A stretch of 64,000 bases of DNA from a virus. Below the pieces are notes generated by a model. That model saw only the letters and a program-made list of their open reading frames with translations. It did not search any database and was not told the origin of the DNA. The translations under genes were made by a program, and so were the position numbers. The DNA lies in the IMG/VR virus record IMGVR_UViG_3300025853_000068, positions 1 through 64,000 of that record; one strand, 5' to 3'. Shown here piece after piece: positions 1-64,000 of this stretch (the first letter of the stretch is position 1; each line of letters starts with the position of its first letter).

Positions 1-3000
1 AAACAACGGTCCTTCAACACCGCCTCTAACATTTATAAAGTCATCGAAGTTAAAGTCATAACCTTGCTGCATCAACTCAGGGCCTTTTAACGGCCAGTCA
101 CCTGAGCTTATTTTTATTTCATTACCAGTAGCGGGGTCTGTAGCTATTATAAAGTTGTCGCCGTGCATGATAAGTGTTTCGTCAAAATCAAAAGCAGACA
201 TACCTCTAGATGTAGTTTCTTTAGACCACATACCTGATCTAACTCCTTCGCCTAGTCTTTGCATGTCGTTAAATGAAGGTGTGTTTTCTGGCCTAAGGGC
301 TTTAACAACATCTATAAAATTTTGACCAACTTCTAGTGGCGCGTCTGGATCTATACTCATCAACGGCGCTAAGTCAGCTATCTGTTGATCTGTAGCATTT
401 TTAGCTAACCAAATAGCGGTGTCTTCATTTAAAACTCTTTCTTGACCATCAGGTCTAGTAGTAAATTTGTGACCTGTATTGTCTATAGCTTTATCCATTA
501 TCTTTGGAATAATATCTACAGTATAACCGTCAAACACAGCCATATCTAGCGTGTTGTTCTGCATGTATGACTGTATTATTTTGCCAGCTACTTCTTCTTT
601 AGGTATAGCGTGCTCGTATTGAAACTCTTTACCTAGCTGATCAAGCCCAAGCTTACTGCTGAGCTTTTGAAAGTTCTTAGGTATTCTAGATAGATAAGCA
701 GCTCTTCTTAATGGCGCATCCATAGACGATCCTAATGACATCACTAGCAAACCAAAATCAGCCGCATCAAAGCTATCGTCTGATTGAACTCTAGCCCAAG
801 CGTCGTCTAATAATCTTTTTACTTCTTGTCTGGCTTCTAAAGATTTTTGTTTTCTTGTTCTAAATATATCAGCTAAGCTTTTGCTTTTTAACGAAGTAAA
901 AAATCCTTTTGTAGATTCGGCAGGCATTTCAACAACTAGTCTAACACTAGAGCCATCAGGCTTATTTAACATGTATGTGCCTTGCTTTGGAGATGTAACT
1001 TCAAACCCAGGTAAAAGACCTTGGTTTACTAACGCTAAAAAATCTGCTTTACCAGTTGTAACTTGTTGTCTGTTTTCTCTAGCTATTTTTTTACCTTTTT
1101 TATCTAGCTTAAAGTCACCAATGTTTTTACCTTTAGGTAGTTTGTCTCCCTTCTTATATCGCTTCCACTTGCCACCGTTTTCTCCTTCCCAGTTTGGTGT
1201 ATCAATTATTTCACCGCCAGCTTTTGTAACCGTTTTACTACCGTCACCTATTTTAGAAGCACCAGCATACATAGGCATTAGTTGACTAATAACTCTTGTA
1301 GCAGCTTCTTCAGGACTTGTTTCTTCGGCTAGCTTAGCTGTAGTGTTAACTAAATGAGATCTTTGTTTATTAATACCTTCAGTTTCCTTAGCTCTGTTAC
1401 CAGGATTTACGGGTTTTCCGTTTTCATCTTTAGGCATTATATCCATTAAGTTTTTCTTAATGCCTTTGTTGAAGTTGTTATTAAAGAACGCATCAATAAA
1501 AAAGTCTTTAACATCTTTACCTGTGAACTCAGCAAAATTACCAAGGTCTTTTAGACTTTCGTTTACTGTATTAAAATCTTTTACAAGAGATTTAACTTCG
1601 TTTTTTATAGAGTTAATAGTTCTACTTGGAAGCGTAGACTCCGAGTATACATTGTTAAAAACGTTATCGATGCTAGCGTCACTCATGTCTGTTGTTGGTA
1701 GCATTGCAAATACTTGTTCTATCCTATCGTTTCTACCTTCAGCAGAGTCTTTGTTAAAAGCCATTAAACCTTTACCGTCGCCTAGTCTAGCTCTTGCTGC
1801 GTCTGAAAAAGTTCCTTCTGATAAAGATTTTATTCTTAATTGTTGATTAGCTTCTAGCTGAGCCATTTGAACTATAAAAGCTCTAATAGCACCATCGCCG
1901 CTAGTTCCGCCCCTGTCAGATCCATCAGAGTTCATGTTGAATAAAGCTAAAAACTCTTCTTTAGCTATGTCAGTTCTCTTGTCTTGAGCTTTCTTTTGGC
2001 CTAACTTTTTAGAGGCACCCTCTGCTACTTTAAGTCTAGCGCCTTCAGCATATAAATCTCCAAGCTTAGTATTAGCAGCTCCAGTAGCCTCACCACTTCT
2101 AGTTTGACCTTCTGCTAGTATACCTATCAAACCTTGATTTAAGTTGCCATTAGCATCTATAGCTCTATCAAATATTTCTAGTTGAGCTTGTTTTCTTTGC
2201 TTAGCGTTTAAGTCTTGGTTGGCTAGTATTCTCTTTGCATCAACACCAAAGTGTTTTGCTACAGCATCTAACACACCATACAGAGGGCCCGTTGGTGTAA
2301 CGTCAGATTCCTTTGTGGGATTAAATAATTTTGGATTACCTTTTTTATCTAATACTAGCTCGCCTGTTTTCTTGTCTACTCTTGTTATTTTCTTAGCGCT
2401 GTTTAAAAACTGCTTTACACCTTTGTAAGTTAAGTTTTCTATTGATACGTCAGCGTCATCTAAGGCTTTGTCTATCGCGTTATTAGTTGTTTCGTTAAAC
2501 TCGAATACCTCTCTAGCTTTTAACTCGTTTACAACCTCTCTAACTGCTTCTTTTCTACCAATAGATAGATCCTGCTCGTCTAGTTGTTCTAGCAAAGAAT
2601 CTCTTTCACCTTGCATTAAGTCGCTAACAGTAGATCCACTGTCGCCAACCTCTCTGTCTAGTGATGTAGTGTCGGCTTGTTGCTCTGCTTTGTACTGATT
2701 TATTACGTCACCTTTAGCCCTGTATATAATCGACATACCAGCACCGCCAGATACGCCTGTTAACCAACCAAACAAACTATTATTTTTGTCTAGGTTGAAG
2801 TTTGTTAAAAATCTTCTACCTAACTCTTCTTTTACTTTTCTAGTAAACTCACGTAAAGCTTCAGGCGGTAGGCCTCTTTTCGTCATGTCATTTTGAACCA
2901 AAGCGTCTAAAGCTCTACCTTCTACTATAGCAAAGTAAGCGTCTGTGTAATCAGGAGTAGCTGCAAAAGCGTCTTGACTTACGTGTTTAGGGCTGCCATC

Positions 3001-6000
3001 TTCGTTCTGTACAAACTTATCAAATGTCTGCTTCAAGTCTGGATCACTCTTAATGTTGGCATCTAAAGACTTAGAGTAAGCTCTTTCAGCTCTAGCTTCT
3101 TCTTGTTGCTGTGGTGTTTTTGCTTGCTCAACAATTAGTCCACCAGCTCCTTTAGCCATCATTCTAGTAATAGCAGCGTTAGGCTTATTGTTCTTTATAG
3201 AAGTATGCATATCCTTCATAAAGTTTCTAACGTCTTGACTCGTGTCAAGCTGTATATCTCTGCCTAAATAATTCTGTGCAAACTGTCTAAAAAAATCTTT
3301 AAGCTTTTGTAGCGTAGAGTCGTTAAACTCTATATCTCCATCAGCTAACATCTCAGAGGCTATAGTTATTATTTCCTCTCCTCTTCTATCAGCCTTGTAT
3401 CCAGCTATCCTTTTGTTAAACAACGCGTCTTTTCCAGGTTTGAACTTAATTCCATCGCCGCTCAACATGTCTATAACCCTGTCGCCTAAAGCAGTTCTAA
3501 TACTTGGGTCGTTTTTCATAGTGTTATACAGTACAGCGTGCACAAACTCGTGGGCTTGTGTGTTAAACTTACCGTTTTCACCAATAGCTTCTGGGTTTAA
3601 TTCTATTTGAAAGCCTGTTAGCTTTCTGTCTTTGCCTTCGCCAGTAAACGTAGGTATCATACCTCCATAAACCTTAGTGTTGTTTAGCATTTCTAAAGCG
3701 GCTTCACCTTGCCTTTGGCCTTCCTTAGCTTGCTGTAAAACTTCTTTAGCTTCAGCTACGTCCTTAGGTGAAGAGTTAGGATCATTTATTATATCGTTAG
3801 CCGCTTCTTTAAGCCCGTCTTGAAACATAGAAAACTCTTCTACAGACTGCATGCCTTGCCCAAACTCATCTTGAGAAAGATTTTCTTGCATTTCCTTATT
3901 ACTAACCTCTTTAACAGAAATATTTAAAGGACTTCCTAGCTTTTTAAGCTGGGCATTTGTTTTATCTATTAAAAGCTGTTGTTGCTTTTGGTGCTTTTTA
4001 ACATCAGAAGGAGGATACTTATTTATTATCTCTTGTCTAGATTTTTCGTTTTTCTTATATCTTTCGTTAAGTCTATCAAGATCTCTTTGTTTAACATCGT
4101 CTGGCGTAGTTTTATCGTTTACTATCCTGTTATATTCTGCCTGTAGTTTAGAGTTATTTTTATTTAGCTTTAACAGTTGAGACTTTTCAGAGTCGCTAAG
4201 CATATCAACTCTGTTAGCATCTATCTCTATAAGCTCTTTATTTTTATGTAGTATATCGCCCACCTCAGACTGTAAGTCCGCTACCTCTTCTTTAGATAAA
4301 CTGTTTTTACCTTCGTGTAGCTGTCTTTTTATTTCTTGTAGTCTTTGGTTGTTAGCTGCCATAGCATCGCTAGCAGAAACAGATTTAAAAGGAGCCATCA
4401 TGTGCTTGAATAACACCGGCGATTTAATGCTACCAGATATAGCTACACCAGAGACGAAAGACTCTGCAACATCATCATATATAGTTACGCCTTCTTTGCC
4501 AGAAGCCATATCAAATAAGTTACCGCTTATAGTGGCAAGACTTTCAGATCCACCTTCTTCAATAAAGTCTTTACCTGTAGCTAGTAGAGATCTTTTGTTA
4601 AACACGTTTTGTCTAAGGTATCTAGACGCGCCTTCAATACCAGCTTCTCTGGCCGTTGCGACAGTTCCTCTAAGCGCTCCTTTTACATATTTAATTTGGC
4701 CAAACGTAACTCTTTCTGATAATCCTTCAGCCGTACCACTAAGCATTGAATTTGTCCACATGTTCCAAAAACCGTAGTCTGTTCCTTCAGCGCCGTCTGT
4801 GTCTTTGTAAAGAGATCGCTCTTGCTCTAGTTGATCAAACTTTTGTCCAGCAGCAGAGCCTCCCATCATTACTAAACCAGCTGTACCTCCAGTTAAAGCC
4901 ATAGCTGTAAGCTGAGGTAGCTGACCACCTAGCATTGTCACAAACCACTCACCTGCGTCTGAAGAGTTTTGTATATCTCCAAAAGCTACTGGATCTTGAA
5001 CTTTTTGTCTAAAGTTAGTTTGCCACTCTGATAAAACTTTTTTACCTTGTTCTCTAGCTGTTGGTGTTACTGGGTCGTTGTCCCAGTCTATACTGTCTGG
5101 AGAAGTTATTAATTTTCCAGCATTAATAAATGTTTTTATATATGGGTCAGTTATTATACCTTCTTCAATAGCCCAGTCAGATATTTCTCCAAATGGATTA
5201 ACCATGTAAGCAACTTGATTTAAACCTTTTATCATATCTACAGCACCCATGAAAGCAGCGTTACCTGCTTGCGTTCCAAGCTGATGGTTTTTTTCAATAA
5301 GAGTGGAGTACATATCAAGCTGACCTTGGTCTAAGTTAATATCTTGCATTTGCCTATACGCTGAGCTCATAGCTTCTGATATATTTTTATTATCAGATAT
5401 GTATGTATTATATTTATCTACATTACTTTGGTACTCATCTTTTAGTTTTTGTATTTCAGCATTTGCAGCTTCAACCTCTTCTTCTGTTTTATATTCTTTG
5501 CTTTGTATTTCTTCTATTTTTTTTCTAATAGGAGCTGGATCAATTTTACCTCTTAAAGCTTCAGCGTCTTTTATACTATTAGAAAAAGCTTCGTTAAGCT
5601 TATCTATTCTTGAAACAACTTCTTGCTCTTCTTTGCTTAATGTTGCTAGATGGTTATCTGTTTGATCTTCAAATAATTTTTGAGTTTCAGCTTTTCTAAA
5701 CCAACCACCGCCAAGATCTTCTATGTTTTGACTAATGTTTTTATTTTGTGTTTGTCGATTTTTTTGAGCTGTTAATATTGAATTAGCTACTTCATTTACT
5801 TCTTCATCATCACTACCTATGTTATTGTATATGTCTTTTAAATTAACCACTTCTCCATTAGGCGCAGTGCCTTTTTGAAAGTCTTTATTTATAAAGTCAA
5901 GGCTATGGTTAGCATTTAAAAACTTATTTAAGTCTTCTCCTTTAAACCCCATAGCTTCAGCATACAACTTCTTAGCCTTATTAATTCTAGCGGAAGAGCT

Positions 6001-7182
6001 TGCAGAACCAACTTGCCCTCTTTCTAGTTCATCAAGCTTTTTTCTTAGCGCTTCTGGTGATTTTTCTGCAAGAGCTTTGTTAGCCATTTTTTGAATAATA
6101 GATTTAGCCAAAGGATCTTGCATCTTTTTATCTATTATATCAGCTCTATATCCGCTTAGTGATTGTCTATATTCAGCTTCTGCTTTTTTGTACGCTTCTT
6201 CTTTATCCTCTTCAGAAACAACATATTCTTGAGACTCTAAAATCTCAACTTGTTTTTTTAAATCCGTATATTCTTTTGTTTCTTGAGATGACTTTTGTTT
6301 ATTTTGTGATTTTTGAGCGTTAGTCACACGCGTAGTTTCTGCGTTACCTTCTGCAGCTGTGTTACCTCCTCTAGTAGCGTGTTTTTTCATAAACTCGTCA
6401 ACTTCACTCGCAACTCTCTCGTCTTTACTGCCCACCCAACTATCTACGTCAAAGGTTAAGCTAGCTCCATTCAAAGCTGTAACAGTTATTGAATCAGTGG
6501 TGCTACTTGGATTACTAAAGCTAAAACCGTATTCAGAGTAATCTGCTACAAATCTATCTAAACCTGATTCTCCAAAACCAAAAAACCAACCACCGTCGTC
6601 TGTACCTATTAAATCTTTTGTGACCGTAGGCATTTCGTTTTTAGCCCACTCATTGTCTCTAACTCTTTTTTCTTCAAGAATTTTAGACATGTCATCATCA
6701 ACCTTTTGAGGTTCTCCACTTTCACTAGGTACAGTCCAACCTAGTTTGTGGTCGTATTGATAACCTTCTGGATCTATTATAGACTCGTTGTTTTCTGTTC
6801 TAGTCTTATTTAACTCTTGTATTTTTGCTAAATGAGGATTTTGTTTTTCAAACTCAGCTTGCTGATCTAGTATAGCTTGAGTTTCTTCATCTACGTTCGA
6901 CGCCGAAGAAGTATCGTCCGAAGTGGATGCCGTACCGTCTTCCGTCACAGTGGCATCCGCCTGTGTCTCGGCTTTTTTTGGTGCATACTCTGGAAAAAGC
7001 TCTGGAAAAGCTTTGTTAACTTTTTCGTAATCAAACTTGTTATTAACAGCGGTAGTTACATAGTCTTGTATAACTCCTGTGTCAACACCTTCTAGCTCTG
7101 GAAATGCAGCTAAAACTTTATCGTAATCGTAGTCGTTAGCTACAGATGTTGTAACTAAATCTTTTAGTATTTGTTGATCCAT
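1..7182 (-). CDS. Giant polyvalent virion/ejection protein, N-terminal 2394 residues (partial)
   Basis: The reading frame is open from the ATG at 7182 to the left edge, so the C-terminus lies outside. Seen: an acidic, charged N-terminus; long Lys/Glu/Gln-rich, probably coiled-coil stretches; a Gly/Ala-rich hydrophobic segment near residues 770-800; a zinc-protease motif HEFVH at residues 1211-1215; and a HAD-type motif DFDETL starting at residue 2332, close to the edge. Giant proteins that combine a protease, a HAD-like domain and low-complexity linkers follow the ejection proteins in many podovirus-like marine phages and are thought to enter the host with the DNA (family knowledge). It starts 1 nt from its upstream neighbour and closes the late operon. 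The frame at 62228-64000 is probably the end of the same gene. Catalysis by either domain is inferred from motifs only. Confidence 0.85.
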   Translation of the reverse strand, partial: MDQQILKDLVTTSVANDYDYDKVLAAFPELEGVDTGVIQDYVTTAVNNKFDYEKVNKAFPELFPEYAPKKAETQADATVTEDGTASTSDDTSSASNVDEETQAILDQQAEFEKQNPHLAKIQELNKTRTENNESIIDPEGYQYDHKLGWTVPSESGEPQKVDDDMSKILEEKRVRDNEWAKNEMPTVTKDLIGTDDGGWFFGFGESGLDRFVADYSEYGFSFSNPSSTTDSITVTALNGASLTFDVDSWVGSKDERVASEVDEFMKKHATRGGNTAAEGNAETTRVTNAQKSQNKQKSSQETKEYTDLKKQVEILESQEYVVSEEDKEEAYKKAEAEYRQSLSGYRADIIDKKMQDPLAKSIIQKMANKALAEKSPEALRKKLDELERGQVGSASSSARINKAKKLYAEAMGFKGEDLNKFLNANHSLDFINKDFQKGTAPNGEVVNLKDIYNNIGSDDEEVNEVANSILTAQKNRQTQNKNISQNIEDLGGGWFRKAETQKLFEDQTDNHLATLSKEEQEVVSRIDKLNEAFSNSIKDAEALRGKIDPAPIRKKIEEIQSKEYKTEEEVEAANAEIQKLKDEYQSNVDKYNTYISDNKNISEAMSSAYRQMQDINLDQGQLDMYSTLIEKNHQLGTQAGNAAFMGAVDMIKGLNQVAYMVNPFGEISDWAIEEGIITDPYIKTFINAGKLITSPDSIDWDNDPVTPTAREQGKKVLSEWQTNFRQKVQDPVAFGDIQNSSDAGEWFVTMLGGQLPQLTAMALTGGTAGLVMMGGSAAGQKFDQLEQERSLYKDTDGAEGTDYGFWNMWTNSMLSGTAEGLSERVTFGQIKYVKGALRGTVATAREAGIEGASRYLRQNVFNKRSLLATGKDFIEEGGSESLATISGNLFDMASGKEGVTIYDDVAESFVSGVAISGSIKSPVLFKHMMAPFKSVSASDAMAANNQRLQEIKRQLHEGKNSLSKEEVADLQSEVGDILHKNKELIEIDANRVDMLSDSEKSQLLKLNKNNSKLQAEYNRIVNDKTTPDDVKQRDLDRLNERYKKNEKSRQEIINKYPPSDVKKHQKQQQLLIDKTNAQLKKLGSPLNISVKEVSNKEMQENLSQDEFGQGMQSVEEFSMFQDGLKEAANDIINDPNSSPKDVAEAKEVLQQAKEGQRQGEAALEMLNNTKVYGGMIPTFTGEGKDRKLTGFQIELNPEAIGENGKFNTQAHEFVHAVLYNTMKNDPSIRTALGDRVIDMLSGDGIKFKPGKDALFNKRIAGYKADRRGEEIITIASEMLADGDIEFNDSTLQKLKDFFRQFAQNYLGRDIQLDTSQDVRNFMKDMHTSIKNNKPNAAITRMMAKGAGGLIVEQAKTPQQQEEARAERAYSKSLDANIKSDPDLKQTFDKFVQNEDGSPKHVSQDAFAATPDYTDAYFAIVEGRALDALVQNDMTKRGLPPEALREFTRKVKEELGRRFLTNFNLDKNNSLFGWLTGVSGGAGMSIIYRAKGDVINQYKAEQQADTTSLDREVGDSGSTVSDLMQGERDSLLEQLDEQDLSIGRKEAVREVVNELKAREVFEFNETTNNAIDKALDDADVSIENLTYKGVKQFLNSAKKITRVDKKTGELVLDKKGNPKLFNPTKESDVTPTGPLYGVLDAVAKHFGVDAKRILANQDLNAKQRKQAQLEIFDRAIDANGNLNQGLIGILAEGQTRSGEATGAANTKLGDLYAEGARLKVAEGASKKLGQKKAQDKRTDIAKEEFLALFNMNSDGSDRGGTSGDGAIRAFIVQMAQLEANQQLRIKSLSEGTFSDAARARLGDGKGLMAFNKDSAEGRNDRIEQVFAMLPTTDMSDASIDNVFNNVYSESTLPSRTINSIKNEVKSLVKDFNTVNESLKDLGNFAEFTGKDVKDFFIDAFFNNNFNKGIKKNLMDIMPKDENGKPVNPGNRAKETEGINKQRSHLVNTTAKLAEETSPEEAATRVISQLMPMYAGASKIGDGSKTVTKAGGEIIDTPNWEGENGGKWKRYKKGDKLPKGKNIGDFKLDKKGKKIARENRQQVTTGKADFLALVNQGLLPGFEVTSPKQGTYMLNKPDGSSVRLVVEMPAESTKGFFTSLKSKSLADIFRTRKQKSLEARQEVKRLLDDAWARVQSDDSFDAADFGLLVMSLGSSMDAPLRRAAYLSRIPKNFQKLSSKLGLDQLGKEFQYEHAIPKEEVAGKIIQSYMQNNTLDMAVFDGYTVDIIPKIMDKAIDNTGHKFTTRPDGQERVLNEDTAIWLAKNATDQQIADLAPLMSIDPDAPLEVGQNFIDVVKALRPENTPSFNDMQRLGEGVRSGMWSKETTSRGMSAFDFDETLIMHGDNFIIATDPATGNEIKISSGDWPLKGPELMQQGYDFNFDDFINVRGGVEGPLF

Positions 7183-7183
7183 A

Positions 7184-8374
7184 TTATGATTTTGCTAGTC
7201 TGTTACTTCCTCCTGCCTTAGTAGAGCCTTTCATGTTTGCAGCTCTTCCTTCAAGGCCAGCTGTTTCTAAAGTTGTTGTTTCTCTTGCGTCAGAGTACTT
7301 TTTATCTTGTTGAGCTACAAATCTAAAAAAGTAGTTCTCTAATACAGATCTACCTATGTTTTCATCTTCTTGTATTTTCTTTAACATAAACTCTTTGTCT
7401 TCTGGAGATATATTGTCGTACCAGTTTGTTTCACCTTCATCAGGGCTTATGTTAAATTCATTTAACTCTTCTGGGCTTAGCAGCTCTTGATACGTTAAGT
7501 TGTCTATTTCACTAGATATATCTTCCATTACACTTCTGCCAGTGCTATCAAGCTTGTCTGCAAACAAAGATTTAAAATCTTTTGTATTTAAGTTGTTGCT
7601 TATTTGTCTTTTAACATCTGCTTCATCAAAAAATCCTCCAGAACCTGCGTTATCTTTTACAGCTTTAGCCATATTGCCTATAGCTAAATCAAACTCTGAA
7701 GCTTTAGGTACAGTCATTTCTTCTAGTTCAGCTCTTGTACCAGTAAACACATCAGGCGGTCCAGCAGAACCCGCCGGCGGTGGTATTTCTATTGTGTATA
7801 CTTTTTCGCCTTTTTCATTTGTAGATATTTGAGACTCTCCAGCATAAAACTTTTCTAACAACGAAACTGTTCTTTGATCAGTAGCACTACTTACCGTTGA
7901 TTTATTTTTTCGGGGATCCATGCTAAAATCTTTTAACCCAGTAGCAGATTCAACGTCGCTAGCTGTTTGCGTTTTTATATCTGCAATATACATATTAAAC
8001 TCACGCGTCAAGTCAGCGCGCTCTTTGTCATCTGTAGATTCTAATATCTGATTTCTAAGATCTTGAAGCTTGTCATAGCCAAAGTTATATTCATTGGTGT
8101 TAGAACCAGCGCTAATAAAGTCGTCTAGCTTAGTCTGAAGATTACCTTCTAACCTGTCTTGTTCTGCTTTCTGCTCTTTCTCTAAAGCTTCTTTTTCTTT
8201 AGCAGCCTCTTCTATCATCTCAGTTCCTTTGTCAACAGCTACTTGCCCTAACGTTTCACCAAGACCTTTAGTCTTAAACTGACCAACTCCAGCGGCCGCT
8301 TGTGAAGCTCTGCTTAATCTATTGAGTTCGTTTGCACCTAATCCTAAATTTATACTTGCTCTTTTCTCTGCCAT
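7184..8374 (-). CDS. Probable internal virion (ejection) protein, 396 aa
   Basis: A hydrophilic, helix-rich protein with an Ala/Glu/Lys coiled-coil segment at about residues 45-80 and no signal peptide or membrane segment. It sits between a short Ala-rich protein and the giant protein, the order small-medium-very large typical of ejection-protein cassettes (T7 gp14-gp15-gp16, P22 gp7-gp20-gp16). The role is inferred from position, size and composition; I see no conserved enzymatic motif. The C-terminus is Gly/Ser/Lys-rich. The start is the first ATG and leaves an 11-nt gap to the upstream gene. Confidence 0.6.
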   Translation of the reverse strand: MAEKRASINLGLGANELNRLSRASQAAAGVGQFKTKGLGETLGQVAVDKGTEMIEEAAKEKEALEKEQKAEQDRLEGNLQTKLDDFISAGSNTNEYNFGYDKLQDLRNQILESTDDKERADLTREFNMYIADIKTQTASDVESATGLKDFSMDPRKNKSTVSSATDQRTVSLLEKFYAGESQISTNEKGEKVYTIEIPPPAGSAGPPDVFTGTRAELEEMTVPKASEFDLAIGNMAKAVKDNAGSGGFFDEADVKRQISNNLNTKDFKSLFADKLDSTGRSVMEDISSEIDNLTYQELLSPEELNEFNISPDEGETNWYDNISPEDKEFMLKKIQEDENIGRSVLENYFFRFVAQQDKKYSDARETTTLETAGLEGRAANMKGSTKAGGSNRLAKS

Positions 8375-8385
8375 ATCTTATATAT

Positions 8386-8991
8386 TTAATCGGGTTGTGG
8401 GATTAAACTAGCGCCAGCGCCTGCAATATCACCAATACCAGACATCATTAAGTTTTGAGCATCAGATACAGCTGCTTGTTGATTTGCATAGTTGTCAGCA
8501 GCCATACCCATTAACGCTTTTGTTTTATCAGCTTCCATTTGTCTAGACATAACATCGCCCTCTCTTTCTAAACCTTGAAGCCTAGAAGCTTCTTTACGCT
8601 CAGCTAATTGGTTGGCTTGCTCTTGCTTGCCTATAGATATAGCTGCTTTACGAGCGTTCTCAGATCCTTGATTTGCTAATGTTTGAGCTAGCGCTGCAAT
8701 ACCAGATCCACCAGCCGCTCCTCTCATATCCGCCAATATGTTTGCTTGTGACTGCGCTTGTTTCTCGGCCGTAAACTGCGCTTCTTCTTGGTTGACTGTT
8801 AAATCTTCCATTGTGTTTTCCATGTTTTGATACGGATTAGAAGTGTCTAAGTTTTTAAAAGCTTGTTTTTGAGCTTCTAACTCTGCTTGCGCTGCTGCTG
8901 CCGCTGCCTTAGCTTTCTTCTTTTGAATACCGCCTGATATAGCTTTAGCTGCACCACCTGCAACCGCTAATCCTACTGCTACAAATGACAT
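8386..8991 (-). CDS. Ala-rich internal virion protein (gp14/gp7-like), 201 aa
   Basis: The N-terminus is a Gly/Ala hydrophobic stretch (about residues 5-22) followed by a Lys/Ala/Gln-rich coiled coil running through most of the protein, then a Gly/Ala-rich tail. This composition matches small ejection proteins of podoviruses such as T7 gp14 and P22 gp7, which interact with the cell envelope during DNA entry (family knowledge). Position just before two larger candidate ejection proteins supports the call. No catalytic motif is visible. Confidence 0.6.
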   Translation of the reverse strand: MSFVAVGLAVAGGAAKAISGGIQKKKAKAAAAAAQAELEAQKQAFKNLDTSNPYQNMENTMEDLTVNQEEAQFTAEKQAQSQANILADMRGAAGGSGIAALAQTLANQGSENARKAAISIGKQEQANQLAERKEASRLQGLEREGDVMSRQMEADKTKALMGMAADNYANQQAAVSDAQNLMMSGIGDIAGAGASLIPQPD

Positions 8992-8992
8992 A

Positions 8993-9610
8993 TTATTTCT
9001 TTTTAGTTAATTCAACGTTTAAGCCTAGCTTTTCAGTTAGACTTTGTATTTCATCTAAGCAAACAGCTTCATCATTAAAGCTTTTTGCTATTACTTCTTC
9101 TTCTACTTCTTCTGGAGTTTTCTTGTCTGTAGCATGAACTGTTACAAACGTACAAGGCTCATGAGTATATATAACTCTTTTTGTGCCTGCTTTAGTAACT
9201 CCATGGTGAGGAGCTTCGATGTCTACTATACCGTCTTCTGTAAGTATAGACATTTTGCCACTCATTAAAAAGTATGGGTGGTCAACCTTATGTATCTTAG
9301 TTACTAGCAGCATGTTAGCAGGATTATATATTTCTCTTACGTAACACCCACCAGCAAACGTATGTTTAGTTGGATTTGCTTTGTGTAGCTCTTCACCAAC
9401 CATACCACCTTCATTTTCAAGCTGTTCGTGCAGCTCTGTTATTTGTCTTCTATACTCTTGCTTCTTTCTTACTTCTTGAGCTATCTCCCAAGCTTCATCA
9501 AAAGTAAAAGTATGTTTTAGACCCAGCTTCTCTGTTTGTTCTATAAATTGTTTCCTTAAATCTTCTTTTGATAATGGATTATTTATAGCTTGATCGTCTA
9601 TATGCTTCAT
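8993..9610 (-). CDS. Cupin-fold protein, 205 aa
   Basis: The first 75 residues are charged and helical. The middle (about 85-165) looks like a cupin beta-barrel: a Gly-Gly-Cys-Tyr start, then a strand with two His (KIHKVDHPYFLMSG), a Gly turn, a strand in TEDGIVDIEAPHHG and a last strand with VHAT. Cupins are common single-domain proteins in marine phage structural blocks and may bind a metal or sugar; the ligand is unknown here. The last 40 residues are acidic. It lies between tail and ejection genes, so it may be a virion component. Confidence 0.6.
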   Translation of the reverse strand: MKHIDDQAINNPLSKEDLRKQFIEQTEKLGLKHTFTFDEAWEIAQEVRKKQEYRRQITELHEQLENEGGMVGEELHKANPTKHTFAGGCYVREIYNPANMLLVTKIHKVDHPYFLMSGKMSILTEDGIVDIEAPHHGVTKAGTKRVIYTHEPCTFVTVHATDKKTPEEVEEEVIAKSFNDEAVCLDEIQSLTEKLGLNVELTKKK

Positions 9611-9640
9611 TAAATTAAATTTACTATAATATAGTTACAC

Positions 9641-10030
9641 TTAATTGCTACTTTCAAAAGTGTCAACAGTGATATTAAACAACTCTGCAAACTTATTAGA
9701 GTCATTTTTAAATCTAAACATACCATAGTAGCCTAGCATCGATCCGTATTCGTGACAGTTGTCTTTGCTAAACAACACAAATAAGACCTCAGGTCTTTCT
9801 GGATTAGGTTTAGGTGTAGGCAGTTGATTAACATATAAGTCTGTAGTAACTGTTATAGTATTGTTAACTCTATCTATAGCTGTTATTTCTCCTAGCTGAG
9901 TTATATCTTGCTGGTTAACGTTAAAGCCACTGTTTGGAACAGCGACCACAGCGTAAGCAATATCACCTACAGATACAGAGTCTTGTATAGTATATTGAAA
10001 TTGTAATGTTAGTGTAAATGGAGGAGGCAT
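9641..10030 (-). CDS. Hypothetical tail-region protein, 129 aa
   Basis: Not recognised. It is beta-strand rich, with alternating Thr/Val/Ile stretches, no signal peptide and no membrane segment. It begins 1 nt downstream of the 449-aa repeat-bearing protein and is probably co-translated with it. The context suggests a small tail or fibre-associated protein; there is no direct evidence of function. Confidence 0.55.
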   Translation of the reverse strand: MPPPFTLTLQFQYTIQDSVSVGDIAYAVVAVPNSGFNVNQQDITQLGEITAIDRVNNTITVTTDLYVNQLPTPKPNPERPEVLFVLFSKDNCHEYGSMLGYYGMFRFKNDSNKFAELFNITVDTFESSN

Positions 10031-10031
10031 A

Positions 10032-11381
10032 TTATGTTACTGTTATAAAATTATCTACTGCTATAGTAAAGCTTTCGTTAACTCTACCAAATCTATCTAC
10101 TTTAAACAAACCTTTAACTGTTAAAGAGTTTGCTGAAAACGTAGTTGTTAAGTCGTGAAGAGAAACCCTAGCGTCAACTATAGGCTCTCGTCTAACGTTT
10201 ATTGTGTCTTTTTCATATTCATCGTACTGGCTAGCTAAAGGCGTTGATATATCTGTGACATAAGCGTCTCTAGACTTGCTAGCTGACTTACTGCCACCGC
10301 CACCAGAAGGATCAAAAGTTCCAGTTAAAGTAAAATACTTGTAACCTGGCTGGCCGTCCATGTCTGATGATTTTAAATCAGGCTCTATACCTATGTCTCT
10401 AGGCCAAACTAAAGGAGTGTAGGCTTTTGGCTTTTTACCAGGCCTGTCTGTAAATGTTACATCGCTAGCGGCAAAAGTCCAGTTAGAAGAGTGGCTAGAG
10501 CTTGTTAAAGCTAAAGTTATAGTTGTATCTATATATCTTTTAAACTCGTAAGGGTTTTCTTCACTAGGAACTCCATCTGCTAACACAGTGTTGTTTTTAG
10601 GGATAACGTAAAAACTATAGTCAGTATTAACACTAATAGCTGGAAAGTTAATCGAATAAATATTTTTAGGTATATAAATAAAATCTCCTCCTTCTAAAAG
10701 CTCTTTCTCTGTAATATCAAGTATATTCTTTAAACCATCACTAGTATTAGATCTGCTAGAGTATTTTTTAGCAAAAGATCCAGTTGTAAAGCTATAATAA
10801 TCGCCGGTAGTTTTATTATACAAAACTAAATCACAATCAGCGTCTTTACCTTTGTTTAAACTAACGTCTACTGCCACAGGGTCTTTAGTATCTGGAAGCT
10901 CAAAGCTTGCGTGGAAAACAACGTTACCATCATTTAAAGAAACATGATCGTTAGCATCAACGTCTCCACCGTTATTTGGATAAAAACACGAGCCGTCGTC
11001 AGATGTTGCTAGCGGGTTGTAGTTTACAGCGTTTGGATCCGTGCAACCTTTAGCTATTGGAGGGTGCTCTTGCACGGGCTTTCTATCAATGTCAAGGCGT
11101 ATTTCCATGAAGTTGTTAACAACAAAGCTAGTGTGGTATACGGCCGCGTTTACAGTGCCGTCGTTGTTGTTTGTAAAAACTACTTTTGTTATTTCAGTTG
11201 CAACGTTACCACCAATCCAACCGCCTTGCGAAAACACAGCTCCACCAATAGAAAACTCTGTAAAGTCTAGCGCAGCTCCTGTAATCTCGGATATAGTTAA
11301 ATTAGCTATTCCAGCTGGAACAACATCTCCTTGAAAAACGTTATAATCAAAATCTGTTACGTTACAATTATCTACAGCCAT
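10032..11381 (-). CDS. Virion surface protein with one GCTD...DDGSC repeat, 449 aa
   Basis: A beta-rich protein. About residues 112-133 carry one copy of the Bacteroidota-type Cys repeat (GCTDPNAVNYNP followed by SDDGSC), the same unit repeated some eleven times in the protein at 58604-60568. The remainder has Ser/Thr/Asn-rich strands and a Gly/Ser linker near residues 355-370. There is no signal peptide, which fits a particle component rather than a secreted protein. It directly follows the nozzle-like gene, so a tail or appendage role is likely. The repeat probably binds a partner or an ion; this is inferred. Confidence 0.6.
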   Translation of the reverse strand: MAVDNCNVTDFDYNVFQGDVVPAGIANLTISEITGAALDFTEFSIGGAVFSQGGWIGGNVATEITKVVFTNNNDGTVNAAVYHTSFVVNNFMEIRLDIDRKPVQEHPPIAKGCTDPNAVNYNPLATSDDGSCFYPNNGGDVDANDHVSLNDGNVVFHASFELPDTKDPVAVDVSLNKGKDADCDLVLYNKTTGDYYSFTTGSFAKKYSSRSNTSDGLKNILDITEKELLEGGDFIYIPKNIYSINFPAISVNTDYSFYVIPKNNTVLADGVPSEENPYEFKRYIDTTITLALTSSSHSSNWTFAASDVTFTDRPGKKPKAYTPLVWPRDIGIEPDLKSSDMDGQPGYKYFTLTGTFDPSGGGGSKSASKSRDAYVTDISTPLASQYDEYEKDTINVRREPIVDARVSLHDLTTTFSANSLTVKGLFKVDRFGRVNESFTIAVDNFITVT

Positions 11382-11382
11382 A

Positions 11383-14300
11383 TTAATCCCAATTTTGTCC
11401 TGTTATGCTAGAGCTAAAGTCTTTTACTACAGCTCTTACTGGTTGTGGAGCTAACTCTCCAGGGTTGCTATGTGTTATAGTAGCTTCACCTATACCTTGT
11501 ACAGTAAACTCTTTTTCGTCTAGGTTGTTAAAATCTGTGCAAGCTCCTCTTATATAATTAAACCATTTACCTTCTTTGTTTAAAAACTCTGGAACTTTAC
11601 CATCTTGAAGATCAGTGTTAGCGTACTCAACGTACCAACCTTCTTTTGAATTTAAGTTATAATATTGATCGTCATCTACATGTCTATTTATTCTAGCTTG
11701 TGTGCCTTCGTACTTTATAGTTTGAAAGTTTTTAACAGAGCTAGGAGCATCGTTAAATAACACTTCAACATAAGAAGGAATAAATGAACTACCATAAAAA
11801 GTATTTCTACTATTGTTTATGTGGTGCTTCCATATTGAGCCATTATCAAAAGTGTAATAATCATTATTAACGCCTACACCTGTTTCAGGGTGAAAACTTT
11901 TAAAGCTAGTCCAACCTTTAACTTGCTCGTTATATGTTACTGTTGTAGCTGGAAAATTACTAGCTAAAAAACCGTTAGGATAACCTTTTCGCTGCGTAGG
12001 CTTTTCATACATTGTTAGATTATAGTTATCTTTTCTTTGATCAAAAGTACCTATAAGCCTAAAGTTTTTTATAGTATTAAATGTATCTGTAAAGTAATCT
12101 TTCATACCATAGTCTGATATAGGTGTCATGCCGTCTTTTGATAGTCTAAGCACCGCGCCTCTTTGCGTGTCAGTAAAGTAACATCTGTATTTATCTGCCG
12201 CAAAAGACTCAGGGTTAGTAGATATACCGTAGTCTCCAGCAAAAGCTATAGCTTGACCAAGAACTCTATTAGCAGCTGTAAGTTGAGCGTTACCGCCAGA
12301 TTCAAACAAAGCATCTTTATCAGATAAAACTTTTAATACTTTATCTTCGCAGAAAGTTACTATGTCAGTGTCTCTTGTAAATAGCTTCTGTATGCTTCCG
12401 TTATCGGGATCAAGATCTTTTGTTATTGGCTCAGCCTGTATAAACTGATTAAGTCTATTAACGCCAGACAGACTATTGAATATACCTGAAAATATAAAGC
12501 TTTGCGATCTTCTTTCTTCTTTATACTGCTCTGCTATAGTAGTCGATGCTTTAACACCGTTTTGTATTGTTGGTTGGTTAAAGTCATCTCTAATTCTATC
12601 TGACTCTATACCATTACCAAAAGAGTAGCAGTTGTGCCAAGGTAGCGTTATAGAATTCCAAGAGGCATGGAACCTAGGATTAACCCTTATAGTAGATCCA
12701 ACCGAAGCTTGTGTTGCAACTAGCGTTACTTCACCACCATACCCGTCTTCAAAAAGAAGCGTATCTCCAGACGCGACCGCTTGTGCGCTTTGTACTTCTA
12801 CCTCAACAAATCCCCCTCCAGCATATTCTCCTCTCATTGCGGTAACTAATGATGGTTGTATAGAAGTATTATCTATAGCTATTAGAGAACCAAAGTTAGG
12901 TAGTATTGCAGTCTCTGCGTTAGTCTCATCTATAACAATAGGGTACGCTCTGCTTATCTCGTAGTATATATCTAAGCCAATATCTTCTTTAGGTTTTGTT
13001 TCCCAAACGGCTGGGTTTTCACTTGAAAAACCTTCGCCATCATCGAAAGGACCCATTATCTGCAAGTTGGTAGTGCTGCTACCATCATGATTAGCGTTTC
13101 TTCTAGCGTTGTATATAGTTCTGTCTGCTACTATAGTCCACTTTTGTCTTCTGTTCCAAGACTCCCAATAGTCGCTGTCACCTAAATGTAAATCACTTTT
13201 CTGAGCGTTGGTTATTCCCCAATGGCTATATGAAGTTACTGTCTCATGTATTGTCTGATCTGGATCATCTTGCCACTTCCACTTACAACCTGGTAAAAGT
13301 AAAAGTCTCATGAACTCATATTCGTCTGTATTACTACCTTTTCTTAAATGAACAGGATTCATAAAATCCATTCTTGCAGGGGTTAAATCATCTTTCCAGT
13401 CTCCTGTTGGACCAAACTCATCATCTGGACCTATAAACCCACCAGTAACAGATATATCCATTCTGTTACCCCATATACCTCTAGATCCGTTTTGATAACC
13501 GTTAGCACTACCGTTCCAAGGTGCTATTTCTAAAGCGCCGTTTAGACCTCCTGCCAGCGTAATTTGTTGATCAGGAGCGGTGTGCCAATCTTCAAAGTCT
13601 TGAGGGTTGAGACCGTCTTCTATAGTATGCGGGTCATGAGCCCAGCTCAAAGCCCAAGCATCATCAATAAATAGCGTAGCTTGACCACCTCTTGTAAAGT
13701 AATTGTTCCAAAACTGAAAAGCTCTGTTGTCGTTAATAAAGTCTGCTGCCGCAAATCCAGCTTGAGCTGCTAGATAAATTGGAAGAAGCAAAAGCTCCCA
13801 CCATTGTGGGGCGCCTCCAGCATCAACAGATCCTGCTGTACCTTTGTATATACCCCAGTCACCACCGTTAGATGCTAAGAAAAAATCTCCTAGCGGAGCA
13901 TTTTGGTTATTCACGTACGTATACGGTGGACTATCGTTGTTAGGTTGATTAGACACCTCTGATAAGTTGCCTGGTATTGGCAAAGTAGCGTTAGTGTTGT
14001 CTCCCCAAGTGTAGCTAGAGTTGTATGGGTGAACATGATTTAATCCAGCTATTGATCTAACGTAGCCGTTATTTGTGTTGCCAAATATAGAAAAAGGAAA
14101 GCTTCCTCCACCATACCCAGCGCCTTGGTTATTTGTGTTGAGAACACCACCGCTTCCACCGGTTTGCTCGTCATAAGTATGAAGATAACGCATGCCATAC
14201 GCTGTAACAACAACAAGGTTATCATCGTTTAAAACCATAATAAAGTTTTCTAACGTAGTATCTTTAAAAACTTTAACAAAAAACTTACCGTCAAACTCTG

Positions 14301-17085
14301 GCTTATCAATATACTCGTTGCGTACGATTTGTAATTGTAATCCAGGGTTTCTATTTGCCCAACTTGAACCACACACTGAATTAACCTCAGGTCCTAATCG
14401 TTCTTCTAAATTTATTCTATACCCGTCATTTCCACCGCCACCAAAGAAGTTACCTAGTTCTATACTAATTATATCGTAATACTGAGTGGCTAAACCTGTT
14501 ATAGTTCTAAACCTAACAGAGCACTCTGATGCTATAGCGGTCACGGGGTTGTTAGAAGTAGTATCAAAAGCTGTATCAAACTGATTCATTCTTACGTAAA
14601 AAAACACTTCGTTTTGTCCCGGAAAGCCTATACCAGTACCTGTTTGTCCAAAAAAGTCGTCTAAAGTAGTTGTTCCAGCGGTAGTGGTAGATCCATTTAA
14701 TAATGTTCCTTGTACTTTTCTATCAAGCTTTATATCTTGAGGAGCTTCGTTTTCAATGGCTAGTATTTTATATCTAGCAGGCTCTACTATAGGGGTTGGC
14801 CCGTCGTGCTCTTTCTTTAATTCTAAAAATGTTTCTTCATCTACTTTATTTCTATCTGATGAAGGAAAAGAAATCCACAGGTTGCCATCTTCAGCATTGT
14901 ACCAGCGGTCCATCGCTAAATTGTAGTATTCGTTAGAAGTTTCTTTAATAAAAAACTTAAATGACTTAGCCCAGGTAGGAGCGTTATTATTAATAGAAGT
15001 TACAAAACTATTAGAGTTAGCGCAGAACTCTTTTGAAACTGTTATTGAACCTCCTTGCTTATCTGCTAATACTGGTGTTTCTCTACCAAACTCATCTTTA
15101 TAAACAACACCTAGCTGGTAAGTTCTTTGTGTTTTTATAGATTTAGTAGGTATCTCTACCGCTAAGCTTTGATCTACATAAGACAGAGATTTTACTTTAA
15201 GACCAGCTTCTGGGCTAATGAGCTTGTTGGAAGAATCTAATAAATTGTAATTTTGTAAGTAGTTAGCATATATAAGTCTATTAGCAGAAACCTCTTGAGC
15301 TTTAGCTTTTCTAGGCACATTATCCCAAGGGCGTAGCAATTGATTTGCTGGAACTACAGCGTGTATTAACTCTGATTCTATGCGTAAGCTACCTCTCTCT
15401 TGAAAGTCGCTACCATCAGCTAAAACAGCATATCCAGAAAAAGGATCAGACGTAGGCCACAGTGGAGCTCCGTCTTCTAGCTTTATAGTTTTAACAGTAT
15501 AAACTGTTGTTGATTTGTCTTCTTTGTAAAGTACATCAATTTCAGTTATATCCTTAGGTCTATGACTAGGTAAAGGCGCGTAGTTTTCTACGTATAAACT
15601 TCTTAATCTATTAGCCATACCTTGATTGTAACCTTCTTTAGGATAATAATCAAAAGGCCCTGGAAGAAAAGCTACTTCAGAAAAAGGCGCAAAAGGAGAG
15701 TACTGACCGTCTACATACTTGTATCTGTATGAAAATCTAGGAAACTTAAACTCAAACAAAGCATCTTCTTGTTCTAGTATAACGTAAAAGCTACCTACAT
15801 TTTCCAAGTCATTACTTATTGACATTATTTGTATGTCATAAGATACTTGCCCTGAAGGTAAAATAGATGTGTTAAATATTTGAGCTCTAATGTCAAAGTC
15901 TGTAAAAGCCGTTGGATCTTGACTCAACTCAGATGTCATTAATATAAAATCTCCTTCAAAGTAAGATACGTCGTCGTCAAAAGTAACATTACTTATTATA
16001 GTGCCAGTGCCAACTACGTTAGTTGGAAACTGTACAGATGCAGCGCCAAAAGGACCTATTGGTGTAACAAAAGGATTGTTTTGATTAAAAGTGTTACCAC
16101 CACCTACGTTTACAATGTTTACGCCTGGATTAAATTGAGTTGCTACTGGTAAAGGTCTATCATCATTAGTAGAAGACATCCTTAACGTTGGTGGGGTTAA
16201 AGGACTTTTTCTTATAGTAGTATTATTTTCTAATTCAGAATATACTGGAACATCAATATTTATTTGATCAAAATATTTTACTATTTCAAGTCCATCATTA
16301 ATAAAAGATCCATCGATTTTTTTACTAACTAGCCTAGTGTGATGCTCAGAAGAGTTTCCAGCGCCAGCTGTATTTAAAATGTCGTCATCAGAACCTGTTC
16401 CAAGTATAGATCTTTTTATGTTTATAGTTTTAGGCTCACTTACATCATCAGTATACATCAACAAGTCTTCAACAATGTTTATAGCTGTAATATCTGTAAA
16501 TTTGTTAAACCCTAAAACACTTGTGTTAGCTATTGTTTGTTGACCTAAAGCTATAGACGCGTTGTTAACACCGTGTAGCAAGTCGTTACCAACAACATTT
16601 TTTATTTCATAACCACTAACTTTCATGCCAGGTCTAATGCCTGCACTACTAGAAACTTGGACTGCTGGAGCTGGTGTAGCAAAAACTGGCGCACTCACAG
16701 TGTTTGTAGAAACTATATTTGTTGTAACTCTATATATATCTACAAAAACAAACGTAAAGTTGTTTTCATCTATATCGTATTTTACAATATAGTTTTTAGT
16801 TATTCTGTTACCGCCAGCATGCGTAAATTCATTACCAGCTACTAAATAGTATATGCAGTTAACTTCGTTGTCTACTATAGATCCAACACAGTAACCACCT
16901 TCTGGTATTAAGTTTGTAGATAGTTCTACGTTACCTAATATATTTTCTAGTGAACCTACGTTACTACCATCTGAGGTAGAAACCTGTATGTTCATGGCGT
17001 CTCTATATTGACCAGCTGGAACAAGGCGCTCATCAAGGTCCTTGTTCATTTTACCTTGTGCAAAATTTCTATTAAATTCTGGCAT
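11383..17085 (-). CDS. Large tail nozzle/stabilisation protein, 1900 aa
   Basis: The N-terminus has a pattern typical of tail-closing proteins of podovirus-like phages: an Asn-Arg-Asn-Phe start, Met-Asn-Lys-Asp, then DERLVPAGQYRDAMNIQVS and Leu-Glu-Asn-Ile-Leu-Gly-Asn. That start is shared by P22 gp10-type/T7 gp12-type nozzle proteins of many marine phages (family knowledge). The rest is beta-rich, Asn/Gly/aromatic-rich and unusually long compared with P22 gp10 (about 470 aa), so extra domains have probably been inserted, perhaps for receptor contact. It lies 3 nt from the adaptor-like gene and begins the distal tail block. Confidence 0.7.
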   Translation of the reverse strand: MPEFNRNFAQGKMNKDLDERLVPAGQYRDAMNIQVSTSDGSNVGSLENILGNVELSTNLIPEGGYCVGSIVDNEVNCIYYLVAGNEFTHAGGNRITKNYIVKYDIDENNFTFVFVDIYRVTTNIVSTNTVSAPVFATPAPAVQVSSSAGIRPGMKVSGYEIKNVVGNDLLHGVNNASIALGQQTIANTSVLGFNKFTDITAINIVEDLLMYTDDVSEPKTINIKRSILGTGSDDDILNTAGAGNSSEHHTRLVSKKIDGSFINDGLEIVKYFDQINIDVPVYSELENNTTIRKSPLTPPTLRMSSTNDDRPLPVATQFNPGVNIVNVGGGNTFNQNNPFVTPIGPFGAASVQFPTNVVGTGTIISNVTFDDDVSYFEGDFILMTSELSQDPTAFTDFDIRAQIFNTSILPSGQVSYDIQIMSISNDLENVGSFYVILEQEDALFEFKFPRFSYRYKYVDGQYSPFAPFSEVAFLPGPFDYYPKEGYNQGMANRLRSLYVENYAPLPSHRPKDITEIDVLYKEDKSTTVYTVKTIKLEDGAPLWPTSDPFSGYAVLADGSDFQERGSLRIESELIHAVVPANQLLRPWDNVPRKAKAQEVSANRLIYANYLQNYNLLDSSNKLISPEAGLKVKSLSYVDQSLAVEIPTKSIKTQRTYQLGVVYKDEFGRETPVLADKQGGSITVSKEFCANSNSFVTSINNNAPTWAKSFKFFIKETSNEYYNLAMDRWYNAEDGNLWISFPSSDRNKVDEETFLELKKEHDGPTPIVEPARYKILAIENEAPQDIKLDRKVQGTLLNGSTTTAGTTTLDDFFGQTGTGIGFPGQNEVFFYVRMNQFDTAFDTTSNNPVTAIASECSVRFRTITGLATQYYDIISIELGNFFGGGGNDGYRINLEERLGPEVNSVCGSSWANRNPGLQLQIVRNEYIDKPEFDGKFFVKVFKDTTLENFIMVLNDDNLVVVTAYGMRYLHTYDEQTGGSGGVLNTNNQGAGYGGGSFPFSIFGNTNNGYVRSIAGLNHVHPYNSSYTWGDNTNATLPIPGNLSEVSNQPNNDSPPYTYVNNQNAPLGDFFLASNGGDWGIYKGTAGSVDAGGAPQWWELLLLPIYLAAQAGFAAADFINDNRAFQFWNNYFTRGGQATLFIDDAWALSWAHDPHTIEDGLNPQDFEDWHTAPDQQITLAGGLNGALEIAPWNGSANGYQNGSRGIWGNRMDISVTGGFIGPDDEFGPTGDWKDDLTPARMDFMNPVHLRKGSNTDEYEFMRLLLLPGCKWKWQDDPDQTIHETVTSYSHWGITNAQKSDLHLGDSDYWESWNRRQKWTIVADRTIYNARRNANHDGSSTTNLQIMGPFDDGEGFSSENPAVWETKPKEDIGLDIYYEISRAYPIVIDETNAETAILPNFGSLIAIDNTSIQPSLVTAMRGEYAGGGFVEVEVQSAQAVASGDTLLFEDGYGGEVTLVATQASVGSTIRVNPRFHASWNSITLPWHNCYSFGNGIESDRIRDDFNQPTIQNGVKASTTIAEQYKEERRSQSFIFSGIFNSLSGVNRLNQFIQAEPITKDLDPDNGSIQKLFTRDTDIVTFCEDKVLKVLSDKDALFESGGNAQLTAANRVLGQAIAFAGDYGISTNPESFAADKYRCYFTDTQRGAVLRLSKDGMTPISDYGMKDYFTDTFNTIKNFRLIGTFDQRKDNYNLTMYEKPTQRKGYPNGFLASNFPATTVTYNEQVKGWTSFKSFHPETGVGVNNDYYTFDNGSIWKHHINNSRNTFYGSSFIPSYVEVLFNDAPSSVKNFQTIKYEGTQARINRHVDDDQYYNLNSKEGWYVEYANTDLQDGKVPEFLNKEGKWFNYIRGACTDFNNLDEKEFTVQGIGEATITHSNPGELAPQPVRAVVKDFSSSITGQNWD

Positions 17086-17088
17086 ATC

Positions 17089-18030
17089 TTATTTTATCCA
17101 TTTAGATTTGTTTCTCATCACCTGCATAAACTCTGTTATCTTGTAGTTAGATAATCTTAGTTTAGCTTTTCTAAGTTCAGCAAATCTTTCTTTTTTTAAC
17201 ATTTGTATTGTTGCAGGACTATAGTTTGATCCTGTTGAAACTATGTAGTATGCTACACACTTATACCAAGCTTCTTCAGCAAACTTATGTATAACGCTAT
17301 CTTTTATTTTGTCAGGTTCACCAGAGTCGTTACCTGTTCCGTCTGTAACATAGTCTAATATTATGTTTGATCCAACTAATCCTGAACCAAAGTACAATCT
17401 TCCTCTAGCGTGGTCAAAGTAGTAGCTACCATTTATCTGCGCATGCTCAGGTGATAATCCATATCTTTGGCCTAAAGCAAACTCAGAGTGACCATCGTTG
17501 TAGTTAAAGTCAGCTACTTGATCTTCGTGGCTTGCTGTAGTTTGAAAGTTAGGCGTGATAACATTGTCGTCCTCTGGTATCTGTTGAGGAAACGGTCTAC
17601 CTAAAGCATCTATACCGTTTACATCCCACCACAAATCATTTTCTTTTGGATCATCTGTTTTAGTTGCTGGCCTGTAAGGATTTTGAGTTTCTCTAACAGG
17701 ATATAGTGGATGCTTAATACCAGAGCCGTCGCTGTAGAAAACATTTGTATAACCTACAAAGTCATGAGGTAAAGGTATGTACATTCTATTATCTAGTGTA
17801 AACTCCCAAGTCTTTTTAGATCTTAGAATATCGTAGTTCATTTCTTGCATAGCTCTACGGCCAAAAAAGAAAACGTCAGATCTATCTACTTTAGATATTA
17901 TTTTATTTTCACCAACGTACATGGCTAAGAACGTATTAACCAAAGCTGATAAGTTTTGATACTGAAATGTTCCGTAATTAGCCGGATTATTGTAGTAGTT
18001 AGCTACCTGTTGTGGAGTGTGTTGTGCCAT
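17089..18030 (-). CDS. Head-tail adaptor/tail tubular-like protein, 313 aa
   Basis: Follows the 266-aa structural gene with a 1-nt overlap and precedes the nozzle-like protein. The N-terminal half has Tyr/Asn-rich segments; the C-terminal 60 residues are helical and basic, ending in FMQVMRNKSKWIK, which I recall as a conserved ending in tail adaptor proteins of crAss-like and related marine phages. A ring-forming connector (P22 gp4 or T7 gp11 type) fits size and order. The precise family needs a profile search. Confidence 0.6.
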   Translation of the reverse strand: MAQHTPQQVANYYNNPANYGTFQYQNLSALVNTFLAMYVGENKIISKVDRSDVFFFGRRAMQEMNYDILRSKKTWEFTLDNRMYIPLPHDFVGYTNVFYSDGSGIKHPLYPVRETQNPYRPATKTDDPKENDLWWDVNGIDALGRPFPQQIPEDDNVITPNFQTTASHEDQVADFNYNDGHSEFALGQRYGLSPEHAQINGSYYFDHARGRLYFGSGLVGSNIILDYVTDGTGNDSGEPDKIKDSVIHKFAEEAWYKCVAYYIVSTGSNYSPATIQMLKKERFAELRKAKLRLSNYKITEFMQVMRNKSKWIK

Positions 18031-18830
18031 TATGATTTTTCATTATTGCTTTGCTCTACAACTTCAGCTTTAGCTAAACTTGCTAGACCAGGTTTGTTAA
18101 TAGTTATACCACCTAGTTGTAGTATTCTATATACTAAGTTAGTTTCTTCAGACGGATGTAGATCAAAGTTTGTAGCTCCGTTAGCGTTGTATAAAGCTTT
18201 TTCGTTTACAACAACATAATCCCAATTAACTTTTTTAGGAGTTCGTATAAAACCTATCTGTATAACACCTCCAAAAAGTCCAGACTGATTGTAACATCTA
18301 ATAAAGTTATCTGATCCTGAATTATAAACACCCGAAGGAGGAGTTGTAACTCCCGCTGCGGTAGGACCAAAAGATCTAATATATACTGGAGATCCATTAT
18401 GAACTTGAGCGGCATAAACACTTCTTAATTGATCGTCGTATTTTTGAGCTGTAGTTTGTTGAGCCGTTGCGTTGTTAAACTCTACTCGAGTCAGCCTATA
18501 CATTGTCTCGTCGTTAGGCAATATATGACCATACGTACTGCCGGCGATAGGCTGCCCTGTTTCTGGATCTATTACAACGGCTGCAGCTACAGAGTGGTTG
18601 TGAACTTGAAACCTACTTATTTTGTCTTCTATGTAGTCTACAGAATCTGAAAAGTTTGATTGATTTCCAGGATTTCTAAGATATTGATTCAAGTGATGAA
18701 AATACTCTTCAAATATTTCCATCTGAGCTTGATTTGCAAACAGGTTGTATTCCTGTGGAGTTATGTAACCTCGTTGCTCTTTATTTGCTAATGCTAGTAC
18801 ACGTTGATATACTGTATCTACACTTACCAT
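18030..18830 (-). CDS. Structural/adaptor protein, 266 aa
   Basis: The N-terminus (TVYQRVLALANKEQRGYITPQEYNLFANQ, given here only as a landmark at residues 6-34) is a helical 'all residues per subunit of a ring' type segment, followed by a mixed alpha/beta region with a Gly/Pro-rich middle. The gene sits directly downstream of a terminator-like hairpin and opens the tail block. Its size and location fit a head completion or adaptor protein. No enzymatic motif is visible. Confidence 0.55.
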   Translation of the reverse strand: MVSVDTVYQRVLALANKEQRGYITPQEYNLFANQAQMEIFEEYFHHLNQYLRNPGNQSNFSDSVDYIEDKISRFQVHNHSVAAAVVIDPETGQPIAGSTYGHILPNDETMYRLTRVEFNNATAQQTTAQKYDDQLRSVYAAQVHNGSPVYIRSFGPTAAGVTTPPSGVYNSGSDNFIRCYNQSGLFGGVIQIGFIRTPKKVNWDYVVVNEKALYNANGATNFDLHPSEETNLVYRILQLGGITINKPGLASLAKAEVVEQSNNEKS

Positions 18831-18851
18831 TTAATTATCTTTTATAGTTAA

Positions 18852-18875
18852 GTAACCACCCCGAAGAGTGGTTAC
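18852..18875 (-). terminator. UUCG-loop hairpin terminator or attenuator
   Basis: On the minus strand a 10-bp stem (GTAACCACTC / GGGTGGTTAC, one G-U pair) closes a TTCG tetraloop. It lies just after the stop of the 274-aa gene and before the 266-aa gene. The following run is A/T-rich but not a clean T tract, so partial termination or RNA-end stabilisation is as likely as full termination. Confidence 0.65.
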
Positions 18876-18890
18876 TCTTCTATAAAGTAA

Positions 18891-19715
18891 TTACATACTT
18901 AGTTGCTTTTCTATATTAGAATACACTTCCATACCTTCGTCTGTTTTAAACCAAGCGGCTAAAGCAGAATACGGATGCTCATCAAAAGGAATAGTCATTA
19001 GTTTTCTATCATTTGATCCCCAATTAAAATTTCTTTGATCAGTTGATAGTTTTATAATTCCTAGTTCAGTAGCTTTAATACCAAAGTTTCTAAGCTCTAC
19101 GTTTTCATCTTGAACTAGCTCTAAGAACAAACCTGGGTTTCTTCTTGCAAATACTAGACAATCTCGTTTTAACTCCTTAGAACTCATCTCTGATACCTTA
19201 GAACCTAATTCTACTCGCATTATGGCTTCCATCTTGTCAATGTCTAGTGTTCTAGCTAAAACTAAAGCGTCAGCTTCCATTTCTAAGTAGTCTAGCTCAG
19301 TAGCTGCTATTTCTACAGGCTTGTGCTCGTAAAAAAGTTTATCACGCATTGGGTGATATAGAGATAATAGCTTTTGTAAAGTTGCTTTTTCTCTTGGAAC
19401 GTATAGCGCTCCATTTCTAAATATAATGTGAGCTAGCCTTTGATCGCCTTGCATTTCGTCTACGAAAACAGTTCTTTGATTTTCACAATATTTTAACTCT
19501 CTTTCGTACCCTAATTTTTCGTCAAAGTAATATATACCTGAAGACTTCATTGAATAAGATAAAGCTGATCTATTTTGTTTTAAATAATAAACTCTATCTT
19601 TTATTTCCCAAGTAGGTTTTTTAGGTTGCGGCTTAACAGCCACTTCTACCGTTTCATTTGTAGCTTTAATTTCTGGCTGTGCTACCTCAGCTTTTTTTGT
19701 TTGCTTTTTTGCCAT
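18891..19715 (-). CDS. Capsid-proximal structural protein, 274 aa
   Basis: Directly downstream of the major capsid gene and bracketed by two UUCG hairpins (19746 and 18852), so its expression can be set separately. The first 35 residues are Lys/Gln/Pro/Val-rich and probably disordered, followed by a compact alpha/beta region rich in Tyr, Leu and Glu. No membrane segment. I do not recognise the family. The position after the capsid protein suggests a head decoration, completion or cleavage-related protein. Confidence 0.5.
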   Translation of the reverse strand: MAKKQTKKAEVAQPEIKATNETVEVAVKPQPKKPTWEIKDRVYYLKQNRSALSYSMKSSGIYYFDEKLGYERELKYCENQRTVFVDEMQGDQRLAHIIFRNGALYVPREKATLQKLLSLYHPMRDKLFYEHKPVEIAATELDYLEMEADALVLARTLDIDKMEAIMRVELGSKVSEMSSKELKRDCLVFARRNPGLFLELVQDENVELRNFGIKATELGIIKLSTDQRNFNWGSNDRKLMTIPFDEHPYSALAAWFKTDEGMEVYSNIEKQLSM

Positions 19716-19730
19716 GATATAATATAATAA

Positions 19731-19767
19731 AAAATTAAAAAAAAAGATCGGAGCCGAAGCCCCGACC
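19731..19767 (-). terminator. Rho-independent terminator after the capsid gene
   Basis: On the minus strand, GGTCGGGGC-TTCG-GCTCCGATC forms a 9-bp stem (with two G-U pairs) capped by a UUCG tetraloop at 19746-19767. A T run of about 8 follows, then more T-rich sequence. It lies 12 nt past the capsid stop codon and is the best-formed terminator in the late region. It would raise capsid mRNA relative to downstream genes. Confidence 0.85.
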
Positions 19768-19779
19768 TAATTAATATGC

Positions 19780-21276
19780 TTACTTCATTAACATGAAGTT
19801 GTTAGCACCTTGAACAACTAAACATCTTTCAGATAGATAGTTCACTTGCATTGCATCAAGATCAGAAGTGATGTTTCCACCAACAGATCCAGTAATCCAA
19901 GTTTTCATTTTTCTATCGTCCATTTGAGAAGCTCTATAACGTACGTGTAAGAACGGACGCTTTAAGTTTCTACCTAATGTTTGATCGTATACAGTTGATA
20001 CACCAGCAGGAATAACAACCCCACGGATACCAAAGCCTGCAGCTCTATCGTTGATAGATCCACGAGTAGCTTTGTCGTTTAAGTATCGCATGTCAGACTT
20101 ATAGAAGTCGTAAGAACCTCTTCGGAATCCAGAGAAACCTAAGTTCAACGCCATATCTTCGTCGTTGTTAAATACTCCGTAAGAAGTACCACCAGCACCG
20201 TAAGAGTTCATTGAAGCTAACATATCGTCGATAGCTAAGCTAGTCGCACGGTTAACAAATAGCATGTTCTCTTCAATAGCACCTTGCTTATCAAACTCTG
20301 CTAAGATAGCGTCAAACTCTGCTAAGTCAGTAGCAGCGTTAACACCAGTAACACCAGTAGTAACGTTACCACGAGTCTCAATAGCAGCGAATAAACCTTC
20401 AGTACCGTAAGACTCACCAGCTCCGTTAAGTAAAGTTTCGTTAACATCGTTAGCAACGTTAGCACCTTTAACAGCTTCCATCATAGTCATCTCTAAGTAA
20501 TCAGTGAAGCGAGAGCGAGTATCGCCTTCAGCTTTTAAATACCATAAGTAACCATTTTGTCCGTCTTCACCAGCGATTTCTACCCAACCGATTTGAGATA
20601 CATCAGATCCGTTGATTTCGTAGTAATCCTTCATGATGATAGGTTTGTTGCTAAAAGATTTGTGTTGTGGCTCTACAGCCTTAGCACCTTCAGCAGCTGA
20701 TCCTTGGCCAGCTGTTCCTTTACCAAACTCAGAACCATATACTAATACTGTACAAGCTACAGTACCAACAGAAAATGCAGCGGCGTCGTCAATGTTTTCC
20801 TTTTCGTAAGGCTTAACAGTAACCTTGTCAGCTGTACCAACTAAAGCGTCAGTAACTAAACACTTGATTACACCTTCAGAAGTAGCAACGATAACTTGAT
20901 CGTTTAATCTAATACCGTGAGTAGTAGTTAAAGCGTTTCCGTCAATATCTTTTTGGATAGTTAACTCACCAGTTGCAGTGTTAATTGTACCCGTGTAAGA
21001 TAAGTGAAGTCTACCTTGCTCTGTCCAAATAACTTGGTCAGAAGTCATAGACTCTTCAGCACCTACTTGAGATAAGAAACCTGAAATAGTTCTTGGTCCG
21101 AACACTTCAGCTTCAGCTTCAATTAGGTCTGGTAAATACTGCTGCGCCCAGTCGTTGCCAGCGCCGCTCGTAAAGTCAATGTAGTTTGAAGACAATGTAG
21201 CTCTCACTGGAGCAGCTACACTATTTAAACTACCTGTAGTCCCGGAATGCCCAGGACCTGGATTTGTAATTGCCAT
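19780..21276 (-). CDS. Major capsid protein, 498 aa
   Basis: Identified by context and composition: it directly follows an acidic scaffold-like gene, which follows portal and terminase. It is rich in Ala, Gly, Asp and Thr, with alternating helix and strand as in HK97-fold subunits. Codon use appears more even and richer in GC than in neighbouring genes, as expected for a highly expressed gene. The C-terminal third has several aromatic/Arg motifs and ends ...NNFMLMK. A strong terminator follows at 19746. I see no fused protease or decoration domain. The exact fold is inferred. Confidence 0.8.
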   Translation of the reverse strand: MAITNPGPGHSGTTGSLNSVAAPVRATLSSNYIDFTSGAGNDWAQQYLPDLIEAEAEVFGPRTISGFLSQVGAEESMTSDQVIWTEQGRLHLSYTGTINTATGELTIQKDIDGNALTTTHGIRLNDQVIVATSEGVIKCLVTDALVGTADKVTVKPYEKENIDDAAAFSVGTVACTVLVYGSEFGKGTAGQGSAAEGAKAVEPQHKSFSNKPIIMKDYYEINGSDVSQIGWVEIAGEDGQNGYLWYLKAEGDTRSRFTDYLEMTMMEAVKGANVANDVNETLLNGAGESYGTEGLFAAIETRGNVTTGVTGVNAATDLAEFDAILAEFDKQGAIEENMLFVNRATSLAIDDMLASMNSYGAGGTSYGVFNNDEDMALNLGFSGFRRGSYDFYKSDMRYLNDKATRGSINDRAAGFGIRGVVIPAGVSTVYDQTLGRNLKRPFLHVRYRASQMDDRKMKTWITGSVGGNITSDLDAMQVNYLSERCLVVQGANNFMLMK

Positions 21277-21305
21277 TTTTAATTAGTTTTAAATGGATTA
21301 ATAAT

Positions 21306-22442
21306 TTATTTTCTACCTCGTTTGATTTTAACTTTAAAGTCTGAAGTAGACTCTCCACTTAATACTCTATATGTAGCGCCTCCAACTTTAACTTCTCTGT
21401 TAGTTTGTCTTGGATCCATATTAATGTTCTTAGACTTTTCAACAGAAGTTTTTAAAGCGTCAGCTTTACCTTGTTCGTAAAAGTGTTGAGCTATAGCGTC
21501 TGCGTTCATAGCGGTATATAAACCTTTATGATAACCTGCGGCGTCTTCCATTGATCCCTCTTTATTCAAAAACTTTTTGATAAAGTTACCAATATCGCTT
21601 TGAGTTTCTTTAACACTATCAACGTTTTTAACATTAAACCTAAACTTCTTTTCTCCTAAGTTATATTCAAAACCTTTGAATTTATCAGAGAAAAGACTAG
21701 ATGTCTTTTTGTTAAACACGTTCTGGTTGCGCTCTTGCGTTTGCTTTGCGCTTTCAGACTCTTTGTTATATCTGTTGAAGAAATCAATTGCTTTCTGTTG
21801 CTCTGTAGTGAGCTTCGATCCAGCTTTGATCTCTTCGTAATATTTAGACTTTTGCCTGTCTAAGTAGGCTTTAGCCTCGGCAACTTGCTCTTTGAGGGCT
21901 ATTTTCTTTCTTCTAATATCTTTTTCATCATCAACCTCTTCATCATAGCTAAAGGTTTCGTCCATTAAGAACTTTCTTTCTTCAACATCTAAATGAGGTT
22001 TTGTAATTTTGTAGTACTCTTCTAGCGCTGTTAAATTATCCATTTGACTGTAGTCTTGGTTTAATCTAACATAATCTTCAACAGTACCACCTGTTTCGTT
22101 TATAAACTCAACTAGCTTTTCAACGTTTTCAGGGAGCTCTACAGTTGGCTTTTCTTCTGCCACCATTTCTTCTGTAGTCTCCTCGTTTTCTTCTTGAGGC
22201 TCTTCTTCTGTAACCTCTTCTAATACTGGAGTTTCTTGTGCTTCACTTTCCGCCTGTACTTCTTCTTGTTGCGGTGCGGCGTCGGTAGCTTCATCGCTTC
22301 CAACCACTCCTGTGTCGTCAGTTGTACCTTCTTCAGCATTGTCCTTTTTGTTTAAGTCCACCTTGTGAACTGTTTCTTCTGGTTTCTTTTTCAAGCTTAC
22401 CTTAGTTACGTTTTCTTCTTGTACTTCTTTTGTTTCTTCCAT
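21306..22442 (-). CDS. Scaffolding protein, 378 aa
   Basis: About the first 110 residues are extremely Glu/Thr/Gln-rich and acidic; the centre is a long charged helical/coiled-coil region (about 130-260); the last 30 residues are basic and end in KIKRGRK. Acidic, helical proteins with a basic C-terminus directly before the capsid gene are typical scaffolding proteins, the basic end docking to the capsid shell (P22 gp8 model). The gene lies between portal and major capsid. No protease motif is visible. Confidence 0.7.
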   Translation of the reverse strand: MEETKEVQEENVTKVSLKKKPEETVHKVDLNKKDNAEEGTTDDTGVVGSDEATDAAPQQEEVQAESEAQETPVLEEVTEEEPQEENEETTEEMVAEEKPTVELPENVEKLVEFINETGGTVEDYVRLNQDYSQMDNLTALEEYYKITKPHLDVEERKFLMDETFSYDEEVDDEKDIRRKKIALKEQVAEAKAYLDRQKSKYYEEIKAGSKLTTEQQKAIDFFNRYNKESESAKQTQERNQNVFNKKTSSLFSDKFKGFEYNLGEKKFRFNVKNVDSVKETQSDIGNFIKKFLNKEGSMEDAAGYHKGLYTAMNADAIAQHFYEQGKADALKTSVEKSKNINMDPRQTNREVKVGGATYRVLSGESTSDFKVKIKRGRK

Positions 22443-22459
22443 AATATAAAATATAATAA

Positions 22460-24811
22460 TTAAAACTGATTCATGTTCAAGCCAGTACTTAATTCATCAT
22501 TACCTGCTGACTCAAACTTTTTACTCGCCGCCACTTGCCTCTTGTCTTCTATTTGATTTTTAGACTCAGCTTCTAGCGCTCTTAACTTCATGTTGTATTG
22601 ATACTCTGCTTCCATTAATTCTTTTTTAATGTCAGCTTCTTGCCTTAAGTTGTTTGATTTAAAACCTGCTTTAGCCTCTTCTAACTGTATTTGACTTTGA
22701 GTTATAGCTTGTTGTTTTTGCATTTCAGCCTGCGCTTGCGCTTGAGCTGTTTGCTGTTGAGCTTGTTGTTGCGCTTGTATGTTCTGCTGTTGCATTGCTT
22801 GCTCTTGCTCCATCTTCTTTTTTTCTTTTATTTTAAGAAGTTCGTTTGCAAGTTTTACGTTTTTAGTAGCTCTAATATCAATAGCATCAGATAATCTTAT
22901 TATCTTTTGAGCTAAAGCCATTTGTATATTGTTTTCTAGCAATTGTCTTTCTTCTTCGTCTGGAGCTAGTTCTATAAATATACCAAAGTCATACAAATGT
23001 AAGTCAGCCATTTCTTCTAGCGTAGCCACGTTGTGTACACCTATTTGTTGTAAGAAAGCGTCTCTAGTTGGAGAGTATTCTATTATGTCAGATATACGCA
23101 AAGATATTTGTTCTGCAACGTCGGCTGTTAAGAATAAACCTGCTTGAAGTATGTGTCTTGTCGCTGTGTTACTATTTGCAGCCGCTAGCTTTTGAACACC
23201 AACTAAAGCGTTTCTGTCTGGTGTACTACCATCTCTAGCTTCATTTAATCCGGTTACATCACGGATCATCTGCATGTAGTAGTTGTAGTTTGCTATAAGC
23301 GTTTGCATTTTAGCTCCAGCGCCTTTACCGTTTGATATTTCTTGTATAGGAACTTTACCTGGGTTTGGATCACCATCAGCAGTAAACGATCTACCAATTA
23401 TACTACCAGTTTGGAAGAACATGTTTAGAGCTTCCTGTGGATTGTAATTTGTACCGTTACCTAAGTCTATTTCAGCTAAGCCATCAGCGTCTAAGTAAAC
23501 ACCATCAGGTACCATACGCGCCATAACTTGTTGCAGCTTCAAGTGTGTGAGCTGTATCATATCTGCAAAACCAGTGATACGGCTAACGATACTTTCTATT
23601 CTACCTTGATACATGCGCGGAGCTACAATACTATAGTTCATCTTGACTTTGCTCATATCGCTTTTTGGCCTAATCATATTTTCAGCCATCTCCCATTTTA
23701 AAAGTTTGTCAGAACCAATAATCATAGCTCCTTCATATAAAACTTCTATTTGTCTTGAAAGTTTAGCAAAGCCACCTTGCATGTCTGTAGGTGGATTAAA
23801 AGTGTCGTCTTTTTCTATAGCTTTCTCTCCACCTGTTGAGGTTTCTTTTAGCTTGTAAACCTCGTTCATATAAGTTTTCCAGTTAAAGTATAATACTTCA
23901 ACTTGATTTATATCTTGATCTCTTCTACCTTTATTGTATTCGTAGGTTCTACTGTTATTATATTGCTGTATATTTTCAAGATCTTCTTGGCTTAAGTGTG
24001 GAAACTGTTTTACCAACTCGTTAATTGGAATTGTTTTAACTTCACCAACATAGTATATATCATCAAAATATGGAGACTCTGTGTAAGAGTGAACAATTCT
24101 ATCTGGATCAACGTAGTCTATAGTTACTCCTTCTGAATTTGTAAAGTTTGTTTTCACAGCAGCCATACCTAAAACTGTTAGGTCATAGTAAAGCCTTTTC
24201 TTAGTAAGCTCGTAGTCGTTGCCTTGTAGTAACACGTTTATAGCTTGCTCTTCCGCTAGCTCAGTAGCTTGCTTATAGGTTAGCTGCATGTGTAACTCTA
24301 GCTCTTCTTCTGTTTCGGGTAAAGTTTCAGGATCGTTTTCTGCAAAGTCCATGTTTAACTGTTGCTTAGCTACAGCATCAAACTCTTTCATTTTCATATC
24401 ACGAAGAACGCTCTCCATGTATTCTGTTCTCTTTGCTACACCGTATGGATCTTGAGAAAATACTTTTATATCGTAGTTTCTTTCGGCCATACCGTTAACA
24501 ACAATGTCTACAAACTTAGGTACAACTGGAACAGGCTTCCAGTCTAAGTTTAAGTAGCTTAAGTCACCATTTATAGATAGCTCGTTTTTATATTTTTGTA
24601 CAGACTGTTCGCCTCTAGCATATAATCTTAAGTTGTGGAAGTTATTTTTATTACTATAGAACCTTCCGTTGCCACGTATGTTTCCATCTTCGTTTCTATC
24701 AAACCACTCGCTCTCTATAGCTTGTGCAACTTTTAGACCGTAGTCATAGCTTATTTTTTCTATATCAGGTACTACCTGACTTGGAAAATTGTTAGTGTTT
24801 CTGTAAGCCAT
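22460..24811 (-). CDS. Portal protein, 783 aa
   Basis: Size, position directly after the large terminase, and architecture fit a podovirus portal. There is an N-terminal alpha/beta region with many conserved aromatic/Asp positions, a central region with Arg/Gln-rich helices, and a long C-terminal Gln/Ala/Glu coiled coil (about 665-760) of the kind that forms the portal barrel. The dodecameric portal is the DNA gate and motor docking site (family knowledge). Gap to the terminase is 2 nt, so translation is probably coupled. Similar glutamine-rich portals occur in crAss-like phages. Confidence 0.75.
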   Translation of the reverse strand: MAYRNTNNFPSQVVPDIEKISYDYGLKVAQAIESEWFDRNEDGNIRGNGRFYSNKNNFHNLRLYARGEQSVQKYKNELSINGDLSYLNLDWKPVPVVPKFVDIVVNGMAERNYDIKVFSQDPYGVAKRTEYMESVLRDMKMKEFDAVAKQQLNMDFAENDPETLPETEEELELHMQLTYKQATELAEEQAINVLLQGNDYELTKKRLYYDLTVLGMAAVKTNFTNSEGVTIDYVDPDRIVHSYTESPYFDDIYYVGEVKTIPINELVKQFPHLSQEDLENIQQYNNSRTYEYNKGRRDQDINQVEVLYFNWKTYMNEVYKLKETSTGGEKAIEKDDTFNPPTDMQGGFAKLSRQIEVLYEGAMIIGSDKLLKWEMAENMIRPKSDMSKVKMNYSIVAPRMYQGRIESIVSRITGFADMIQLTHLKLQQVMARMVPDGVYLDADGLAEIDLGNGTNYNPQEALNMFFQTGSIIGRSFTADGDPNPGKVPIQEISNGKGAGAKMQTLIANYNYYMQMIRDVTGLNEARDGSTPDRNALVGVQKLAAANSNTATRHILQAGLFLTADVAEQISLRISDIIEYSPTRDAFLQQIGVHNVATLEEMADLHLYDFGIFIELAPDEEERQLLENNIQMALAQKIIRLSDAIDIRATKNVKLANELLKIKEKKKMEQEQAMQQQNIQAQQQAQQQTAQAQAQAEMQKQQAITQSQIQLEEAKAGFKSNNLRQEADIKKELMEAEYQYNMKLRALEAESKNQIEDKRQVAASKKFESAGNDELSTGLNMNQF

Positions 24812-24813
24812 AT

Positions 24814-27033
24814 TTAATTTTTAATTATTTTAGAGTTTACACCATCGTTACTATATTTAGAAAACGAAAAGCCTAATGGTTTTCTTTTTCTTTCTTTTAC
24901 TGGTCTATACAAGTGTCTATTACAAGCCATAACAGCTAGCCCAGAACTTATCGCGGCATCAAACTTAGTTCTTTTATTTATATCAAACTTAGCCCAGTCG
25001 TTTAATGTTTCGTTAAAATACATTGTTCCATAAGTGCCATCTTCCATTAACCCAACGTGATCGTTGATATACATTTCAATAGCAGCAGCATGAGCTTGTT
25101 TAATATCTTCACTAGAGTTCGGTATACCACCTATTTCTTTTTCAGTAATAGATAATTTATTCCAAACTTTATCTGGTCTGTTCATACTGAATCCTCTATA
25201 TCCTCTACGCTTTAGATGATACAGTAATCTTGGTTTATTGTTTTCTGCTAGCAATGGCATGCCGTAGAACACTAACGCCATTAGCACATCTTCAAAAAAT
25301 ATTTCAGCGGTTTGTGGTCTTGCTATGTATTCTAGAAAAAAAGTATTTGCTGGAGCTGACTCCATACTAAACTTAGTTAGTCCATGAAGAGATCCGTTGG
25401 ATCCTCTACCGTCAACAGTGCCGCTAATATCATAGCTATCGCAGCCAAAAGCGCCCATGTGTTCGTTTGCAGGATACTTAATTCCATTTTTAATTATAAC
25501 ATTATTCTGCAAGTTAAAATCCGGAACCCAACTAACTTTAAATCTACCGTTAGGATCTGGAGTAAAAACTACAGATGTATCTTTTATGCCGTTTACCCAC
25601 TGAAAATTACCAGTGTTTAAAACTGCTGAGCTAGTTATACCTTCGTTGTAATCTATTTGCTCATATATTTTCACAAGATTAAAAAGACTATTTTTTGTCT
25701 CATCTCTAAACGCGTGCTCTTCAGTTCTTGGAAACTGTCTATAAAACTCGTTTAAAGCGTCTTGATCTCCTTTTAAACCTTCAACTTCATTTTCCCAATG
25801 CGATATAACACCTACGTCTATTAGTTCGCCATGTGGTCCTCGTACATCATGACTTGGGCTATTAAAAACAGGTTGTCCGTATTCGTCAATAAATCCTTCA
25901 AAGTTCCATTCCATTGGGATAAACAAAGAATATAAACCAGACTTTGTTTGTCCATTACGGTTTCTGTTTTTAGCATTTGAGTCATTGTAGAGCTTTTTAA
26001 AATTATCACCACCTTTATCTAACGAGTTAGACGTTGATCCCATCATGCATTTACCAACTATACGAGCACCTAGCCTTAAACAAGTTTTAGTTACTCGCCA
26101 GTTGTTTAGAATATTATCAGGCCTCTCCCACTTACCACTTTCATCGTGTACTAGTAGATTAAGCTTCTCTCCATCATAGCTGTTATCGCCTGTGTTTTTC
26201 CAATCAATAGTAGTGTCAAGTCCAACCAGCTCTTCCTGCTTTTCGTTTGCAGTAATTTTTTTACGCGTAAACTTACTTGCAGGAACCCTATAAGCAAGTT
26301 CACTTTTAGGCCTGTCCATACCGTCTTGTATCGGTTTAAAGAAAAACGGATAGTTGACAGATATTGGTACAACTTTATCGGTAAACATTTTTTTAGCATC
26401 AGCACCACTTTTTGATAGTATTCCATATCTAGCATCACTCGATATAGTAGCTAAGTTAACAGTCTCAGCTGAGCTCATGAAAGAAAAACCACTACGTCTA
26501 TTTTTTAAGTAACACATGCCATAGCACCTGCTATCAGCTTTGCACGCTTCCCAAAATATAAAGAACAGCCTGTTGGCTTCTCTAAAATCTGGAGCTCCAA
26601 CATCTATTTTACTCCATTGAAGATACATGTAGTGACTACCTGTTATATACGTAGACACTCCGTTATTGTTAAACCAAAAGCCTTCTTCACGATTTTTGAA
26701 TTCATCATCAATAAAATCGTACCACTTTTCTTTTAATTCCTCAGGATAGTTTCTCCAGTCAAATATACTTTTTAACTTACCTAACTCTTTAGGGTACTCA
26801 AGCCTTTTCCACTTGTTTAGTTCATTGGAGTGCACTTGCACTGGTTCCAACGGCAAAGCAATTTGCAACCCTTGTATTTCAATGATCTCGCCAATTCTAC
26901 CAGTTTTTGATATGACAATGATATTGTTTTCTTTATTGTATCCATATTCCCATTTACGTTTTTTGTTAAGTCGACTTATAGTAGTCTTCTTAACTGGTTC
27001 AACAATTTTATATAAGCTTTGTTCGTAACTCAT
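24814..27033 (-). CDS. Terminase large subunit, 739 aa
   Basis: This is the DNA-packaging motor ATPase with a C-terminal nuclease. Seen: an Arg-rich nucleotide-binding loop NRRSGFSFMSSAE at about residues 178-190 in place of a classical Walker A; a Walker B LNLLVHDE with Asp297 and Glu298; and a C-terminal RNase H-like nuclease region starting with the acidic motif FGCDSYD and including a later Asp-rich segment. The length is long for TerL (usually 450-650 aa), with an N-terminal extension of about 120 residues. The start overlaps the stop of the 92-aa candidate small subunit by 4 nt (ATGA). Confidence 0.85.
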   Translation of the reverse strand: MSYEQSLYKIVEPVKKTTISRLNKKRKWEYGYNKENNIIVISKTGRIGEIIEIQGLQIALPLEPVQVHSNELNKWKRLEYPKELGKLKSIFDWRNYPEELKEKWYDFIDDEFKNREEGFWFNNNGVSTYITGSHYMYLQWSKIDVGAPDFREANRLFFIFWEACKADSRCYGMCYLKNRRSGFSFMSSAETVNLATISSDARYGILSKSGADAKKMFTDKVVPISVNYPFFFKPIQDGMDRPKSELAYRVPASKFTRKKITANEKQEELVGLDTTIDWKNTGDNSYDGEKLNLLVHDESGKWERPDNILNNWRVTKTCLRLGARIVGKCMMGSTSNSLDKGGDNFKKLYNDSNAKNRNRNGQTKSGLYSLFIPMEWNFEGFIDEYGQPVFNSPSHDVRGPHGELIDVGVISHWENEVEGLKGDQDALNEFYRQFPRTEEHAFRDETKNSLFNLVKIYEQIDYNEGITSSAVLNTGNFQWVNGIKDTSVVFTPDPNGRFKVSWVPDFNLQNNVIIKNGIKYPANEHMGAFGCDSYDISGTVDGRGSNGSLHGLTKFSMESAPANTFFLEYIARPQTAEIFFEDVLMALVFYGMPLLAENNKPRLLYHLKRRGYRGFSMNRPDKVWNKLSITEKEIGGIPNSSEDIKQAHAAAIEMYINDHVGLMEDGTYGTMYFNETLNDWAKFDINKRTKFDAAISSGLAVMACNRHLYRPVKERKRKPLGFSFSKYSNDGVNSKIIKN

Positions 27034-27308
27034 TTCGATCTGCCTTCCGCGAAGCCTTTAAATACTCGTTCTTTCTTTTCTTCTTGTGTCTTTCCTTCCA
27101 GAATATTTTCTTCTTCTTGTATGCGGTTGAGGATTTCAAATGCATCAAATATAGCTAACTTCTTAGTAGCCGCGGCGTTCTTTAATCTATCAGCAGACAC
27201 ATCGTCTTCTGTGTTGGTTATAATCTGCTCTTGAGCAACCTTAATTAACTCATCAACAGCTTTACGCCCAGCTAGGATTATACGTTTCTTCGTTTCCTTT
27301 ATGCTCAT
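27030..27308 (-). CDS. Candidate small terminase subunit, 92 aa
   Basis: A small, all-helical, charged protein immediately before and overlapping the large terminase by 4 nt. Position, size and helical content fit a small terminase subunit, which would bind viral DNA and load the motor. No recognisable HTH is obvious to me, so the assignment is mostly contextual. Its 5' end overlaps the preceding gene by 47 nt, unusually long for this genome. Confidence 0.5.
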   Translation of the reverse strand: MSIKETKKRIILAGRKAVDELIKVAQEQIITNTEDDVSADRLKNAAATKKLAIFDAFEILNRIQEEENILEGKTQEEKKERVFKGFAEGRSK

Positions 27309-27831
27309 ATTTAATTGTAATAAATTTATTTAACACCCTGTAAAGTCTTTTTCCTTCTATTATAAACTCGTATTGAGAAAAAGGAGTGTAGCCTACAACT
27401 TCACCTATTTTGTAAGTGCCGTCACTATATACTATCACACCTTTTGAAGGATCTTCTTTTTCGTTGCTGTAGCTGTCTGTGTTAGAAAGTGGTTGAACAA
27501 AAGAATAACCAGGCATTGGTTTATCTTTGCATAAAAATACTTGATCTGGAGATACTATGTACTTGTTGTCTTTGAAGTATGATCTACTGTTTCTTTCTTC
27601 TCCTTTAACGTCGTGCCATCTTCTGAATACGTTGTGGTGTACGATGATTTCGTCACCTGGTAATATATCGTAATCCCCAACAATAGGGCAAGAGATAACA
27701 CGAGCTCTACGATTAACAAACTCATGATTGTATATTTCTGTGTTTATTATTAGGCTCTTACCCTCTACGTCTTTGACGTTATTGTATCTTTCGCCAACGG
27801 GCTCAACTACAAAACAGTATGGGCTTTTCAT
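27262..27831 (-). CDS. Tandem GroES-like fold protein, 189 aa
   Basis: Two segments resemble the GroES-type beta-barrel of the phage co-chaperonin at 31128-31385. Residues about 1-75 share the order strand (FVVEPVGERYNN), loop (GKSLIINTEI), strand (RARVISCPIV) and Pro-Gly-Asp-Glu turn (ILPGDEIIVHHNVF). Residues about 105-180 have GYSFVQPL, Gly-Glu-Val-Val-Gly and EFIIEGKRLYRVLNKF, which matches the GroES C-terminal strands. I also recall similar proteins in marine phages annotated as GroES-like. It lies upstream of the terminase, far from groEL. A chaperonin cap role is inferred; a structural role is the alternative. Confidence 0.5.
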   Translation of the reverse strand: MKSPYCFVVEPVGERYNNVKDVEGKSLIINTEIYNHEFVNRRARVISCPIVGDYDILPGDEIIVHHNVFRRWHDVKGEERNSRSYFKDNKYIVSPDQVFLCKDKPMPGYSFVQPLSNTDSYSNEKEDPSKGVIVYSDGTYKIGEVVGYTPFSQYEFIIEGKRLYRVLNKFITIKYEHKGNEETYNPSWA

Positions 27832-28058
27832 TAATACTCAAGATTATATTCAACAGATATAGCCATATTCTTATTAAAGTCTTTCCACGGCAAAACACTT
27901 TTACCTTTTCTAATGTATATAGAATACTTTTCTTCTTCTTCAAGAATATCACAAATGATATGCCCTCCGTAGACCTCTTGGCCTACAGAGTAATGCATAG
28001 CATCTATTTTATAATCCTTACCTATCGTTATCTTTCTTATCAGCTTCGTTGTTATCAT
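27831..28058 (-). CDS. Hypothetical protein, about 75 aa
   Basis: Not recognised. A beta-rich small protein with charged patches, running into the next gene with a 1-nt overlap (TAATG). Start is uncertain: an ATG at 28079 would overlap the upstream gene by 62 nt; the ATG at 28058 (chosen) overlaps by 41 nt; the first ATG past the upstream stop is at 27998. It belongs to the packaging-gene operon by spacing. Confidence 0.45.
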   Translation of the reverse strand: MITTKLIRKITIGKDYKIDAMHYSVGQEVYGGHIICDILEEEEKYSIYIRKGKSVLPWKDFNKNMAISVEYNLEY

Positions 28059-28323
28059 CATTATATTTAATTGTGCCATCGGCTATATTAATATCATTAG
28101 TGCCGTACTGCTCTTTGAACTCCGCTTGAAGTTCTTGAACAACTTGTTGCATTTGTATAATAGCGTGAAGAGCTTCGTGTTTGCGAACCTCTATCACACC
28201 TATATCCATTTGAGCTTTGTTGATTGCAGTAACTACCTCTCTCATTTTAGAGAGTTGTTCATCTGTTACTTTTTCTGCACGAGCTTTTAGCTCCACAGTT
28301 TTTGGAGTTTTTCTTTTTGCCAT
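28018..28323 (-). CDS. Coiled-coil protein, 101 aa
   Basis: A basic N-terminus (MAKRKTPKTVELKARAEKV), then a heptad-like helix from about residue 18 to 70 (repeated Ile/Val/Leu with Gln/Glu), then an Asn/Asp-rich acidic tail. The leader is the A/T repeat seen upstream of many genes here (TTAAATTAAATTAAATT before the ATG). Probably a small structural or assembly helper; function unknown. Confidence 0.6.
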   Translation of the reverse strand: MAKRKTPKTVELKARAEKVTDEQLSKMREVVTAINKAQMDIGVIEVRKHEALHAIIQMQQVVQELQAEFKEQYGTNDINIADGTIKYNDDNNEADKKDNDR

Positions 28324-28351
28324 AATTTAATTTAATTTAAGTTAATTTTGT

Positions 28352-29125
28352 TTATTTTTCAAAGTGTAATAACACTCTAACCGGGTGTATGTTGTAAATT
28401 GTATCTCCGTTAGCTACAGTCGTAGCATCACCAGCTCCTGAAGTTGCAGTGGTTAGATTTATTGGCCCTGTCGCCGCGTCGTCAATAGACGCTACAGTTC
28501 CAAGAAGAACATCGTCTTGCGCGTGTAGAATATCACCAGCTATAAAATGCTCTCTAACATCCATACTGCTGCCCGCCATTACTATAGCTGTAGGTGTTGT
28601 ACTGTTTATATCCGCGTCATTAATTACGTTTATAGATTGGAAATCTAAACTACCGTTAGAAAAGCCTGCTATATAAAAAGTGTCTTCTGAAGCAGATCTA
28701 TGAACTGCGTTTTCTTGACTAAAAATTATTGGAGTAAAACTGCCTGATCCGCTAGCTCCACTGCTTTGCGCCACTACTGTTCCTTTACCAGTAGCTGGAC
28801 CAAAGTTTCCACTAGCAAACTCCATTACGCCCATGTAGTCGTTTCTAGGAGTGTTTTCAAGAACACTTTGAACTGCACCTAAAGAACTTGGCGCTCCAGT
28901 TGAAGATCCTTTGCTAAACAAAACGCCTAAGGCAACATTGTTTGCTGTTGGAGTAGCATCTCCTTTTGGCCTTACTAAAATGCTAGCGCCAATCAACTTA
29001 GCGCCACCGCTAGGAATTTTAAACTCTGTCCAATCAAAGACTATCGTTCCTGAGCCAAAGCCACCAGCGTGTTGTTTTGATGCTGCTATCGTAGGTTTTA
29101 TTTCTCTTGTAAAATAAGCTGTCAT
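28352..29125 (-). CDS. Putative virion protein, 257 aa
   Basis: Not recognised by family. It is Gly/Ser/Thr/Ala-rich with regular beta patterns, no signal peptide and no membrane segment. This composition resembles head decoration or minor capsid proteins. It lies one nucleotide from the holin gene and upstream of the packaging genes. Similar Gly/Ser-rich style occurs in the three small beta proteins at 55209-58599. Assigned as structural by context only. Confidence 0.5.
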   Translation of the reverse strand: MTAYFTREIKPTIAASKQHAGGFGSGTIVFDWTEFKIPSGGAKLIGASILVRPKGDATPTANNVALGVLFSKGSSTGAPSSLGAVQSVLENTPRNDYMGVMEFASGNFGPATGKGTVVAQSSGASGSGSFTPIIFSQENAVHRSASEDTFYIAGFSNGSLDFQSINVINDADINSTTPTAIVMAGSSMDVREHFIAGDILHAQDDVLLGTVASIDDAATGPINLTTATSGAGDATTVANGDTIYNIHPVRVLLHFEK

Positions 29126-29126
29126 T

Positions 29127-29549
29127 TTATTTTTCTTTTATTTGTTCGTTTTTCTTTGAGCTTCCACCGAAGAAGAAGTCTATTATTGTATTTACTTTAG
29201 CACTCATAGCGCCAAATATCGTCGATATAAAGCTTATTTCAAATTCACCTAAGTCTATTGACTTTGTAACAAAATAATTAAACATTACAAATGTAATACC
29301 AAAATATGCTACTGTAAATAGTGTTGCTAGAACCTTTTGAATAATAGCATCGTCTTTATACATATCTCTTGCAGACTTGCGATCTTCGACTTCTTTCGCA
29401 AACGCCTCACGCTCTGCATCAAGAAGTAACTTTTTAAGAGCAAGCTTAGCTTCGTCGCGTTCTTTGTCTGTAGTAACAACTTTGTCAAGTATGCCTTCTG
29501 CATTGTCTACTATTTTACCGAATAAACCTCCTATTAAGTTGTTTATCAT
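29127..29549 (-). CDS. Holin, 3TM/GTA-holin-like, 140 aa
   Basis: An N-terminal amphipathic segment and a charged helix (about 20-65) precede two hydrophobic segments at about residues 72-92 and 98-118; a basic, polar tail with FFFGGSSKKNEQ follows. This arrangement, especially the Phe-Phe-Phe-Gly-Gly-Ser-Ser ending, matches the holin family of three-TM type seen in gene transfer agents and many marine phages. Holins permeabilise the inner membrane to start lysis. The DUF5675 protein at 57352 is a candidate lysis partner, although it lies in the other late block. Confidence 0.65.
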   Translation of the reverse strand: MINNLIGGLFGKIVDNAEGILDKVVTTDKERDEAKLALKKLLLDAEREAFAKEVEDRKSARDMYKDDAIIQKVLATLFTVAYFGITFVMFNYFVTKSIDLGEFEISFISTIFGAMSAKVNTIIDFFFGGSSKKNEQIKEK

Positions 29550-29878
29550 TATCCTAATAGTTTTTTATTTATCTTTTTTGATTTCTTATAGTCAGGATCT
29601 TTTCGCTTGTTTTTTTCTTCATCAATAAAATCGCTAAAAGTAGGTGCAGTAGAATTAGTACCGTCAGCAGCTATTAACGTAGGTTCGTCTACGTCTATTT
29701 GCTTAGGCCTAGCACTTGTAATGGTTTTAGGTTTAGCTGGACCTTTACCAGTAGCGATGTTATCATTCATTTCTTCAACCTCAGCGTCGTTAACCTGTCC
29801 TTTGTGATAACCACCGTGATTTTTCTTTAATGCCGGAGCAACTGTGTTGTTTTCCGGTCTGTTCATTTTATATGGCAT
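29549..29878 (-). CDS. Small basic protein with YKM-type N-terminus, 109 aa
   Basis: Starts MPYKMNRPENN, an N-terminal pattern shared in variant form by several small proteins here (34759, 53311, 54881). The remainder is polar and probably disordered, with a His/Gly stretch near 20-30 and a Lys-rich C-terminus. It overlaps the holin start by 1 nt and follows a protein with an HExxH motif. Function unknown; it may be a minor virion or DNA-binding protein. Confidence 0.55.
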   Translation of the reverse strand: MPYKMNRPENNTVAPALKKNHGGYHKGQVNDAEVEEMNDNIATGKGPAKPKTITSARPKQIDVDEPTLIAADGTNSTAPTFSDFIDEEKNKRKDPDYKKSKKINKKLLG

Positions 29879-29881
29879 AAC

Positions 29882-30250
29882 TTAATCTTTAAATTCCCAC
29901 GGCAACTCTATATCGCCTTCAGGGTACATTTCACCTTCGTATTCTATATAACCATCTTTTCTAGGGTATGCACCGCCATCCCAGTAAACATAATTATCGT
30001 CGTAATCTACTCTACCGAGCTTCATGTGAACCATGTGTTTCATCTCGTGTTGTAGAACTCTGTTGTATTGCTCACTGTCTTTTTCAATATTGTCATTAAT
30101 GTATATGACTCCTTCTTTGTGAGCTTCACCCATAATACCTTCTGGTAGCTCGGTAAACTCTACTCTGATACCACCTACAACATTGGATTTTCCACCTATG
30201 TTTAACTTGTTATCAGTATTACCTCGTTTGCTACCTAGTTTAAAAGCCAT
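29882..30250 (-). CDS. Small putative zinc metallopeptidase (HExxH), 122 aa
   Basis: A Zn-protease motif is visible as LQHEMKHMVHMKLG near residues 66-79: HEMKH is HExxH, with further His/Asp downstream as possible third ligands. The N-terminus MAFKLGSKRG resembles the YKM-type starts of nearby small proteins. It ends acidic and aromatic (a Glu-rich stretch, then ...WEFKD). No signal peptide, so it acts in the cytoplasm or particle. Possible jobs: maturation cleavage of the scaffold or capsid, or entry-time protein cleavage. Activity is inferred from one motif. Confidence 0.5.
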   Translation of the reverse strand: MAFKLGSKRGNTDNKLNIGGKSNVVGGIRVEFTELPEGIMGEAHKEGVIYINDNIEKDSEQYNRVLQHEMKHMVHMKLGRVDYDDNYVYWDGGAYPRKDGYIEYEGEMYPEGDIELPWEFKD

Positions 30251-30690
30251 TATCTTGTTGGGTCTTTTATCATATCGTCAATAGCTTTATTATAAACTTT
30301 ATCTGTATATGACTTATTATTGTAGAACACGCTTCGATCTGATACTGGCAAGTCTTCTTCTCCGAGTAAGATCCTGTATATTCTACTTATTAGCTGGCTG
30401 CATTTAAAAGAAGTTTTAAAAACGCTGTACTTAATCGTAGTTCGATTTCGATGACGCCACACCTCTATCCAGCCTAGCTTTCTTAGTTTGTCCCACCGGG
30501 TTTTATCCCAGCTCATGGTATAAGTACCATCTATAAATTCTTGTCTTGTAAAACGCTTCTTACAGTCTAAATATATTAAGAGCTCTAAGTCTGCGTCTGT
30601 TAACCCGTAAGTCTTACAGGCCCACTTCCTTGTGAGCCTGTAGTACTTAAGGATTTGTAATTCACGTAAATCGTGAGATGTTAATCGCAT
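30250..30690 (-). CDS. Winged-helix-like DNA-binding protein, 146 aa
   Basis: Helical and basic. About residues 15-85 show a DNA-binding style helix pattern (LTDADLELLIYLDCKKRFTRQ) followed by a Trp-rich strand/turn region (DKTRWDKLRKLGWIEVWRH) and an Arg-Asn-Arg-Thr-Thr wing, as in MarR/winged-helix proteins. The last third is basic and helical. Possible late regulator or packaging-associated DNA-binding protein. No effector domain is visible. The call rests on sequence pattern, not on a recognised family. Confidence 0.45.
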   Translation of the reverse strand: MRLTSHDLRELQILKYYRLTRKWACKTYGLTDADLELLIYLDCKKRFTRQEFIDGTYTMSWDKTRWDKLRKLGWIEVWRHRNRTTIKYSVFKTSFKCSQLISRIYRILLGEEDLPVSDRSVFYNNKSYTDKVYNKAIDDMIKDPTR

Positions 30691-30693
30691 TTA

Positions 30694-31053
30694 TTACGAA
30701 GCATCAACTATTGCAATCGAAGCGCAAGCTGTAATACCTGAATCAATAAATACACCGTTTTCACTGTCAGCTACAACAATCATAGGAGCGTTAATAGCAT
30801 TAGCGCTAGCAATAGCTCCAGTAATAGCTTCAATAACTTCTTTGTGCTTACCAGAAGTAATAGTAAGTACAGCGTGAGCTGCATCTATACCTGAGTCAGC
30901 GTCATTTTCTTGACTAGACTCAAAATAAACTCTTAATTGAGTTGCTGTTGCCATCTCAAGGTGAGATAATTGATCAGCAGGAAAACACACTACTTCTTCA
31001 GTAGCAGCGTCAGAGTCAGCTGCTGCAGAAGCAAAATACAAAAATTTTTTCAT
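30694..31053 (-). CDS. Hypothetical protein, possible decoration protein, 119 aa
   Basis: Compact, Ala/Ile/Asp/Ser-rich with regular alpha/beta alternation and no hydrophobic export signal despite a Leu/Phe-rich first few residues. A Gly/Ala-rich core and short length fit a small head-associated or nucleoid-like protein. It follows a 74-nt A/T-rich gap (31054-31127) that may hold a late promoter. Not recognised. Confidence 0.5.
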   Translation of the reverse strand: MKKFLYFASAAADSDAATEEVVCFPADQLSHLEMATATQLRVYFESSQENDADSGIDAAHAVLTITSGKHKEVIEAITGAIASANAINAPMIVVADSENGVFIDSGITACASIAIVDAS

Positions 31054-31127
31054 TTTTAAAATTTTTAATGATTAATAATTAATTGATTGTGATTTTAAGT
31101 TTAAGGACTATGGTTTATAGTTTATGT

Positions 31128-31385
31128 TTAATCTACTAATACAATATCACTTGACTTTATAACAAAATAAAACTTACCGTCATATTCTATTACATGGCCA
31201 GCGTGTCTATCATACCACACCACATCCTCTTGTTTAATTACTTCTACTAGATTACCTATAGAAATAACTCTACCTTTGAAGTATCTGATCTCTTCGTCTC
31301 TAACTTCATCAAGTATAAGCCCACCTTTTGTTACAGGCTTTTCTTTTATACGATCTACTACTACGTAATGATTAACTGCTTTCAT
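31128..31385 (-). CDS. groS: Phage co-chaperonin GroES-like, 85 aa
   Basis: A single Cpn10-like domain, shorter than host GroES (about 97 aa). Seen: a first strand with Val-Val-Val-Asp-Arg, a mobile-loop region ending in the Gly-Gly-Leu-Ile-Leu tip that would contact GroEL, a strand with GRVISIGN, then VVWYDRHAG and a closing strand ending in VLVD. GroES caps the GroEL cavity during ATP-dependent folding. It is downstream of and overlaps groEL by 14 nt, the reverse of the usual bacterial groES-groEL order. The likely clients are phage structural proteins. Confidence 0.8.
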   Translation of the reverse strand: MKAVNHYVVVDRIKEKPVTKGGLILDEVRDEEIRYFKGRVISIGNLVEVIKQEDVVWYDRHAGHVIEYDGKFYFVIKSSDIVLVD

Positions 31386-32940
31386 TTACTCGTACGTTTG
31401 AGATTACACAATCAGCAGAGATAATAGTAGATACTACGCTCACCGCGTTTTTTAAAGCAGATTTAGTTACAAGCACTGGATCTATGATACCAGATTTAAC
31501 CATGTTAATACGTTCACTAGTTATAGCGTCTCTTCCATAACCTTCATGATCTACAGACTCTTTGTCTATAAATATACCAGCGTTAGCTAATATAGTATCA
31601 AAAGGAGCTCTAATAGCTTTGAGTAGTAATTCTTCACCGACATCGTCGGTCGAAATTTTTTGAGATGCATTAAGGAGGGCAACGCCGCCCCCTGGTACTA
31701 TACCTTCTTTCAACGCAGCCTTTGTAGCATAAATCGCATCCTCGACCCTGTCTTTCTTTTCTTTAAGCTCAACTTTAGAGTTTGCCCCAACGCGGATAAT
31801 TCCAACACTACCCGATAGCATAGACAATCTTTGTTCCAGCTTCTTTTTAATGAAACTATTTTTCTCATCTGCGATTTGTTTGTTTACTTGATCGATGCGT
31901 TCACCTATAGCTTCTACATCAACATCTAACGTTATAACAGTATTCTTATCATCTGTTTCTGCATAGTCAGCTTCACCAAGATGATCTGATGACATCATTT
32001 CTAAATCATCACCTAGCTCTTCGTTAAATAGAGTAGCACCTGTCATTATGGCTAGATCTTGACAAGTGTCGTTTCTAGTAGGGCCAAATCCTGGTAAGTC
32101 AATAATATTTACTTTAATATTACCTTTTACTTTGTTCATCAATAAAGATGATTTAACTTGTTGAGATACTGGCGCTACTATTAATAGTGATCTGTTCTGC
32201 TTGATAACATGCTCTAGTATATTCTGTATCTTACGCATGTTAGGTATCTCAGACGTGCATATCAACACTAGAGGATTATCTAACTCTGCTTTCTGCTTGT
32301 CAGTATTAGTAACAAAGTGTGGAGATGTTAGTGCGCAATCAAATTGTATACCATCTACAGTGTCTACGTAAGTTTCATCTGTGCCAGAACCTTCCATAAG
32401 CACAACACCGTCTTTACCTACAGACGTATAAGCTTCTGCTATAATCGTTCCAAGCTTTTTATCGTTGTTACAACTGATAGTAGCTACGTTGTTAAGCATG
32501 TCAGAGTCTACTTCTATTTTGATGGAGTCTAAATATTTCATGACTTTGTCTAGACCAGACTGCATACCTTGCTTTATTTCTCTAATTGTAGCTTTGTCCA
32601 TAGAGTTATAGACATGTGTAAGTATTGATTCTGCTAAAACAGTGGCGGTAGTCGTACCATCACCCGCTTCACGCACTGTATTGCTAGCAGCTTCTTTAAT
32701 AAGCGTAGCTCCGATGTTTTCTACAGGGTCAAATAACACTACTGACTGCGCCACAGTAACGCCATCTTTAGTAATTACCGGGTTACCTCGCGAATCTTCG
32801 TAAATTACGCACTTACCAGACGCACCGAGTGTAGATTTTACTGCTTTTGCTAGTTTGTTTACGCCAGAAATGACGCGATTTTTAGCCTCATCGCCAAAAT
32901 TAAGGTCTTTGACGATCTCGCTAGGGAGATTGTATTCCAT
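31372..32940 (-). CDS. groL: Phage-encoded chaperonin GroEL, 522 aa
   Basis: A full-length type I chaperonin. Seen: TKDGVTVAQ near residue 57; the ATP-site motif GDGTTTATV with Asp94; and [13 protein letters not shown] with Asp401 (equivalent to the catalytic Asp398 of the E. coli protein), followed by VPGGGVALL. The C-terminus ends in a Val-Arg-Val-Asn-Glu-Ser-Ser style sequence and lacks the Gly-Gly-Met tail of host GroEL, which alters cavity volume. Phage GroEL homologues are known and fold phage capsid proteins. It lies in the late region, with groES overlapping its 3' end. The TTAAATTAAATTA leader precedes its ATG. Host-derived transfer is possible but the sequence is already diverged. 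Confidence 0.95.
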
Positions 32941-32966
32941 TATATTAAATTAAATTAAATTACTAC

Positions 32967-33263
32967 TTATTTTTCAAAAGTTTTTACCACCTTAGGCCCT
33001 TTTGTAGCCTCTAGTTTCTTTTCAAAGTGCTCAATTGAGCCATCAATGGCTTTTTCTGCACCTTCTAAAGTTTCTCTGCGTGTAACGTCAGACCATTTTT
33101 CTGCGTCACCAGGGTGATTTACCTCTGTTTGGTAGTAACCGTTGGGTAATTGGGTAATTCTCCAGTTCTTTTTGTCTGCAAGGTGTTCCCATTGGCCCTT
33201 GGTTTTGTCGTTAATTTGTGGATTTCCGGTCCACGTACTAGTTTTGTAATACAAATACGTCAT
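32967..33263 (-). CDS. Hypothetical protein, 98 aa
   Basis: Not recognised. Rich in Trp, Lys and Glu (for example GNPQINDKTKGQWEHL) with a charged helical C-terminal half. It sits directly upstream of groEL with no obvious motif. No signal peptide or membrane segment. Confidence 0.55.
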   Translation of the reverse strand: MTYLYYKTSTWTGNPQINDKTKGQWEHLADKKNWRITQLPNGYYQTEVNHPGDAEKWSDVTRRETLEGAEKAIDGSIEHFEKKLEATKGPKVVKTFEK

Positions 33264-33311
33264 TTTGGTTTATGTATTGGTTAATAATTAGTTTACGGTA
33301 GTATAGTCACC

Positions 33312-33491
33312 TTAAATTCCCATGAATTTACCAAGCATACCGCCAAGTTTTGTTCCTTTCATCTTATCTACTGCTCCAGGAGCTATAGCCTGTGCTGCTT
33401 TACCTACTAATCCCATACCGAAAAGTTTTGTAGGTGAGCATCCTACGCCTGGTAGCTTCTTATATCTTGTTTGCTTGTTCTTTAATCCCAT
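33312..33491 (-). CDS. Small Gly/Lys-rich protein, 59 aa
   Basis: An intact reading frame below the usual length cut-off. It starts MGLKNKQTRYKKLPG and continues with a Cys-Ser-Pro-Thr-Lys motif, then a Gly/Met/Leu-rich amphipathic helix with repeated GMG/GGM pattern. Position in a run of small co-directional genes with tight spacing (3-nt gap to the upstream stop) supports that it is real. Function unknown; the amphipathic half could contact membrane or DNA. Confidence 0.55.
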   Translation of the reverse strand: MGLKNKQTRYKKLPGVGCSPTKLFGMGLVGKAAQAIAPGAVDKMKGTKLGGMLGKFMGI

Positions 33492-33494
33492 AAT

Positions 33495-33686
33495 TTATTG
33501 TTTATCTCGTTCTATATTCATTTTATTTTGTGATAATCCGCTAGACGCTTGATCCATTGGATTAAACTTAGTATCTTCAGTAGGAGCGTAGTTAGGTTCT
33601 GGCATCGCTATTTTAATCTCTTCTGTCTTTTTCAAACAGCTAGATCTTTTACGCCTTTTACCATGCATTATTCTTTTAGTTCTCAT
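33495..33686 (-). CDS. Small basic protein, 63 aa
   Basis: The first 20 residues are Arg/Lys-rich (MRTKRIMHGKRRKRSSCLKK), then a polar, Pro/Asn/Asp-rich tail. It overlaps the upstream 357-aa gene by 4 nt. A nucleic-acid-binding or packaged basic peptide is plausible. No motif recognised. Confidence 0.5.
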   Translation of the reverse strand: MRTKRIMHGKRRKRSSCLKKTEEIKIAMPEPNYAPTEDTKFNPMDQASSGLSQNKMNIERDKQ

Positions 33687-34756
33687 CGCTTTCTTCTAAA
33701 TGACATTGTTCTTTTGTTGAGCACATGATTTGGATTAGCGTACTTCAACTTATTTGTAGGAGCTGGATCAGGTGCTTCAGAAGCTTCTCTTACGCCGTCT
33801 CTCCAAGAGCCTTTATCTTTTACATACGAAGCCGTCACACTTGACTTAGACCCACCTTGTAAACCTTCACCGCTACCACCTTCTTTGCCAGGCTTGTTTT
33901 TAGTCTCCCATGATTTAGCAGACACGTTTAAGCTTCCTTTTTCTCCACCGTGCACTTTCTGAGGTAGATGTTTCATTGAATACTCAAAGAAACTTATATT
34001 CTTACCTCTTGAATTAGTTGCGTTTTTCTTGTATTTTTCATACAACTTTCGAGCTTTCTGCACTTTCTTTTCGTCTTGCATCCAGTCAAAGCTTGGGTTG
34101 CTTTCGCTAAACTGACTTAACAAAGTTCTGTCTTCGCTATTTGTAGTAACTGTTTCTGGATTAACGTTGAATAGTTGAGCTACTGTTACTGGATTTCCTC
34201 CTTGAGGAGCTTCTTGCTCTCCTGCTTGTGCAGAAGCTTGATCTGGCGTTTGAAAAGCAGGGTCTGTTATTTCAATTGGATTAGTAAATCCTTTTTCGTT
34301 ACCCATGTGAGTTCCTTGATCAACGTAGAACTTACCGTCTTTTTCATATACGTCTAAGTTGTCAACTTGCTTTCCGTACATACTTGATAAGGTTTCTCGC
34401 TGTATGTCACTCATGTTTTCAAAATCAACCTTGTTTGCATCGTTGTAAAACCTATTAGACGCTTCTCTATTTTCTGCAATATCTACTTGCTCTTGACCTA
34501 AGTTTTTCTTAAACTCTTCTTCGCTTCCGTAGCTAGTGTTCTGTGCATACCAATCATCCGAAAGCTTAGTGTCATCTGAATCAAATTCAACATGTTTAGT
34601 TTTTCCTTCTACACCTGACATGTCATATATCATATCTTCTTCTTCTCCTTCTGTCTTTTTAAGAGCTGCTATGCGATCATTTACTGCGTCGTCTATCATC
34701 TTAGATAATGGTCCGCGATACATAGACATGCTTCTATTCTTTAGTCTTTTTGCCAT
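33683..34756 (-). CDS. Hypothetical polar protein, 357 aa
   Basis: Not recognised. Basic at both ends: the N-terminus reads MAKRLKNRSMSMYRGPLSK and the C-terminus NKRTMSFRRKR, each with a Met-Ser-Met/Met-Ser-Phe plus Arg pattern. The middle is acidic, Ser/Gly/Gln/Asn-rich and probably disordered, with a more compact segment near residues 195-270. It is the second late gene after the divergent region. Possible virion or chaperonin-client protein; undecided. Confidence 0.5.
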   Translation of the reverse strand: MAKRLKNRSMSMYRGPLSKMIDDAVNDRIAALKKTEGEEEDMIYDMSGVEGKTKHVEFDSDDTKLSDDWYAQNTSYGSEEEFKKNLGQEQVDIAENREASNRFYNDANKVDFENMSDIQRETLSSMYGKQVDNLDVYEKDGKFYVDQGTHMGNEKGFTNPIEITDPAFQTPDQASAQAGEQEAPQGGNPVTVAQLFNVNPETVTTNSEDRTLLSQFSESNPSFDWMQDEKKVQKARKLYEKYKKNATNSRGKNISFFEYSMKHLPQKVHGGEKGSLNVSAKSWETKNKPGKEGGSGEGLQGGSKSSVTASYVKDKGSWRDGVREASEAPDPAPTNKLKYANPNHVLNKRTMSFRRKR

Positions 34757-34758
34757 AT

Positions 34759-34947
34759 TTATTTTTCGTTAGGAAAAGGATTGTAAACTTTTTCTTTTAG
34801 CTTACGGTATCTTTTAGTATCAGTTTTGCCTTTAGCTTCAAGCTTTTTTAAACGCTTAATTTTTCTGAGTTGCTTGTTCTCTCTACGTACTTCCTTCTTA
34901 TTGTCAGGGTCGTTGAAGAACAGAGGGCCATTCATTTTATATGTCAT
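34759..34947 (-). CDS. Small basic protein with YKM-type N-terminus, 62 aa
   Basis: First gene of the minus-strand block, reading away from the divergent control region. The N-terminus MTYKMNGPLFF is the clearest member of the shared YKM-type start. The rest is Lys/Arg-rich and helical with repeated Lys-Lys-Leu. Probably nucleic-acid binding or particle-associated; function unknown. Confidence 0.5.
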   Translation of the reverse strand: MTYKMNGPLFFNDPDNKKEVRRENKQLRKIKRLKKLEAKGKTDTKRYRKLKEKVYNPFPNEK

Positions 34948-34999
34948 GACTATAGTATCACTTAAAAAAGTGCATTATAAATATAGGGGTATAGCGTAG

Positions 35000-35026
35000 C
35001 CCCACCTACCCCCTCCCCCTCCTCCC
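35000..35026 (-). promoter_or_regulatory. G-quadruplex motif in the divergent region
   Basis: The minus strand carries four G runs of 3, 5, 5 and 4 bases separated by loops of 4, 1 and 5 bases, meeting the usual G3+ quadruplex pattern. The surrounding DNA (34985-35060) is conspicuously C-rich on the plus strand in an otherwise AT-rich genome. It lies between the divergent late and early transcription units. A role in regulation or replication initiation is inferred. Confidence 0.5.
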
Positions 35027-35091
35027 TCACAAAAGCCAAATCGTTTACCCGCCCCCGCCTTCATATTTTCATTTCGTTTCGTTTGCAAAGC

Positions 35092-35117
35092 GAATACGAG
35101 CGATTTTAGATAATATA
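35092..35117 (+). promoter_or_regulatory. Early phage promoter copy 1
   Basis: GAATACGA then 9 nt then GATAATATA, the first and slightly diverged copy (G for A at the first base) of the nine-copy motif. It opens the plus-strand block; the next start codon is 32 nt downstream. Confidence 0.65.
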
Positions 35118-35149
35118 TATGTATAAACAAACAAATTAAATTCTATATT

Positions 35150-35227
35150 ATGAAAACATTTTTCTCACATTTATTTCAAAACATTCAAATTATTGGAAAC
35201 GAATTAGCAAAACAAAAAAGAAAATAA
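35150..35227 (+). CDS. Micropeptide, 25 aa
   Basis: A short frame (MKTFFSHLFQ start, Lys/Arg-rich end) preceded by the leader AAATTAAATTCTATATT and lying downstream of promoter copy 1. Phe/Leu-rich then basic, so possibly amphipathic. It is below normal gene length and supported only by position. Confidence 0.3.
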   Translation: MKTFFSHLFQNIQIIGNELAKQKRK

Positions 35228-35235
35228 TACAAACT

Positions 35236-35261
35236 AAATACTACTTTATACAGATAATATA
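35236..35261 (+). promoter_or_regulatory. Early phage promoter copy 2
   Basis: AAATACTA, 9 nt, GATAATATA. It differs from the consensus by one base in the upstream box and lies 43 nt before the start of the 74-aa gene at 35305. Confidence 0.65.
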
Positions 35262-35304
35262 TATAACTAAAATAAATTAAATAACTAAATTAAATTAAAC
35301 TATT

Positions 35305-35529
35305 ATGAAATTAACTAAAAACAGATTTACTATTGCTAAATCACTAATCGGTCAAAATGCAATTATAACTTTCACAAACAAAAAAGGTGAAACATATACT
35401 TACGATCACGATGCAGTATATGCTGCTAATCAAGAAAAGTTTGAAACTATGAATTGCTTTCAACAATATGGAAATTACACTAACAGTAATAACTTACCAA
35501 CGTTCGCAAGAGAGTTCACTGCTGAATAA
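35305..35529 (+). CDS. Early protein, paralogue of the 77-aa protein at 36663
   Basis: A basic/beta small protein. Over most of its length it matches the protein at 36663: both have ITFTNKKG-type and YDHD-VYA-NQEK segments and end with NYTNSNN or NYTSSNN. Two diverged copies of one gene within 1.4 kb indicate local duplication. No domain recognised; a host-takeover or nucleic-acid-binding role is plausible for an early gene. Confidence 0.65.
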   Translation: MKLTKNRFTIAKSLIGQNAIITFTNKKGETYTYDHDAVYAANQEKFETMNCFQQYGNYTNSNNLPTFAREFTAE

Positions 35530-35584
35530 ACAGTGACACTTGCCTACTACTATACTCTACTTAATAACCTAATGTCACACTTTT

Positions 35585-35692
35585 ATGATACATATAATAC
35601 ACGACTTAACAATACTAATAACACTCGGAGTTTTACTACAATATATTGAAACTATAATTGTAAGTGAAGAGAGTGAGCGGAATGACTCATAA
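35585..35692 (+). CDS. Membrane micropeptide, 35 aa
   Basis: Starts MIHIIHDLTILITLGV with an uninterrupted hydrophobic stretch of about 18 residues, then a charged Glu/Ser/Arg end. It fits a single-pass membrane peptide. Not recognised; confidence is limited by its size. Confidence 0.35.
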   Translation: MIHIIHDLTILITLGVLLQYIETIIVSEESERNDS

Positions 35693-35733
35693 ACAAATTC
35701 ATTCACTAAACAAAACAACTACTTTTACAAACT

Positions 35734-35759
35734 AAATACGTTACTAACTGGATAATATA
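35734..35759 (+). promoter_or_regulatory. Early phage promoter copy 3
   Basis: AAATACGT, 9 nt, GATAATATA. It ends only 7 nt before the ATG at 35767, so a transcript from it would be nearly leaderless. Confidence 0.65.
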
Positions 35760-35766
35760 TACGACT

Positions 35767-35868
35767 ATGCAAAATACAAATAAATACTCTAAAAAAAACA
35801 CGCTGATTCTACAAACAGTATTTATTACTATTCAGCTAACAGCACTAATAATAATTTCTAACTTATAA
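35767..35868 (+). CDS. Membrane micropeptide, 33 aa
   Basis: Basic N-terminus (MQNTNKYSKKN) then a continuous hydrophobic segment rich in Leu/Ile/Thr to the C-terminus, a single-pass membrane peptide layout. Starts 7 nt after promoter copy 3. Confidence 0.4.
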   Translation: MQNTNKYSKKNTLILQTVFITIQLTALIIISNL

Positions 35869-35880
35869 AAAAATACTATT

Positions 35881-36132
35881 ATGAATAAAACTAGATTACA
35901 CAAAGAATTACTTAAGCAGCAGTTAATGAACTATGACTACTCAAATACACCAGTAGATAAATCAATACTTGTCGAGTTAGACTACAAACAAATTACTGTG
36001 TCTACTGAAGGTCCAAGTGGCTTTACTCACTGGAGAGCGTCAGGTGGTTCTATTGAAAACTTAGTAGAGTTAATGAATAAGCGAGCTGCTGAAAATCCTG
36101 ACTATGATTTAATAATAGTTGATAAAGCATAA
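35881..36132 (+). CDS. Early hypothetical protein, 83 aa
   Basis: Not recognised. Helical, Lys/Asn-rich N-terminus followed by a segment with GPSGFTHWRASGG, and a C-terminal acidic helix. The ATG follows an A-rich leader. Its stop is just before promoter copy 4. Confidence 0.55.
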   Translation: MNKTRLHKELLKQQLMNYDYSNTPVDKSILVELDYKQITVSTEGPSGFTHWRASGGSIENLVELMNKRAAENPDYDLIIVDKA

Positions 36133-36138
36133 CAAAAT

Positions 36139-36164
36139 AAATACGATGCTTATTAGATAATATA
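36139..36164 (+). promoter_or_regulatory. Early phage promoter copy 4
   Basis: AAATACGA, 9 nt, GATAATATA, a perfect match. It lies between the stop of the 83-aa gene and the start of the 73-aa gene, 30 nt upstream of that ATG. Confidence 0.7.
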
Positions 36165-36194
36165 TACGAATTTAAACTATAAAAATAATATACT

Positions 36195-36416
36195 ATGCAC
36201 TTAAAAATTTCTAAATCAACTAACATTATCAAATTAAACAATAACACTTATATACCTTTTCAACTTCATCAGTTACCAGATTACTATCAAGAAATATCTC
36301 TAACTGACCAATTCAAAGCAAAAGGCTATGTTTATATAAATAAACTTGCACTAAAATCTTACAATGTTGATACTCATACTTTAAATAAAGATTTAAACTA
36401 TAGACTAAAAAGATAA
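36195..36416 (+). CDS. Early hypothetical protein, 73 aa
   Basis: Not recognised. Small, beta-leaning, Lys/Asn/Tyr-rich; the N-terminal third has MHLKISKSTNIIKLNNNTY. It has its own phage promoter upstream and another one following. Confidence 0.55.
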   Translation: MHLKISKSTNIIKLNNNTYIPFQLHQLPDYYQEISLTDQFKAKGYVYINKLALKSYNVDTHTLNKDLNYRLKR

Positions 36417-36423
36417 ACAAAAC

Positions 36424-36449
36424 AAATACGATTACTAATGGATAATATA
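36424..36449 (+). promoter_or_regulatory. Early phage promoter copy 5
   Basis: AAATACGA, 9 nt, GATAATATA, perfect match. The ATG at 36438 falls inside this motif, so the in-frame ATG at 36459, 9 nt past it, is the more likely start of the following gene. Confidence 0.7.
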
Positions 36450-36458
36450 TATAAAGAT

Positions 36459-36656
36459 ATGCAAAAAACATTACAAAAATACAAACTACATTACTTGCAC
36501 GCTAAACAATATGGCGATACAGATATACAAGTAACATATTTCAACAAGATACAAGACTTGTTAGCTCAAGAAATATACTCAGAGTTCGGTTATGATACTT
36601 GTAGTATGGTAGAAAAAGAAGAAATATTAACTAAAACTATTAACTTTTTAAATTAA
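36459..36656 (+). CDS. Early hypothetical protein, 65 aa
   Basis: Helical, with MQKTLQKYKLHYLHAKQYG at its start and an acidic helix near the end. The ATG at 36459 is chosen because the alternative in-frame ATG at 36438 lies within promoter copy 5. Not recognised. Confidence 0.5.
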   Translation: MQKTLQKYKLHYLHAKQYGDTDIQVTYFNKIQDLLAQEIYSEFGYDTCSMVEKEEILTKTINFLN

Positions 36657-36662
36657 ATTATT

Positions 36663-36896
36663 ATGTCAAATGTACTAGAAAAAAAGAGATTTGTAATCTC
36701 AAAAGCAATGGTTGGTAAAGAACTTGTTATTCAGTTCACCAACAAAAAAGGTGATGTCATCAAGTATGACCACGATGGTGTCTATGCTCTTAATCAAGAG
36801 AAATTAGAGACAATGGAGTGTTTCCAAAAATACGGTAACTATACTTCATCGAATAATATTCCGACTTGGGCTAAAGAAGCTCAGTTAGAAGACTAG
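36663..36896 (+). CDS. Early protein, paralogue of the 74-aa protein at 35305
   Basis: Shares a FTNKKG element, a YDHDGVYALNQEK element and a Tyr-Gly-Asn-Tyr-Thr-Ser-Ser-Asn-Asn segment with the protein at 35305. The conserved core in two copies suggests a functional small domain. The C-terminus is Glu/Leu-rich (AQLED). Its stop codon overlaps the start of a tRNA-like element by two bases. Confidence 0.65.
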   Translation: MSNVLEKKRFVISKAMVGKELVIQFTNKKGDVIKYDHDGVYALNQEKLETMECFQKYGNYTSSNNIPTWAKEAQLED

Positions 36897-36950
36897 TGTA
36901 AATGGTTGAGTGTGTGCAAATCTACTCGGTGGTTCGACTCCACCTACACT
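36895..36950 (+). ncRNA. Minimal tRNA-Cys-like element, 56 nt
   Basis: The 6-bp acceptor AGTGTA/TACACT is perfect. The T-arm is canonical: a GGTGG/CCACC stem around TTCGACT (36928-36944). There is a GAGT/ACTC arm around a 10-12 nt loop containing GTGCAAA, in which GCA could be a Cys anticodon. It has no D-arm and essentially no variable loop, so it is about 20 nt shorter than a normal tRNA. It could be a functional minimal tRNA-like RNA, a processing signal, or a decayed tRNA. The T-arm is clear; decoding function is uncertain. Confidence 0.5.
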
Positions 36951-36966
36951 TCTAAAAATTACAATT

Positions 36967-37203
36967 ATGAATAAAGAAAAAATTATAATCAAAGCACTAG
37001 ATGGTGGTTGGTACAAACTAGAACTAACAGACAAGTATGGTACATACGTAGGTGTGTGCGAGCAAACGTTAGAAGACTGTATCAAATATGCAAAACATTA
37101 TTTTGCAGGTGCCGACGAGCGTAAACGTAAAAATGACTCATGGGGTGAATGTGTTAAACAACTAGTTGAGGCAGACCGCAAAGCAGGTCGCTCATGGGAA
37201 TAA
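36967..37203 (+). CDS. Early hypothetical protein, 78 aa
   Basis: A frame opens at 36910 but that start lies inside the tRNA-like element; the ATG at 36967 follows an A/T-rich leader and begins MNKEKIIIKALDGGWYK. The protein is alpha/beta and charged, with Cys at residues near 31 and 37. Not recognised. Confidence 0.5.
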   Translation: MNKEKIIIKALDGGWYKLELTDKYGTYVGVCEQTLEDCIKYAKHYFAGADERKRKNDSWGECVKQLVEADRKAGRSWE

Positions 37204-37209
37204 CAAATT

Positions 37210-37235
37210 AAATACGATTACTAATAGATAATATA
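37210..37235 (+). promoter_or_regulatory. Early phage promoter copy 6
   Basis: AAATACGA, 9 nt, GATAATATA, perfect match, 13 nt upstream of the ATG at 37249. Confidence 0.7.
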
Positions 37236-37248
37236 ATAAAATATAGAT

Positions 37249-37455
37249 ATGAAAATTACAATACAACAAATAGGTAAAACCTATATCGCTAATGATAGCG
37301 AAGAAGTAAAAGTAGTACACAATCACGACTCAATAATAAAAGTCGCAGGCGAATATTACAAGAATAAATTAACTAACGAGTGGATTAGTGAAGACGAATA
37401 CTATGAATCACTCTGTCTAAAATTTGAAGAAGATGAATCAAACAAATACTATTAA
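37249..37455 (+). CDS. Early hypothetical protein, 68 aa
   Basis: Beta-leaning first half (MKITIQQIGKTYIANDSEEV) and acidic second half rich in Glu/Tyr. Downstream of promoter copy 6, with two micropeptide frames following in overlap. Not recognised. Confidence 0.55.
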   Translation: MKITIQQIGKTYIANDSEEVKVVHNHDSIIKVAGEYYKNKLTNEWISEDEYYESLCLKFEEDESNKYY

Positions 37456-37519
37456 TCACGAAGAGTTCGACAAGTGGCTTGAAGAACTAATTGTTAAAAA
37501 CGGAACTACAGAATTATGA
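37433..37519 (+). CDS. Micropeptide, 28 aa
   Basis: Short acidic frame (MNQTNTINHEEFDKWLEEL...) overlapping the end of the 68-aa gene and coupled by an ATGA overlap to the next micropeptide. Supported by tight gene spacing only. Confidence 0.3.
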   Translation: MNQTNTINHEEFDKWLEELIVKNGTTEL

Positions 37520-37599
37520 TGACTCCAATAGATTTAGCAGTGTATTTACTAATCTACTATTATTTAGTAGCACTAAAACGACATATTTATGAAGAATAA
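37516..37599 (+). CDS. Membrane micropeptide, 27 aa
   Basis: Starts MMTPIDLAVYLLIYYYLVAL, a hydrophobic segment then a basic/acidic end. Overlaps the previous micropeptide by 4 nt and the next lipoprotein gene start by 11 nt. Confidence 0.35.
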   Translation: MMTPIDLAVYLLIYYYLVALKRHIYEE

Positions 37600-38074
37600 C
37601 AAATTTATAGCAGCGGCAGTAGCAGCTACTCTCGCGCTAACCTCTTGCGAAAGCAGACAAGAGCAGTACGAGCAAGACTTGCTTGATGCTTGTAATGTCA
37701 AAATTATGAGCGATAACTACGTTAAAACTACCGCAATATCAAGTTGTACTGGTCTCGACACTAGTTTTACAGTTGATTTTGGCGTTGCTTATGTTGTAAA
37801 CATAGCAAATCTACCAGGTATTGATGACGTTCGCTACGACGAGTATGAGTTTTATGCTATGCTAGATGGTAGAAAAGTAAAAGGCTTTCAAAACCTAAAA
37901 GACCAAGTGGGCAAGGTATCACAAGGTCTAATCGAAGGAAACATTAACATGCAACTTTCAGGTCACGACGACCTAGCGGTATACTTATTACACGAAAATA
38001 TGTACAAAGCGCAGTTCTTTGTAGAAAATGGTGATGGTCAACTGTTCGAGTTGCAATTAAATGAAGTTTACTAA
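37589..38074 (+). CDS. Predicted early lipoprotein, 161 aa
   Basis: An N-terminal export signal (basic residues, then an Ala/Leu-rich core) ends in a lipobox Leu-Thr-Ser-Cys at about residues 17-20, so it should be lipid-anchored after cleavage at Cys20. The mature part is beta/alpha mixed with several Cys, Tyr and Asp-rich stretches. Early-expressed phage lipoproteins often alter the host envelope, for example blocking secondary infection (family-level knowledge). That role is inferred; no homologue was recognised. It overlaps the next gene by 1 nt. Confidence 0.65.
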   Translation: MKNNKFIAAAVAATLALTSCESRQEQYEQDLLDACNVKIMSDNYVKTTAISSCTGLDTSFTVDFGVAYVVNIANLPGIDDVRYDEYEFYAMLDGRKVKGFQNLKDQVGKVSQGLIEGNINMQLSGHDDLAVYLLHENMYKAQFFVENGDGQLFELQLNEVY

Positions 38075-38457
38075 TGAAAAAAATAACATTATCAGTTGCA
38101 TTACTACTAGGTGGTTATGTAGCTAAAAGTCAAACAACAGAATACATAGACGTTACTACTAAAAGTATATTTGGTAGAAGCGAAATGGTATTGTACAACA
38201 ATATCGTTGACTATGATGATTTAGAATATCTTTACATTGGAAAGTTTAATTCTAATTATCATTGGGTGAAATATACTGGAGCTAAAGATATTATTGTAAC
38301 GCTAAACGATAGTCAAGGTGACAAACGTAGAATATGTACTCAGCAAGGTCAAGACGAAGCGGAGTGTAAACAATATGATGCTTTTGGCGAACAGTATAAA
38401 TTTACAGCAAAACAAAAAGTATTTCAAATATGGATTTCAAAACCAAACGTAAAATAG
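38074..38457 (+). CDS. Early secreted/periplasmic protein, 127 aa
   Basis: Signal-peptide-like start: Lys-rich, then a hydrophobic core (Leu/Ala/Val/Gly) ending near YVAKSQ. The mature region is aromatic and Tyr/Asp-rich with Cys at about residues 90 and 98. Overlap of 1 nt with the lipoprotein suggests coupled expression and perhaps joint function at the envelope. Function unknown. Confidence 0.55.
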   Translation: MKKITLSVALLLGGYVAKSQTTEYIDVTTKSIFGRSEMVLYNNIVDYDDLEYLYIGKFNSNYHWVKYTGAKDIIVTLNDSQGDKRRICTQQGQDEAECKQYDAFGEQYKFTAKQKVFQIWISKPNVK

Positions 38458-38462
38458 TAATT

Positions 38463-38564
38463 ATGAGAAAATTTAATCACACAGATTTAGCAATGATAGG
38501 TGGCTTGTTAGCGATGGTAGGCATGATAGCCTTCAACCTTATCACTCAAGGCGTATCTTATTAA
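38463..38564 (+). CDS. Membrane micropeptide, 33 aa
   Basis: A frame starting MRKFNHTDLAMIGGLLAMVG, with a single continuous hydrophobic stretch of about 20 residues and a polar end. It lies immediately after the secreted protein gene. Phage membrane micropeptides can act on host membranes; none is recognised here. Confidence 0.4.
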   Translation: MRKFNHTDLAMIGGLLAMVGMIAFNLITQGVSY

Positions 38565-38570
38565 CAAAAT

Positions 38571-38596
38571 AAATACGATTACCATTGGATAATATA
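38571..38596 (+). promoter_or_regulatory. Early phage promoter copy 7
   Basis: AAATACGA, 9 nt, GATAATATA, perfect match, upstream of the zinc-ribbon-like gene at 38629. A very short frame beginning at 38609 would be the first ATG. Confidence 0.7.
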
Positions 38597-38628
38597 ATTG
38601 AATTTAATATGACAAAAGACTATTAACT

Positions 38629-38844
38629 ATGGCAAATTATTGTAAATGTGGTGAACCCGTACACCCAGTTAGACAAAAATACGGGTATAAAACATGTGTG
38701 CCTTGTAGTGGCGTCGAGCGTGTAGCGTCAGCTCCAATCACTAACCACAAAACAGGTAACACAATACAAATAGTATCGCAAGCACAATCTATTGCGATAG
38801 CAAAGGCAAGTCGTCGTAAAGGTTACGGCACATGTCTTAGATAA
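38629..38844 (+). CDS. Small zinc-ribbon-like protein, 71 aa
   Basis: Cys-Lys-Cys near residues 5-7 and Cys-Val-Pro-Cys near residues 23-26 form a CxC...CxxC ligand set, probably binding one zinc. Small CxC/CxxC proteins with this layout are widespread in marine phages. The C-terminal half is basic and Ser/Ala-rich. It may bind nucleic acid or host polymerase; inferred. Downstream of promoter copy 7. Confidence 0.6.
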   Translation: MANYCKCGEPVHPVRQKYGYKTCVPCSGVERVASAPITNHKTGNTIQIVSQAQSIAIAKASRRKGYGTCLR

Positions 38845-38886
38845 AATATAGCCCAAGTACAAGGTGAACAGTAAATCTATGGTAAT

Positions 38887-38973
38887 GTGGGAAGATGTTA
38901 CTACGTAGCACTAGACGTTGAAGATGAGTACATCGGAGTTGATAGAACGTTCGTAACAACTAAACAAAAATAG
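38887..38973 (+). CDS. Possible 28-aa micropeptide or gene remnant
   Basis: A frame from a GTG at 38887 reads Val-Gly-Arg-Cys-Tyr-Tyr then VALDVEDEYIGVDRTFVTTK and ends at a TAG. It has the amino-acid look of real coding sequence but no ATG. It lies in a 430-nt region (38845-39274) with otherwise structural RNA signals, so it may be a remnant of a longer gene. Confidence 0.25.
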   Translation: MGRCYYVALDVEDEYIGVDRTFVTTKQK

Positions 38974-38999
38974 AGCCTTGTCGCTACAACCGCAACCCG

Positions 39000-39061
39000 G
39001 CCCACCGGAAATCGGTAGCTAGCAACGTTGGTTAATTGGTGGTTCGACTCCACCCTTGGGC
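39000..39061 (+). ncRNA. Short tRNA-like element 2, 62 nt
   Basis: A canonical T-arm (GGTGG-TTCGACT-CCACC, 39038-39054) is followed by a 3' acceptor strand TGGGC that pairs with GCCCA at 39000. Between them, a 3-bp D-like stem (CCG/CGG) and a 4-bp stem with 7-nt loop (TAGC/GTTA) can form. A perfect 7-nt partner GCCCAAG also exists at 38851, giving a second possible fold. The T-arm is identical to that of element 1. Whether it is an RNA gene or a relic is open. Confidence 0.4.
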
Positions 39062-39071
39062 ACAATAATAT

Positions 39072-39150
39072 ACGAGCGTGGCGCGTGAGATGTGTAGACG
39101 TGTGGGTCCGAAAGGAAACGAAAGTCATCTTACTCACTTGGCCACCTCGT
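39072..39150 (+). ncRNA. Structured RNA hairpin, about 79 nt
   Basis: The outer helix ACGAG-C-GTGGC pairs with GCCAC-CTCGT (10 bp with one bulged C). An inner helix GTGAG pairs with CTCAC, ATG with CAT, and an apical TCC-GAAA-GGA hairpin has a GNRA loop. A TTTT follows the helix. Such a long, well-paired element with a GNRA loop in an AT-rich region is unlikely by chance. It could be a small RNA, a ribozyme-like element or a terminator-related structure; no known family was recognised. Confidence 0.5.
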
Positions 39151-39202
39151 TTTAAACAAGCTAGGTATAGGAGTACGGTATGAATCAGTAGACGTTTTCA
39201 CG

Positions 39203-39258
39203 AGCTGGTTTACCAGAAGGTACAACTGACGAGTTTGAGGTTCGATTCCTCACTAGCT
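39203..39258 (+). ncRNA. Short tRNA-like element 3, 56 nt
   Basis: Reads as a miniature cloverleaf: acceptor AGCTGG/CTAGCT (one G-U), D-like arm TACC-AGAA-GGTA, anticodon-position arm AACT-GACG-AGTT, and a standard T-arm TGAGG-TTCGATT-CCTCA. The anticodon-position loop is only 4 nt, so ordinary decoding is not possible in this fold. An alternative longer fold with AAGCTAG at 39158 would give a 100-nt RNA. Shares T-arm style with elements 1 and 2. Confidence 0.45.
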
Positions 39259-39274
39259 ACTAAAATTAAAAACT

Positions 39275-39460
39275 ATGATTATATTAACAGTATTAGATTA
39301 CGGTGACGGACTAGTATATCAGTACACTATAGAAGCCGACAGATTATTAGACGTAGACGACTTTGAAGACGCTATAATAAATCAAGGTCATAGACTAGCA
39401 GACTGTCACTGGATGTCGCATAGCGATGACACTATAACTAAAATTAAAATTGAATTATGA
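39275..39460 (+). CDS. Early hypothetical protein, 61 aa
   Basis: First gene after the RNA region. Acidic with an alternating hydrophobic N-terminus (MIILTVLDYGDGLVYQYTI) and Asp-rich middle. The stop overlaps the next start by 4 nt (ATGA). Not recognised. Confidence 0.5.
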   Translation: MIILTVLDYGDGLVYQYTIEADRLLDVDDFEDAIINQGHRLADCHWMSHSDDTITKIKIEL

Positions 39461-39774
39461 AAAACACTAATGAAATAGAAAAGCAACTCGGGCGTAAAGC
39501 TGATGCTTACCTTGAACAAAAAGCAAATGAAATGTACGCTATTCATAAAGAGATAGCTGAATTTACAGGTACAAGTACTAACTTTATAGACTACATTACT
39601 CACTTTAATAGTTACGATTCAGCAGCACCTGAAAATAAAAGTAACCATACAGCTTACTGTGATGCACATCAAACAAAGAAAAAGTACAGGTTAGAACTAG
39701 AGATGAACTACAAAAAAAGACTTGTAGCTAAATACACAAAAGAATTATTAACTAAACTAGATATATTTGAATAA
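39457..39774 (+). CDS. Early hypothetical protein, 105 aa
   Basis: Helical and charged, with repeated Lys/Glu/Tyr and a likely long helix over the first 45 residues. Overlaps the previous gene by 4 nt and its stop is just before the next ATG. Not recognised. Confidence 0.55.
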   Translation: MKNTNEIEKQLGRKADAYLEQKANEMYAIHKEIAEFTGTSTNFIDYITHFNSYDSAAPENKSNHTAYCDAHQTKKKYRLELEMNYKKRLVAKYTKELLTKLDIFE

Positions 39775-39775
39775 T

Positions 39776-40315
39776 ATGGAGTATATGTCAACAGAAATCA
39801 GGTCAGCTAGAGAAGCTATGACCATCTTCAAGATACTAGGTATCAAAGAGATTACAACAGAGCGTCAACGTAAAAACGGTACGCAAGTATTTGAATTACC
39901 AATACAGCAAATGTATCAAAGTTTAATACCAAAACCTTTACGTTTTGCTACTTACAAAGCAGGTTACGTTAGAAATGTGAGCGAGTACAACTCAAGTCCT
40001 TACCAAATTAACAAAACTAAAAAGCAACCAGCGGGTACAAACGGTTATCATTTTGAGCATGTAGAGCGTATACTTATACCAAACTGGGAAGAGCGATTAA
40101 TATACTTAGCTAAGTTTATTATCAAAAACTACTATCAAAAGCCTACATACTTAATTAACGACTATGTTATTGAGTGTTTAAAAGAGGCTTATTTAAGAGA
40201 TTATAACAATCAGCCAAGTAACAGATTGCCATTTGGTGATATTGTAGACCCAGAATCTACGCCAGTAGACGACATTAAAGTAATTATTAACGGACAAAGA
40301 TACAATTTATCATGA
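39776..40315 (+). CDS. Early hypothetical protein, 179 aa
   Basis: The ATG at 39776 is chosen over an upstream TTG at 39767. Basic, Tyr/Asn/Pro-rich, with an N-terminal helix (STEIRSAREAMTIFKILG) and a C-terminal beta part ending NGQRYNLS. Not recognised; may bind nucleic acid. The next gene overlaps by 4 nt. Confidence 0.5.
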   Translation: MEYMSTEIRSAREAMTIFKILGIKEITTERQRKNGTQVFELPIQQMYQSLIPKPLRFATYKAGYVRNVSEYNSSPYQINKTKKQPAGTNGYHFEHVERILIPNWEERLIYLAKFIIKNYYQKPTYLINDYVIECLKEAYLRDYNNQPSNRLPFGDIVDPESTPVDDIKVIINGQRYNLS

Positions 40316-40527
40316 GCGCATTTTACAAAGACACAAGATTTAACGGCAAACTAGTTAGACTAGAAGACGTTATAGATGAAATATACAATAGAGCGTTAGA
40401 AACTATAGATGAGGGCTTATACGAGCTCTTAGAAAACAAAGATGACGACGAGTTCTACATGGATTACAAAGAAGCTTTCCCTCTTATAGTAGAAAAGCTA
40501 CAAAAGTTTCATGACTTAGAAGACTAA
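40312..40527 (+). CDS. Early hypothetical acidic protein, 71 aa
   Basis: Acidic and helical; heavy in Asp/Glu, with a run of Lys-Asp-Asp-Asp-Glu in the middle. Small acidic early proteins are often inhibitors that mimic DNA or bind host enzymes; that is an inference from charge only. Followed by promoter copy 8. Confidence 0.5.
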   Translation: MSAFYKDTRFNGKLVRLEDVIDEIYNRALETIDEGLYELLENKDDDEFYMDYKEAFPLIVEKLQKFHDLED

Positions 40528-40535
40528 TACAAAAC

Positions 40536-40561
40536 AAATACGAACACTAACGGATAATATA
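40536..40561 (+). promoter_or_regulatory. Early phage promoter copy 8
   Basis: AAATACGA, 9 nt, GATAATATA, perfect match, 23 nt before the ATG at 40585. Confidence 0.7.
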
Positions 40562-40584
40562 ATAAACCAATTAAATAAACCATT

Positions 40585-40956
40585 ATGACTACAACAGAAT
40601 TACAAGCAAAGATCGAAGCTTTGCAAGCAGCTTTTGACACCAAAGTACAAGAGCAAAATGCGTATCGAAGTCAAATCGATGCACTTAAAAAACAACTAAC
40701 AGACTTAAACAAGCCAAAGCTTACAATGGCACAGTTTGACGAGCTAACAGAAAGCGTTGAGTATGGTATTGGCAATTTCGATTTCAGTGACACTGACAAC
40801 TACAGTATTGACTTTGGTCTTGACTACGACGGCAGGGTACATTGTGAGTCTTTTGAATTTGACAATGCTGATGAGTTAGCTAGAGAAATATGCGAAAAAT
40901 TATACACAATGTTCGCTGAAGCTAATGAAGATACTAACGAAGAAAACCAAGACTAA
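40585..40956 (+). CDS. Early coiled-coil acidic protein, 123 aa
   Basis: N-terminal coiled coil (MTTTELQAKIEALQAAFDTK plus further heptads to residue about 45), then an acidic, Asp/Tyr/Phe-rich C-terminal half. Acidity and an N-terminal dimerisation helix suggest a protein-binding role. Not recognised. Confidence 0.55.
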   Translation: MTTTELQAKIEALQAAFDTKVQEQNAYRSQIDALKKQLTDLNKPKLTMAQFDELTESVEYGIGNFDFSDTDNYSIDFGLDYDGRVHCESFEFDNADELAREICEKLYTMFAEANEDTNEENQD

Positions 40957-40957
40957 T

Positions 40958-41194
40958 ATGAGTACATTATATGACAAACTCAAACCGGAGTATAAACAAA
41001 TACTAGAAAAAGAAGCAGTCGCATACCCATCGCTAGTCGGCAGTGTAATTAGCTCTTTGAAAGACAACTACTTGTGGTCACACTTAACTATTGGCCAAGC
41101 AAAAGATCTTATACAATTTACAGACAAAAGCTACGGCGGCCTGTCTAGTTACGACTGGTCTTTTGGTGAAACATTTTTTATTGCAGATGAATAG
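40958..41194 (+). CDS. Early hypothetical protein, 78 aa
   Basis: The ATG at 40958 starts MSTLYDKLKPEYKQILEK; an upstream in-frame ATG at 40925 lies within the preceding gene and is less likely. Helical, with aromatic residues near the end. Its stop overlaps the next start. Not recognised. Confidence 0.5.
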   Translation: MSTLYDKLKPEYKQILEKEAVAYPSLVGSVISSLKDNYLWSHLTIGQAKDLIQFTDKSYGGLSSYDWSFGETFFIADE

Positions 41195-41297
41195 TCCATG
41201 GGAAATTATGAGACCTAAGCTCAAGGAGTTAGGGTACTCAGATGAACAAATAGATGAAATGACACTAGCAGAATTATTCGAGTTATGCGAAGACTAA
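41187..41297 (+). CDS. Early micropeptide, 36 aa
   Basis: Frame from 41187 reads MNSPWEIMRPKLKELGYSDE and ends in an acidic helix. Overlapping gene ends on both sides indicate coupled translation. Not recognised. Confidence 0.4.
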   Translation: MNSPWEIMRPKLKELGYSDEQIDEMTLAELFELCED

Positions 41298-41392
41298 TAT
41301 ACGATATGTATTACAGAGACGAGATCTCTATGGACATAGCAATGAGATTACTAGATAAATTAACAGAACTTTCAAATAAAAAAAGAAGATGA
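41285..41392 (+). CDS. Early micropeptide, 35 aa
   Basis: Frame from 41285 starts MRRLIYDMYYRDEISMDIAM and ends basic (Lys-Lys-Arg-Arg). It overlaps both neighbours by a few bases (ATGA with the next). Amphipathic helix likely. Not recognised. Confidence 0.4.
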   Translation: MRRLIYDMYYRDEISMDIAMRLLDKLTELSNKKRR

Positions 41393-41640
41393 CAAAAGTA
41401 GAATTACCAAAATGGTTCAAAGGTCAAGTCTATGACGAAGGAGCCGAAGTAACTAACCGTTTCGGCGGTGACAGTTGCTACCTAAATGCAGAAGAATTAA
41501 GTATGTATGACTTCGTTATCGGCGCAAGTAATATGTGCGAAATGGGTATGCATCACGATACACTAGTAACAGACTTACGCAAAGGTCTTGACTGGTTTAG
41601 AAAAAACAATGCAAGCGCTTATATGATATTACTAGACTAA
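41389..41640 (+). CDS. Early hypothetical protein, 83 aa
   Basis: Mixed alpha/beta, Asp/Gly-rich with Cys/Met/His in its centre (MCEMGMHHD). No recognisable domain. Tightly coupled to the micropeptide upstream. Confidence 0.5.
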   Translation: MTKVELPKWFKGQVYDEGAEVTNRFGGDSCYLNAEELSMYDFVIGASNMCEMGMHHDTLVTDLRKGLDWFRKNNASAYMILLD

Positions 41641-41641
41641 T

Positions 41642-41713
41642 ATGTACGCAGCGCTATTTTTAACCTACGTTCTGTACGAGTGCTACAGAATGTCTAAATC
41701 ACAATATAAATAA
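41642..41713 (+). CDS. Micropeptide, 23 aa
   Basis: Starts MYAALFLTYVLYECYRMSKS and is Leu/Tyr-rich then basic. It fits a short membrane peptide and is squeezed between two genes. Low support. Confidence 0.25.
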   Translation: MYAALFLTYVLYECYRMSKSQYK

Positions 41714-41714
41714 T

Positions 41715-41987
41715 ATGAATATAACAAAAGAACAAGTAGAAAATTACATTAGGCAAGAGTTAAACTCTAAGCCAAGACACAACTGTATGGCGTTAGCAGA
41801 AGCTATCAACCATATAGCAGATGAAGTTGATTACGACTCATTTGCACTTATGCAGTTATTACTACAAAATAAACCAATAGATGCTTTGCATACACACAGC
41901 TACGGCTTTCATACCGCTAACGGTAGATCGCTGATCGAAGGTATGCAGAATGCTTATTACGAAGAAGTACAGTTTTATGTCGACTAG
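41715..41987 (+). CDS. Early hypothetical protein, 90 aa
   Basis: Alpha-rich with His residues (an LHTHSYGFHT segment). Not recognised. Its 3' end overlaps the next gene's start by about 11 nt. Confidence 0.5.
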   Translation: MNITKEQVENYIRQELNSKPRHNCMALAEAINHIADEVDYDSFALMQLLLQNKPIDALHTHSYGFHTANGRSLIEGMQNAYYEEVQFYVD

Positions 41988-42348
41988 AGCACAAGTTAGA
42001 TTTGCTACACGTGAAGAAGGAGTAACGTTTAGCGAGCATCCAGAAAAATTTCACGCGCAGTTTTATAAGCATCACGACGGTTATCCCGAAGGATTAGGTG
42101 TAGATTTAGCTACAACTTTGCTAGGCGGCAATAGCGCTGATGCTGTACCTTTAGAAATAGACAGTCTAGATACAAATCGTAGTGATGTAGAGTTTATATA
42201 TTATATATGGCAGGCTCCATTAAAAACAACTTGGATAAGTATATTTGAGACTAGACCTTGGCAAGACGAAGAAGACGAGTGTATATTTGTTGGTGAGCCA
42301 AGTAATCTTATAGATAAATACAAACTAAATACGAACGCTAATGGATAA
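41977..42348 (+). CDS. Early hypothetical protein, 123 aa
   Basis: The ATG at 41977 gives MSTRAQVRFATREEG, a better start than an upstream ATG at 41950 inside the preceding gene. The N-terminal pattern Met-Ser-Thr-Arg-Ala-Gln-Val-Arg-Phe recurs in phage proteins of unknown function that I recall. The body is beta/alpha with His and aromatic residues. Promoter copy 9 lies within its last codons. Confidence 0.55.
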   Translation: MSTRAQVRFATREEGVTFSEHPEKFHAQFYKHHDGYPEGLGVDLATTLLGGNSADAVPLEIDSLDTNRSDVEFIYYIWQAPLKTTWISIFETRPWQDEEDECIFVGEPSNLIDKYKLNTNANG

Positions 42349-42352
42349 TATG
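42327..42352 (+). promoter_or_regulatory. Early phage promoter copy 9
   Basis: AAATACGA, 9 nt, GATAATATG, overlapping the end of one gene and the start of the next. The last base differs from consensus. As it is also coding it may be less functional than the others; it would feed the ligase/sigma segment. Confidence 0.5.
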
Positions 42353-42604
42353 AACGACGAAACATTAAATAAGCTAGTTTTAATGCTAGCAGATGAAATG
42401 ACTAAAAGAATTTATGGCATATCAAAACAAGAAAATAGAGATGATTTAGTTTTTTATGCAGATGAAGATGAAGATCATTGTTTAGGTGAGTTAGCTAGGC
42501 TAATGACACTATCTGCGCTTTATGAAGAACGCGAAGAATATGAAAAATGTGCCGCTATAAAAAAGCATATTGATAAAATAAACCTTATATTAGATAAATT
42601 ATGA
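42341..42604 (+). CDS. Small protein with UVR-like motif, 87 aa
   Basis: The C-terminal helix pair EEREEYEKCAAIKKHIDKIN resembles the UvrB/UvrC interaction motif, and the rest is acidic and helical. The first ATG (42341) lies inside promoter copy 9; later in-frame ATGs at 42350 and 42382 are alternatives. It directly precedes the ligase with a 4-nt overlap, so a repair-related partner role is possible; unproven. Confidence 0.5.
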   Translation: MDNMNDETLNKLVLMLADEMTKRIYGISKQENRDDLVFYADEDEDHCLGELARLMTLSALYEEREEYEKCAAIKKHIDKINLILDKL

Positions 42605-43455
42605 TGAGAAAAAAACCAATGCTAGCATACCCTGTTAGCGATAAACCAATAGATTATACCAAACCTGTATTTATGCAACCAAAGCTTGACGGCGTACGTT
42701 GTCTTATACAACAAGAATTTCACAAAGATGGAGATAAAGTCGTAGCATATTCACGTACAGGTAAACAGTGGCTAAATATTGACCACATATTACAAAGTCT
42801 AAAGCCATTCTTTGCAGGCAATCCTGATGTTATACTCGACGGCGAGCTATACAACCACGCGTTACGCGATGACTTCGAAAAGATTATATCTTGTGTGCGT
42901 AAACAAAAGCCAACTCCTATGGACAGAGCTGAGTCGCGCAAGCTTGTACAGTTTCACTGCTACGATATTGTAGATGAGTCATTATTATTTGCTGATCGTA
43001 TACAGTGGCTACAAACAAATCTAAAGCCAACATACGGTATTAAAATAGTTCAAACAACTAAAGGTATATGTAGTAACGATCAAGCTAATGCTTTTCAAGA
43101 TCTTAATCTAAAAGCTGGCTACGAAGGCTCTATACTACGTCTTAATACTGAATATCAATGTAAGCGTTCACATAGCTTACGTAAGTTCAAAGACTTTCAC
43201 GATGCTGAAGCTACAATCACTGACTGGGTTGAAGGTAAAGGCAAACGTAAAGGCACAATCGGTAAGTTCATGGCTATCGATGCTGATGGCAACGAGTTCG
43301 GTATGCCAGTTATGGACAATTTCAAAAAGTTACAAACAATGTTCAAAGAAATGCAATCATGGGTTGGCAAAGAAGCTACGTTCACATACTTCGAGCGTAC
43401 AAAAGCTAATAGTTACAGGCATCCATTATTTAAAGCAATACGTGATTATGAATAA
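42601..43455 (+). CDS. ATP-dependent DNA ligase, 284 aa
   Basis: Nucleotidyltransferase ligase motifs are present: MQPKLDGVRC with the adenylation Lys28; a downstream Asp-Gly-Glu-Leu (motif III); YEGSILR (motif IV); and LRKFKDF (motif V). The size is that of compact phage ligases with an adenylation domain and a small OB fold. It seals nicks during replication and recombination. Start choice: the first ATG is followed by a second ATG 3 nt later. It overlaps the preceding gene by 4 nt and is followed by a small basic peptide. Confidence 0.9.
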   Translation: MMRKKPMLAYPVSDKPIDYTKPVFMQPKLDGVRCLIQQEFHKDGDKVVAYSRTGKQWLNIDHILQSLKPFFAGNPDVILDGELYNHALRDDFEKIISCVRKQKPTPMDRAESRKLVQFHCYDIVDESLLFADRIQWLQTNLKPTYGIKIVQTTKGICSNDQANAFQDLNLKAGYEGSILRLNTEYQCKRSHSLRKFKDFHDAEATITDWVEGKGKRKGTIGKFMAIDADGNEFGMPVMDNFKKLQTMFKEMQSWVGKEATFTYFERTKANSYRHPLFKAIRDYE

Positions 43456-43573
43456 AAAACTAAAAAACCGCATTAAAGAGTTTAATAAAATTAAATATCC
43501 TAATGATAATTCTAAAAGAATTATTATAGCATCGTTAAAACCGGCTGTGACAGCAGCCTCTAAGAATAAATAG
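43448..43573 (+). CDS. Small basic protein, 41 aa
   Basis: Starts MNKKLKNRIKEFNKIKYPND, Lys/Arg/Asn-rich, then Ala/Ser/Lys tail. Overlaps the end of the ligase gene. Possibly a nucleic-acid-binding peptide; no motif. Kept because of the operon spacing. Confidence 0.4.
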   Translation: MNKKLKNRIKEFNKIKYPNDNSKRIIIASLKPAVTAASKNK

Positions 43574-43583
43574 TAGCAGGCTT

Positions 43584-44222
43584 ATGTCACAAAGAAACCT
43601 AACATACCTCAACAATAAGCGTATGATATATAGACGCCACCCAGTATCTGATAAACCAGATATTGAAACTAAAGAGTTTATGTATTATAAAGACGGTACA
43701 CATCAATGCTACGAGCTATTTAGATCGTCAGCAAAGATTACTACGTATCGATCGCTGAAATGGCATTTGCTTGTATTATGGTATTTAAATCCTAACCTTA
43801 CACCAGACGACTTTACAGCTCTAGCAGAATATATAGTACACAAGCCAAATGGCTTTGTAAGTTTCAACGTATCAGAACGTTTACTAGACAAAGTTGTATA
43901 TGAGGTTAGCATGTCTGATCTTGACAGACCACCAAAAAACAAGTTACGTAAAGTAATATTTAAACCGTTCACTGGCTTGACAAAAGAACAAAAATTATCT
44001 ATTGTAGGTCAGCTAATAGGTCAAAGCCCTAGGATATGTTCTGATGATGTATATGCATGTATGATAGATATGCATGACAACAAACAAAAGATAACGATAC
44101 GTAAGCTCTCTGAGCTTTTAGACGTGTCTAGTCGTACAGTATATCGCGTCATGTGTGATGACTTACGTAGAGAAAAAGAATTACTAAACATTGAACTAAA
44201 AAAGATATATGAAAAAGTATAA
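43584..44222 (+). CDS. Putative HTH DNA-binding regulator, 212 aa
   Basis: The last 55 residues contain a helix-turn-helix-like unit (ITIRKLSELLDVSSRTVYR) that resembles replication-initiator or transcription-factor HTHs. The first 150 residues are basic and Tyr/Lys-rich with no recognised domain. It overlaps the sigma factor gene by 14 nt, so the two are co-expressed and may act in the same switch. Candidate middle/late regulator or origin-binding protein (inference). Confidence 0.55.
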   Translation: MSQRNLTYLNNKRMIYRRHPVSDKPDIETKEFMYYKDGTHQCYELFRSSAKITTYRSLKWHLLVLWYLNPNLTPDDFTALAEYIVHKPNGFVSFNVSERLLDKVVYEVSMSDLDRPPKNKLRKVIFKPFTGLTKEQKLSIVGQLIGQSPRICSDDVYACMIDMHDNKQKITIRKLSELLDVSSRTVYRVMCDDLRREKELLNIELKKIYEKV

Positions 44223-44961
44223 TCAAAATAATTTTAGTAGATACAAACAAGATGTTAAAGCGTCACAACCAAAAACAAAACCATTTAATGAATATACTAG
44301 AGATGAACTTATTATTAAGTTTTTACCTCTTGTAGAAAATATAGCTCGCAAGTTTAAAGACAGCGATGCTGCCAATGGCGTTGTATCTTTATCTGATCGT
44401 ATACAATTTGGCCACATAGGCTTAATAAAAGCTGTAGATAAAATAGTATGGAAGCAGATCTTAACATCAAAAGATCCTGAGCGTACAATAAAGTCCTATT
44501 TAGCTAAACGTATACGTGGTGCTATTAGACGCGCTACCGATGCTAACCGTAGTGGTATGCGTATACCTGAGCATAAACTAAATGAAATACGTGGTGACTT
44601 TGAAAACTATAAAAACTCAGAGTTATATTTTAACTCTATATTTTCAAGTATAGATGCTACAGTAGGTGATGAAGAAAGTATGGTAATGCAAATACCTGAC
44701 GAGTCTGAAGATCCTATGAAAAAAGAAAATTTAAGCTACAAGCTTAGAAATGTAATGCTAAAGCACTTAACTGAAAAAGAATATCATGTAATAAGATTAA
44801 GTTATGGAATTAACTGTGACAAACAGTCTGCAAAAGAAATAGCGCAGTATTTAGACATGAACGGCGTTAGTTCTTATGTGCGTGTTTCGCAGCTAAAAAA
44901 GCAAGCTATTAACAAGCTTAAACAAGTGCTAGACCACTCGCAAGTGGTTGACTACCTGTAA
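44209..44961 (+). CDS. Phage sigma factor (sigma-70 family-like), 250 aa
   Basis: Two recognisable regions are present. Residues about 25-110 hold a sigma region 2: LPLVENIARKF..., a sigma-2 style segment SDRIQFGHIGLIKAVDK, and RTIKSYLAKRIRGAIRRATD, basic as expected for promoter melting. Residues about 175-245 hold a sigma region 4 with an HTH-like pattern in SAKEIAQYLDMNG... and QLKKQAINKLKQVL. There is no region 1.1. It would direct host core RNA polymerase to phage promoters. The nine repeated early promoter motifs lie just upstream, making them or a later motif its likely targets. It overlaps the HTH gene by 14 nt. Confidence 0.8.
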   Translation: MKKYNQNNFSRYKQDVKASQPKTKPFNEYTRDELIIKFLPLVENIARKFKDSDAANGVVSLSDRIQFGHIGLIKAVDKIVWKQILTSKDPERTIKSYLAKRIRGAIRRATDANRSGMRIPEHKLNEIRGDFENYKNSELYFNSIFSSIDATVGDEESMVMQIPDESEDPMKKENLSYKLRNVMLKHLTEKEYHVIRLSYGINCDKQSAKEIAQYLDMNGVSSYVRVSQLKKQAINKLKQVLDHSQVVDYL

Positions 44962-44964
44962 GTT

Positions 44965-44983
44965 ATATCATTAAATATGATAT
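44965..44983. repeat. Perfect 7-bp inverted repeat (possible operator)
   Basis: ATATCAT-TAAAT-ATGATAT directly after the sigma gene stop and 40 nt before the ERF gene. An A/T-rich stretch follows. It may be an operator, an attenuator or chance in AT-rich DNA; weak on its own. Confidence 0.3.
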
Positions 44984-45022
44984 TTCTTGTGTAATTATAT
45001 ATATAACTAAACCATATACCAA

Positions 45023-45565
45023 ATGATAGAATTAACCAAAAAACTAGCTGATGTTCAGACTAAGTTAAAAGCAAAAAAGTCTTCGTACAATAGCTTTGGG
45101 AAATACTACTTTCGTAAAGCTGAAGACATTCTAGAAGGCGTTAAGCCATTTTTATTACAACACAATATTTATGTTACAGTATCAGAAGAGCTAATAGCTG
45201 CAGAGCCTATGCCCATGATACAAACAACCGCTACGATAAGTGACGGTAAAGATTCAATACACGCTACAGCTGTAGTTGGTGTTGATCTTCAACAAAAAGG
45301 TATGCAGACTGCTCAACAGTTTGGCGCAGCCTCTACCTATGCTAAAAAGTATGCTCTCGGTAATTTATTCTTAATTGATGATACTGAAGACGCTGACGCT
45401 ACAAATACTCACGGTAAAGCTAAACAAGTTACAGAAAAGCCAAAAGCTAAGATAACAAAAGAGCAAATGAATAAAGCTATTGAGTTTGTAAAAGGCGGCG
45501 GATCAGTTGATGCTATTAAAAAGAAATATGAATTAACGCCAACGCAAATTAAACAACTAGCGTAA
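45023..45565 (+). CDS. ERF-family single-strand annealing protein, 180 aa
   Basis: Residues about 5-125 carry ERF features: an N-terminal helix, FGKYYFRKAEDILEGVKPFL, a Thr/Ala strand region and QQFGAASTYAKKYALG followed by FLIDDTEDAD. ERF proteins bind single-stranded DNA and pair strands in phage recombination (P22 Erf). The last 45 residues are Lys-rich with a small helical end. The exonuclease follows with a 1-nt overlap, making a two-gene recombination pair. Confidence 0.9.
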   Translation: MIELTKKLADVQTKLKAKKSSYNSFGKYYFRKAEDILEGVKPFLLQHNIYVTVSEELIAAEPMPMIQTTATISDGKDSIHATAVVGVDLQQKGMQTAQQFGAASTYAKKYALGNLFLIDDTEDADATNTHGKAKQVTEKPKAKITKEQMNKAIEFVKGGGSVDAIKKKYELTPTQIKQLA

Positions 45566-46299
45566 TGACAAAAGAAATTTACAATAAACTAAGAGACGAC
45601 GAACACTACTACGGTGACTTTGGTAAACAGTTTCTAAGCAATTCGGATATATCAACGTTGTTGAAAAATCCTAAAGACTTGCATAAGCCAAGACCTAGTA
45701 GCCCCGCGTTTTTAGTTGGCGGTTATTTTCATACCGCAATACTTGAGCCTGACAAGCTAAACAGGTTTAAAATAGTCGATGCTACAACTCGTAATACTAA
45801 AGCGTACAAAGAAATATCTGACGGCGAGCTGTGTTTATTGCAGCACGAGGTTGATAAGACTGTACTTATGACTGAAGCTGTTATGGACAATGATGTTTGT
45901 AGAGACTTAATTAAACCAGTATTAAATGAAGTAGAATATGAAGAGCCACGTGTTGGCAAAATCCACGGTCAAATGTGGAAAGGTAAAGCAGACATAATTA
46001 ACCACGAAGAAAAACTTGTTATCGACCTAAAGACAACTAGCGATATTGATAGGTTCCAATGGTCTGCTAGCAAGTACAACTATGATAGTCAAGCCTTCAT
46101 ATACTCAACCCTGTTTGGATACGAAATGCTATTCATTGTAATCGACAAAGAAACTCGTCAAATAGGTTTATTCGATTGTTCACCAGAGTTTTATAAACGA
46201 GGTGAAGACAAAGTGCGCAAAGCTTGTGATGCGTACGAGCTGTTCTATAAAACAGATAATTTTGATCATAAGCAACATTTATTAACTAAAACCCTATAA
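45565..46299 (+). CDS. PD-(D/E)XK exonuclease, RecE/exonuclease VIII type, 244 aa
   Basis: The catalytic centre is visible as GKADIINHEEKLVIDLKTT: Asp143, Asp154 and Lys156 form D...D-X-K. A following helix contains Tyr-Asp-Ser-Gln-Ala-Phe-Ile-Tyr-Ser, typical of the family. It would resect DNA ends to give 3' single strands for the neighbouring ERF protein, which in turn could prime replication or repair. The coupling with ERF is shown by the 1-nt overlap. Confidence 0.85.
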   Translation: MTKEIYNKLRDDEHYYGDFGKQFLSNSDISTLLKNPKDLHKPRPSSPAFLVGGYFHTAILEPDKLNRFKIVDATTRNTKAYKEISDGELCLLQHEVDKTVLMTEAVMDNDVCRDLIKPVLNEVEYEEPRVGKIHGQMWKGKADIINHEEKLVIDLKTTSDIDRFQWSASKYNYDSQAFIYSTLFGYEMLFIVIDKETRQIGLFDCSPEFYKRGEDKVRKACDAYELFYKTDNFDHKQHLLTKTL

Positions 46300-46303
46300 A
46301 CCA

Positions 46304-46471
46304 ATGCCTAGAACTAAAACTAGAGTATGCGATGTAACAGGAATGAAAACATCTGAAAAGAATTTTTATGCAAACCAAAGCCACGTTAAAGCAGTAGACA
46401 ACCTGCGGAGATCTGGCGGTGCAACAAAAGATCAATTAAAAAGAATGTTTAACCAATTAAATAATTACTAA
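46304..46471 (+). CDS. Small basic protein, 55 aa
   Basis: Frame from 46304 starts MPRTKTRVCDVTGMKTSEKN; Lys/Arg/Asn-rich with one Cys. It is immediately followed by the SSB-like gene start. Sits inside the recombination/replication cluster, so a DNA-binding role is plausible. Not recognised. Confidence 0.45.
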   Translation: MPRTKTRVCDVTGMKTSEKNFYANQSHVKAVDNLRRSGGATKDQLKRMFNQLNNY

Positions 46472-46774
46472 ATGGCAAGTATTATTAAAACAAGTATCAA
46501 CCTCAACGATATACCGAAAGACAAAATCTATGTCGGTAAAAAAGGTAAGTATTTACCAATAACTATTACGCTTAACGACGAGCCTGATCAGTTTGGTAAT
46601 CAAGGCCCAGTTGTTGTTGAACAAACAAAAGAAGAGCGTGATGCTAAGGCGCCGAAGACATACCTTGGCAATGTTAAAGTTGTGTGGACTAACGGTACAA
46701 ACGTTGACACTGCACCACGAAACGATCAACCAGCTGCACCAGCGCCTGCAGTTGAAGAAGATTTACCGTTTTAA
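46472..46774 (+). CDS. Small SSB-like protein, 100 aa
   Basis: A short beta-rich N-terminal part (KYLPITITLNDEP, NVKVVWTNG) followed by a Pro/Ala linker and a C-terminal acidic tail ending EEDLPF. That ending is the hallmark of bacterial SSB (Asp/Glu-rich, ...Ile/Leu-Pro-Phe), the docking site for partner proteins. It is short for a complete OB-fold SSB (about 110 residues before the tail). Context between exonuclease and primase-helicase fits. Single-strand binding is inferred. Confidence 0.6.
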   Translation: MASIIKTSINLNDIPKDKIYVGKKGKYLPITITLNDEPDQFGNQGPVVVEQTKEERDAKAPKTYLGNVKVVWTNGTNVDTAPRNDQPAAPAPAVEEDLPF

Positions 46775-46777
46775 TAG

Positions 46778-48493
46778 ATGAACGTACAGGATAAAGAGAT
46801 CAATGGATTTTTGATTGATGAGTTCAATCAACACGGCCTAGAAGTTGGGAAGACGCAGGGTGTATGCCCTACGTGTTCTCACACTAGGAAACCTGAAAAT
46901 AAGAAAGCTAAATGCGCTTCTTACGACTGGGAACGTGGTCTTGGTACCTGTCATAACTGCAATACTAGTTTTCAACTTCACACTTATAAGCGTAAAGGAA
47001 ACAGCGAAAAGGTTTATGTTAAGCCTGAGCCTGCCTCTACTTATCGTATAAGTGAAAAAGTTGAAGACTGGTTTAAAGAACGTGGTATATCATCAGCTTC
47101 CCTTCGTGACTTAAAAGTTACCACAGGTGAAGAATATATGCCACAGACAGGTAAATCTGAGAATACAATTCAATTTAACTATTACATAAGCGATCAACTC
47201 ATAAACGTTAAATACCGTGATGGCCGTAAGAATTTTAAACTGTACAAAGGTGCAGAAAAAATATTTTACAACATCAATAGTATTATTGGTTATGACGCTT
47301 GTGTCATAGTTGAAGGCGAAATGGATGTGCTTGCAATGCACGAAGCGGGAGTTAAAAACGTTATATCAGTACCTAACGGTGCTACGTTAAACTCAAACAA
47401 CCTTGATTATTTAGATAATTGCATAGACTATTTTGATGACAAAGAAAAGATTATATTAGCAGTTGATGCTGATGAACCTGGCCAAGCGCTAAAACAAGAG
47501 TTTATTCGTAGGCTCGGTGCTGAGGTTTGTTATCTAGTCGATTTCGAGGACTGTAAAGACGCAAACGATTATTTAGTTAAGTACGGAGCTGAAAAGCTTA
47601 GAGATGTAATTGATAACGTTAGGCCTGTACCTCTTGAGGGTGTGTCTACATTAAAAGATATAGAAGATGAGCTTAAAGATTTTGTTAAAAACGGCTTTAA
47701 ACCCGGCTTTCAAATCGGACTTAAAAACTTTGATAGTATTTTCTCTACTTACACCGGTCAGTTTATTACTGTTACCGGCGTACCTAGTAGCGGAAAGTCT
47801 GACTTTGTTGACCAGATGGTTGTGGGCTATAATCAACTATACGGTTGGAAAACTGCGTATGCTAGTCCAGAAAACCAACCAGTGTATTTACACGCGCACA
47901 AGTTAATGCGTAAACATTGGCAAGATATGCCAGCTGTAGGCGATATTGGCGGTGATAAATGGGAACAAGTTACTGATCATGTTAATGACAACTATTTCTT
48001 TATTGATATGGATAAATACAATTTAGAAGCGGTGTTACGTAAAGGCGCTGAGCTTGTTAAACGTAAAGGTATTAAATGTTTAGTTCTTGATCCATTTAAT
48101 AAGATTAGAGATGTTAATGCACACTCAGATGACGTTAACCGTTATACAATGGATTATCTAGCTAAAATCGAAGCTTTCTGTAAAAAGTATGATGTACTAA
48201 CATTTATTGTTGCACACCCTACTAAAATGTACAAAGGCCAAGATGGTAAGATGGAAGAGCCAACGATGTATAACATTAAAGGCGGTGGTGAGTGGTACGA
48301 TGCTAGTTATCATGGTTTACTAGTTCACAGAGATTACGATGCTAAAACAACTAAGGTTAAAGTGCTTAAAGTTAAGTTCCAAAACCTCGGTGAAAACGGA
48401 GCTGAGTCTTTCTTTACATGGGAGCCACGCTCTGGTAGCTTTGTACCACACGTTGGCACCGAAGCTGAGACTGAACCAATGCCCTGGGAGTGA
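46778..48493 (+). CDS. DNA primase-helicase, T7 gp4-like, 571 aa
   Basis: Domain order: N-terminal zinc ribbon (Cys30, Cys33, Cys58, Cys61); TOPRIM-type primase domain with VIVEGEMDVLAMHE (catalytic Glu179) and AVDADEPGQ (Asp230, Asp232); linker; then a RecA-like ring helicase with Walker A GVPSSGKS (residues 334-341) and Walker B CLVLDPF. This is the T7 gp4 architecture that combines primer synthesis and hexameric helicase. It would act at the replication fork. A DNA polymerase gene is not seen in this window. Confidence 0.9.
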   Translation: MNVQDKEINGFLIDEFNQHGLEVGKTQGVCPTCSHTRKPENKKAKCASYDWERGLGTCHNCNTSFQLHTYKRKGNSEKVYVKPEPASTYRISEKVEDWFKERGISSASLRDLKVTTGEEYMPQTGKSENTIQFNYYISDQLINVKYRDGRKNFKLYKGAEKIFYNINSIIGYDACVIVEGEMDVLAMHEAGVKNVISVPNGATLNSNNLDYLDNCIDYFDDKEKIILAVDADEPGQALKQEFIRRLGAEVCYLVDFEDCKDANDYLVKYGAEKLRDVIDNVRPVPLEGVSTLKDIEDELKDFVKNGFKPGFQIGLKNFDSIFSTYTGQFITVTGVPSSGKSDFVDQMVVGYNQLYGWKTAYASPENQPVYLHAHKLMRKHWQDMPAVGDIGGDKWEQVTDHVNDNYFFIDMDKYNLEAVLRKGAELVKRKGIKCLVLDPFNKIRDVNAHSDDVNRYTMDYLAKIEAFCKKYDVLTFIVAHPTKMYKGQDGKMEEPTMYNIKGGGEWYDASYHGLLVHRDYDAKTTKVKVLKVKFQNLGENGAESFFTWEPRSGSFVPHVGTEAETEPMPWE

Positions 48494-48759
48494 TGGCAAA
48501 GAGAAGACCTTTTAAACCAGGCTTCCGACCTCTTTCAAAATTAGAATCTAAAATGATACAGTGGTGTATTGACAATAGCATAGCTTGTTGTGTTGTACAC
48601 AGTCAAGGCTTTTCAGGCCCTGGCGAAGAGTTCTGCGTTGAGATAATAATCAATGGTAAATCAAATTTTAGCCCTAACTTTAAGAAGCAGGAAGTATTAG
48701 AAAAACAAATCGAATATTATAAATACTACTATGACAAATACAATAAGAATACTAAATAA
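48493..48759 (+). CDS. Hypothetical replication-cluster protein, 88 aa
   Basis: Starts at the ATG overlapping the primase-helicase stop (TGATG; a GTG lies 3 nt upstream). Basic N-terminus (MAKRRPFKPGFRPLSKLESK), a Cys-Cys in the middle, and a C-terminal helix rich in Tyr/Lys. Not recognised. Confidence 0.5.
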   Translation: MAKRRPFKPGFRPLSKLESKMIQWCIDNSIACCVVHSQGFSGPGEEFCVEIIINGKSNFSPNFKKQEVLEKQIEYYKYYYDKYNKNTK

Positions 48760-48868
48760 CAAAACGGTAATGTTAACTAGAAACGGTAAAACATTTATGC
48801 TGTCGGAAATTAAAAATCCTAACGCAGTAAAAGTATGGTATACAATAAATGGAAAACACTATGCATAG
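48731..48868 (+). CDS. Small hypothetical protein, 45 aa
   Basis: An overlapping frame starts MTNTIRILNNKTVMLTRNG and ends WYTINGKHYA. It overlaps the end of the 88-aa gene by 29 nt and the start of the ThyA-family gene by 20 nt. The amino-acid pattern (beta hairpin-like) is plausible; otherwise low support. Confidence 0.35.
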   Translation: MTNTIRILNNKTVMLTRNGKTFMLSEIKNPNAVKVWYTINGKHYA

Positions 48869-49535
48869 TTTTAAAACAGCTAACGATGCTTTTCATGATT
48901 TATACTGGCGTCTTGTACGCGACGGTGTAGACTTTGCTGGAACTAAAGCATTATTTAATGCTGGTTTTTATATTGAAAACCCTGCTTTAAATGATATTAA
49001 AGACAGTAAAGTTAAGCGCAATTGGTCTATTGAATATGCTGAAGCCGAATGGCAGTGGTATCTTTCAGGTCAACCATACATTCAAAAGCTAGGAGACATA
49101 TATGGTAAAGTACCTGCTATATGGAAACGTATGGCTAACGATCAAGGCTTTGTTAATTCTAACTACGGTTATCAATGGGATAGAGAAGATCAATTGTCTA
49201 ATGTTATTAGTATGTTAAGACAAAACCCTGACACTAGGCAAGCTGCAATATCTATATTTGATGGCAAAGAAAGACAGTTATATAATAATGATACTCCATG
49301 TACATACGCTGTACAGTTTACAATATTGCATGGCAAGCTTGATATGTCTGTTCTAATGCGATCTAATGATCTCTGGTACGGTTTCTGTAATGATCAGTAT
49401 CAGTTTTCAAACTTACAAATGCTAGTTGCTCACGAGTTAAATATACCAGTTGGCGTATATTACCACTATGCACACAATTTGCACTTGTACAACGACAAAT
49501 TACCAGAAGATAAAACTAGAAACTACCACTTATGA
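48849..49535 (+). CDS. ThyA-family enzyme: thymidylate synthase or dCMP (hydroxy)methylase, 228 aa
   Basis: A ThyA fold with catalytic Cys151 in NDTPCTYAVQF, the Arg-Ser-x-Asp phosphate-binding motif at 171-174, Gly178 and a later His-Leu-Tyr. The residue aligning with E. coli Asn177, which selects dUMP, is Asp182 here: RSNDLWYGFCNDQYQF aligns with RSCDVFLGLPFNIASYA. Asp at this site is the hallmark of enzymes that prefer dCMP, such as T4 gp42 dCMP hydroxymethylase (family knowledge). The protein is also short (264 in E. coli). So a dCMP methylase or hydroxymethylase, giving modified cytosine, is a real alternative. Confidence 0.8.
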   Translation: MENTMHSFKTANDAFHDLYWRLVRDGVDFAGTKALFNAGFYIENPALNDIKDSKVKRNWSIEYAEAEWQWYLSGQPYIQKLGDIYGKVPAIWKRMANDQGFVNSNYGYQWDREDQLSNVISMLRQNPDTRQAAISIFDGKERQLYNNDTPCTYAVQFTILHGKLDMSVLMRSNDLWYGFCNDQYQFSNLQMLVAHELNIPVGVYYHYAHNLHLYNDKLPEDKTRNYHL

Positions 49536-50350
49536 TGTATGCTATTTATCACATACCCGGTGTTAAAATCGGTGTAACAAATAACATTAAACACAGGGTT
49601 GAAGAACAACAAGGATACGACGTTGGCGAGTATGAAATACTAGAAATGTCTGACGATATAGATTATATATCTAAGCGTGAACTGTATTTGCAAGAGCGCC
49701 ACGGCTATAGAGTTGATCGACAGCTTTATAAAGATTTATTTAATAACAATTTTATAGAATTAAACAATATGGATATAAATGTAACTGAAATGACCACAAC
49801 TTTTCCTTGCCCGGTCAATAAACTAAAAGGCAGACTTATGGATAACCTCGGTAAGTCTTGGGAAACAATCGCTGGCCCTGTTATGGTAACAGAGTCTTCA
49901 ATACGATGGATAATGGATAACGTTAAATCATCACAGTATACTAGTGATCGATGCTATGTGTATAATAAAGCTTTTGCTAGATGGTTTGACAACAACGACC
50001 CTCATAGAGATACAATTAAATTCACCAGCTGTAGTACAGCGTGCGATGATTGTGGTGAAGAAATATTTGACTGTATTAGAGCTTGGGCTAACGAAAGAGG
50101 CTTGTACGATAAAGGCGATCCTAAAACACAGTACATTAAGTTAATGGAAGAGACTGGTGAGATCGGTAGAGCTATACTTAAAAATGACACTGAACAAATT
50201 ATTGATGGTATTGGCGACGCTGTAGTTGTATTAACTAACTTGGCTGAGCTATGCGGCGTGCCTATTGAAGAGTGTATACAAGAAGCTTACAACGTTATTA
50301 GTAAGCGTACAGGTAAAATGGTTAACGGAACATTTGTAAAAGATAATTAA
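49532..50350 (+). CDS. Fusion: GIY-YIG-like N-terminus and MazG-like pyrophosphatase, 272 aa
   Basis: Residues about 1-65 look like a GIY-YIG nuclease-type start (Met-Tyr-Ala-Ile-Tyr-His-Ile-Pro, KIGVTNNIKHRVEEQ, ...LYLQERHGYRVD). Residues about 175-272 are a MazG-type all-alpha NTP pyrophosphatase: QYIKLMEETGEIGRAILKN and DGIGDAVVVLTNLAELCG contain the EExxE and ExxD-like metal-ligand helices. The middle about 75-170 is unassigned. MazG activity would clean or remodel nucleotide pools; the nuclease half may have lost activity, since the usual Arg/Glu pair is unclear. Overlaps the ThyA-family gene by 4 nt. Confidence 0.6.
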   Translation: MMYAIYHIPGVKIGVTNNIKHRVEEQQGYDVGEYEILEMSDDIDYISKRELYLQERHGYRVDRQLYKDLFNNNFIELNNMDINVTEMTTTFPCPVNKLKGRLMDNLGKSWETIAGPVMVTESSIRWIMDNVKSSQYTSDRCYVYNKAFARWFDNNDPHRDTIKFTSCSTACDDCGEEIFDCIRAWANERGLYDKGDPKTQYIKLMEETGEIGRAILKNDTEQIIDGIGDAVVVLTNLAELCGVPIEECIQEAYNVISKRTGKMVNGTFVKDN

Positions 50351-50351
50351 T

Positions 50352-50660
50352 ATGAGCGACAGAGAAATAATGGACGGTAAAAACGGTATAGCTGCAAGAA
50401 AGTCTTACGGCTTTAGAGATCCAGTAGTTAAAAACGTAGTTGATAAGTTTGTTGAAAGGTCTAATGTTGGCTACACTAAGTATGGTCAATCATTGCACGA
50501 TGAAAGATCATCTGGTGTTAAAGACTTATCTGCATACTTAAACGATATACAAGAAGAGTTAATGGATGCTATCTTATATATTCAGGCTGCGCGCGAAGAA
50601 CTACGTGATTTATCAGAAGAAGCTTTAATACAAAGATTTAATGATGAAGAAGAGATCTAA
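50352..50660 (+). CDS. MazG-like/all-alpha NTP pyrophosphatase, 102 aa
   Basis: Helical core with RSNVGYTKYGQSLHDER and DLSAYLNDIQEELMDAILYI: acidic residues in the second helix fit the NTP-PPase metal site. Similar small phage proteins are annotated as nucleotide pyrophosphohydrolases. It sits next to the MazG fusion and the ribonucleotide reductase, so it likely joins in dNTP-pool control. It overlaps the endonuclease start by 20 nt. Confidence 0.6.
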   Translation: MSDREIMDGKNGIAARKSYGFRDPVVKNVVDKFVERSNVGYTKYGQSLHDERSSGVKDLSAYLNDIQEELMDAILYIQAAREELRDLSEEALIQRFNDEEEI

Positions 50661-51084
50661 AAAACGTGGACCTGTACGAGCTAAGAAGGTCGTAGTTGAT
50701 GGTATACAGTTTGCATCAGGGCTAGAGCGATATATGTATCTAGCCCTGAAAAAAGCTAAGCTAAAAGCTAGATACGAAGGCGAGACTTATGTAATACAAG
50801 AAGGCTTTGAGTTTAACCAAAGCTGTTATGAAAAACAGTCTAATGGTAAAGGTGAATATAAAGATCGTGGTAACAAGAAAATACTACCAGTAAAGTACAC
50901 GCCTGATTTTATCGGCAAAGACTTTATTATCGAGTGTAAAGGCCGTGCTAACGAAAGTTTTCCAATGCGATGGAAAATGTTTAAAAAGTACGTAAAAGAG
51001 AATTTACCTCGTGTAACTTTATATAAACCCCAAAATCAAAAAGACTGTGATGAAACTATTAATTTAATACTAAAATCACAATGA
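50641..51084 (+). CDS. Resolvase-like PD-(D/E)XK endonuclease, 147 aa
   Basis: Catalytic pattern: Glu29 in FASGLERYMYLALKKA, then YTPDFIGKDFIIECKG with Asp89, Glu98 and Lys100 (PD...ExK), as in T7 endonuclease I and related phage nucleases. It likely resolves branched recombination or replication DNA before packaging. Basic N-terminus (MMKKRSKKRGP). It overlaps the MazG-like gene by 20 nt and the next small gene by 4 nt. Exact class (endonuclease I versus DUF1064) is undecided. Confidence 0.7.
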   Translation: MMKKRSKKRGPVRAKKVVVDGIQFASGLERYMYLALKKAKLKARYEGETYVIQEGFEFNQSCYEKQSNGKGEYKDRGNKKILPVKYTPDFIGKDFIIECKGRANESFPMRWKMFKKYVKENLPRVTLYKPQNQKDCDETINLILKSQ

Positions 51085-51221
51085 AAGATAATTGGGAATT
51101 AAGCTTTGGAACTTTTCCAGGCTTATTGTTCGGCATGAGAACATACAGAGAAGAACTAAGAGACAATCATGTAATATATCTAGGTTTCTTAGACATTTGT
51201 TTAACTATTTATAAAAACTAA
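51081..51221 (+). CDS. Conserved small phage protein, 46 aa
   Basis: The sequence pattern (MKDNWELSFGTFPGLLFG, Arg-Thr-Tyr, then HVIYLGFLDICLTI) matches a short conserved phage protein that I recall from several marine phages near replication genes; its function is unknown. Supports the short frame as a real gene. Leads into the ribonucleotide reductase gene. Confidence 0.65.
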   Translation: MKDNWELSFGTFPGLLFGMRTYREELRDNHVIYLGFLDICLTIYKN

Positions 51222-51224
51222 TTA

Positions 51225-53078
51225 ATGAATAATATACTATCAGATATTACTGTGCACATGAAGTATGCTAAGTTTATGCCCGAGCTTAATCGTAGAGAGA
51301 CTTGGGCAGAGCTTGTAGATCGTAATGTAGCAATGCACAAAAAGAAATACCCTAACCTAATAGACCAAATAGATGAAGCATATAAGTTTGTGTATAATAA
51401 AAAAGTTTTACCAAGTATGCGATCGTTGCAGTTTGCAGGTAAGCCTATTGAAATATCCCCTAATCGCTTATACAACTGTAGTTATTTGCCTGCTGATAGT
51501 GTCGACGCTTTTAATGAAATAATGTTTTTACTTTTGTCTGGCTGTGGTGTAGGCTACTCAGTACAACAACACCACATTAAAAAGCTACCGGCTATTATTA
51601 AGCCGTTTGACAAACGTAGTAGACGATTTGTTATTGGCGATAGTATTGAAGGCTGGTCTGATGCTGTTAAAGTTTTAGTTAAGTCTTATCTTGGTGATAA
51701 GCGTACGTCAAAAATAAACTTTGATTATACAGACATAAGACCTAAAGGTGCAAGACTTGTAACGTCTGGTGGTAAAGCACCAGGCCCACAGCCATTAAAA
51801 GAATGTTTAATAAAAATAGAAGGTATACTAAATGCGAAAGAAGACGGATCGACTCTCAGCTCTATTGAGACTCACGATATTATTTGTCATATTGCTGATG
51901 CTGTCCTTGCTGGCGGCATAAGACGTGCGGCTTTAATAGCATTATTTACAGCAACTGATGATGATATGATAAGCTGTAAGTCAGGTAACTGGTGGGAAAC
52001 AGATCCACAACGTGGTCGTGCTAATAACTCAGCTGTACTTATGAGACATAAAATAACTAAAGAGTTTTTTATGGATTTATGGAAACGTGTTGAACTGTCT
52101 GGTGCAGGCGAACCTGGTATATACTTAAACAACGACAAAGACTGGGGTACAAACCCGTGTTGTGAAATAGCTTTGCGTCCGTTTCAGTTCTGTAACTTAT
52201 GTGAGGTTAATGTATCTGATCTTGAAAGTCAAGATGATTTAAACGCTAGAGTTAAAGCTGCAGCATTTATAGGTACACTACAAGCTAGTTATACTGACTT
52301 TCATTATCTAAGAGAAATATGGAGAGAGACAACAGAAAAAGACGCGCTTATCGGTGTGTCAATGACAGGAATAGGGAGTGCCGCTGTGCTCCAGCTGGAT
52401 ATGAAGGCAGCTGCAAGTATAGTGAAAAGAGAAAACACGAGAGTAGCAAAGCTACTAAATATAAATCCAAGCGCTAGATGTACAACTGTAAAACCTGCAG
52501 GGACAACTTCTCTAGTGCTAGGAACATCTTCGGGTATTCATGCATGGCATAATGATTATTATGTACGTAGGATGCGCGTAGGAAAGAACGAGGCTATATA
52601 TACGTATCTAAATAATAATCACCCTGATTTAATTGAAGATGAATATTTTAGACCTCATGATACAGCCGTTATATCTGTACCACAAAAAGCACCTGACAAC
52701 TCTATACTTAGAACTGAGTCACCGTTTGATACACTTGAACGTGTTAAACGTGTAGCTACTGAGTGGGTTAAGCCAGGTCACCGAAAAGGTAGTAACACAC
52801 ACAACGTGTCTGCAACAATATCGTTGAAAGATAATGAGTGGGAAGCTGCTGGTGAGTGGATGTGGTTAAATAAAGATTATTACAACGGTTTATCTGTATT
52901 GCCTTATAATGGAGGTACATACACGCAGGCTCCGTTTGAAGACATTGACGAAGCTAAGTTTATTGAAATGTCTAAAGTGTTATCTAATGTAGACTTAACC
53001 AAGGTGGTTGAGCTAGATGACAACACAGATCTATCAGGCGAGCTTGCTTGTGCTGGTGGAAACTGTGAAGTAGTTTAA
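51225..53078 (+). CDS. Class II (B12-dependent) ribonucleotide reductase, 617 aa
   Basis: Seen: LPSMRSLQFAGK and NRLYNCSYLPADSV (first redox Cys); NPCCEIALRPFQFCNLCEVN, carrying the radical-site Cys/Glu finger loop; PAGTTSLVLGTSSGIH; and a C-terminal redox tail ending CAGGNCEVV. No small-subunit gene accompanies it, which fits the monomeric adenosylcobalamin-dependent type used by many phages (family knowledge). It reduces ribonucleotides to deoxyribonucleotides for genome synthesis, using host thioredoxin. Length is shorter than the lactobacillus enzyme (about 740 aa). No intein seen. Confidence 0.9.
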   Translation: MNNILSDITVHMKYAKFMPELNRRETWAELVDRNVAMHKKKYPNLIDQIDEAYKFVYNKKVLPSMRSLQFAGKPIEISPNRLYNCSYLPADSVDAFNEIMFLLLSGCGVGYSVQQHHIKKLPAIIKPFDKRSRRFVIGDSIEGWSDAVKVLVKSYLGDKRTSKINFDYTDIRPKGARLVTSGGKAPGPQPLKECLIKIEGILNAKEDGSTLSSIETHDIICHIADAVLAGGIRRAALIALFTATDDDMISCKSGNWWETDPQRGRANNSAVLMRHKITKEFFMDLWKRVELSGAGEPGIYLNNDKDWGTNPCCEIALRPFQFCNLCEVNVSDLESQDDLNARVKAAAFIGTLQASYTDFHYLREIWRETTEKDALIGVSMTGIGSAAVLQLDMKAAASIVKRENTRVAKLLNINPSARCTTVKPAGTTSLVLGTSSGIHAWHNDYYVRRMRVGKNEAIYTYLNNNHPDLIEDEYFRPHDTAVISVPQKAPDNSILRTESPFDTLERVKRVATEWVKPGHRKGSNTHNVSATISLKDNEWEAAGEWMWLNKDYYNGLSVLPYNGGTYTQAPFEDIDEAKFIEMSKVLSNVDLTKVVELDDNTDLSGELACAGGNCEVV

Positions 53079-53096
53079 TTTAATTTAATATTTATT

Positions 53097-53288
53097 ATGA
53101 ACGAAGTAACAAAATTGTACAATCAAATGCTAGTTAACCTTGAAAAAGGTATTGAAGACTTAGAAAAGTTTAACCACGGAAATAAGTCTGCTGGAACTAG
53201 AGTAAGAAAGAACATGCAAGATGTTAAGAACTTAGCCCAACAAGTTAGGACTGAAGTTCAAGAAATGAAAAATGCAGTTGCTGCATAA
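53097..53288 (+). CDS. Histone H1-like (Hc1-type) protein, 63 aa
   Basis: Helical throughout, with NKSAGTRVRKNMQDVKNLAQ resembling the core of Bacteroidota histone H1-like/Hc1 proteins and their phage counterparts. It would bind DNA or RNA polymerase-associated DNA. It is the last gene of the plus-strand block, behind a TTTAATTTAATTTAATATT leader and before the UUCG terminator. The match is from recall, so moderate confidence. Confidence 0.55.
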   Translation: MNEVTKLYNQMLVNLEKGIEDLEKFNHGNKSAGTRVRKNMQDVKNLAQQVRTEVQEMKNAVAA

Positions 53289-53292
53289 AACA

Positions 53293-53317
53293 AAAGGGGC
53301 TTCGGCCCCTTTATTTT
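53293..53317. terminator. Bidirectional UUCG terminator
   Basis: AAAGGGGC-TTCG-GCCCCTTT is a perfect 8-bp stem with a UUCG loop. T-rich sequence follows on the plus strand (ATTTTTC), and AAAA on the other side supplies a T run for the minus strand. It separates the convergent early (plus) and late (minus) blocks and ends both. Confidence 0.85.
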
Positions 53318-53700
53318 TCTCCACACTTTTTACTTGGGTTACCAACTTGTACCCAGTTTTCTTTTTTAAACCAGTCTCTTAGTGTAGCTCCTTTTTTTCT
53401 AGCGCCTTTAACAAAGGACTTACTAGATCTTTTATACTTACCGCCTTTAGCCGCCTTACGTTTAGCTCTAACAACTCTAGATCTTTCAGACTTGCTCATG
53501 CGTCGAACTTTAGAAGCTGGCAGACATACTTTTTTAGTGCCTCCGCCTTTAACTTTACTTCTTTTTTTAGTAGGAGGTTCGTGTGTATATCCTTTTTCAC
53601 CAAGATCTACGTGCTCTTTGTGGGTTTCAGCTACTACTTTTTTACCTGTATCAGGTTCGTACATGTCATGAGCCTTAAAGCCCTTCATCTTAAAAGCCAT
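53311..53700 (-). CDS. Basic protein with YKM-type N-terminus, DUF5872-like, 129 aa
   Basis: N-terminus MAFKMKGFKAH (YKM-type start); the C-terminal half is Lys/Arg-rich, with a conserved-looking ending TLRDWFKKENWVQVG...CGEK that I recall from DUF5872 proteins of phages and large algal viruses. Strong positive charge implies nucleic-acid binding, perhaps packaged with the genome. Its stop codon overlaps the shared terminator. Confidence 0.6.
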   Translation of the reverse strand: MAFKMKGFKAHDMYEPDTGKKVVAETHKEHVDLGEKGYTHEPPTKKRSKVKGGGTKKVCLPASKVRRMSKSERSRVVRAKRKAAKGGKYKRSSKSFVKGARKKGATLRDWFKKENWVQVGNPSKKCGEK

Positions 53701-54053
53701 TATTTCTTTTTTTCATCTTTGCCTAAACGTTTTCTAACTATGTTCATAGTTGTCTTCATTTTTTTAGCGTAGCTAGGGTTTTTACCTCTATTAAATACAA
53801 CCTGCTGGTTTAAGCTACTAATAATTTTAGACAAATTACCTTTTCTAGTCTTAATCATCCAACTAGCTAAACCTGATGCTGATAAGCTTTTAAATTTACC
53901 CTTAGCGTCAGGCGCGTCAGAGTGTTTAAACTTACCCATGCGTTTAGGTAAGGCGCCTTGTAGCTTTTTAGCTTGACCAGCATGAGTCTTACTAGCTTTT
54001 TTAAGCTCAGATATAACTTCTTTTATTGTGTTATTTTTTAATTTAAAAAACAT
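53700..54053 (-). CDS. Basic, possibly DNA-binding protein, 117 aa
   Basis: Highly Lys-rich with Ser/Ala/Gly, and two helical segments around ...LASWMIKTRKGNLSKIISSL. It lies among the basic DUF proteins and overlaps both neighbours by 1 nt. Probably a nucleic-acid-binding or particle-associated protein. Not recognised. Confidence 0.55.
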   Translation of the reverse strand: MFFKLKNNTIKEVISELKKASKTHAGQAKKLQGALPKRMGKFKHSDAPDAKGKFKSLSASGLASWMIKTRKGNLSKIISSLNQQVVFNRGKNPSYAKKMKTTMNIVRKRLGKDEKKK

Positions 54054-54232
54054 TACTTCTTCTTTTTGCCACCACCAAACTTACTAGGTCCACCAGCTCT
54101 AGTACAGCGAACACCCCAGCCAGAAGCATAAGCGCTAGGCCAAACTTTGAATTTACGTTTAGCAGCTGCTTTGCAAGCTCCACTAATTTTTTTTAAAGAG
54201 CTATTACTTGGTGTTATATTATATTCTGCCAT
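54053..54232 (-). CDS. Small basic protein, 59 aa
   Basis: An intact frame of 59 codons with a TAATG overlap at both ends. It has a central block KFKVWPSAYASGWGVRC and a Gly/Lys-rich end. The Trp-Pro-Ser-Ala-Tyr-Ala-Ser-Gly element recurs in small phage and large-virus proteins that I recall, alongside DUF5872-like proteins. Basic; likely nucleic-acid binding. Function unknown. Confidence 0.6.
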   Translation of the reverse strand: MAEYNITPSNSSLKKISGACKAAAKRKFKVWPSAYASGWGVRCTRAGGPSKFGGGKKKK

Positions 54233-54870
54233 TATTTTCTACGTTTTTTACCACAGCTTCTCTTGTTCATGCCTGATGGCTTTATGTAATGCTTGCTTTT
54301 AGGATCATCAAAAGCGCTATTGTCTTCGCTATATCCTTTAGCAAACATCTCAGTAGCCATAACATCTTGAGCACTTCTACTTCTATCAGCTCGTCTTCTT
54401 TTACGCGCAGCTCTTCTAGCTAAACGTCTAGCTCTTCTTTCATTACCTTCGTTTGCGGCTTCAGCTGTTCTTAGCTCTAATTCTTCTGCTTTTTTATACT
54501 TACGAGATGTTCTTCCTCTAGTAAACTCAGAAGCTCTACCTCTAGGTTCACCAATAGCGTCAAGACCTGCTTTACTTTTTTCATCGTCAGCGGTGTATTT
54601 TTTTGCCATGCTATTTTCATGAACCTTTCTCATCGACGTACCATAATTTAACATGCCACTCCTGTCGTTCATTGGCATTCCTTTGTTATCCATGATAGCC
54701 TTTGTGAAGTTTTTATTAAGCTCACCGGCTTCAGCTTTTTGCTCTAGCTCTTTAGTAAACCCCATTGGAGTATAGTTTTTCTTAAAACAGTGTGACTTTA
54801 AAGGTCCTCTGTTCATTCGTAAACCACCTTTTGATTTACCAGTTTTACAAAATGAGTTTTTGTATGCCAT
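54232..54870 (-). CDS. Arg/Lys-rich basic protein, 212 aa
   Basis: N-terminus MAYKNSFCKTGKSKGGLRMN, then Arg-Gly-Pro-Leu-Lys. About residues 140-165 form an Arg/Ala/Glu-rich helix with near-continuous basic residues (RRARRLARRAARKRRRADRS), a potential DNA- or RNA-binding helix. The C-terminus ends Arg-Ser-Cys-Gly-Lys-Lys-Arg-Arg-Lys. Likely a packaged or DNA-compacting protein; inferred from charge. Confidence 0.55.
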   Translation of the reverse strand: MAYKNSFCKTGKSKGGLRMNRGPLKSHCFKKNYTPMGFTKELEQKAEAGELNKNFTKAIMDNKGMPMNDRSGMLNYGTSMRKVHENSMAKKYTADDEKSKAGLDAIGEPRGRASEFTRGRTSRKYKKAEELELRTAEAANEGNERRARRLARRAARKRRRADRSRSAQDVMATEMFAKGYSEDNSAFDDPKSKHYIKPSGMNKRSCGKKRRK

Positions 54871-54880
54871 AATTATTTAT

Positions 54881-55207
54881 TTAACAGTTCCATCTGCGTC
54901 TAGCAGCTTTACCTCTTTTACTTTTCCAACCTTTTGATCTAGCGCAAAATGATTTTCTACGCTTAGCAGCTTTGCTACCTGGTTTTAGTTTTGATGGTGG
55001 TGTTGTTACAGCGGTTTTAAGTTTACTTCCTGGGTTCTTGCGTCTATATTCTTTAACGCCTTTTTCAGTCATACCCCCACCAGCTTTACCGCCAGTGCCA
55101 GTAGACTTTGCTTTATTAAAGTTTTTACCAGGACCTATAGTTTTTCTAACGTCTGGTTTTCTTTTTCTTTTCCTCTTGTTTAGAGGTGATTCCATTATAA
55201 ACGCCAT
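54881..55207 (-). CDS. DUF6321-like basic protein, 108 aa
   Basis: Starts MAFIMESPLNKRKRKRK, then a Gly/Thr/Lys stretch, then the pattern MTEKGVKEYRRKNPGSKLK and a Lys-Pro-Gly-Ser-Lys-Ala-Ala-Lys-Arg-Arg-Lys-Ser-Phe-Cys-Ala-Arg stretch that I recall from DUF6321 proteins of cyanophages and large algal viruses. Very basic; probably binds nucleic acid. Ends Arg-Arg-Arg-Trp-Asn-Cys. Confidence 0.65.
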   Translation of the reverse strand: MAFIMESPLNKRKRKRKPDVRKTIGPGKNFNKAKSTGTGGKAGGGMTEKGVKEYRRKNPGSKLKTAVTTPPSKLKPGSKAAKRRKSFCARSKGWKSKRGKAARRRWNC

Positions 55208-55208
55208 A

Positions 55209-55556
55209 CTAATAATCTATAAATATATTATAAAGCTTATCTGTGGCTGTAGCCCTAATCAAAAGAGTGTAATCATCTCCTTCTAAAGCTCCTGTTATAG
55301 CAGTGCTATCTATAAGCCCTGTAAAGTCTAATCCTTCTATACATAAGGTTACACCTGTTGGGATTTTTATAGCCTGTAGTACGTTTACACCTTCTGTTAA
55401 ACTAGTTGCGCCAGCGCTGTTGGATTTTCCTACAGCTAAGTCAATGCTGATAGCTTCACTGTCGGCATTAGCTACAAGCAGTTTCTTAAATACTATGCAT
55501 TTTAAATCTACAAATTGATTCGTGTTGCTGTCTATGTCGAGTAATAGTGATGCCAT
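55209..55556 (-). CDS. Small beta-rich virion-like protein, 115 aa
   Basis: Regular Ser/Thr/Leu/Ile strands, acidic, no signal or membrane segment. Style resembles the two related proteins at 57821 and 58222. Possible decoration or appendage protein. Not recognised. Confidence 0.5.
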   Translation of the reverse strand: MASLLLDIDSNTNQFVDLKCIVFKKLLVANADSEAISIDLAVGKSNSAGATSLTEGVNVLQAIKIPTGVTLCIEGLDFTGLIDSTAITGALEGDDYTLLIRATATDKLYNIFIDY

Positions 55557-55557
55557 A

Positions 55558-55713
55558 TTATTCTGCGTTTTGTGCTTCTGTTAATTCATCTAGCTTTTCT
55601 ATAATTTTTTTTAGTATAGCTACAACATCTTGGTAATCACCACTAAGCATTGATTCTTCTATATCTGCCGACATATCTGTCAGCTCTTGTGTCATTGTTT
55701 TTATATCTGCCAT
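55558..55713 (-). CDS. Small coiled-coil protein, 51 aa
   Basis: Starts MADIKTMTQELTDMSADIEE; one continuous acidic helix with heptad spacing. Overlap of 1 nt (TAATG) with the tail-fibre gene upstream supports it as real. Could be a fibre trimerisation or assembly helper. Confidence 0.5.
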   Translation of the reverse strand: MADIKTMTQELTDMSADIEESMLSGDYQDVVAILKKIIEKLDELTEAQNAE

Positions 55714-57365
55714 TACGGTAATAATGTTTTAAGAACTAAAGTACAGTTCCACTGCACGGTTCTTGAATTACTAGATACACTTCCTATCAAAGGAAATATT
55801 ACATGCCCAGCTGACATAGAGTGATTAGCTGATAAATAATCTGCTCTAACAGGTCTTTGACTATAATTACTGTCAGGTCCAGCACTAATGTCCGCGGCGT
55901 TGTAAGCTCTTAACGTACAGTCAAACGTTGCAAAGTCATTGTATGTTGGTACACCAACAGCTAAGCCAACCTTAGATTGATAATTACCTACACTTCTTAT
56001 TAAGCTTGAATACCCAACAAGAACACAATCGTAAGGCACTATAATACCTTGACAAATAGCGCCAGTAGGTATTGTAACTGTCGAGCTACCCACTGTTGCT
56101 CCGCCAGAACCTAAGTCTGTATTCCACGTGTGGTTAGATATACCATTAGCAGAAACTGTAATCCAATCGCCATCAGCAGGAACTGTTGCACTACCTGTAA
56201 AGCTTATGTATTGATATGCGTTTTGTGTAGCAAGATTAGCTCTTGGTAAGGCACCTGTAACGTCTGCTGTTAAGTCTATTTGATTCCTTGTTATTTGCTG
56301 TCCTGATATTGTAATGTAATCAGGTGTTCCAGTTAACGTAACATTAGTAGAGTTATCTGTGCCAGCAGCATCTACACCTAGTGCAGCTCTAGCGCCACCA
56401 ACATTATTAGCTCCAGTACCACCTTTTGCTACAGGCACAAGATCAGATAGCGTAGAACCAGCAGCAGTAACAGTTATGTCGCTAGTCCCGTTAAAACTTA
56501 CACCATTAATACTTCTTGCTGTTGCTAACGCTGTTGCCGTACCCGCATTACCTGTTGTGCTTTGATTTAACGTAGGTATTCTAGCCGCGTCAAATGTTCC
56601 AGCGTTTACTTTGCTAGCATTTAAGCTAGGTATATCACTGTCAACAATCTCACCTCTAATAGTAGCTGACGACTTGTTTTCAACGCTACCTAAACCTACA
56701 TCTGCTTTAGCTAAAGCTAAATCTGTTTTTAAATCAGAGACAGGTCTTGTTGAAATAGCACCAGCGTTATCTACTAATAAGTTACCAGCAGACCCTTTTG
56801 ATGGGTATTTAGTAACACCTCCAGCTGTTTGCGCTGTAATGGTTCCTCTAGTAACTATATTACCATCTTCGTCTACAGTAAATATAGTGTTACCATCACC
56901 GTTTGTTATTTTAAAAGAGTGAGTGCCAGCTGTCGACGCTTGATCATAATCTAAATGAAGATTAATGTCTTGAGAAGACTGAATAAGAATGTCAGACCCA
57001 GCAACACCTCTAATTATATGGCTTGCATCTATTAAAAGATCTTGAAGACCTTTGCTTAAAGTAAACGTAAGATCATATTCATCTGAGGAAGTACCGTTGC
57101 TAGTATCTGTCCAGTTTATATCTATACCACCACCTTCAACAAACTTCCAATGTTTACCGTTTGATATAACAACGTCTGTTGTATCGCCATCTTCAACTGT
57201 GAAACTATCTGTAGTACCTCTATCCTGCTTGTATAACTTACCATCACTATCGATACCAACAACATGATCTTGAGTTGTCTCAGCTAAGTTTTCAAGATAT
57301 ACGTCATCTCTAAACCTAGCTATTAAACTTACGATATGTTGTCCTATCCATTTAATCATAATCAA
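55713..57365 (-). CDS. Tail-fibre-like protein, 550 aa
   Basis: The N-terminal motif KWIGQHIVSLIARFRDDVYLE (stated as a landmark at residues 5-25) is one I recall from tail-fibre-like proteins of marine podovirus-type phages, presumably the virion-attachment end. The remainder is Ser/Thr/Gly/Asp/Asn-rich repeats of short strands as in trimeric fibre shafts, with a compact C-terminal part that may be the receptor tip. Fibres decide host range. It overlaps the DUF5675 gene's stop by 14 nt. Confidence 0.65.
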   Translation of the reverse strand: MIMIKWIGQHIVSLIARFRDDVYLENLAETTQDHVVGIDSDGKLYKQDRGTTDSFTVEDGDTTDVVISNGKHWKFVEGGGIDINWTDTSNGTSSDEYDLTFTLSKGLQDLLIDASHIIRGVAGSDILIQSSQDINLHLDYDQASTAGTHSFKITNGDGNTIFTVDEDGNIVTRGTITAQTAGGVTKYPSKGSAGNLLVDNAGAISTRPVSDLKTDLALAKADVGLGSVENKSSATIRGEIVDSDIPSLNASKVNAGTFDAARIPTLNQSTTGNAGTATALATARSINGVSFNGTSDITVTAAGSTLSDLVPVAKGGTGANNVGGARAALGVDAAGTDNSTNVTLTGTPDYITISGQQITRNQIDLTADVTGALPRANLATQNAYQYISFTGSATVPADGDWITVSANGISNHTWNTDLGSGGATVGSSTVTIPTGAICQGIIVPYDCVLVGYSSLIRSVGNYQSKVGLAVGVPTYNDFATFDCTLRAYNAADISAGPDSNYSQRPVRADYLSANHSMSAGHVIFPLIGSVSSNSRTVQWNCTLVLKTLLP

Positions 57366-57819
57366 CGTAGGTGATTGTCACCTCTTCTCCGTCTGCTATA
57401 GCTTTCGCAATGCTCGGGTAAATCCTTTTATAAGCGTTAACACTTTTACCAACAAAGCCATCTGGCAATAAGAGATTATTTTCCTGCGCGTCACCAACAA
57501 TGAGGCAGCCAGCAGTGTGCTCGTCAGTATTTCCAGTGTGTATAAGAATATACTCAAAGTTAGGTACATCAGTGATATGTAACATACCACGGTGTAAACC
57601 AGGATATTTTTTAGTATATCTTTGATGAAACCCACCTTCATTTCTTAATTCAATTTTATATGTACCAGCTGGCACACGCGTCTCGCCTCTAACTTTTAGA
57701 GCTCGACGTTCGTCCTCTAGCGTATAACATAAGAACTTCTTCCCGATGTCTGTTAACTCGAAAAGAAGTCCTGATGTTGAGTCTATTTGAGAACTAAATC
57801 TTAGTACCTCAAGTTGCAT
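57352..57819 (-). CDS. DUF5675-family, putative lysis protein, 155 aa
   Basis: DUF5675-type pattern: GLHRGMLHITDVPNFEYILI, then HTGNTDEHTAGCLIVGD. His residues and Cys in this stretch resemble an L,D-transpeptidase-like or peptidase active site, and members are often found near lysis genes in phages. No signal peptide, so it would need the holin (29127) for access to the cell wall. Wall activity is inferred. Confidence 0.6.
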   Translation of the reverse strand: MQLEVLRFSSQIDSTSGLLFELTDIGKKFLCYTLEDERRALKVRGETRVPAGTYKIELRNEGGFHQRYTKKYPGLHRGMLHITDVPNFEYILIHTGNTDEHTAGCLIVGDAQENNLLLPDGFVGKSVNAYKRIYPSIAKAIADGEEVTITYVDYD

Positions 57820-57820
57820 A

Positions 57821-58207
57821 TTACGCCTTAGTAAATACTCCTACTTCAAGTATACCAGTACCACTGTTTGATCTAGCAACAAGCGCGTGATCTAAACCAG
57901 CTGGTAATAAAGCAAACTCGCCGTCTAATATTTCTAATATTAAAGCAGTAGCATCGTTATCGCCATCGTCATCTGGATCTGTAAATATAGTGATAGTTCT
58001 AGTTGAGCCTGTAGAGTTTTTTAAATAAACAATACTTTGTCCGTCAGCCGTAGCAACAACTGTGTTCGTGTCTGTTGCTAAGTTAAATTTTTTCATCGTA
58101 CTACCGGCGTTTATTGTAACGTCTTTAGTCATAGATAAAGCTAGTGAGTCAGACAACAAGTCCCCGGCAGGAGATGTTAGTGTTAATGTTTTTGTTAATG
58201 TAGCCAT
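57821..58207 (-). CDS. Small virion-like protein, 128 aa (paralogue A)
   Basis: Starts MATLTKTLTLTSPAGD and shares order and spacing with the protein at 58222: MATLT/MATVT start, Leu-Ser-Val/Met-Thr segment, SIVYLKN/SMVYLKN core, FALLP/FALFP, and acidic Gly/Thr end. Beta-rich, no export signal. Possible head/fibre decoration protein. Confidence 0.55.
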   Translation of the reverse strand: MATLTKTLTLTSPAGDLLSDSLALSMTKDVTINAGSTMKKFNLATDTNTVVATADGQSIVYLKNSTGSTRTITIFTDPDDDGDNDATALILEILDGEFALLPAGLDHALVARSNSGTGILEVGVFTKA

Positions 58208-58221
58208 TTTATATTGTTTTT

Positions 58222-58599
58222 TTAAAATTCAAATATCGCAAACTCACAGTAAGGCGCTGTGCCAGTACCGTTGTTTTTAATTTTTAAGTCTGCGGTCCCA
58301 TCCCATGGAAATAATGCAAACTCATCTTTTCCTATAATTAGCTCGTCTGCACTAGCAAAAGCTACTATTATTTTAGGAGCAGACTCTCTTCCAGCGCTAT
58401 CAGGAGTTAAGTTTTTAAGATAAACCATTGACTCGCCAAATTTTGATGCTTCAGCTAAAGCCACTAGCGATCCTGTAGTTAGTTTTTTTCCGTACTGAGA
58501 TTGTCCAGTTACATTCAATGCAGCTGTTACACTCAACGACAGTGTGTCTACTAAAGCGTCAGTGCTGGAAATAGTTAACGTTGGTGTTACTGTTGCCAT
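58222..58599 (-). CDS. Small virion-like protein, 125 aa (paralogue B)
   Basis: MATVTPTLTISSTDA start, then SMVYLKNLTPDS and EFALFPWDG match the 57821 protein. Tandem duplicated genes of this style often encode decoration or appendage proteins. Not recognised by family. Confidence 0.55.
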   Translation of the reverse strand: MATVTPTLTISSTDALVDTLSLSVTAALNVTGQSQYGKKLTTGSLVALAEASKFGESMVYLKNLTPDSAGRESAPKIIVAFASADELIIGKDEFALFPWDGTADLKIKNNGTGTAPYCEFAIFEF

Positions 58600-58603
58600 A
58601 ATT

Positions 58604-60568
58604 TTAGTTTTTAATTATTCTTTTATTAATTATTAAGTTGTTGTGTTTAATTATAATAGTATATATGCCAGGGGTTAGTTTCGTAACATCTAAGGCATTT
58701 ATATTTTGTTTTTGTATAAGTATATCCCCCAGCATATTAATCACTGTAAGATCAACTTTTTTACTTACGTATATATAATCACTTGTAGGGTTGGGATATG
58801 TAACTAGATCATTTCTAAATTCAATTAAGTCTGTAGGGCCTGTCCAACCATCAACACAATACTGATATAAGCTAACACAGCCTTGATCCCACTCTTGATC
58901 GCAGCAATACTCATCTACTTCTATAACCCAAGCAAAGCAATCATTAGGTAAAGTATAGACATCACCAATAGCGCAACCAGCAGAGTATTCACACGATGAG
59001 TCAGGTACATTAACAAGCGGATCGTAGTTAATAGCAGTCGGGTCATTGCAGCCATAAATAGCATAAACACATGAGCCGTTATCAGTATTAGCATCATCGT
59101 CGTAATTGAGTGCGGTACTGTCCATGCATCCATAATAAAAAGGTATACAACTACCATTGTCTGTATTTGCATTAGGGTCATAGTTAAACATCGTAGCGTC
59201 CATGCAACCATAGAATACTTCTATACAACTACCATCGTCTGTGTTTGCTAGCGGATCGTAATTAAACGCTGTTACATCTGTACAGCCGTAAGCATAATAA
59301 ATGCAAGAGTTATCGCTTACGTTTGCCAACGAGTCGTAGTTCATAGCTGTAATATCCATACAGCCCTCTATAATAGCTACGCAAGTGTCAGGCGTATTAG
59401 CTAGTGGGTTGTAATTAAAAGCAAACTCGTTCATACAACCCAACACTGTAGGTATACAAGATCCTGCTAGCTCTACATTTGCGGTTGAGTCAAAGTTGAA
59501 AGCTGTACTATCCATACAACCTAACACAACTAAAGTATTACAGCTACCATCATCATAATCAGCGCTAGCATTATATTCTAAGTATATAGGATTCGTGCAG
59601 CCTGTTACATAGTAGCAGGTATTATCGTCAGTGTTAGCTACGGCATTGTAATTTAAAGCTGAAACGTCAGTACAACCATAAACTCTATCGATACAACTAT
59701 TACCACAGTAAGGCACGCCAACCACGTTAACAAAAGGAACTAGTGGGCTAGCAAATCCTCCTGGTGCATTAATAGCCACGTGCTCATCAGAATATAAACT
59801 ATAACCGCATTGCACTGACGTAAATTGTGACTGTTGTGTTATATTAAATTTTACTTGCACAGGCTCTGCTACGCTTAACTCAAATGTAAACGTAGTGTCA
59901 AAGCCATTATCAAGAGTAAATATACCTAAAAAGTTGTTGCCTTGAAACACCTGTAGATATGCTCCAGCCCAACCGTTGCCAGCTAAGTCTGTAAGCTCTA
60001 ATGTATGCGTACAACTATCTATTAGTATATCTGTGTTAGCTGAGTCTACGTAATTATAAGCAAGCGAATCTGTACAGCCAAATAATTTCTCTGTGAAACA
60101 CATCCCTGTGTCTACAGTTGCTATTGGCAAGAACTCTACAAAGCTATTATCCATGCAACCGTATATAGGCGGTGGCGGAGCGCAGTCATCTACTGTAAAC
60201 CCATGGTAAGCAACAAAACCAAAGTTAGCCGAGTCTATTTCAACTATAGTATCATTACATCTTACTAAGTAGTACGAGCCATCTTGCCCACCCCATAGGC
60301 TACCTTGCATGCCATCTCCATAGGTATCACTTATTACAAATTCGTAGTCACCATTAGGTACACAAAGCTGAGTTACTTGTGGAGAGTAATCTATAATGTT
60401 ATCGTAAGGACCGCCAGTTACAACAGTATCTAAGTTGTAGTCCAATATAGCCCATGAAGTTTCTTCTGGATACTGATCTGGATTTATAACGATGTTTAGA
60501 TATGTTCCGTTAGGACATTGCGCAAGCGCTATGTTAATGCAAAATAATAGTGTAATTAAATACTTCAT
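58604..60568 (-). CDS. Secreted GCTD-repeat protein with T9SS type A C-terminal domain, 654 aa
   Basis: Layout: N-terminal signal peptide (MKYLITLLFCINIALAQ); a beta domain; then about eleven Cys repeats with a consensus of Gly-Cys-(Thr/Met)-Asp...Asn-Tyr-Asp...Asp-Gly-Ser-Cys from about residue 135 to 525; a Cys-rich segment; and a C-terminal domain of about 70 residues with a Tyr-Pro-Asn-Pro-Thr start (TYPNPTSDYIYVSKK), VINMLGDILIQKQ, GIYTIIIK and KRIIKN. The last is the T9SS type A sorting signature, known in Bacteroidota for cell-surface or secreted cargo (established). A phage protein using the host T9SS is striking; it could shield or remodel the host surface. Role is inferred. Confidence 0.85.
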   Translation of the reverse strand: MKYLITLLFCINIALAQCPNGTYLNIVINPDQYPEETSWAILDYNLDTVVTGGPYDNIIDYSPQVTQLCVPNGDYEFVISDTYGDGMQGSLWGGQDGSYYLVRCNDTIVEIDSANFGFVAYHGFTVDDCAPPPPIYGCMDNSFVEFLPIATVDTGMCFTEKLFGCTDSLAYNYVDSANTDILIDSCTHTLELTDLAGNGWAGAYLQVFQGNNFLGIFTLDNGFDTTFTFELSVAEPVQVKFNITQQSQFTSVQCGYSLYSDEHVAINAPGGFASPLVPFVNVVGVPYCGNSCIDRVYGCTDVSALNYNAVANTDDNTCYYVTGCTNPIYLEYNASADYDDGSCNTLVVLGCMDSTAFNFDSTANVELAGSCIPTVLGCMNEFAFNYNPLANTPDTCVAIIEGCMDITAMNYDSLANVSDNSCIYYAYGCTDVTAFNYDPLANTDDGSCIEVFYGCMDATMFNYDPNANTDNGSCIPFYYGCMDSTALNYDDDANTDNGSCVYAIYGCNDPTAINYDPLVNVPDSSCEYSAGCAIGDVYTLPNDCFAWVIEVDEYCCDQEWDQGCVSLYQYCVDGWTGPTDLIEFRNDLVTYPNPTSDYIYVSKKVDLTVINMLGDILIQKQNINALDVTKLTPGIYTIIIKHNNLIINKRIIKN

Positions 60569-60909
60569 TAAAATTTACTTATTATAAGTTCATCAATATA
60601 TTCCTGTATCTCTTCTCTTGTAGCAACCATTTTAAAACTAAGATCAGCTTGAAAACGTTTTACTTCTTCGCCTTCGTCAAACACAATGATAGTAGGTACA
60701 ATAGCAATAGCGTATTTTTTTTGTGTATCAGCGTTGTCAATACTTAGGCTTTTTTTGCCAGCGTCTGACAGCTTGTTAAACCATTCAACATCGTTAGCTT
60801 CGTTCCAGCCAGCGTTGAAGTGTATTACTTTAACTTGACTATAGGTTACGCCAATAGTAAAAGCGATTATAATTATAAGCGCGTATAAAAATTTAGTAAA
60901 CTTATTCAT
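60568..60909 (-). CDS. Thioredoxin-fold membrane/secreted protein lacking CxxC, 113 aa
   Basis: N-terminal membrane/signal segment (FLYALIIIIAFTIGVTYSQ), then a thioredoxin-like order: VKVIHFNAGWNEANDV (where CxxC would lie), AIAIVPTIIVFDEGEEVKRF with the cis-Pro-Thr, and a final helix. The catalytic Cys pair is missing, so it is not a standard oxidoreductase; likely a binding or scaffolding fold, perhaps on the envelope side. It overlaps the T9SS gene by 1 nt. Confidence 0.6.
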   Translation of the reverse strand: MNKFTKFLYALIIIIAFTIGVTYSQVKVIHFNAGWNEANDVEWFNKLSDAGKKSLSIDNADTQKKYAIAIVPTIIVFDEGEEVKRFQADLSFKMVATREEIQEYIDELIISKF

Positions 60910-61187
60910 TACTTATAAAGCTTATCTTCTATTTTCTCAAGAGTTTTTTTAATTTCTGTAACGTCTTCTTGAGTGTTCATGATAGTGTTACGTATCATTT
61001 CGTCTTTCATTTGAAACTCCATGCGCGTAACCTCTGGCGGTATTGGTGCTGGTAGCTCCTTCGCTTCAGCTATATCTGCTTGCAAAGTGAACCACATGCC
61101 TGTACCCATCACGAGCACAACGCCTAACGATATTATTGTTTCTAAACTTAATTTTACTTTTGTTTCTTTACCTATTTCAGTTGCCAT
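60909..61187 (-). CDS. Single-pass membrane coiled-coil protein, possible spanin-like, 92 aa
   Basis: A hydrophobic segment (ETIISLGVVLVMGTGMWFTL, about residues 17-37) after a basic N-terminus, then a Pro-rich turn and a C-terminal coiled coil. This looks like an inner-membrane anchored protein with a soluble helix (an i-spanin-like plan) or a small holin-related protein. It lies next to envelope genes. Role inferred. Confidence 0.5.
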   Translation of the reverse strand: MATEIGKETKVKLSLETIISLGVVLVMGTGMWFTLQADIAEAKELPAPIPPEVTRMEFQMKDEMIRNTIMNTQEDVTEIKKTLEKIEDKLYK

Positions 61188-61190
61188 ACT

Positions 61191-62246
61191 CTAGAATATT
61201 ACATAGTTGATACCGCACTTAAAATCGTACCACTCACGATTCCAGTACTTGTTATATTTACCTTCAACAAACATACCTAAATGTTTAGTTATTTTAGCGC
61301 CTACGATTAAACCACCTGAATAATCATACCACTGTTCACCGTCATTAAAGTTGTGATATGAAAACTCATTGCCATCGTCGTAGTGGTAAGGCATTAGGTT
61401 ACCCCAGCCGTGTAGCCAAAAGTTCTTTTTATAATAATAGTAATCAAAGCCAACGACTAGCGAGTGTTGCCACTGATTAGCTAGCTCGTTACGCTTCTTT
61501 TCTACATAATTTTCTAATACCTCAGGTATAACAACTTGTTTCCAAACATCAGCGCTAGTTGCTACTATGTTACCATCAGGATCTTTATATTCGTTCTCGT
61601 ATACATCTACTGAATAACCTTCTTCAATAGCTAAGCACGTGTAATGCAAGTAGTTGTTTTCAAGCTGCCACTGTTCTAGTGGATCAAAGCCGTATGGTTC
61701 AGCAAGTCTTTGAACAGCTCCGATGTTAAACGATAGCTTTTTATTACCGTTTAATCTTAATCGCTGCGTGCTTTCAAAATACTCTATGTCTGCAAAGCCA
61801 TCTTTAATATATTCCACCTTAGCAAGCCACTTTGGCTTTACATATCTTACAAAATGATGTTGATCTAGATATTCTACACCTTCTTGTCTTTTATAGTTTG
61901 CTTGAAATAAATATTCAAACGGTGATAGACCTACACTAGCAGCGTCACCATAGGCAGATTCTGTGCCATCTTTAAACTTAGTTATATCTTCATAACCAAA
62001 TCTTTTAATTTTACGTATACCCATAACTAATGAGTAATCAAACGGAGTAAATACCGTATCGTATAACACAGATCCATCTTTTACAGAATATATATCTCTA
62101 TCTGCTAAAGATGTGTTACCGTTCGCTGCTATGTAAAACGTAGAGAACTTAAATGTTTTCTTTAACACTTGTGAGCAACACTTTTTAGTCGCCGCACAAG
62201 AGGTTAAAATCAATAATAATATAATTGCTAGTCGTGATAATAACAT
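61191..62246 (-). CDS. Phage outer-membrane beta-barrel-like lipoprotein, 351 aa
   Basis: N-terminal export signal with a lipobox at Leu-Thr-Ser-Cys (about residues 14-17). The mature protein is rich in alternating aromatic/charged strands ending in Phe (Tyr-Val-Ile-Phe), the usual C-terminal signature of outer-membrane barrels. Its tail overlaps the next gene upstream by 19 nt. Phage-encoded outer-membrane proteins can block adsorption of related phages or change receptors (general knowledge). Inferred, no homologue named. Confidence 0.6.
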   Translation of the reverse strand: MLLSRLAIILLLILTSCAATKKCCSQVLKKTFKFSTFYIAANGNTSLADRDIYSVKDGSVLYDTVFTPFDYSLVMGIRKIKRFGYEDITKFKDGTESAYGDAASVGLSPFEYLFQANYKRQEGVEYLDQHHFVRYVKPKWLAKVEYIKDGFADIEYFESTQRLRLNGNKKLSFNIGAVQRLAEPYGFDPLEQWQLENNYLHYTCLAIEEGYSVDVYENEYKDPDGNIVATSADVWKQVVIPEVLENYVEKKRNELANQWQHSLVVGFDYYYYKKNFWLHGWGNLMPYHYDDGNEFSYHNFNDGEQWYDYSGGLIVGAKITKHLGMFVEGKYNKYWNREWYDFKCGINYVIF

Positions 62247-64000
62247 AATCCTGATTTACTTGATGTTTGCATCTTACAGCGCTTGCCGTCAGACTTTACT
62301 TTCTTACATTGTACTTCTTTACCATCACTTCTTTTTTCTACTTTTGTATGTATAGTACAATATGTTCCGTCAACAGGTGTGCCTTTACATCTGCTACCGC
62401 TTTTTGTCGCTGCCGCACATCTAGGTTTTTTGTCTTCTTCTTTTTCGTTTTTCTGATCTTCTAAATACTTTTCCTCCTGCTCTTGTTTTACTTCAGCTTC
62501 TCTTGCTTTGCGCTCTTTCTTTTTTTGATCTCTACTTTCCTGCTTAACTTCCTGCCTAGCCTCTTCAATCTCTTCAGGCCTATCAATACCTAAACCCCAT
62601 TTGTCCCATCCAGCAAACAAAGCTAGCCTCTGCCAGTTAGCGTTGTCGTTATCCATTGCTGCTTTTAGGTTAGACAACTTTCTTTGTATTCTAGCTAGAG
62701 GCACGTTAAACGAGGCTTCAACTAAATTACCCGTTACATCCCATATAGGATTGTCGACATTTGTTAAAGGTATTTTACTGTAAACACCTTTGTTCCACTT
62801 GTCTGTAGTCATAGCTGAATACAACTTTCTAACCTTCGAGCCAAGAGGTGGAGACACATTTAAAGCCTCAACTAAAACTCTACCATTGTCAGCTTGCATG
62901 CCTTTTTCTCTTTCAGACATGTACTTCATTATAGTGTTTTTAACTGTAGACAATACAGCTCCGTATATACCAGATCCTCTAAGCAATGAATCAAGAGTTC
63001 CGTTTGCTATACGCTCTGTCTTAGTATCTAGAAACTCTTCGTCTTCATCGTCGTTCCAAGCTACTGCAAATAACGCGCTTTGCAAACTAGCAAATATAAT
63101 ATTTTGAGCAGCACCGTAGTACAGTATTCTGGATATGTTAGCCTTAGTGTTTCCTCTACCGTTTATTAAATCTAACGCAGCTTTCTTTATCAGTCTGTTA
63201 TACTGCATTGGCGTGTTTTGAAACGCTAGTATTAAACGACCTAACACTGATGCTTGCTCTTGAGATATTTTGTCTGGTCTACTAGACTGCTGAGTAGCCT
63301 CTGCTATTTCTTGAAAGTCAACAAAAGCTTGCTCTTCAGCTTGCTTTTGATTCATACCTTCTTTAACATACTTATTAACTCTATTCCTGTAAAACGTAGA
63401 TCCACCGGCTGATATAGCAAAGCTATCTGCAATTTGAGTAGGTGCAAAACCAAGCTCAAGTAGTCTACCAACCACAGCTCTAACTCCACCTTTTTCCGCT
63501 AGCCTTTGAAGCTCTGAAGCGTTTAAGTCAGACTGTAATCCTCCACGTCTTTGCTTGAGCATTGGAGAGTTGAACAACATTGAAAAATCTTTCCAGTATT
63601 GTTTTTGATTTCCAAAAGCTTTAGCAGCTGCAAATATATTGTTGTCTTCAAAATTTATAAAGTTAACAGTAGATAAAGTTTGTAGCACCGCTGACCTAGC
63701 GTTAAAGAACATAATAGCACCAACAGATCCGTTTAGCCAGTCTAAGAAAGCATTAACTGTTTTGTTTCTTATCGTAGGTCTATTAGTACCAGACTTCATT
63801 CTAGCCAACGTATCTTCAAGAGCACTTCTATATGCAGAGCCGTGAACAGCTTCAAGCTTGTTCAACATTTCTTCTGTAAAGTAGTTGTCAACATTTTCTT
63901 GCCACTCAGCTATATACTCAGCTCGCTTTATTTTAGCAGCGTCAGATATATCACCGTTAAATGAACTACCGTTCCAACCAATTTCTGGCTTTAAATAACC
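62228..64000 (-). CDS. C-terminal 590 residues of the giant polyvalent protein (partial)
   Basis: The reading frame enters from the right edge and ends at 62228. Alternating hydrophobic/charged helical regions (for example VNAFLDWLNGSVGAIMFF and QRRGGLQSDLNASELQ) and Gln/Arg-rich segments resemble the end of the polyvalent protein family seen in marine phages. The last 65 residues hold two zinc-finger-like repeats, C...TKSGSRCK...YCTIH and C...SDGKRCK...LCYYH (DUF5763-like). An upstream helix has a dense Lys/Glu run (about 480-530). It is most simply the end of the gene that starts at 7182; about 2-4 kb would be missing (inference). Confidence 0.75.
   Translation of the reverse strand, partial: GYLKPEIGWNGSSFNGDISDAAKIKRAEYIAEWQENVDNYFTEEMLNKLEAVHGSAYRSALEDTLARMKSGTNRPTIRNKTVNAFLDWLNGSVGAIMFFNARSAVLQTLSTVNFINFEDNNIFAAAKAFGNQKQYWKDFSMLFNSPMLKQRRGGLQSDLNASELQRLAEKGGVRAVVGRLLELGFAPTQIADSFAISAGGSTFYRNRVNKYVKEGMNQKQAEEQAFVDFQEIAEATQQSSRPDKISQEQASVLGRLILAFQNTPMQYNRLIKKAALDLINGRGNTKANISRILYYGAAQNIIFASLQSALFAVAWNDDEDEEFLDTKTERIANGTLDSLLRGSGIYGAVLSTVKNTIMKYMSEREKGMQADNGRVLVEALNVSPPLGSKVRKLYSAMTTDKWNKGVYSKIPLTNVDNPIWDVTGNLVEASFNVPLARIQRKLSNLKAAMDNDNANWQRLALFAGWDKWGLGIDRPEEIEEARQEVKQESRDQKKKERKAREAEVKQEQEEKYLEDQKNEKEEDKKPRCAAATKSGSRCKGTPVDGTYCTIHTKVEKRSDGKEVQCKKVKSDGKRCKMQTSSKSGLCYYHD

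What the first reader, a model, noticed from the sequence alone, without database searches (positions are those of the whole stretch)
58604..60568. A phage-encoded protein addressed to the host type IX secretion system
It carries a signal peptide, about eleven GCTD-type Cys repeats and a T9SS type A sorting domain. The T9SS exists only in Bacteroidota, so the phage seems to use the host secretion route to put a repeat protein on or outside the cell. This could be surface remodelling, exclusion of other phages, biofilm/aggregation change or capture of nutrients during infection.
Basis: partly seen in the sequence, partly recalled or inferred. Interest (0 to 1): 0.8.

Follow-up and report, generated by a model that had tools for sequence, protein, structure and literature searches.

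The report
Phage protein tagged for host secretion
Marine viruses of Bacteroidota-type bacteria carry a gene whose product bears the bacterium's own 'send me outside' tag (type IX secretion), nearly always beside genes for an outer-membrane barrel and a thioredoxin-like protein, so these viruses very probably decorate or remodel the surface of the cell they infect; single cases were known, but a conserved module whose tag is repeatedly swapped was not.

Summary
The 654-aa ORF at 58604-60568 (-) has a Sec-type signal peptide, exactly 11 GC[MTN][DN]...C repeats and a C-terminal type A T9SS sorting domain (TIGR04183 30.5 bits, cut-off 23; PF18962 32.5, cut-off 27). Its predicted fold matches CTDs solved in T9SS translocon complexes. 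The record is a dsDNA phage whose terminase and portal relatives, where a host is named, all infect Flavobacteriaceae. The protein is not a one-off. Of 155 IMG/VR loci fetched with its neighbours only, 142 carry it. All 85 distinct full-length copies recruited by body sequence alone end in a tag: 57 type A, 28 a different ~40-aa tail. That second tail sits on up to 50 proteins per genome in marine Flavobacteriales that also have the SprA translocon, and no Pfam or NCBIfam model covered it. The two tags were swapped at least 10 times on bodies up to 94% identical. The gene belongs to a late four-gene cassette: outer-membrane barrel, one-TM protein, exported thioredoxin fold with CxxC replaced by NxxN, and the cargo. 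Most likely it is a T9SS-exported protein that remodels the infected host's envelope; its exact task is open. Phage-encoded T9SS cargo was reported before (Cryophage, 2020).

The parts
58604..60568 (-). T9SS cargo protein, 654 aa
   Evidence: homologs in 80 IMG/VR loci
60521..60568 (-). Sec-type signal peptide MKYLITLLFCINIALA, residues 1-16, followed by invariant Q17
   Evidence: by inspection; Q17 invariant in 55 homologs; pattern fits 108 of 116
60179..60517 (-). N-terminal beta-sandwich 'head' (residues 18-130; NPDQYPEETSW...YGDG motifs)
   Evidence: AF2 model; conserved in A1; an extra MAM domain occurs in 4 homologs
60011..60160 (-). Cys repeats 1-2 (residues 137-186)
59699..60013 (-). 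second beta-sandwich domain (residues 186-290), weakly like Ca-dependent carbohydrate-binding module vCBM60 (Z 7.0)
58991..59677 (-). Cys repeats 3-11 (residues 298-526)
58844..58981 (-). small helical Cys module CFxWVIxVDxYCCxxxWDxxCxxLYxYC (residues 530-575), last shared module before the tag
   Evidence: invariant columns; identity drops right after it between type A and alternative-tail homologs
58607..58810 (-). type A T9SS sorting domain (residues 587-654)
   Evidence: TIGR04183, PF18962; predicted fold aligns with T9SS substrate CTDs 8glk, 8glj, 7pq4, 5ag8, Z about 8
60568..60909 (-). exported thioredoxin-fold protein, 113 aa, active-site CxxC replaced by invariant NxxN; its stop overlaps the cargo ATG by one base
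   Evidence: present in 71 of the loci listed with the cargo
60909..61187 (-). 92-aa protein with one predicted TM helix and charged helical tail; its stop overlaps the thioredoxin-like ATG by one base
   Evidence: TM by inspection
61191..62246 (-). 351-aa signal-bearing outer-membrane beta-barrel (lipobox-like in this copy, plain signal in many others)
   Evidence: AF2 model mean pLDDT 77.7; best fold matches are OMP barrels, OmpG Z 11.3; 74 loci with the cargo
62228..64000 (-). C-terminal part of a 3,261-aa protein that spans the record's ends (virion role inferred from position), directly upstream of the cassette

Best explanation
A late gene of a flavobacterial podovirus-like phage makes a protein that crosses the inner membrane by Sec, folds and forms its disulfides in the periplasm, and is taken across the outer membrane by the host's SprA translocon through its type A C-terminal domain; by analogy with host type A cargo it then passes to PorV and is released or fixed to surface polysaccharide after the domain is removed. 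What arrives outside is two sandwich heads on a disulfide-bonded repeat stalk. It is made from one operon with an outer-membrane barrel, a one-TM protein and a periplasmic redox-dead thioredoxin-fold protein, so I read the four genes as one envelope-remodelling module that changes the surface of the infected cell, most likely to block adsorption by competing or sister virions (role about 0.35; adhesion or aggregation of the infected cell about 0.2; help in envelope rupture about 0.15). Shown: the tag, its predicted fold, its universal retention, the linkage. Inferred: export, surface location, role.
For: TIGR04183/PF18962 above cut-offs. Predicted CTD fold aligns with CTDs solved inside T9SS translocon complexes (8glk 28% id, 8glj 32% id, Z about 8). 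Tag never lost: 85 of 85 complete homologs recruited by body only, from loci fetched by the neighbours only, have type A (57) or the alternative tail (28); 116 of 116 real cargos in the wider set. Tags swapped at least 10 times on well-supported branches (13 in all) of the tree of the protein's own second domain, between bodies up to 94% identical there, with the break at the domain boundary: selection acts on having a tag. The alternative tail is a C-terminal tag of host proteins in SprA+ Flavobacteriales. Cassette: 142 of 155 loci fetched with barrel or thioredoxin-like protein also hold the cargo. One-base stop/start overlaps. Terminase and portal relatives: 87 phage records each, all flavobacterial where a host is named. 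Literature: Flavobacterium type B cargo genes are linked to outer-membrane shuttle or anchor barrels (PMC9143113, PMC12618676).
Against: No export experiment. Host of this phage is unknown, so its T9SS is assumed. The barrel is not a recognisable PorP/SprF member, and type A cargo uses PorV, so the barrel need not be its partner. No sequence feature points to exclusion rather than adhesion or lysis. Relatives in culture (Elemovirus, phi38:1 and others tested) do without any T9SS cargo.
Confidence: 0.62

Rival explanations
1. It is a virion part: a tail-fibre-like adhesin with Cys repeats, and the C-terminal domain is only an Ig-like fibre domain.
For: The gene lies between a giant virion-module protein and a tail fibre. 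GCxD repeats occur in a Synechococcus phage S-CAM3 tail-region gene and in signal-less repeat ORFs of related contigs.
Against: Signal peptide in essentially all homologs would remove it from the cytoplasm where virions assemble. The tag is specifically T9SS type A by HMM and fits by fold and is exchanged with another host tag.
Confidence: 0.1
2. It is part of a lysis module: exported protein, barrel, one-TM protein and thioredoxin fold act together to breach the outer membrane, next to a DUF5675 protein.
For: Late position; DUF5675 gene nearby in 43 loci; one-TM protein with a helical tail and, in this copy, a lipoprotein-like barrel.
Against: The cargo has adhesin-like architecture, not a disruptive one; the barrel often has a plain signal peptide; the cassette moves relative to the DUF5675 gene. 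No spanin or holin family matched.
Confidence: 0.15
3. A host-derived passenger gene that helps the host (adhesion, nutrient capture) rather than the phage, captured with its secretion tag.
For: Marine Flavobacteriales encode large secreted proteins with the same repeats and tags.
Against: The phage family is compact, uniform and tied to three neighbours found throughout these viral contigs; cellular proteins mostly matched the repeats, not the whole architecture, apart from contigs that look viral.
Confidence: 0.12

Closest known systems
T9SS type A cargo of Bacteroidota (TIGR04183/PF18962), e.g. RgpB, NucA, FspA
   Same: Signal peptide, C-terminal Ig-like domain at the very end, PNP and G-x-Y motifs, predicted fold Z about 8 to solved CTDs
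   Different: Encoded by a phage in its late module; export not tested
Cryophage T9SS cargo genes (PMC7468147)
   Same: Phage-encoded proteins with type A sorting domains; its authors also proposed hijack of host secretion and superinfection exclusion
   Different: Those are an endoglucanase, a GH39 enzyme and a PA14 protein in variable islands of one phage; here a repeat protein without a recognised enzyme domain in a conserved cassette across many phages. The Cryophage record was not in the collection, so homology could not be tested
Type B cargo with linked PorP/SprF barrels (PMC9143113, PMC12618676, PMC10202324)
   Same: T9SS cargo gene next to a gene for an outer-membrane barrel
   Different: Phage tag is type A or the alternative tail, and the barrel has no TIGR03519 match
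Cys-repeat (GCxD) secreted proteins of marine Flavobacteriales
   Same: Same repeat unit, often with a T9SS tail
   Different: Cellular ones are mostly larger, up to dozens of repeats, and lack the CCxxxWD module of the phage proteins

Membership tests
T9SS type A cargo | C-terminal domain matching TIGR04183 / PF18962 above curated cut-off | tested here: met
   30.5 vs 23 bits and 32.5 vs 27 bits
T9SS type A cargo | domain at the extreme C-terminus with Ig-like fold | tested here: met
   residues 591-654 of 654; predicted fold aligns with 8glk/8glj/7pq4/5ag8
T9SS type A cargo | N-terminal Sec signal peptide | tested here: met
   by inspection and a simple pattern in 108 of 116 homologs; no SignalP run
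T9SS type A cargo | secretion depends on SprA/PorV | not testable with these tools
   needs an export assay
T9SS type A cargo | host possesses a T9SS | tested here: inconclusive
   host unknown; nearest phages infect Flavobacteriaceae; 143 of 149 sampled genomes of the class of one Flavobacteriales MAG have SprA
PorP/SprF shuttle (for the barrel 61191-62246) | TIGR03519 match | tested here: not met
   no match at E<=10 in the record; no Pfam family for the window protein
PorP/SprF shuttle (for the barrel 61191-62246) | outer-membrane beta-barrel linked to a T9SS cargo gene | tested here: met
   predicted OMP barrel; linked in 74 loci
Thioredoxin (for 60568-60909) | catalytic CxxC | tested here: not met
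   invariant NxxN in 39 homologs, although 37 of 39 match the thioredoxin family weakly
Virion structural protein | present in purified virions | not testable with these tools
   needs virion proteomics; the signal peptide argues against it
Superinfection exclusion protein | expression blocks adsorption or entry of related phages | not testable with these tools
   needs an infection assay

The most novel reading that the evidence does not exclude
The ~40-residue alternative tail (consensus KxLIxIxDxLGRxxKxxxNxxLFYIYxDGTVEKKII) is an undescribed class of T9SS sorting signal used by up to about 50 proteins per genome in a group of marine Flavobacteriales, and phages match their single exported protein to the tag their host uses, swapping it by recombination when hosts change.
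Probability: 0.5. Interest if true: 0.8.

Novelty: new variant of a known kind. Interest (0 to 1): 0.66.

Why it matters
It shows a phage protein family whose one constant feature is a host secretion address, so use of the host T9SS is probably part of the infection strategy of many uncultured marine phages rather than a curiosity of one genome. The tag exchange is a natural experiment that points to a second, unannotated sorting signal in marine Flavobacteriales, and both the export and the exclusion hypotheses become directly testable in Flavobacterium johnsoniae.

Tried and rejected
Direct relatives in cultured phages: none for barrel, one-TM or thioredoxin-like proteins or for a strong CTD query. 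Only the Cys repeats match, in S-CAM3 and a marine single-cell phage. Alternative tail as a degenerate type A domain: profile comparison gave probability 4.5%, so not shown; no Pfam/NCBIfam model covered it. Association of signal-peptide class with tail type: seen in raw counts (22 of 31 against 11 of 85) but not in independent pairs on the tree, so dropped. Tail against SprA presence across the class: 5 of 149 genomes have the tail, all SprA+, but 143 of 149 are SprA+, so uninformative. The N-terminal head gave no convincing fold match; the vCBM60 match of the second domain (Z 7.0) is too weak to claim sugar binding. Terminal repeat: a 30-base start sequence recurs at 64832 and the joined giant gene is open, but the 2,050-base stretch is only partly identical when compared without gaps.

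Full report
WHAT IS THERE. The window is part of a 66,881-base IMG/VR virus record. The ORF at 58604-60568 on the minus strand encodes 654 aa. It has a Sec-type signal peptide (MKYLITLLFCINIALA|Q, by inspection), 11 Cys repeats of the form GC[MTN][DN]..A.NY.....D.GSC (36 Cys in the protein) and a C-terminal sorting domain. TIGR04183 matches residues 591-654 with 30.5 bits (cut-off 23) and PF18962 with 32.5 (cut-off 27).

PHAGE CONTEXT. The minus-strand late module has terminase, portal and head PHROGs and a GroEL; the plus-strand block has primase/helicase, ligase, sigma factor, thymidylate synthase, MazG and a B12-type reductase. Terminase and portal each match 87 phage records; those with a named host infect Flavobacterium, Cellulophaga, Tenacibaculum or, by the organism name, Maribacter. 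The host is therefore very probably a flavobacterium, though unidentified. A 3,261-aa gene spans the record's ends and stops at 62228, just before the cassette.

STRUCTURE. An AlphaFold2 model from 55 homologs (mean pLDDT 80, pTM 0.34, so the domain arrangement is not known) has two beta-sandwich domains, a repeat stalk, a small helical Cys module and a well-predicted C-terminal Ig-like domain. The last aligns with T9SS substrate CTDs solved in translocon complexes (8glk, 8glj) and with RgpB CTD (7pq4, 5ag8), Z about 8, rmsd about 2.2 over 65-68 residues. DUF3244 Ig-like proteins score as high or higher, so the fold alone is not specific; the HMM supplies the specificity.

THE FAMILY. 80 loci in viral contigs encode relatives. 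In 27 of 40 records tested TIGR04183 matches; where it does, the record nearly always has exactly one such protein, and the seven database phage records tested have none. The gene lies with three others in nearly all loci: barrel (74), thioredoxin-like (71), one-TM (66 loci). Order varies (in L057, L061, L068 and L091 the cargo comes first) and the other flanking genes change, so the four travel as a unit. In the window the one-TM, thioredoxin-like and cargo genes overlap by single bases at stop/start (TAATG).

THE TAG IS KEPT BUT SWAPPED. Among 118 distinct full-length proteins found with the whole-protein profile, 85 end in type A, 31 in another tail and 2 in neither; those 2 are signal-less proteins, not cargo. 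With the body domain alone as bait and only loci fetched by the neighbours, 85 of 85 carry a tag (57 type A, 28 alternative). On a tree of the cargo's second domain the tag changes 13 times, at least 10 on well-supported branches; on the barrel tree 10, at least 6. Bodies 94% identical in that domain carry different tags, and identity collapses right after the last shared Cys module. Trees used the quick method, and recombination inside the body could inflate the count.

THE ALTERNATIVE TAIL. It is about 40 aa long and ends 0-6 residues from the stop. A profile from the phage copies finds it 10-50 times in each of several 1.3-2.0 Mb marine Flavobacteriales genomes, on LRR proteins, hydrolases, an arylsulfotransferase with SprB repeats and others, most with clear signal peptides where the N-terminus is held. 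Those genomes have 29-58 TIGR04183 proteins each and, in all but one (G041), a SprA match. No NCBIfam model (ten host proteins) or Pfam model (nine host proteins and one phage protein) covers it. Known types are A, B and C (PMC10202324). I propose it as a further T9SS sorting signal; that is inference.

THE NEIGHBOURS. The 351-aa protein is predicted to be an outer-membrane barrel, with no PorP/SprF match. The 113-aa protein is an exported thioredoxin fold with the cis-proline motif kept and CxxC replaced by invariant NxxN, so it cannot be a dithiol oxidoreductase of the usual kind; it could be a holdase for the Cys-rich cargo (speculation). The 92-aa protein has one predicted TM helix.

MECHANISM. 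Sec export, periplasmic folding, T9SS passage and surface or extracellular presence follow from established T9SS knowledge (PMC10202324; PMC10994853 abstract) if the tag works. In Flavobacterium johnsoniae, barrels encoded next to T9SS cargo act as shuttles or anchors for type B substrates (PMC9143113, PMC12618676); the phage cassette resembles this arrangement but its barrel is not recognisably of that family. An adhesin-like protein plus a new barrel on the infected cell best fits surface remodelling; exclusion of other virions is my first choice of role, with modest confidence.

COMPARISON. Phage-encoded T9SS cargo was described in Cryophage (PMC7468147), where hijack and exclusion were already suggested; no other such report was found in the searches made. 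What is new is a conserved cargo without a recognised enzyme domain in a conserved cassette across many marine phages, and tag exchange with an apparently undescribed host tail. Hence 'new variant of a known kind'.

Noticed in passing
window 60568-60909: Exported thioredoxin-fold protein whose active-site CxxC is replaced by NxxN, both Asn invariant in 39 homologs; a very large family in viral contigs (over 540 matching stretches) with no match in cultured phages.
   Followed up: partly
window 61191-62246: Phage-encoded outer-membrane beta-barrel family, over 580 matching stretches in viral contigs, no Pfam family and no match in cultured phages.
   Followed up: partly
L178-L196 (host MAG regions): Apparently undescribed ~40-aa C-terminal tail on up to 50 diverse signal-bearing proteins per genome in small-genome marine Flavobacteriales.
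   Followed up: partly
window 62228-64000 and 1-7182: A 3,261-aa gene spans the record's ends; its C-terminus carries Cys/His motifs (DUF5763-like).
   Followed up: partly
L237, L229; L088 (S-CAM3) around 5812-7362: Proteins similar to the cargo repeats but without signal peptide or tag (L237, L229), and the GCxD repeat in a cyanophage tail-region gene, suggesting the repeat is also used in virion parts.
   Followed up: no
L090: A 63-kb contig binned in a Sphingobacteriales MAG encodes a 78% identical cargo with the same cassette: probably a phage contig binned with a bacterial genome.
   Followed up: no
window 31372-32940: Phage-encoded GroEL; GroEL/GroES genes are also annotated in the related phages MW202828 and Elemovirus elemoA.
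   Followed up: no
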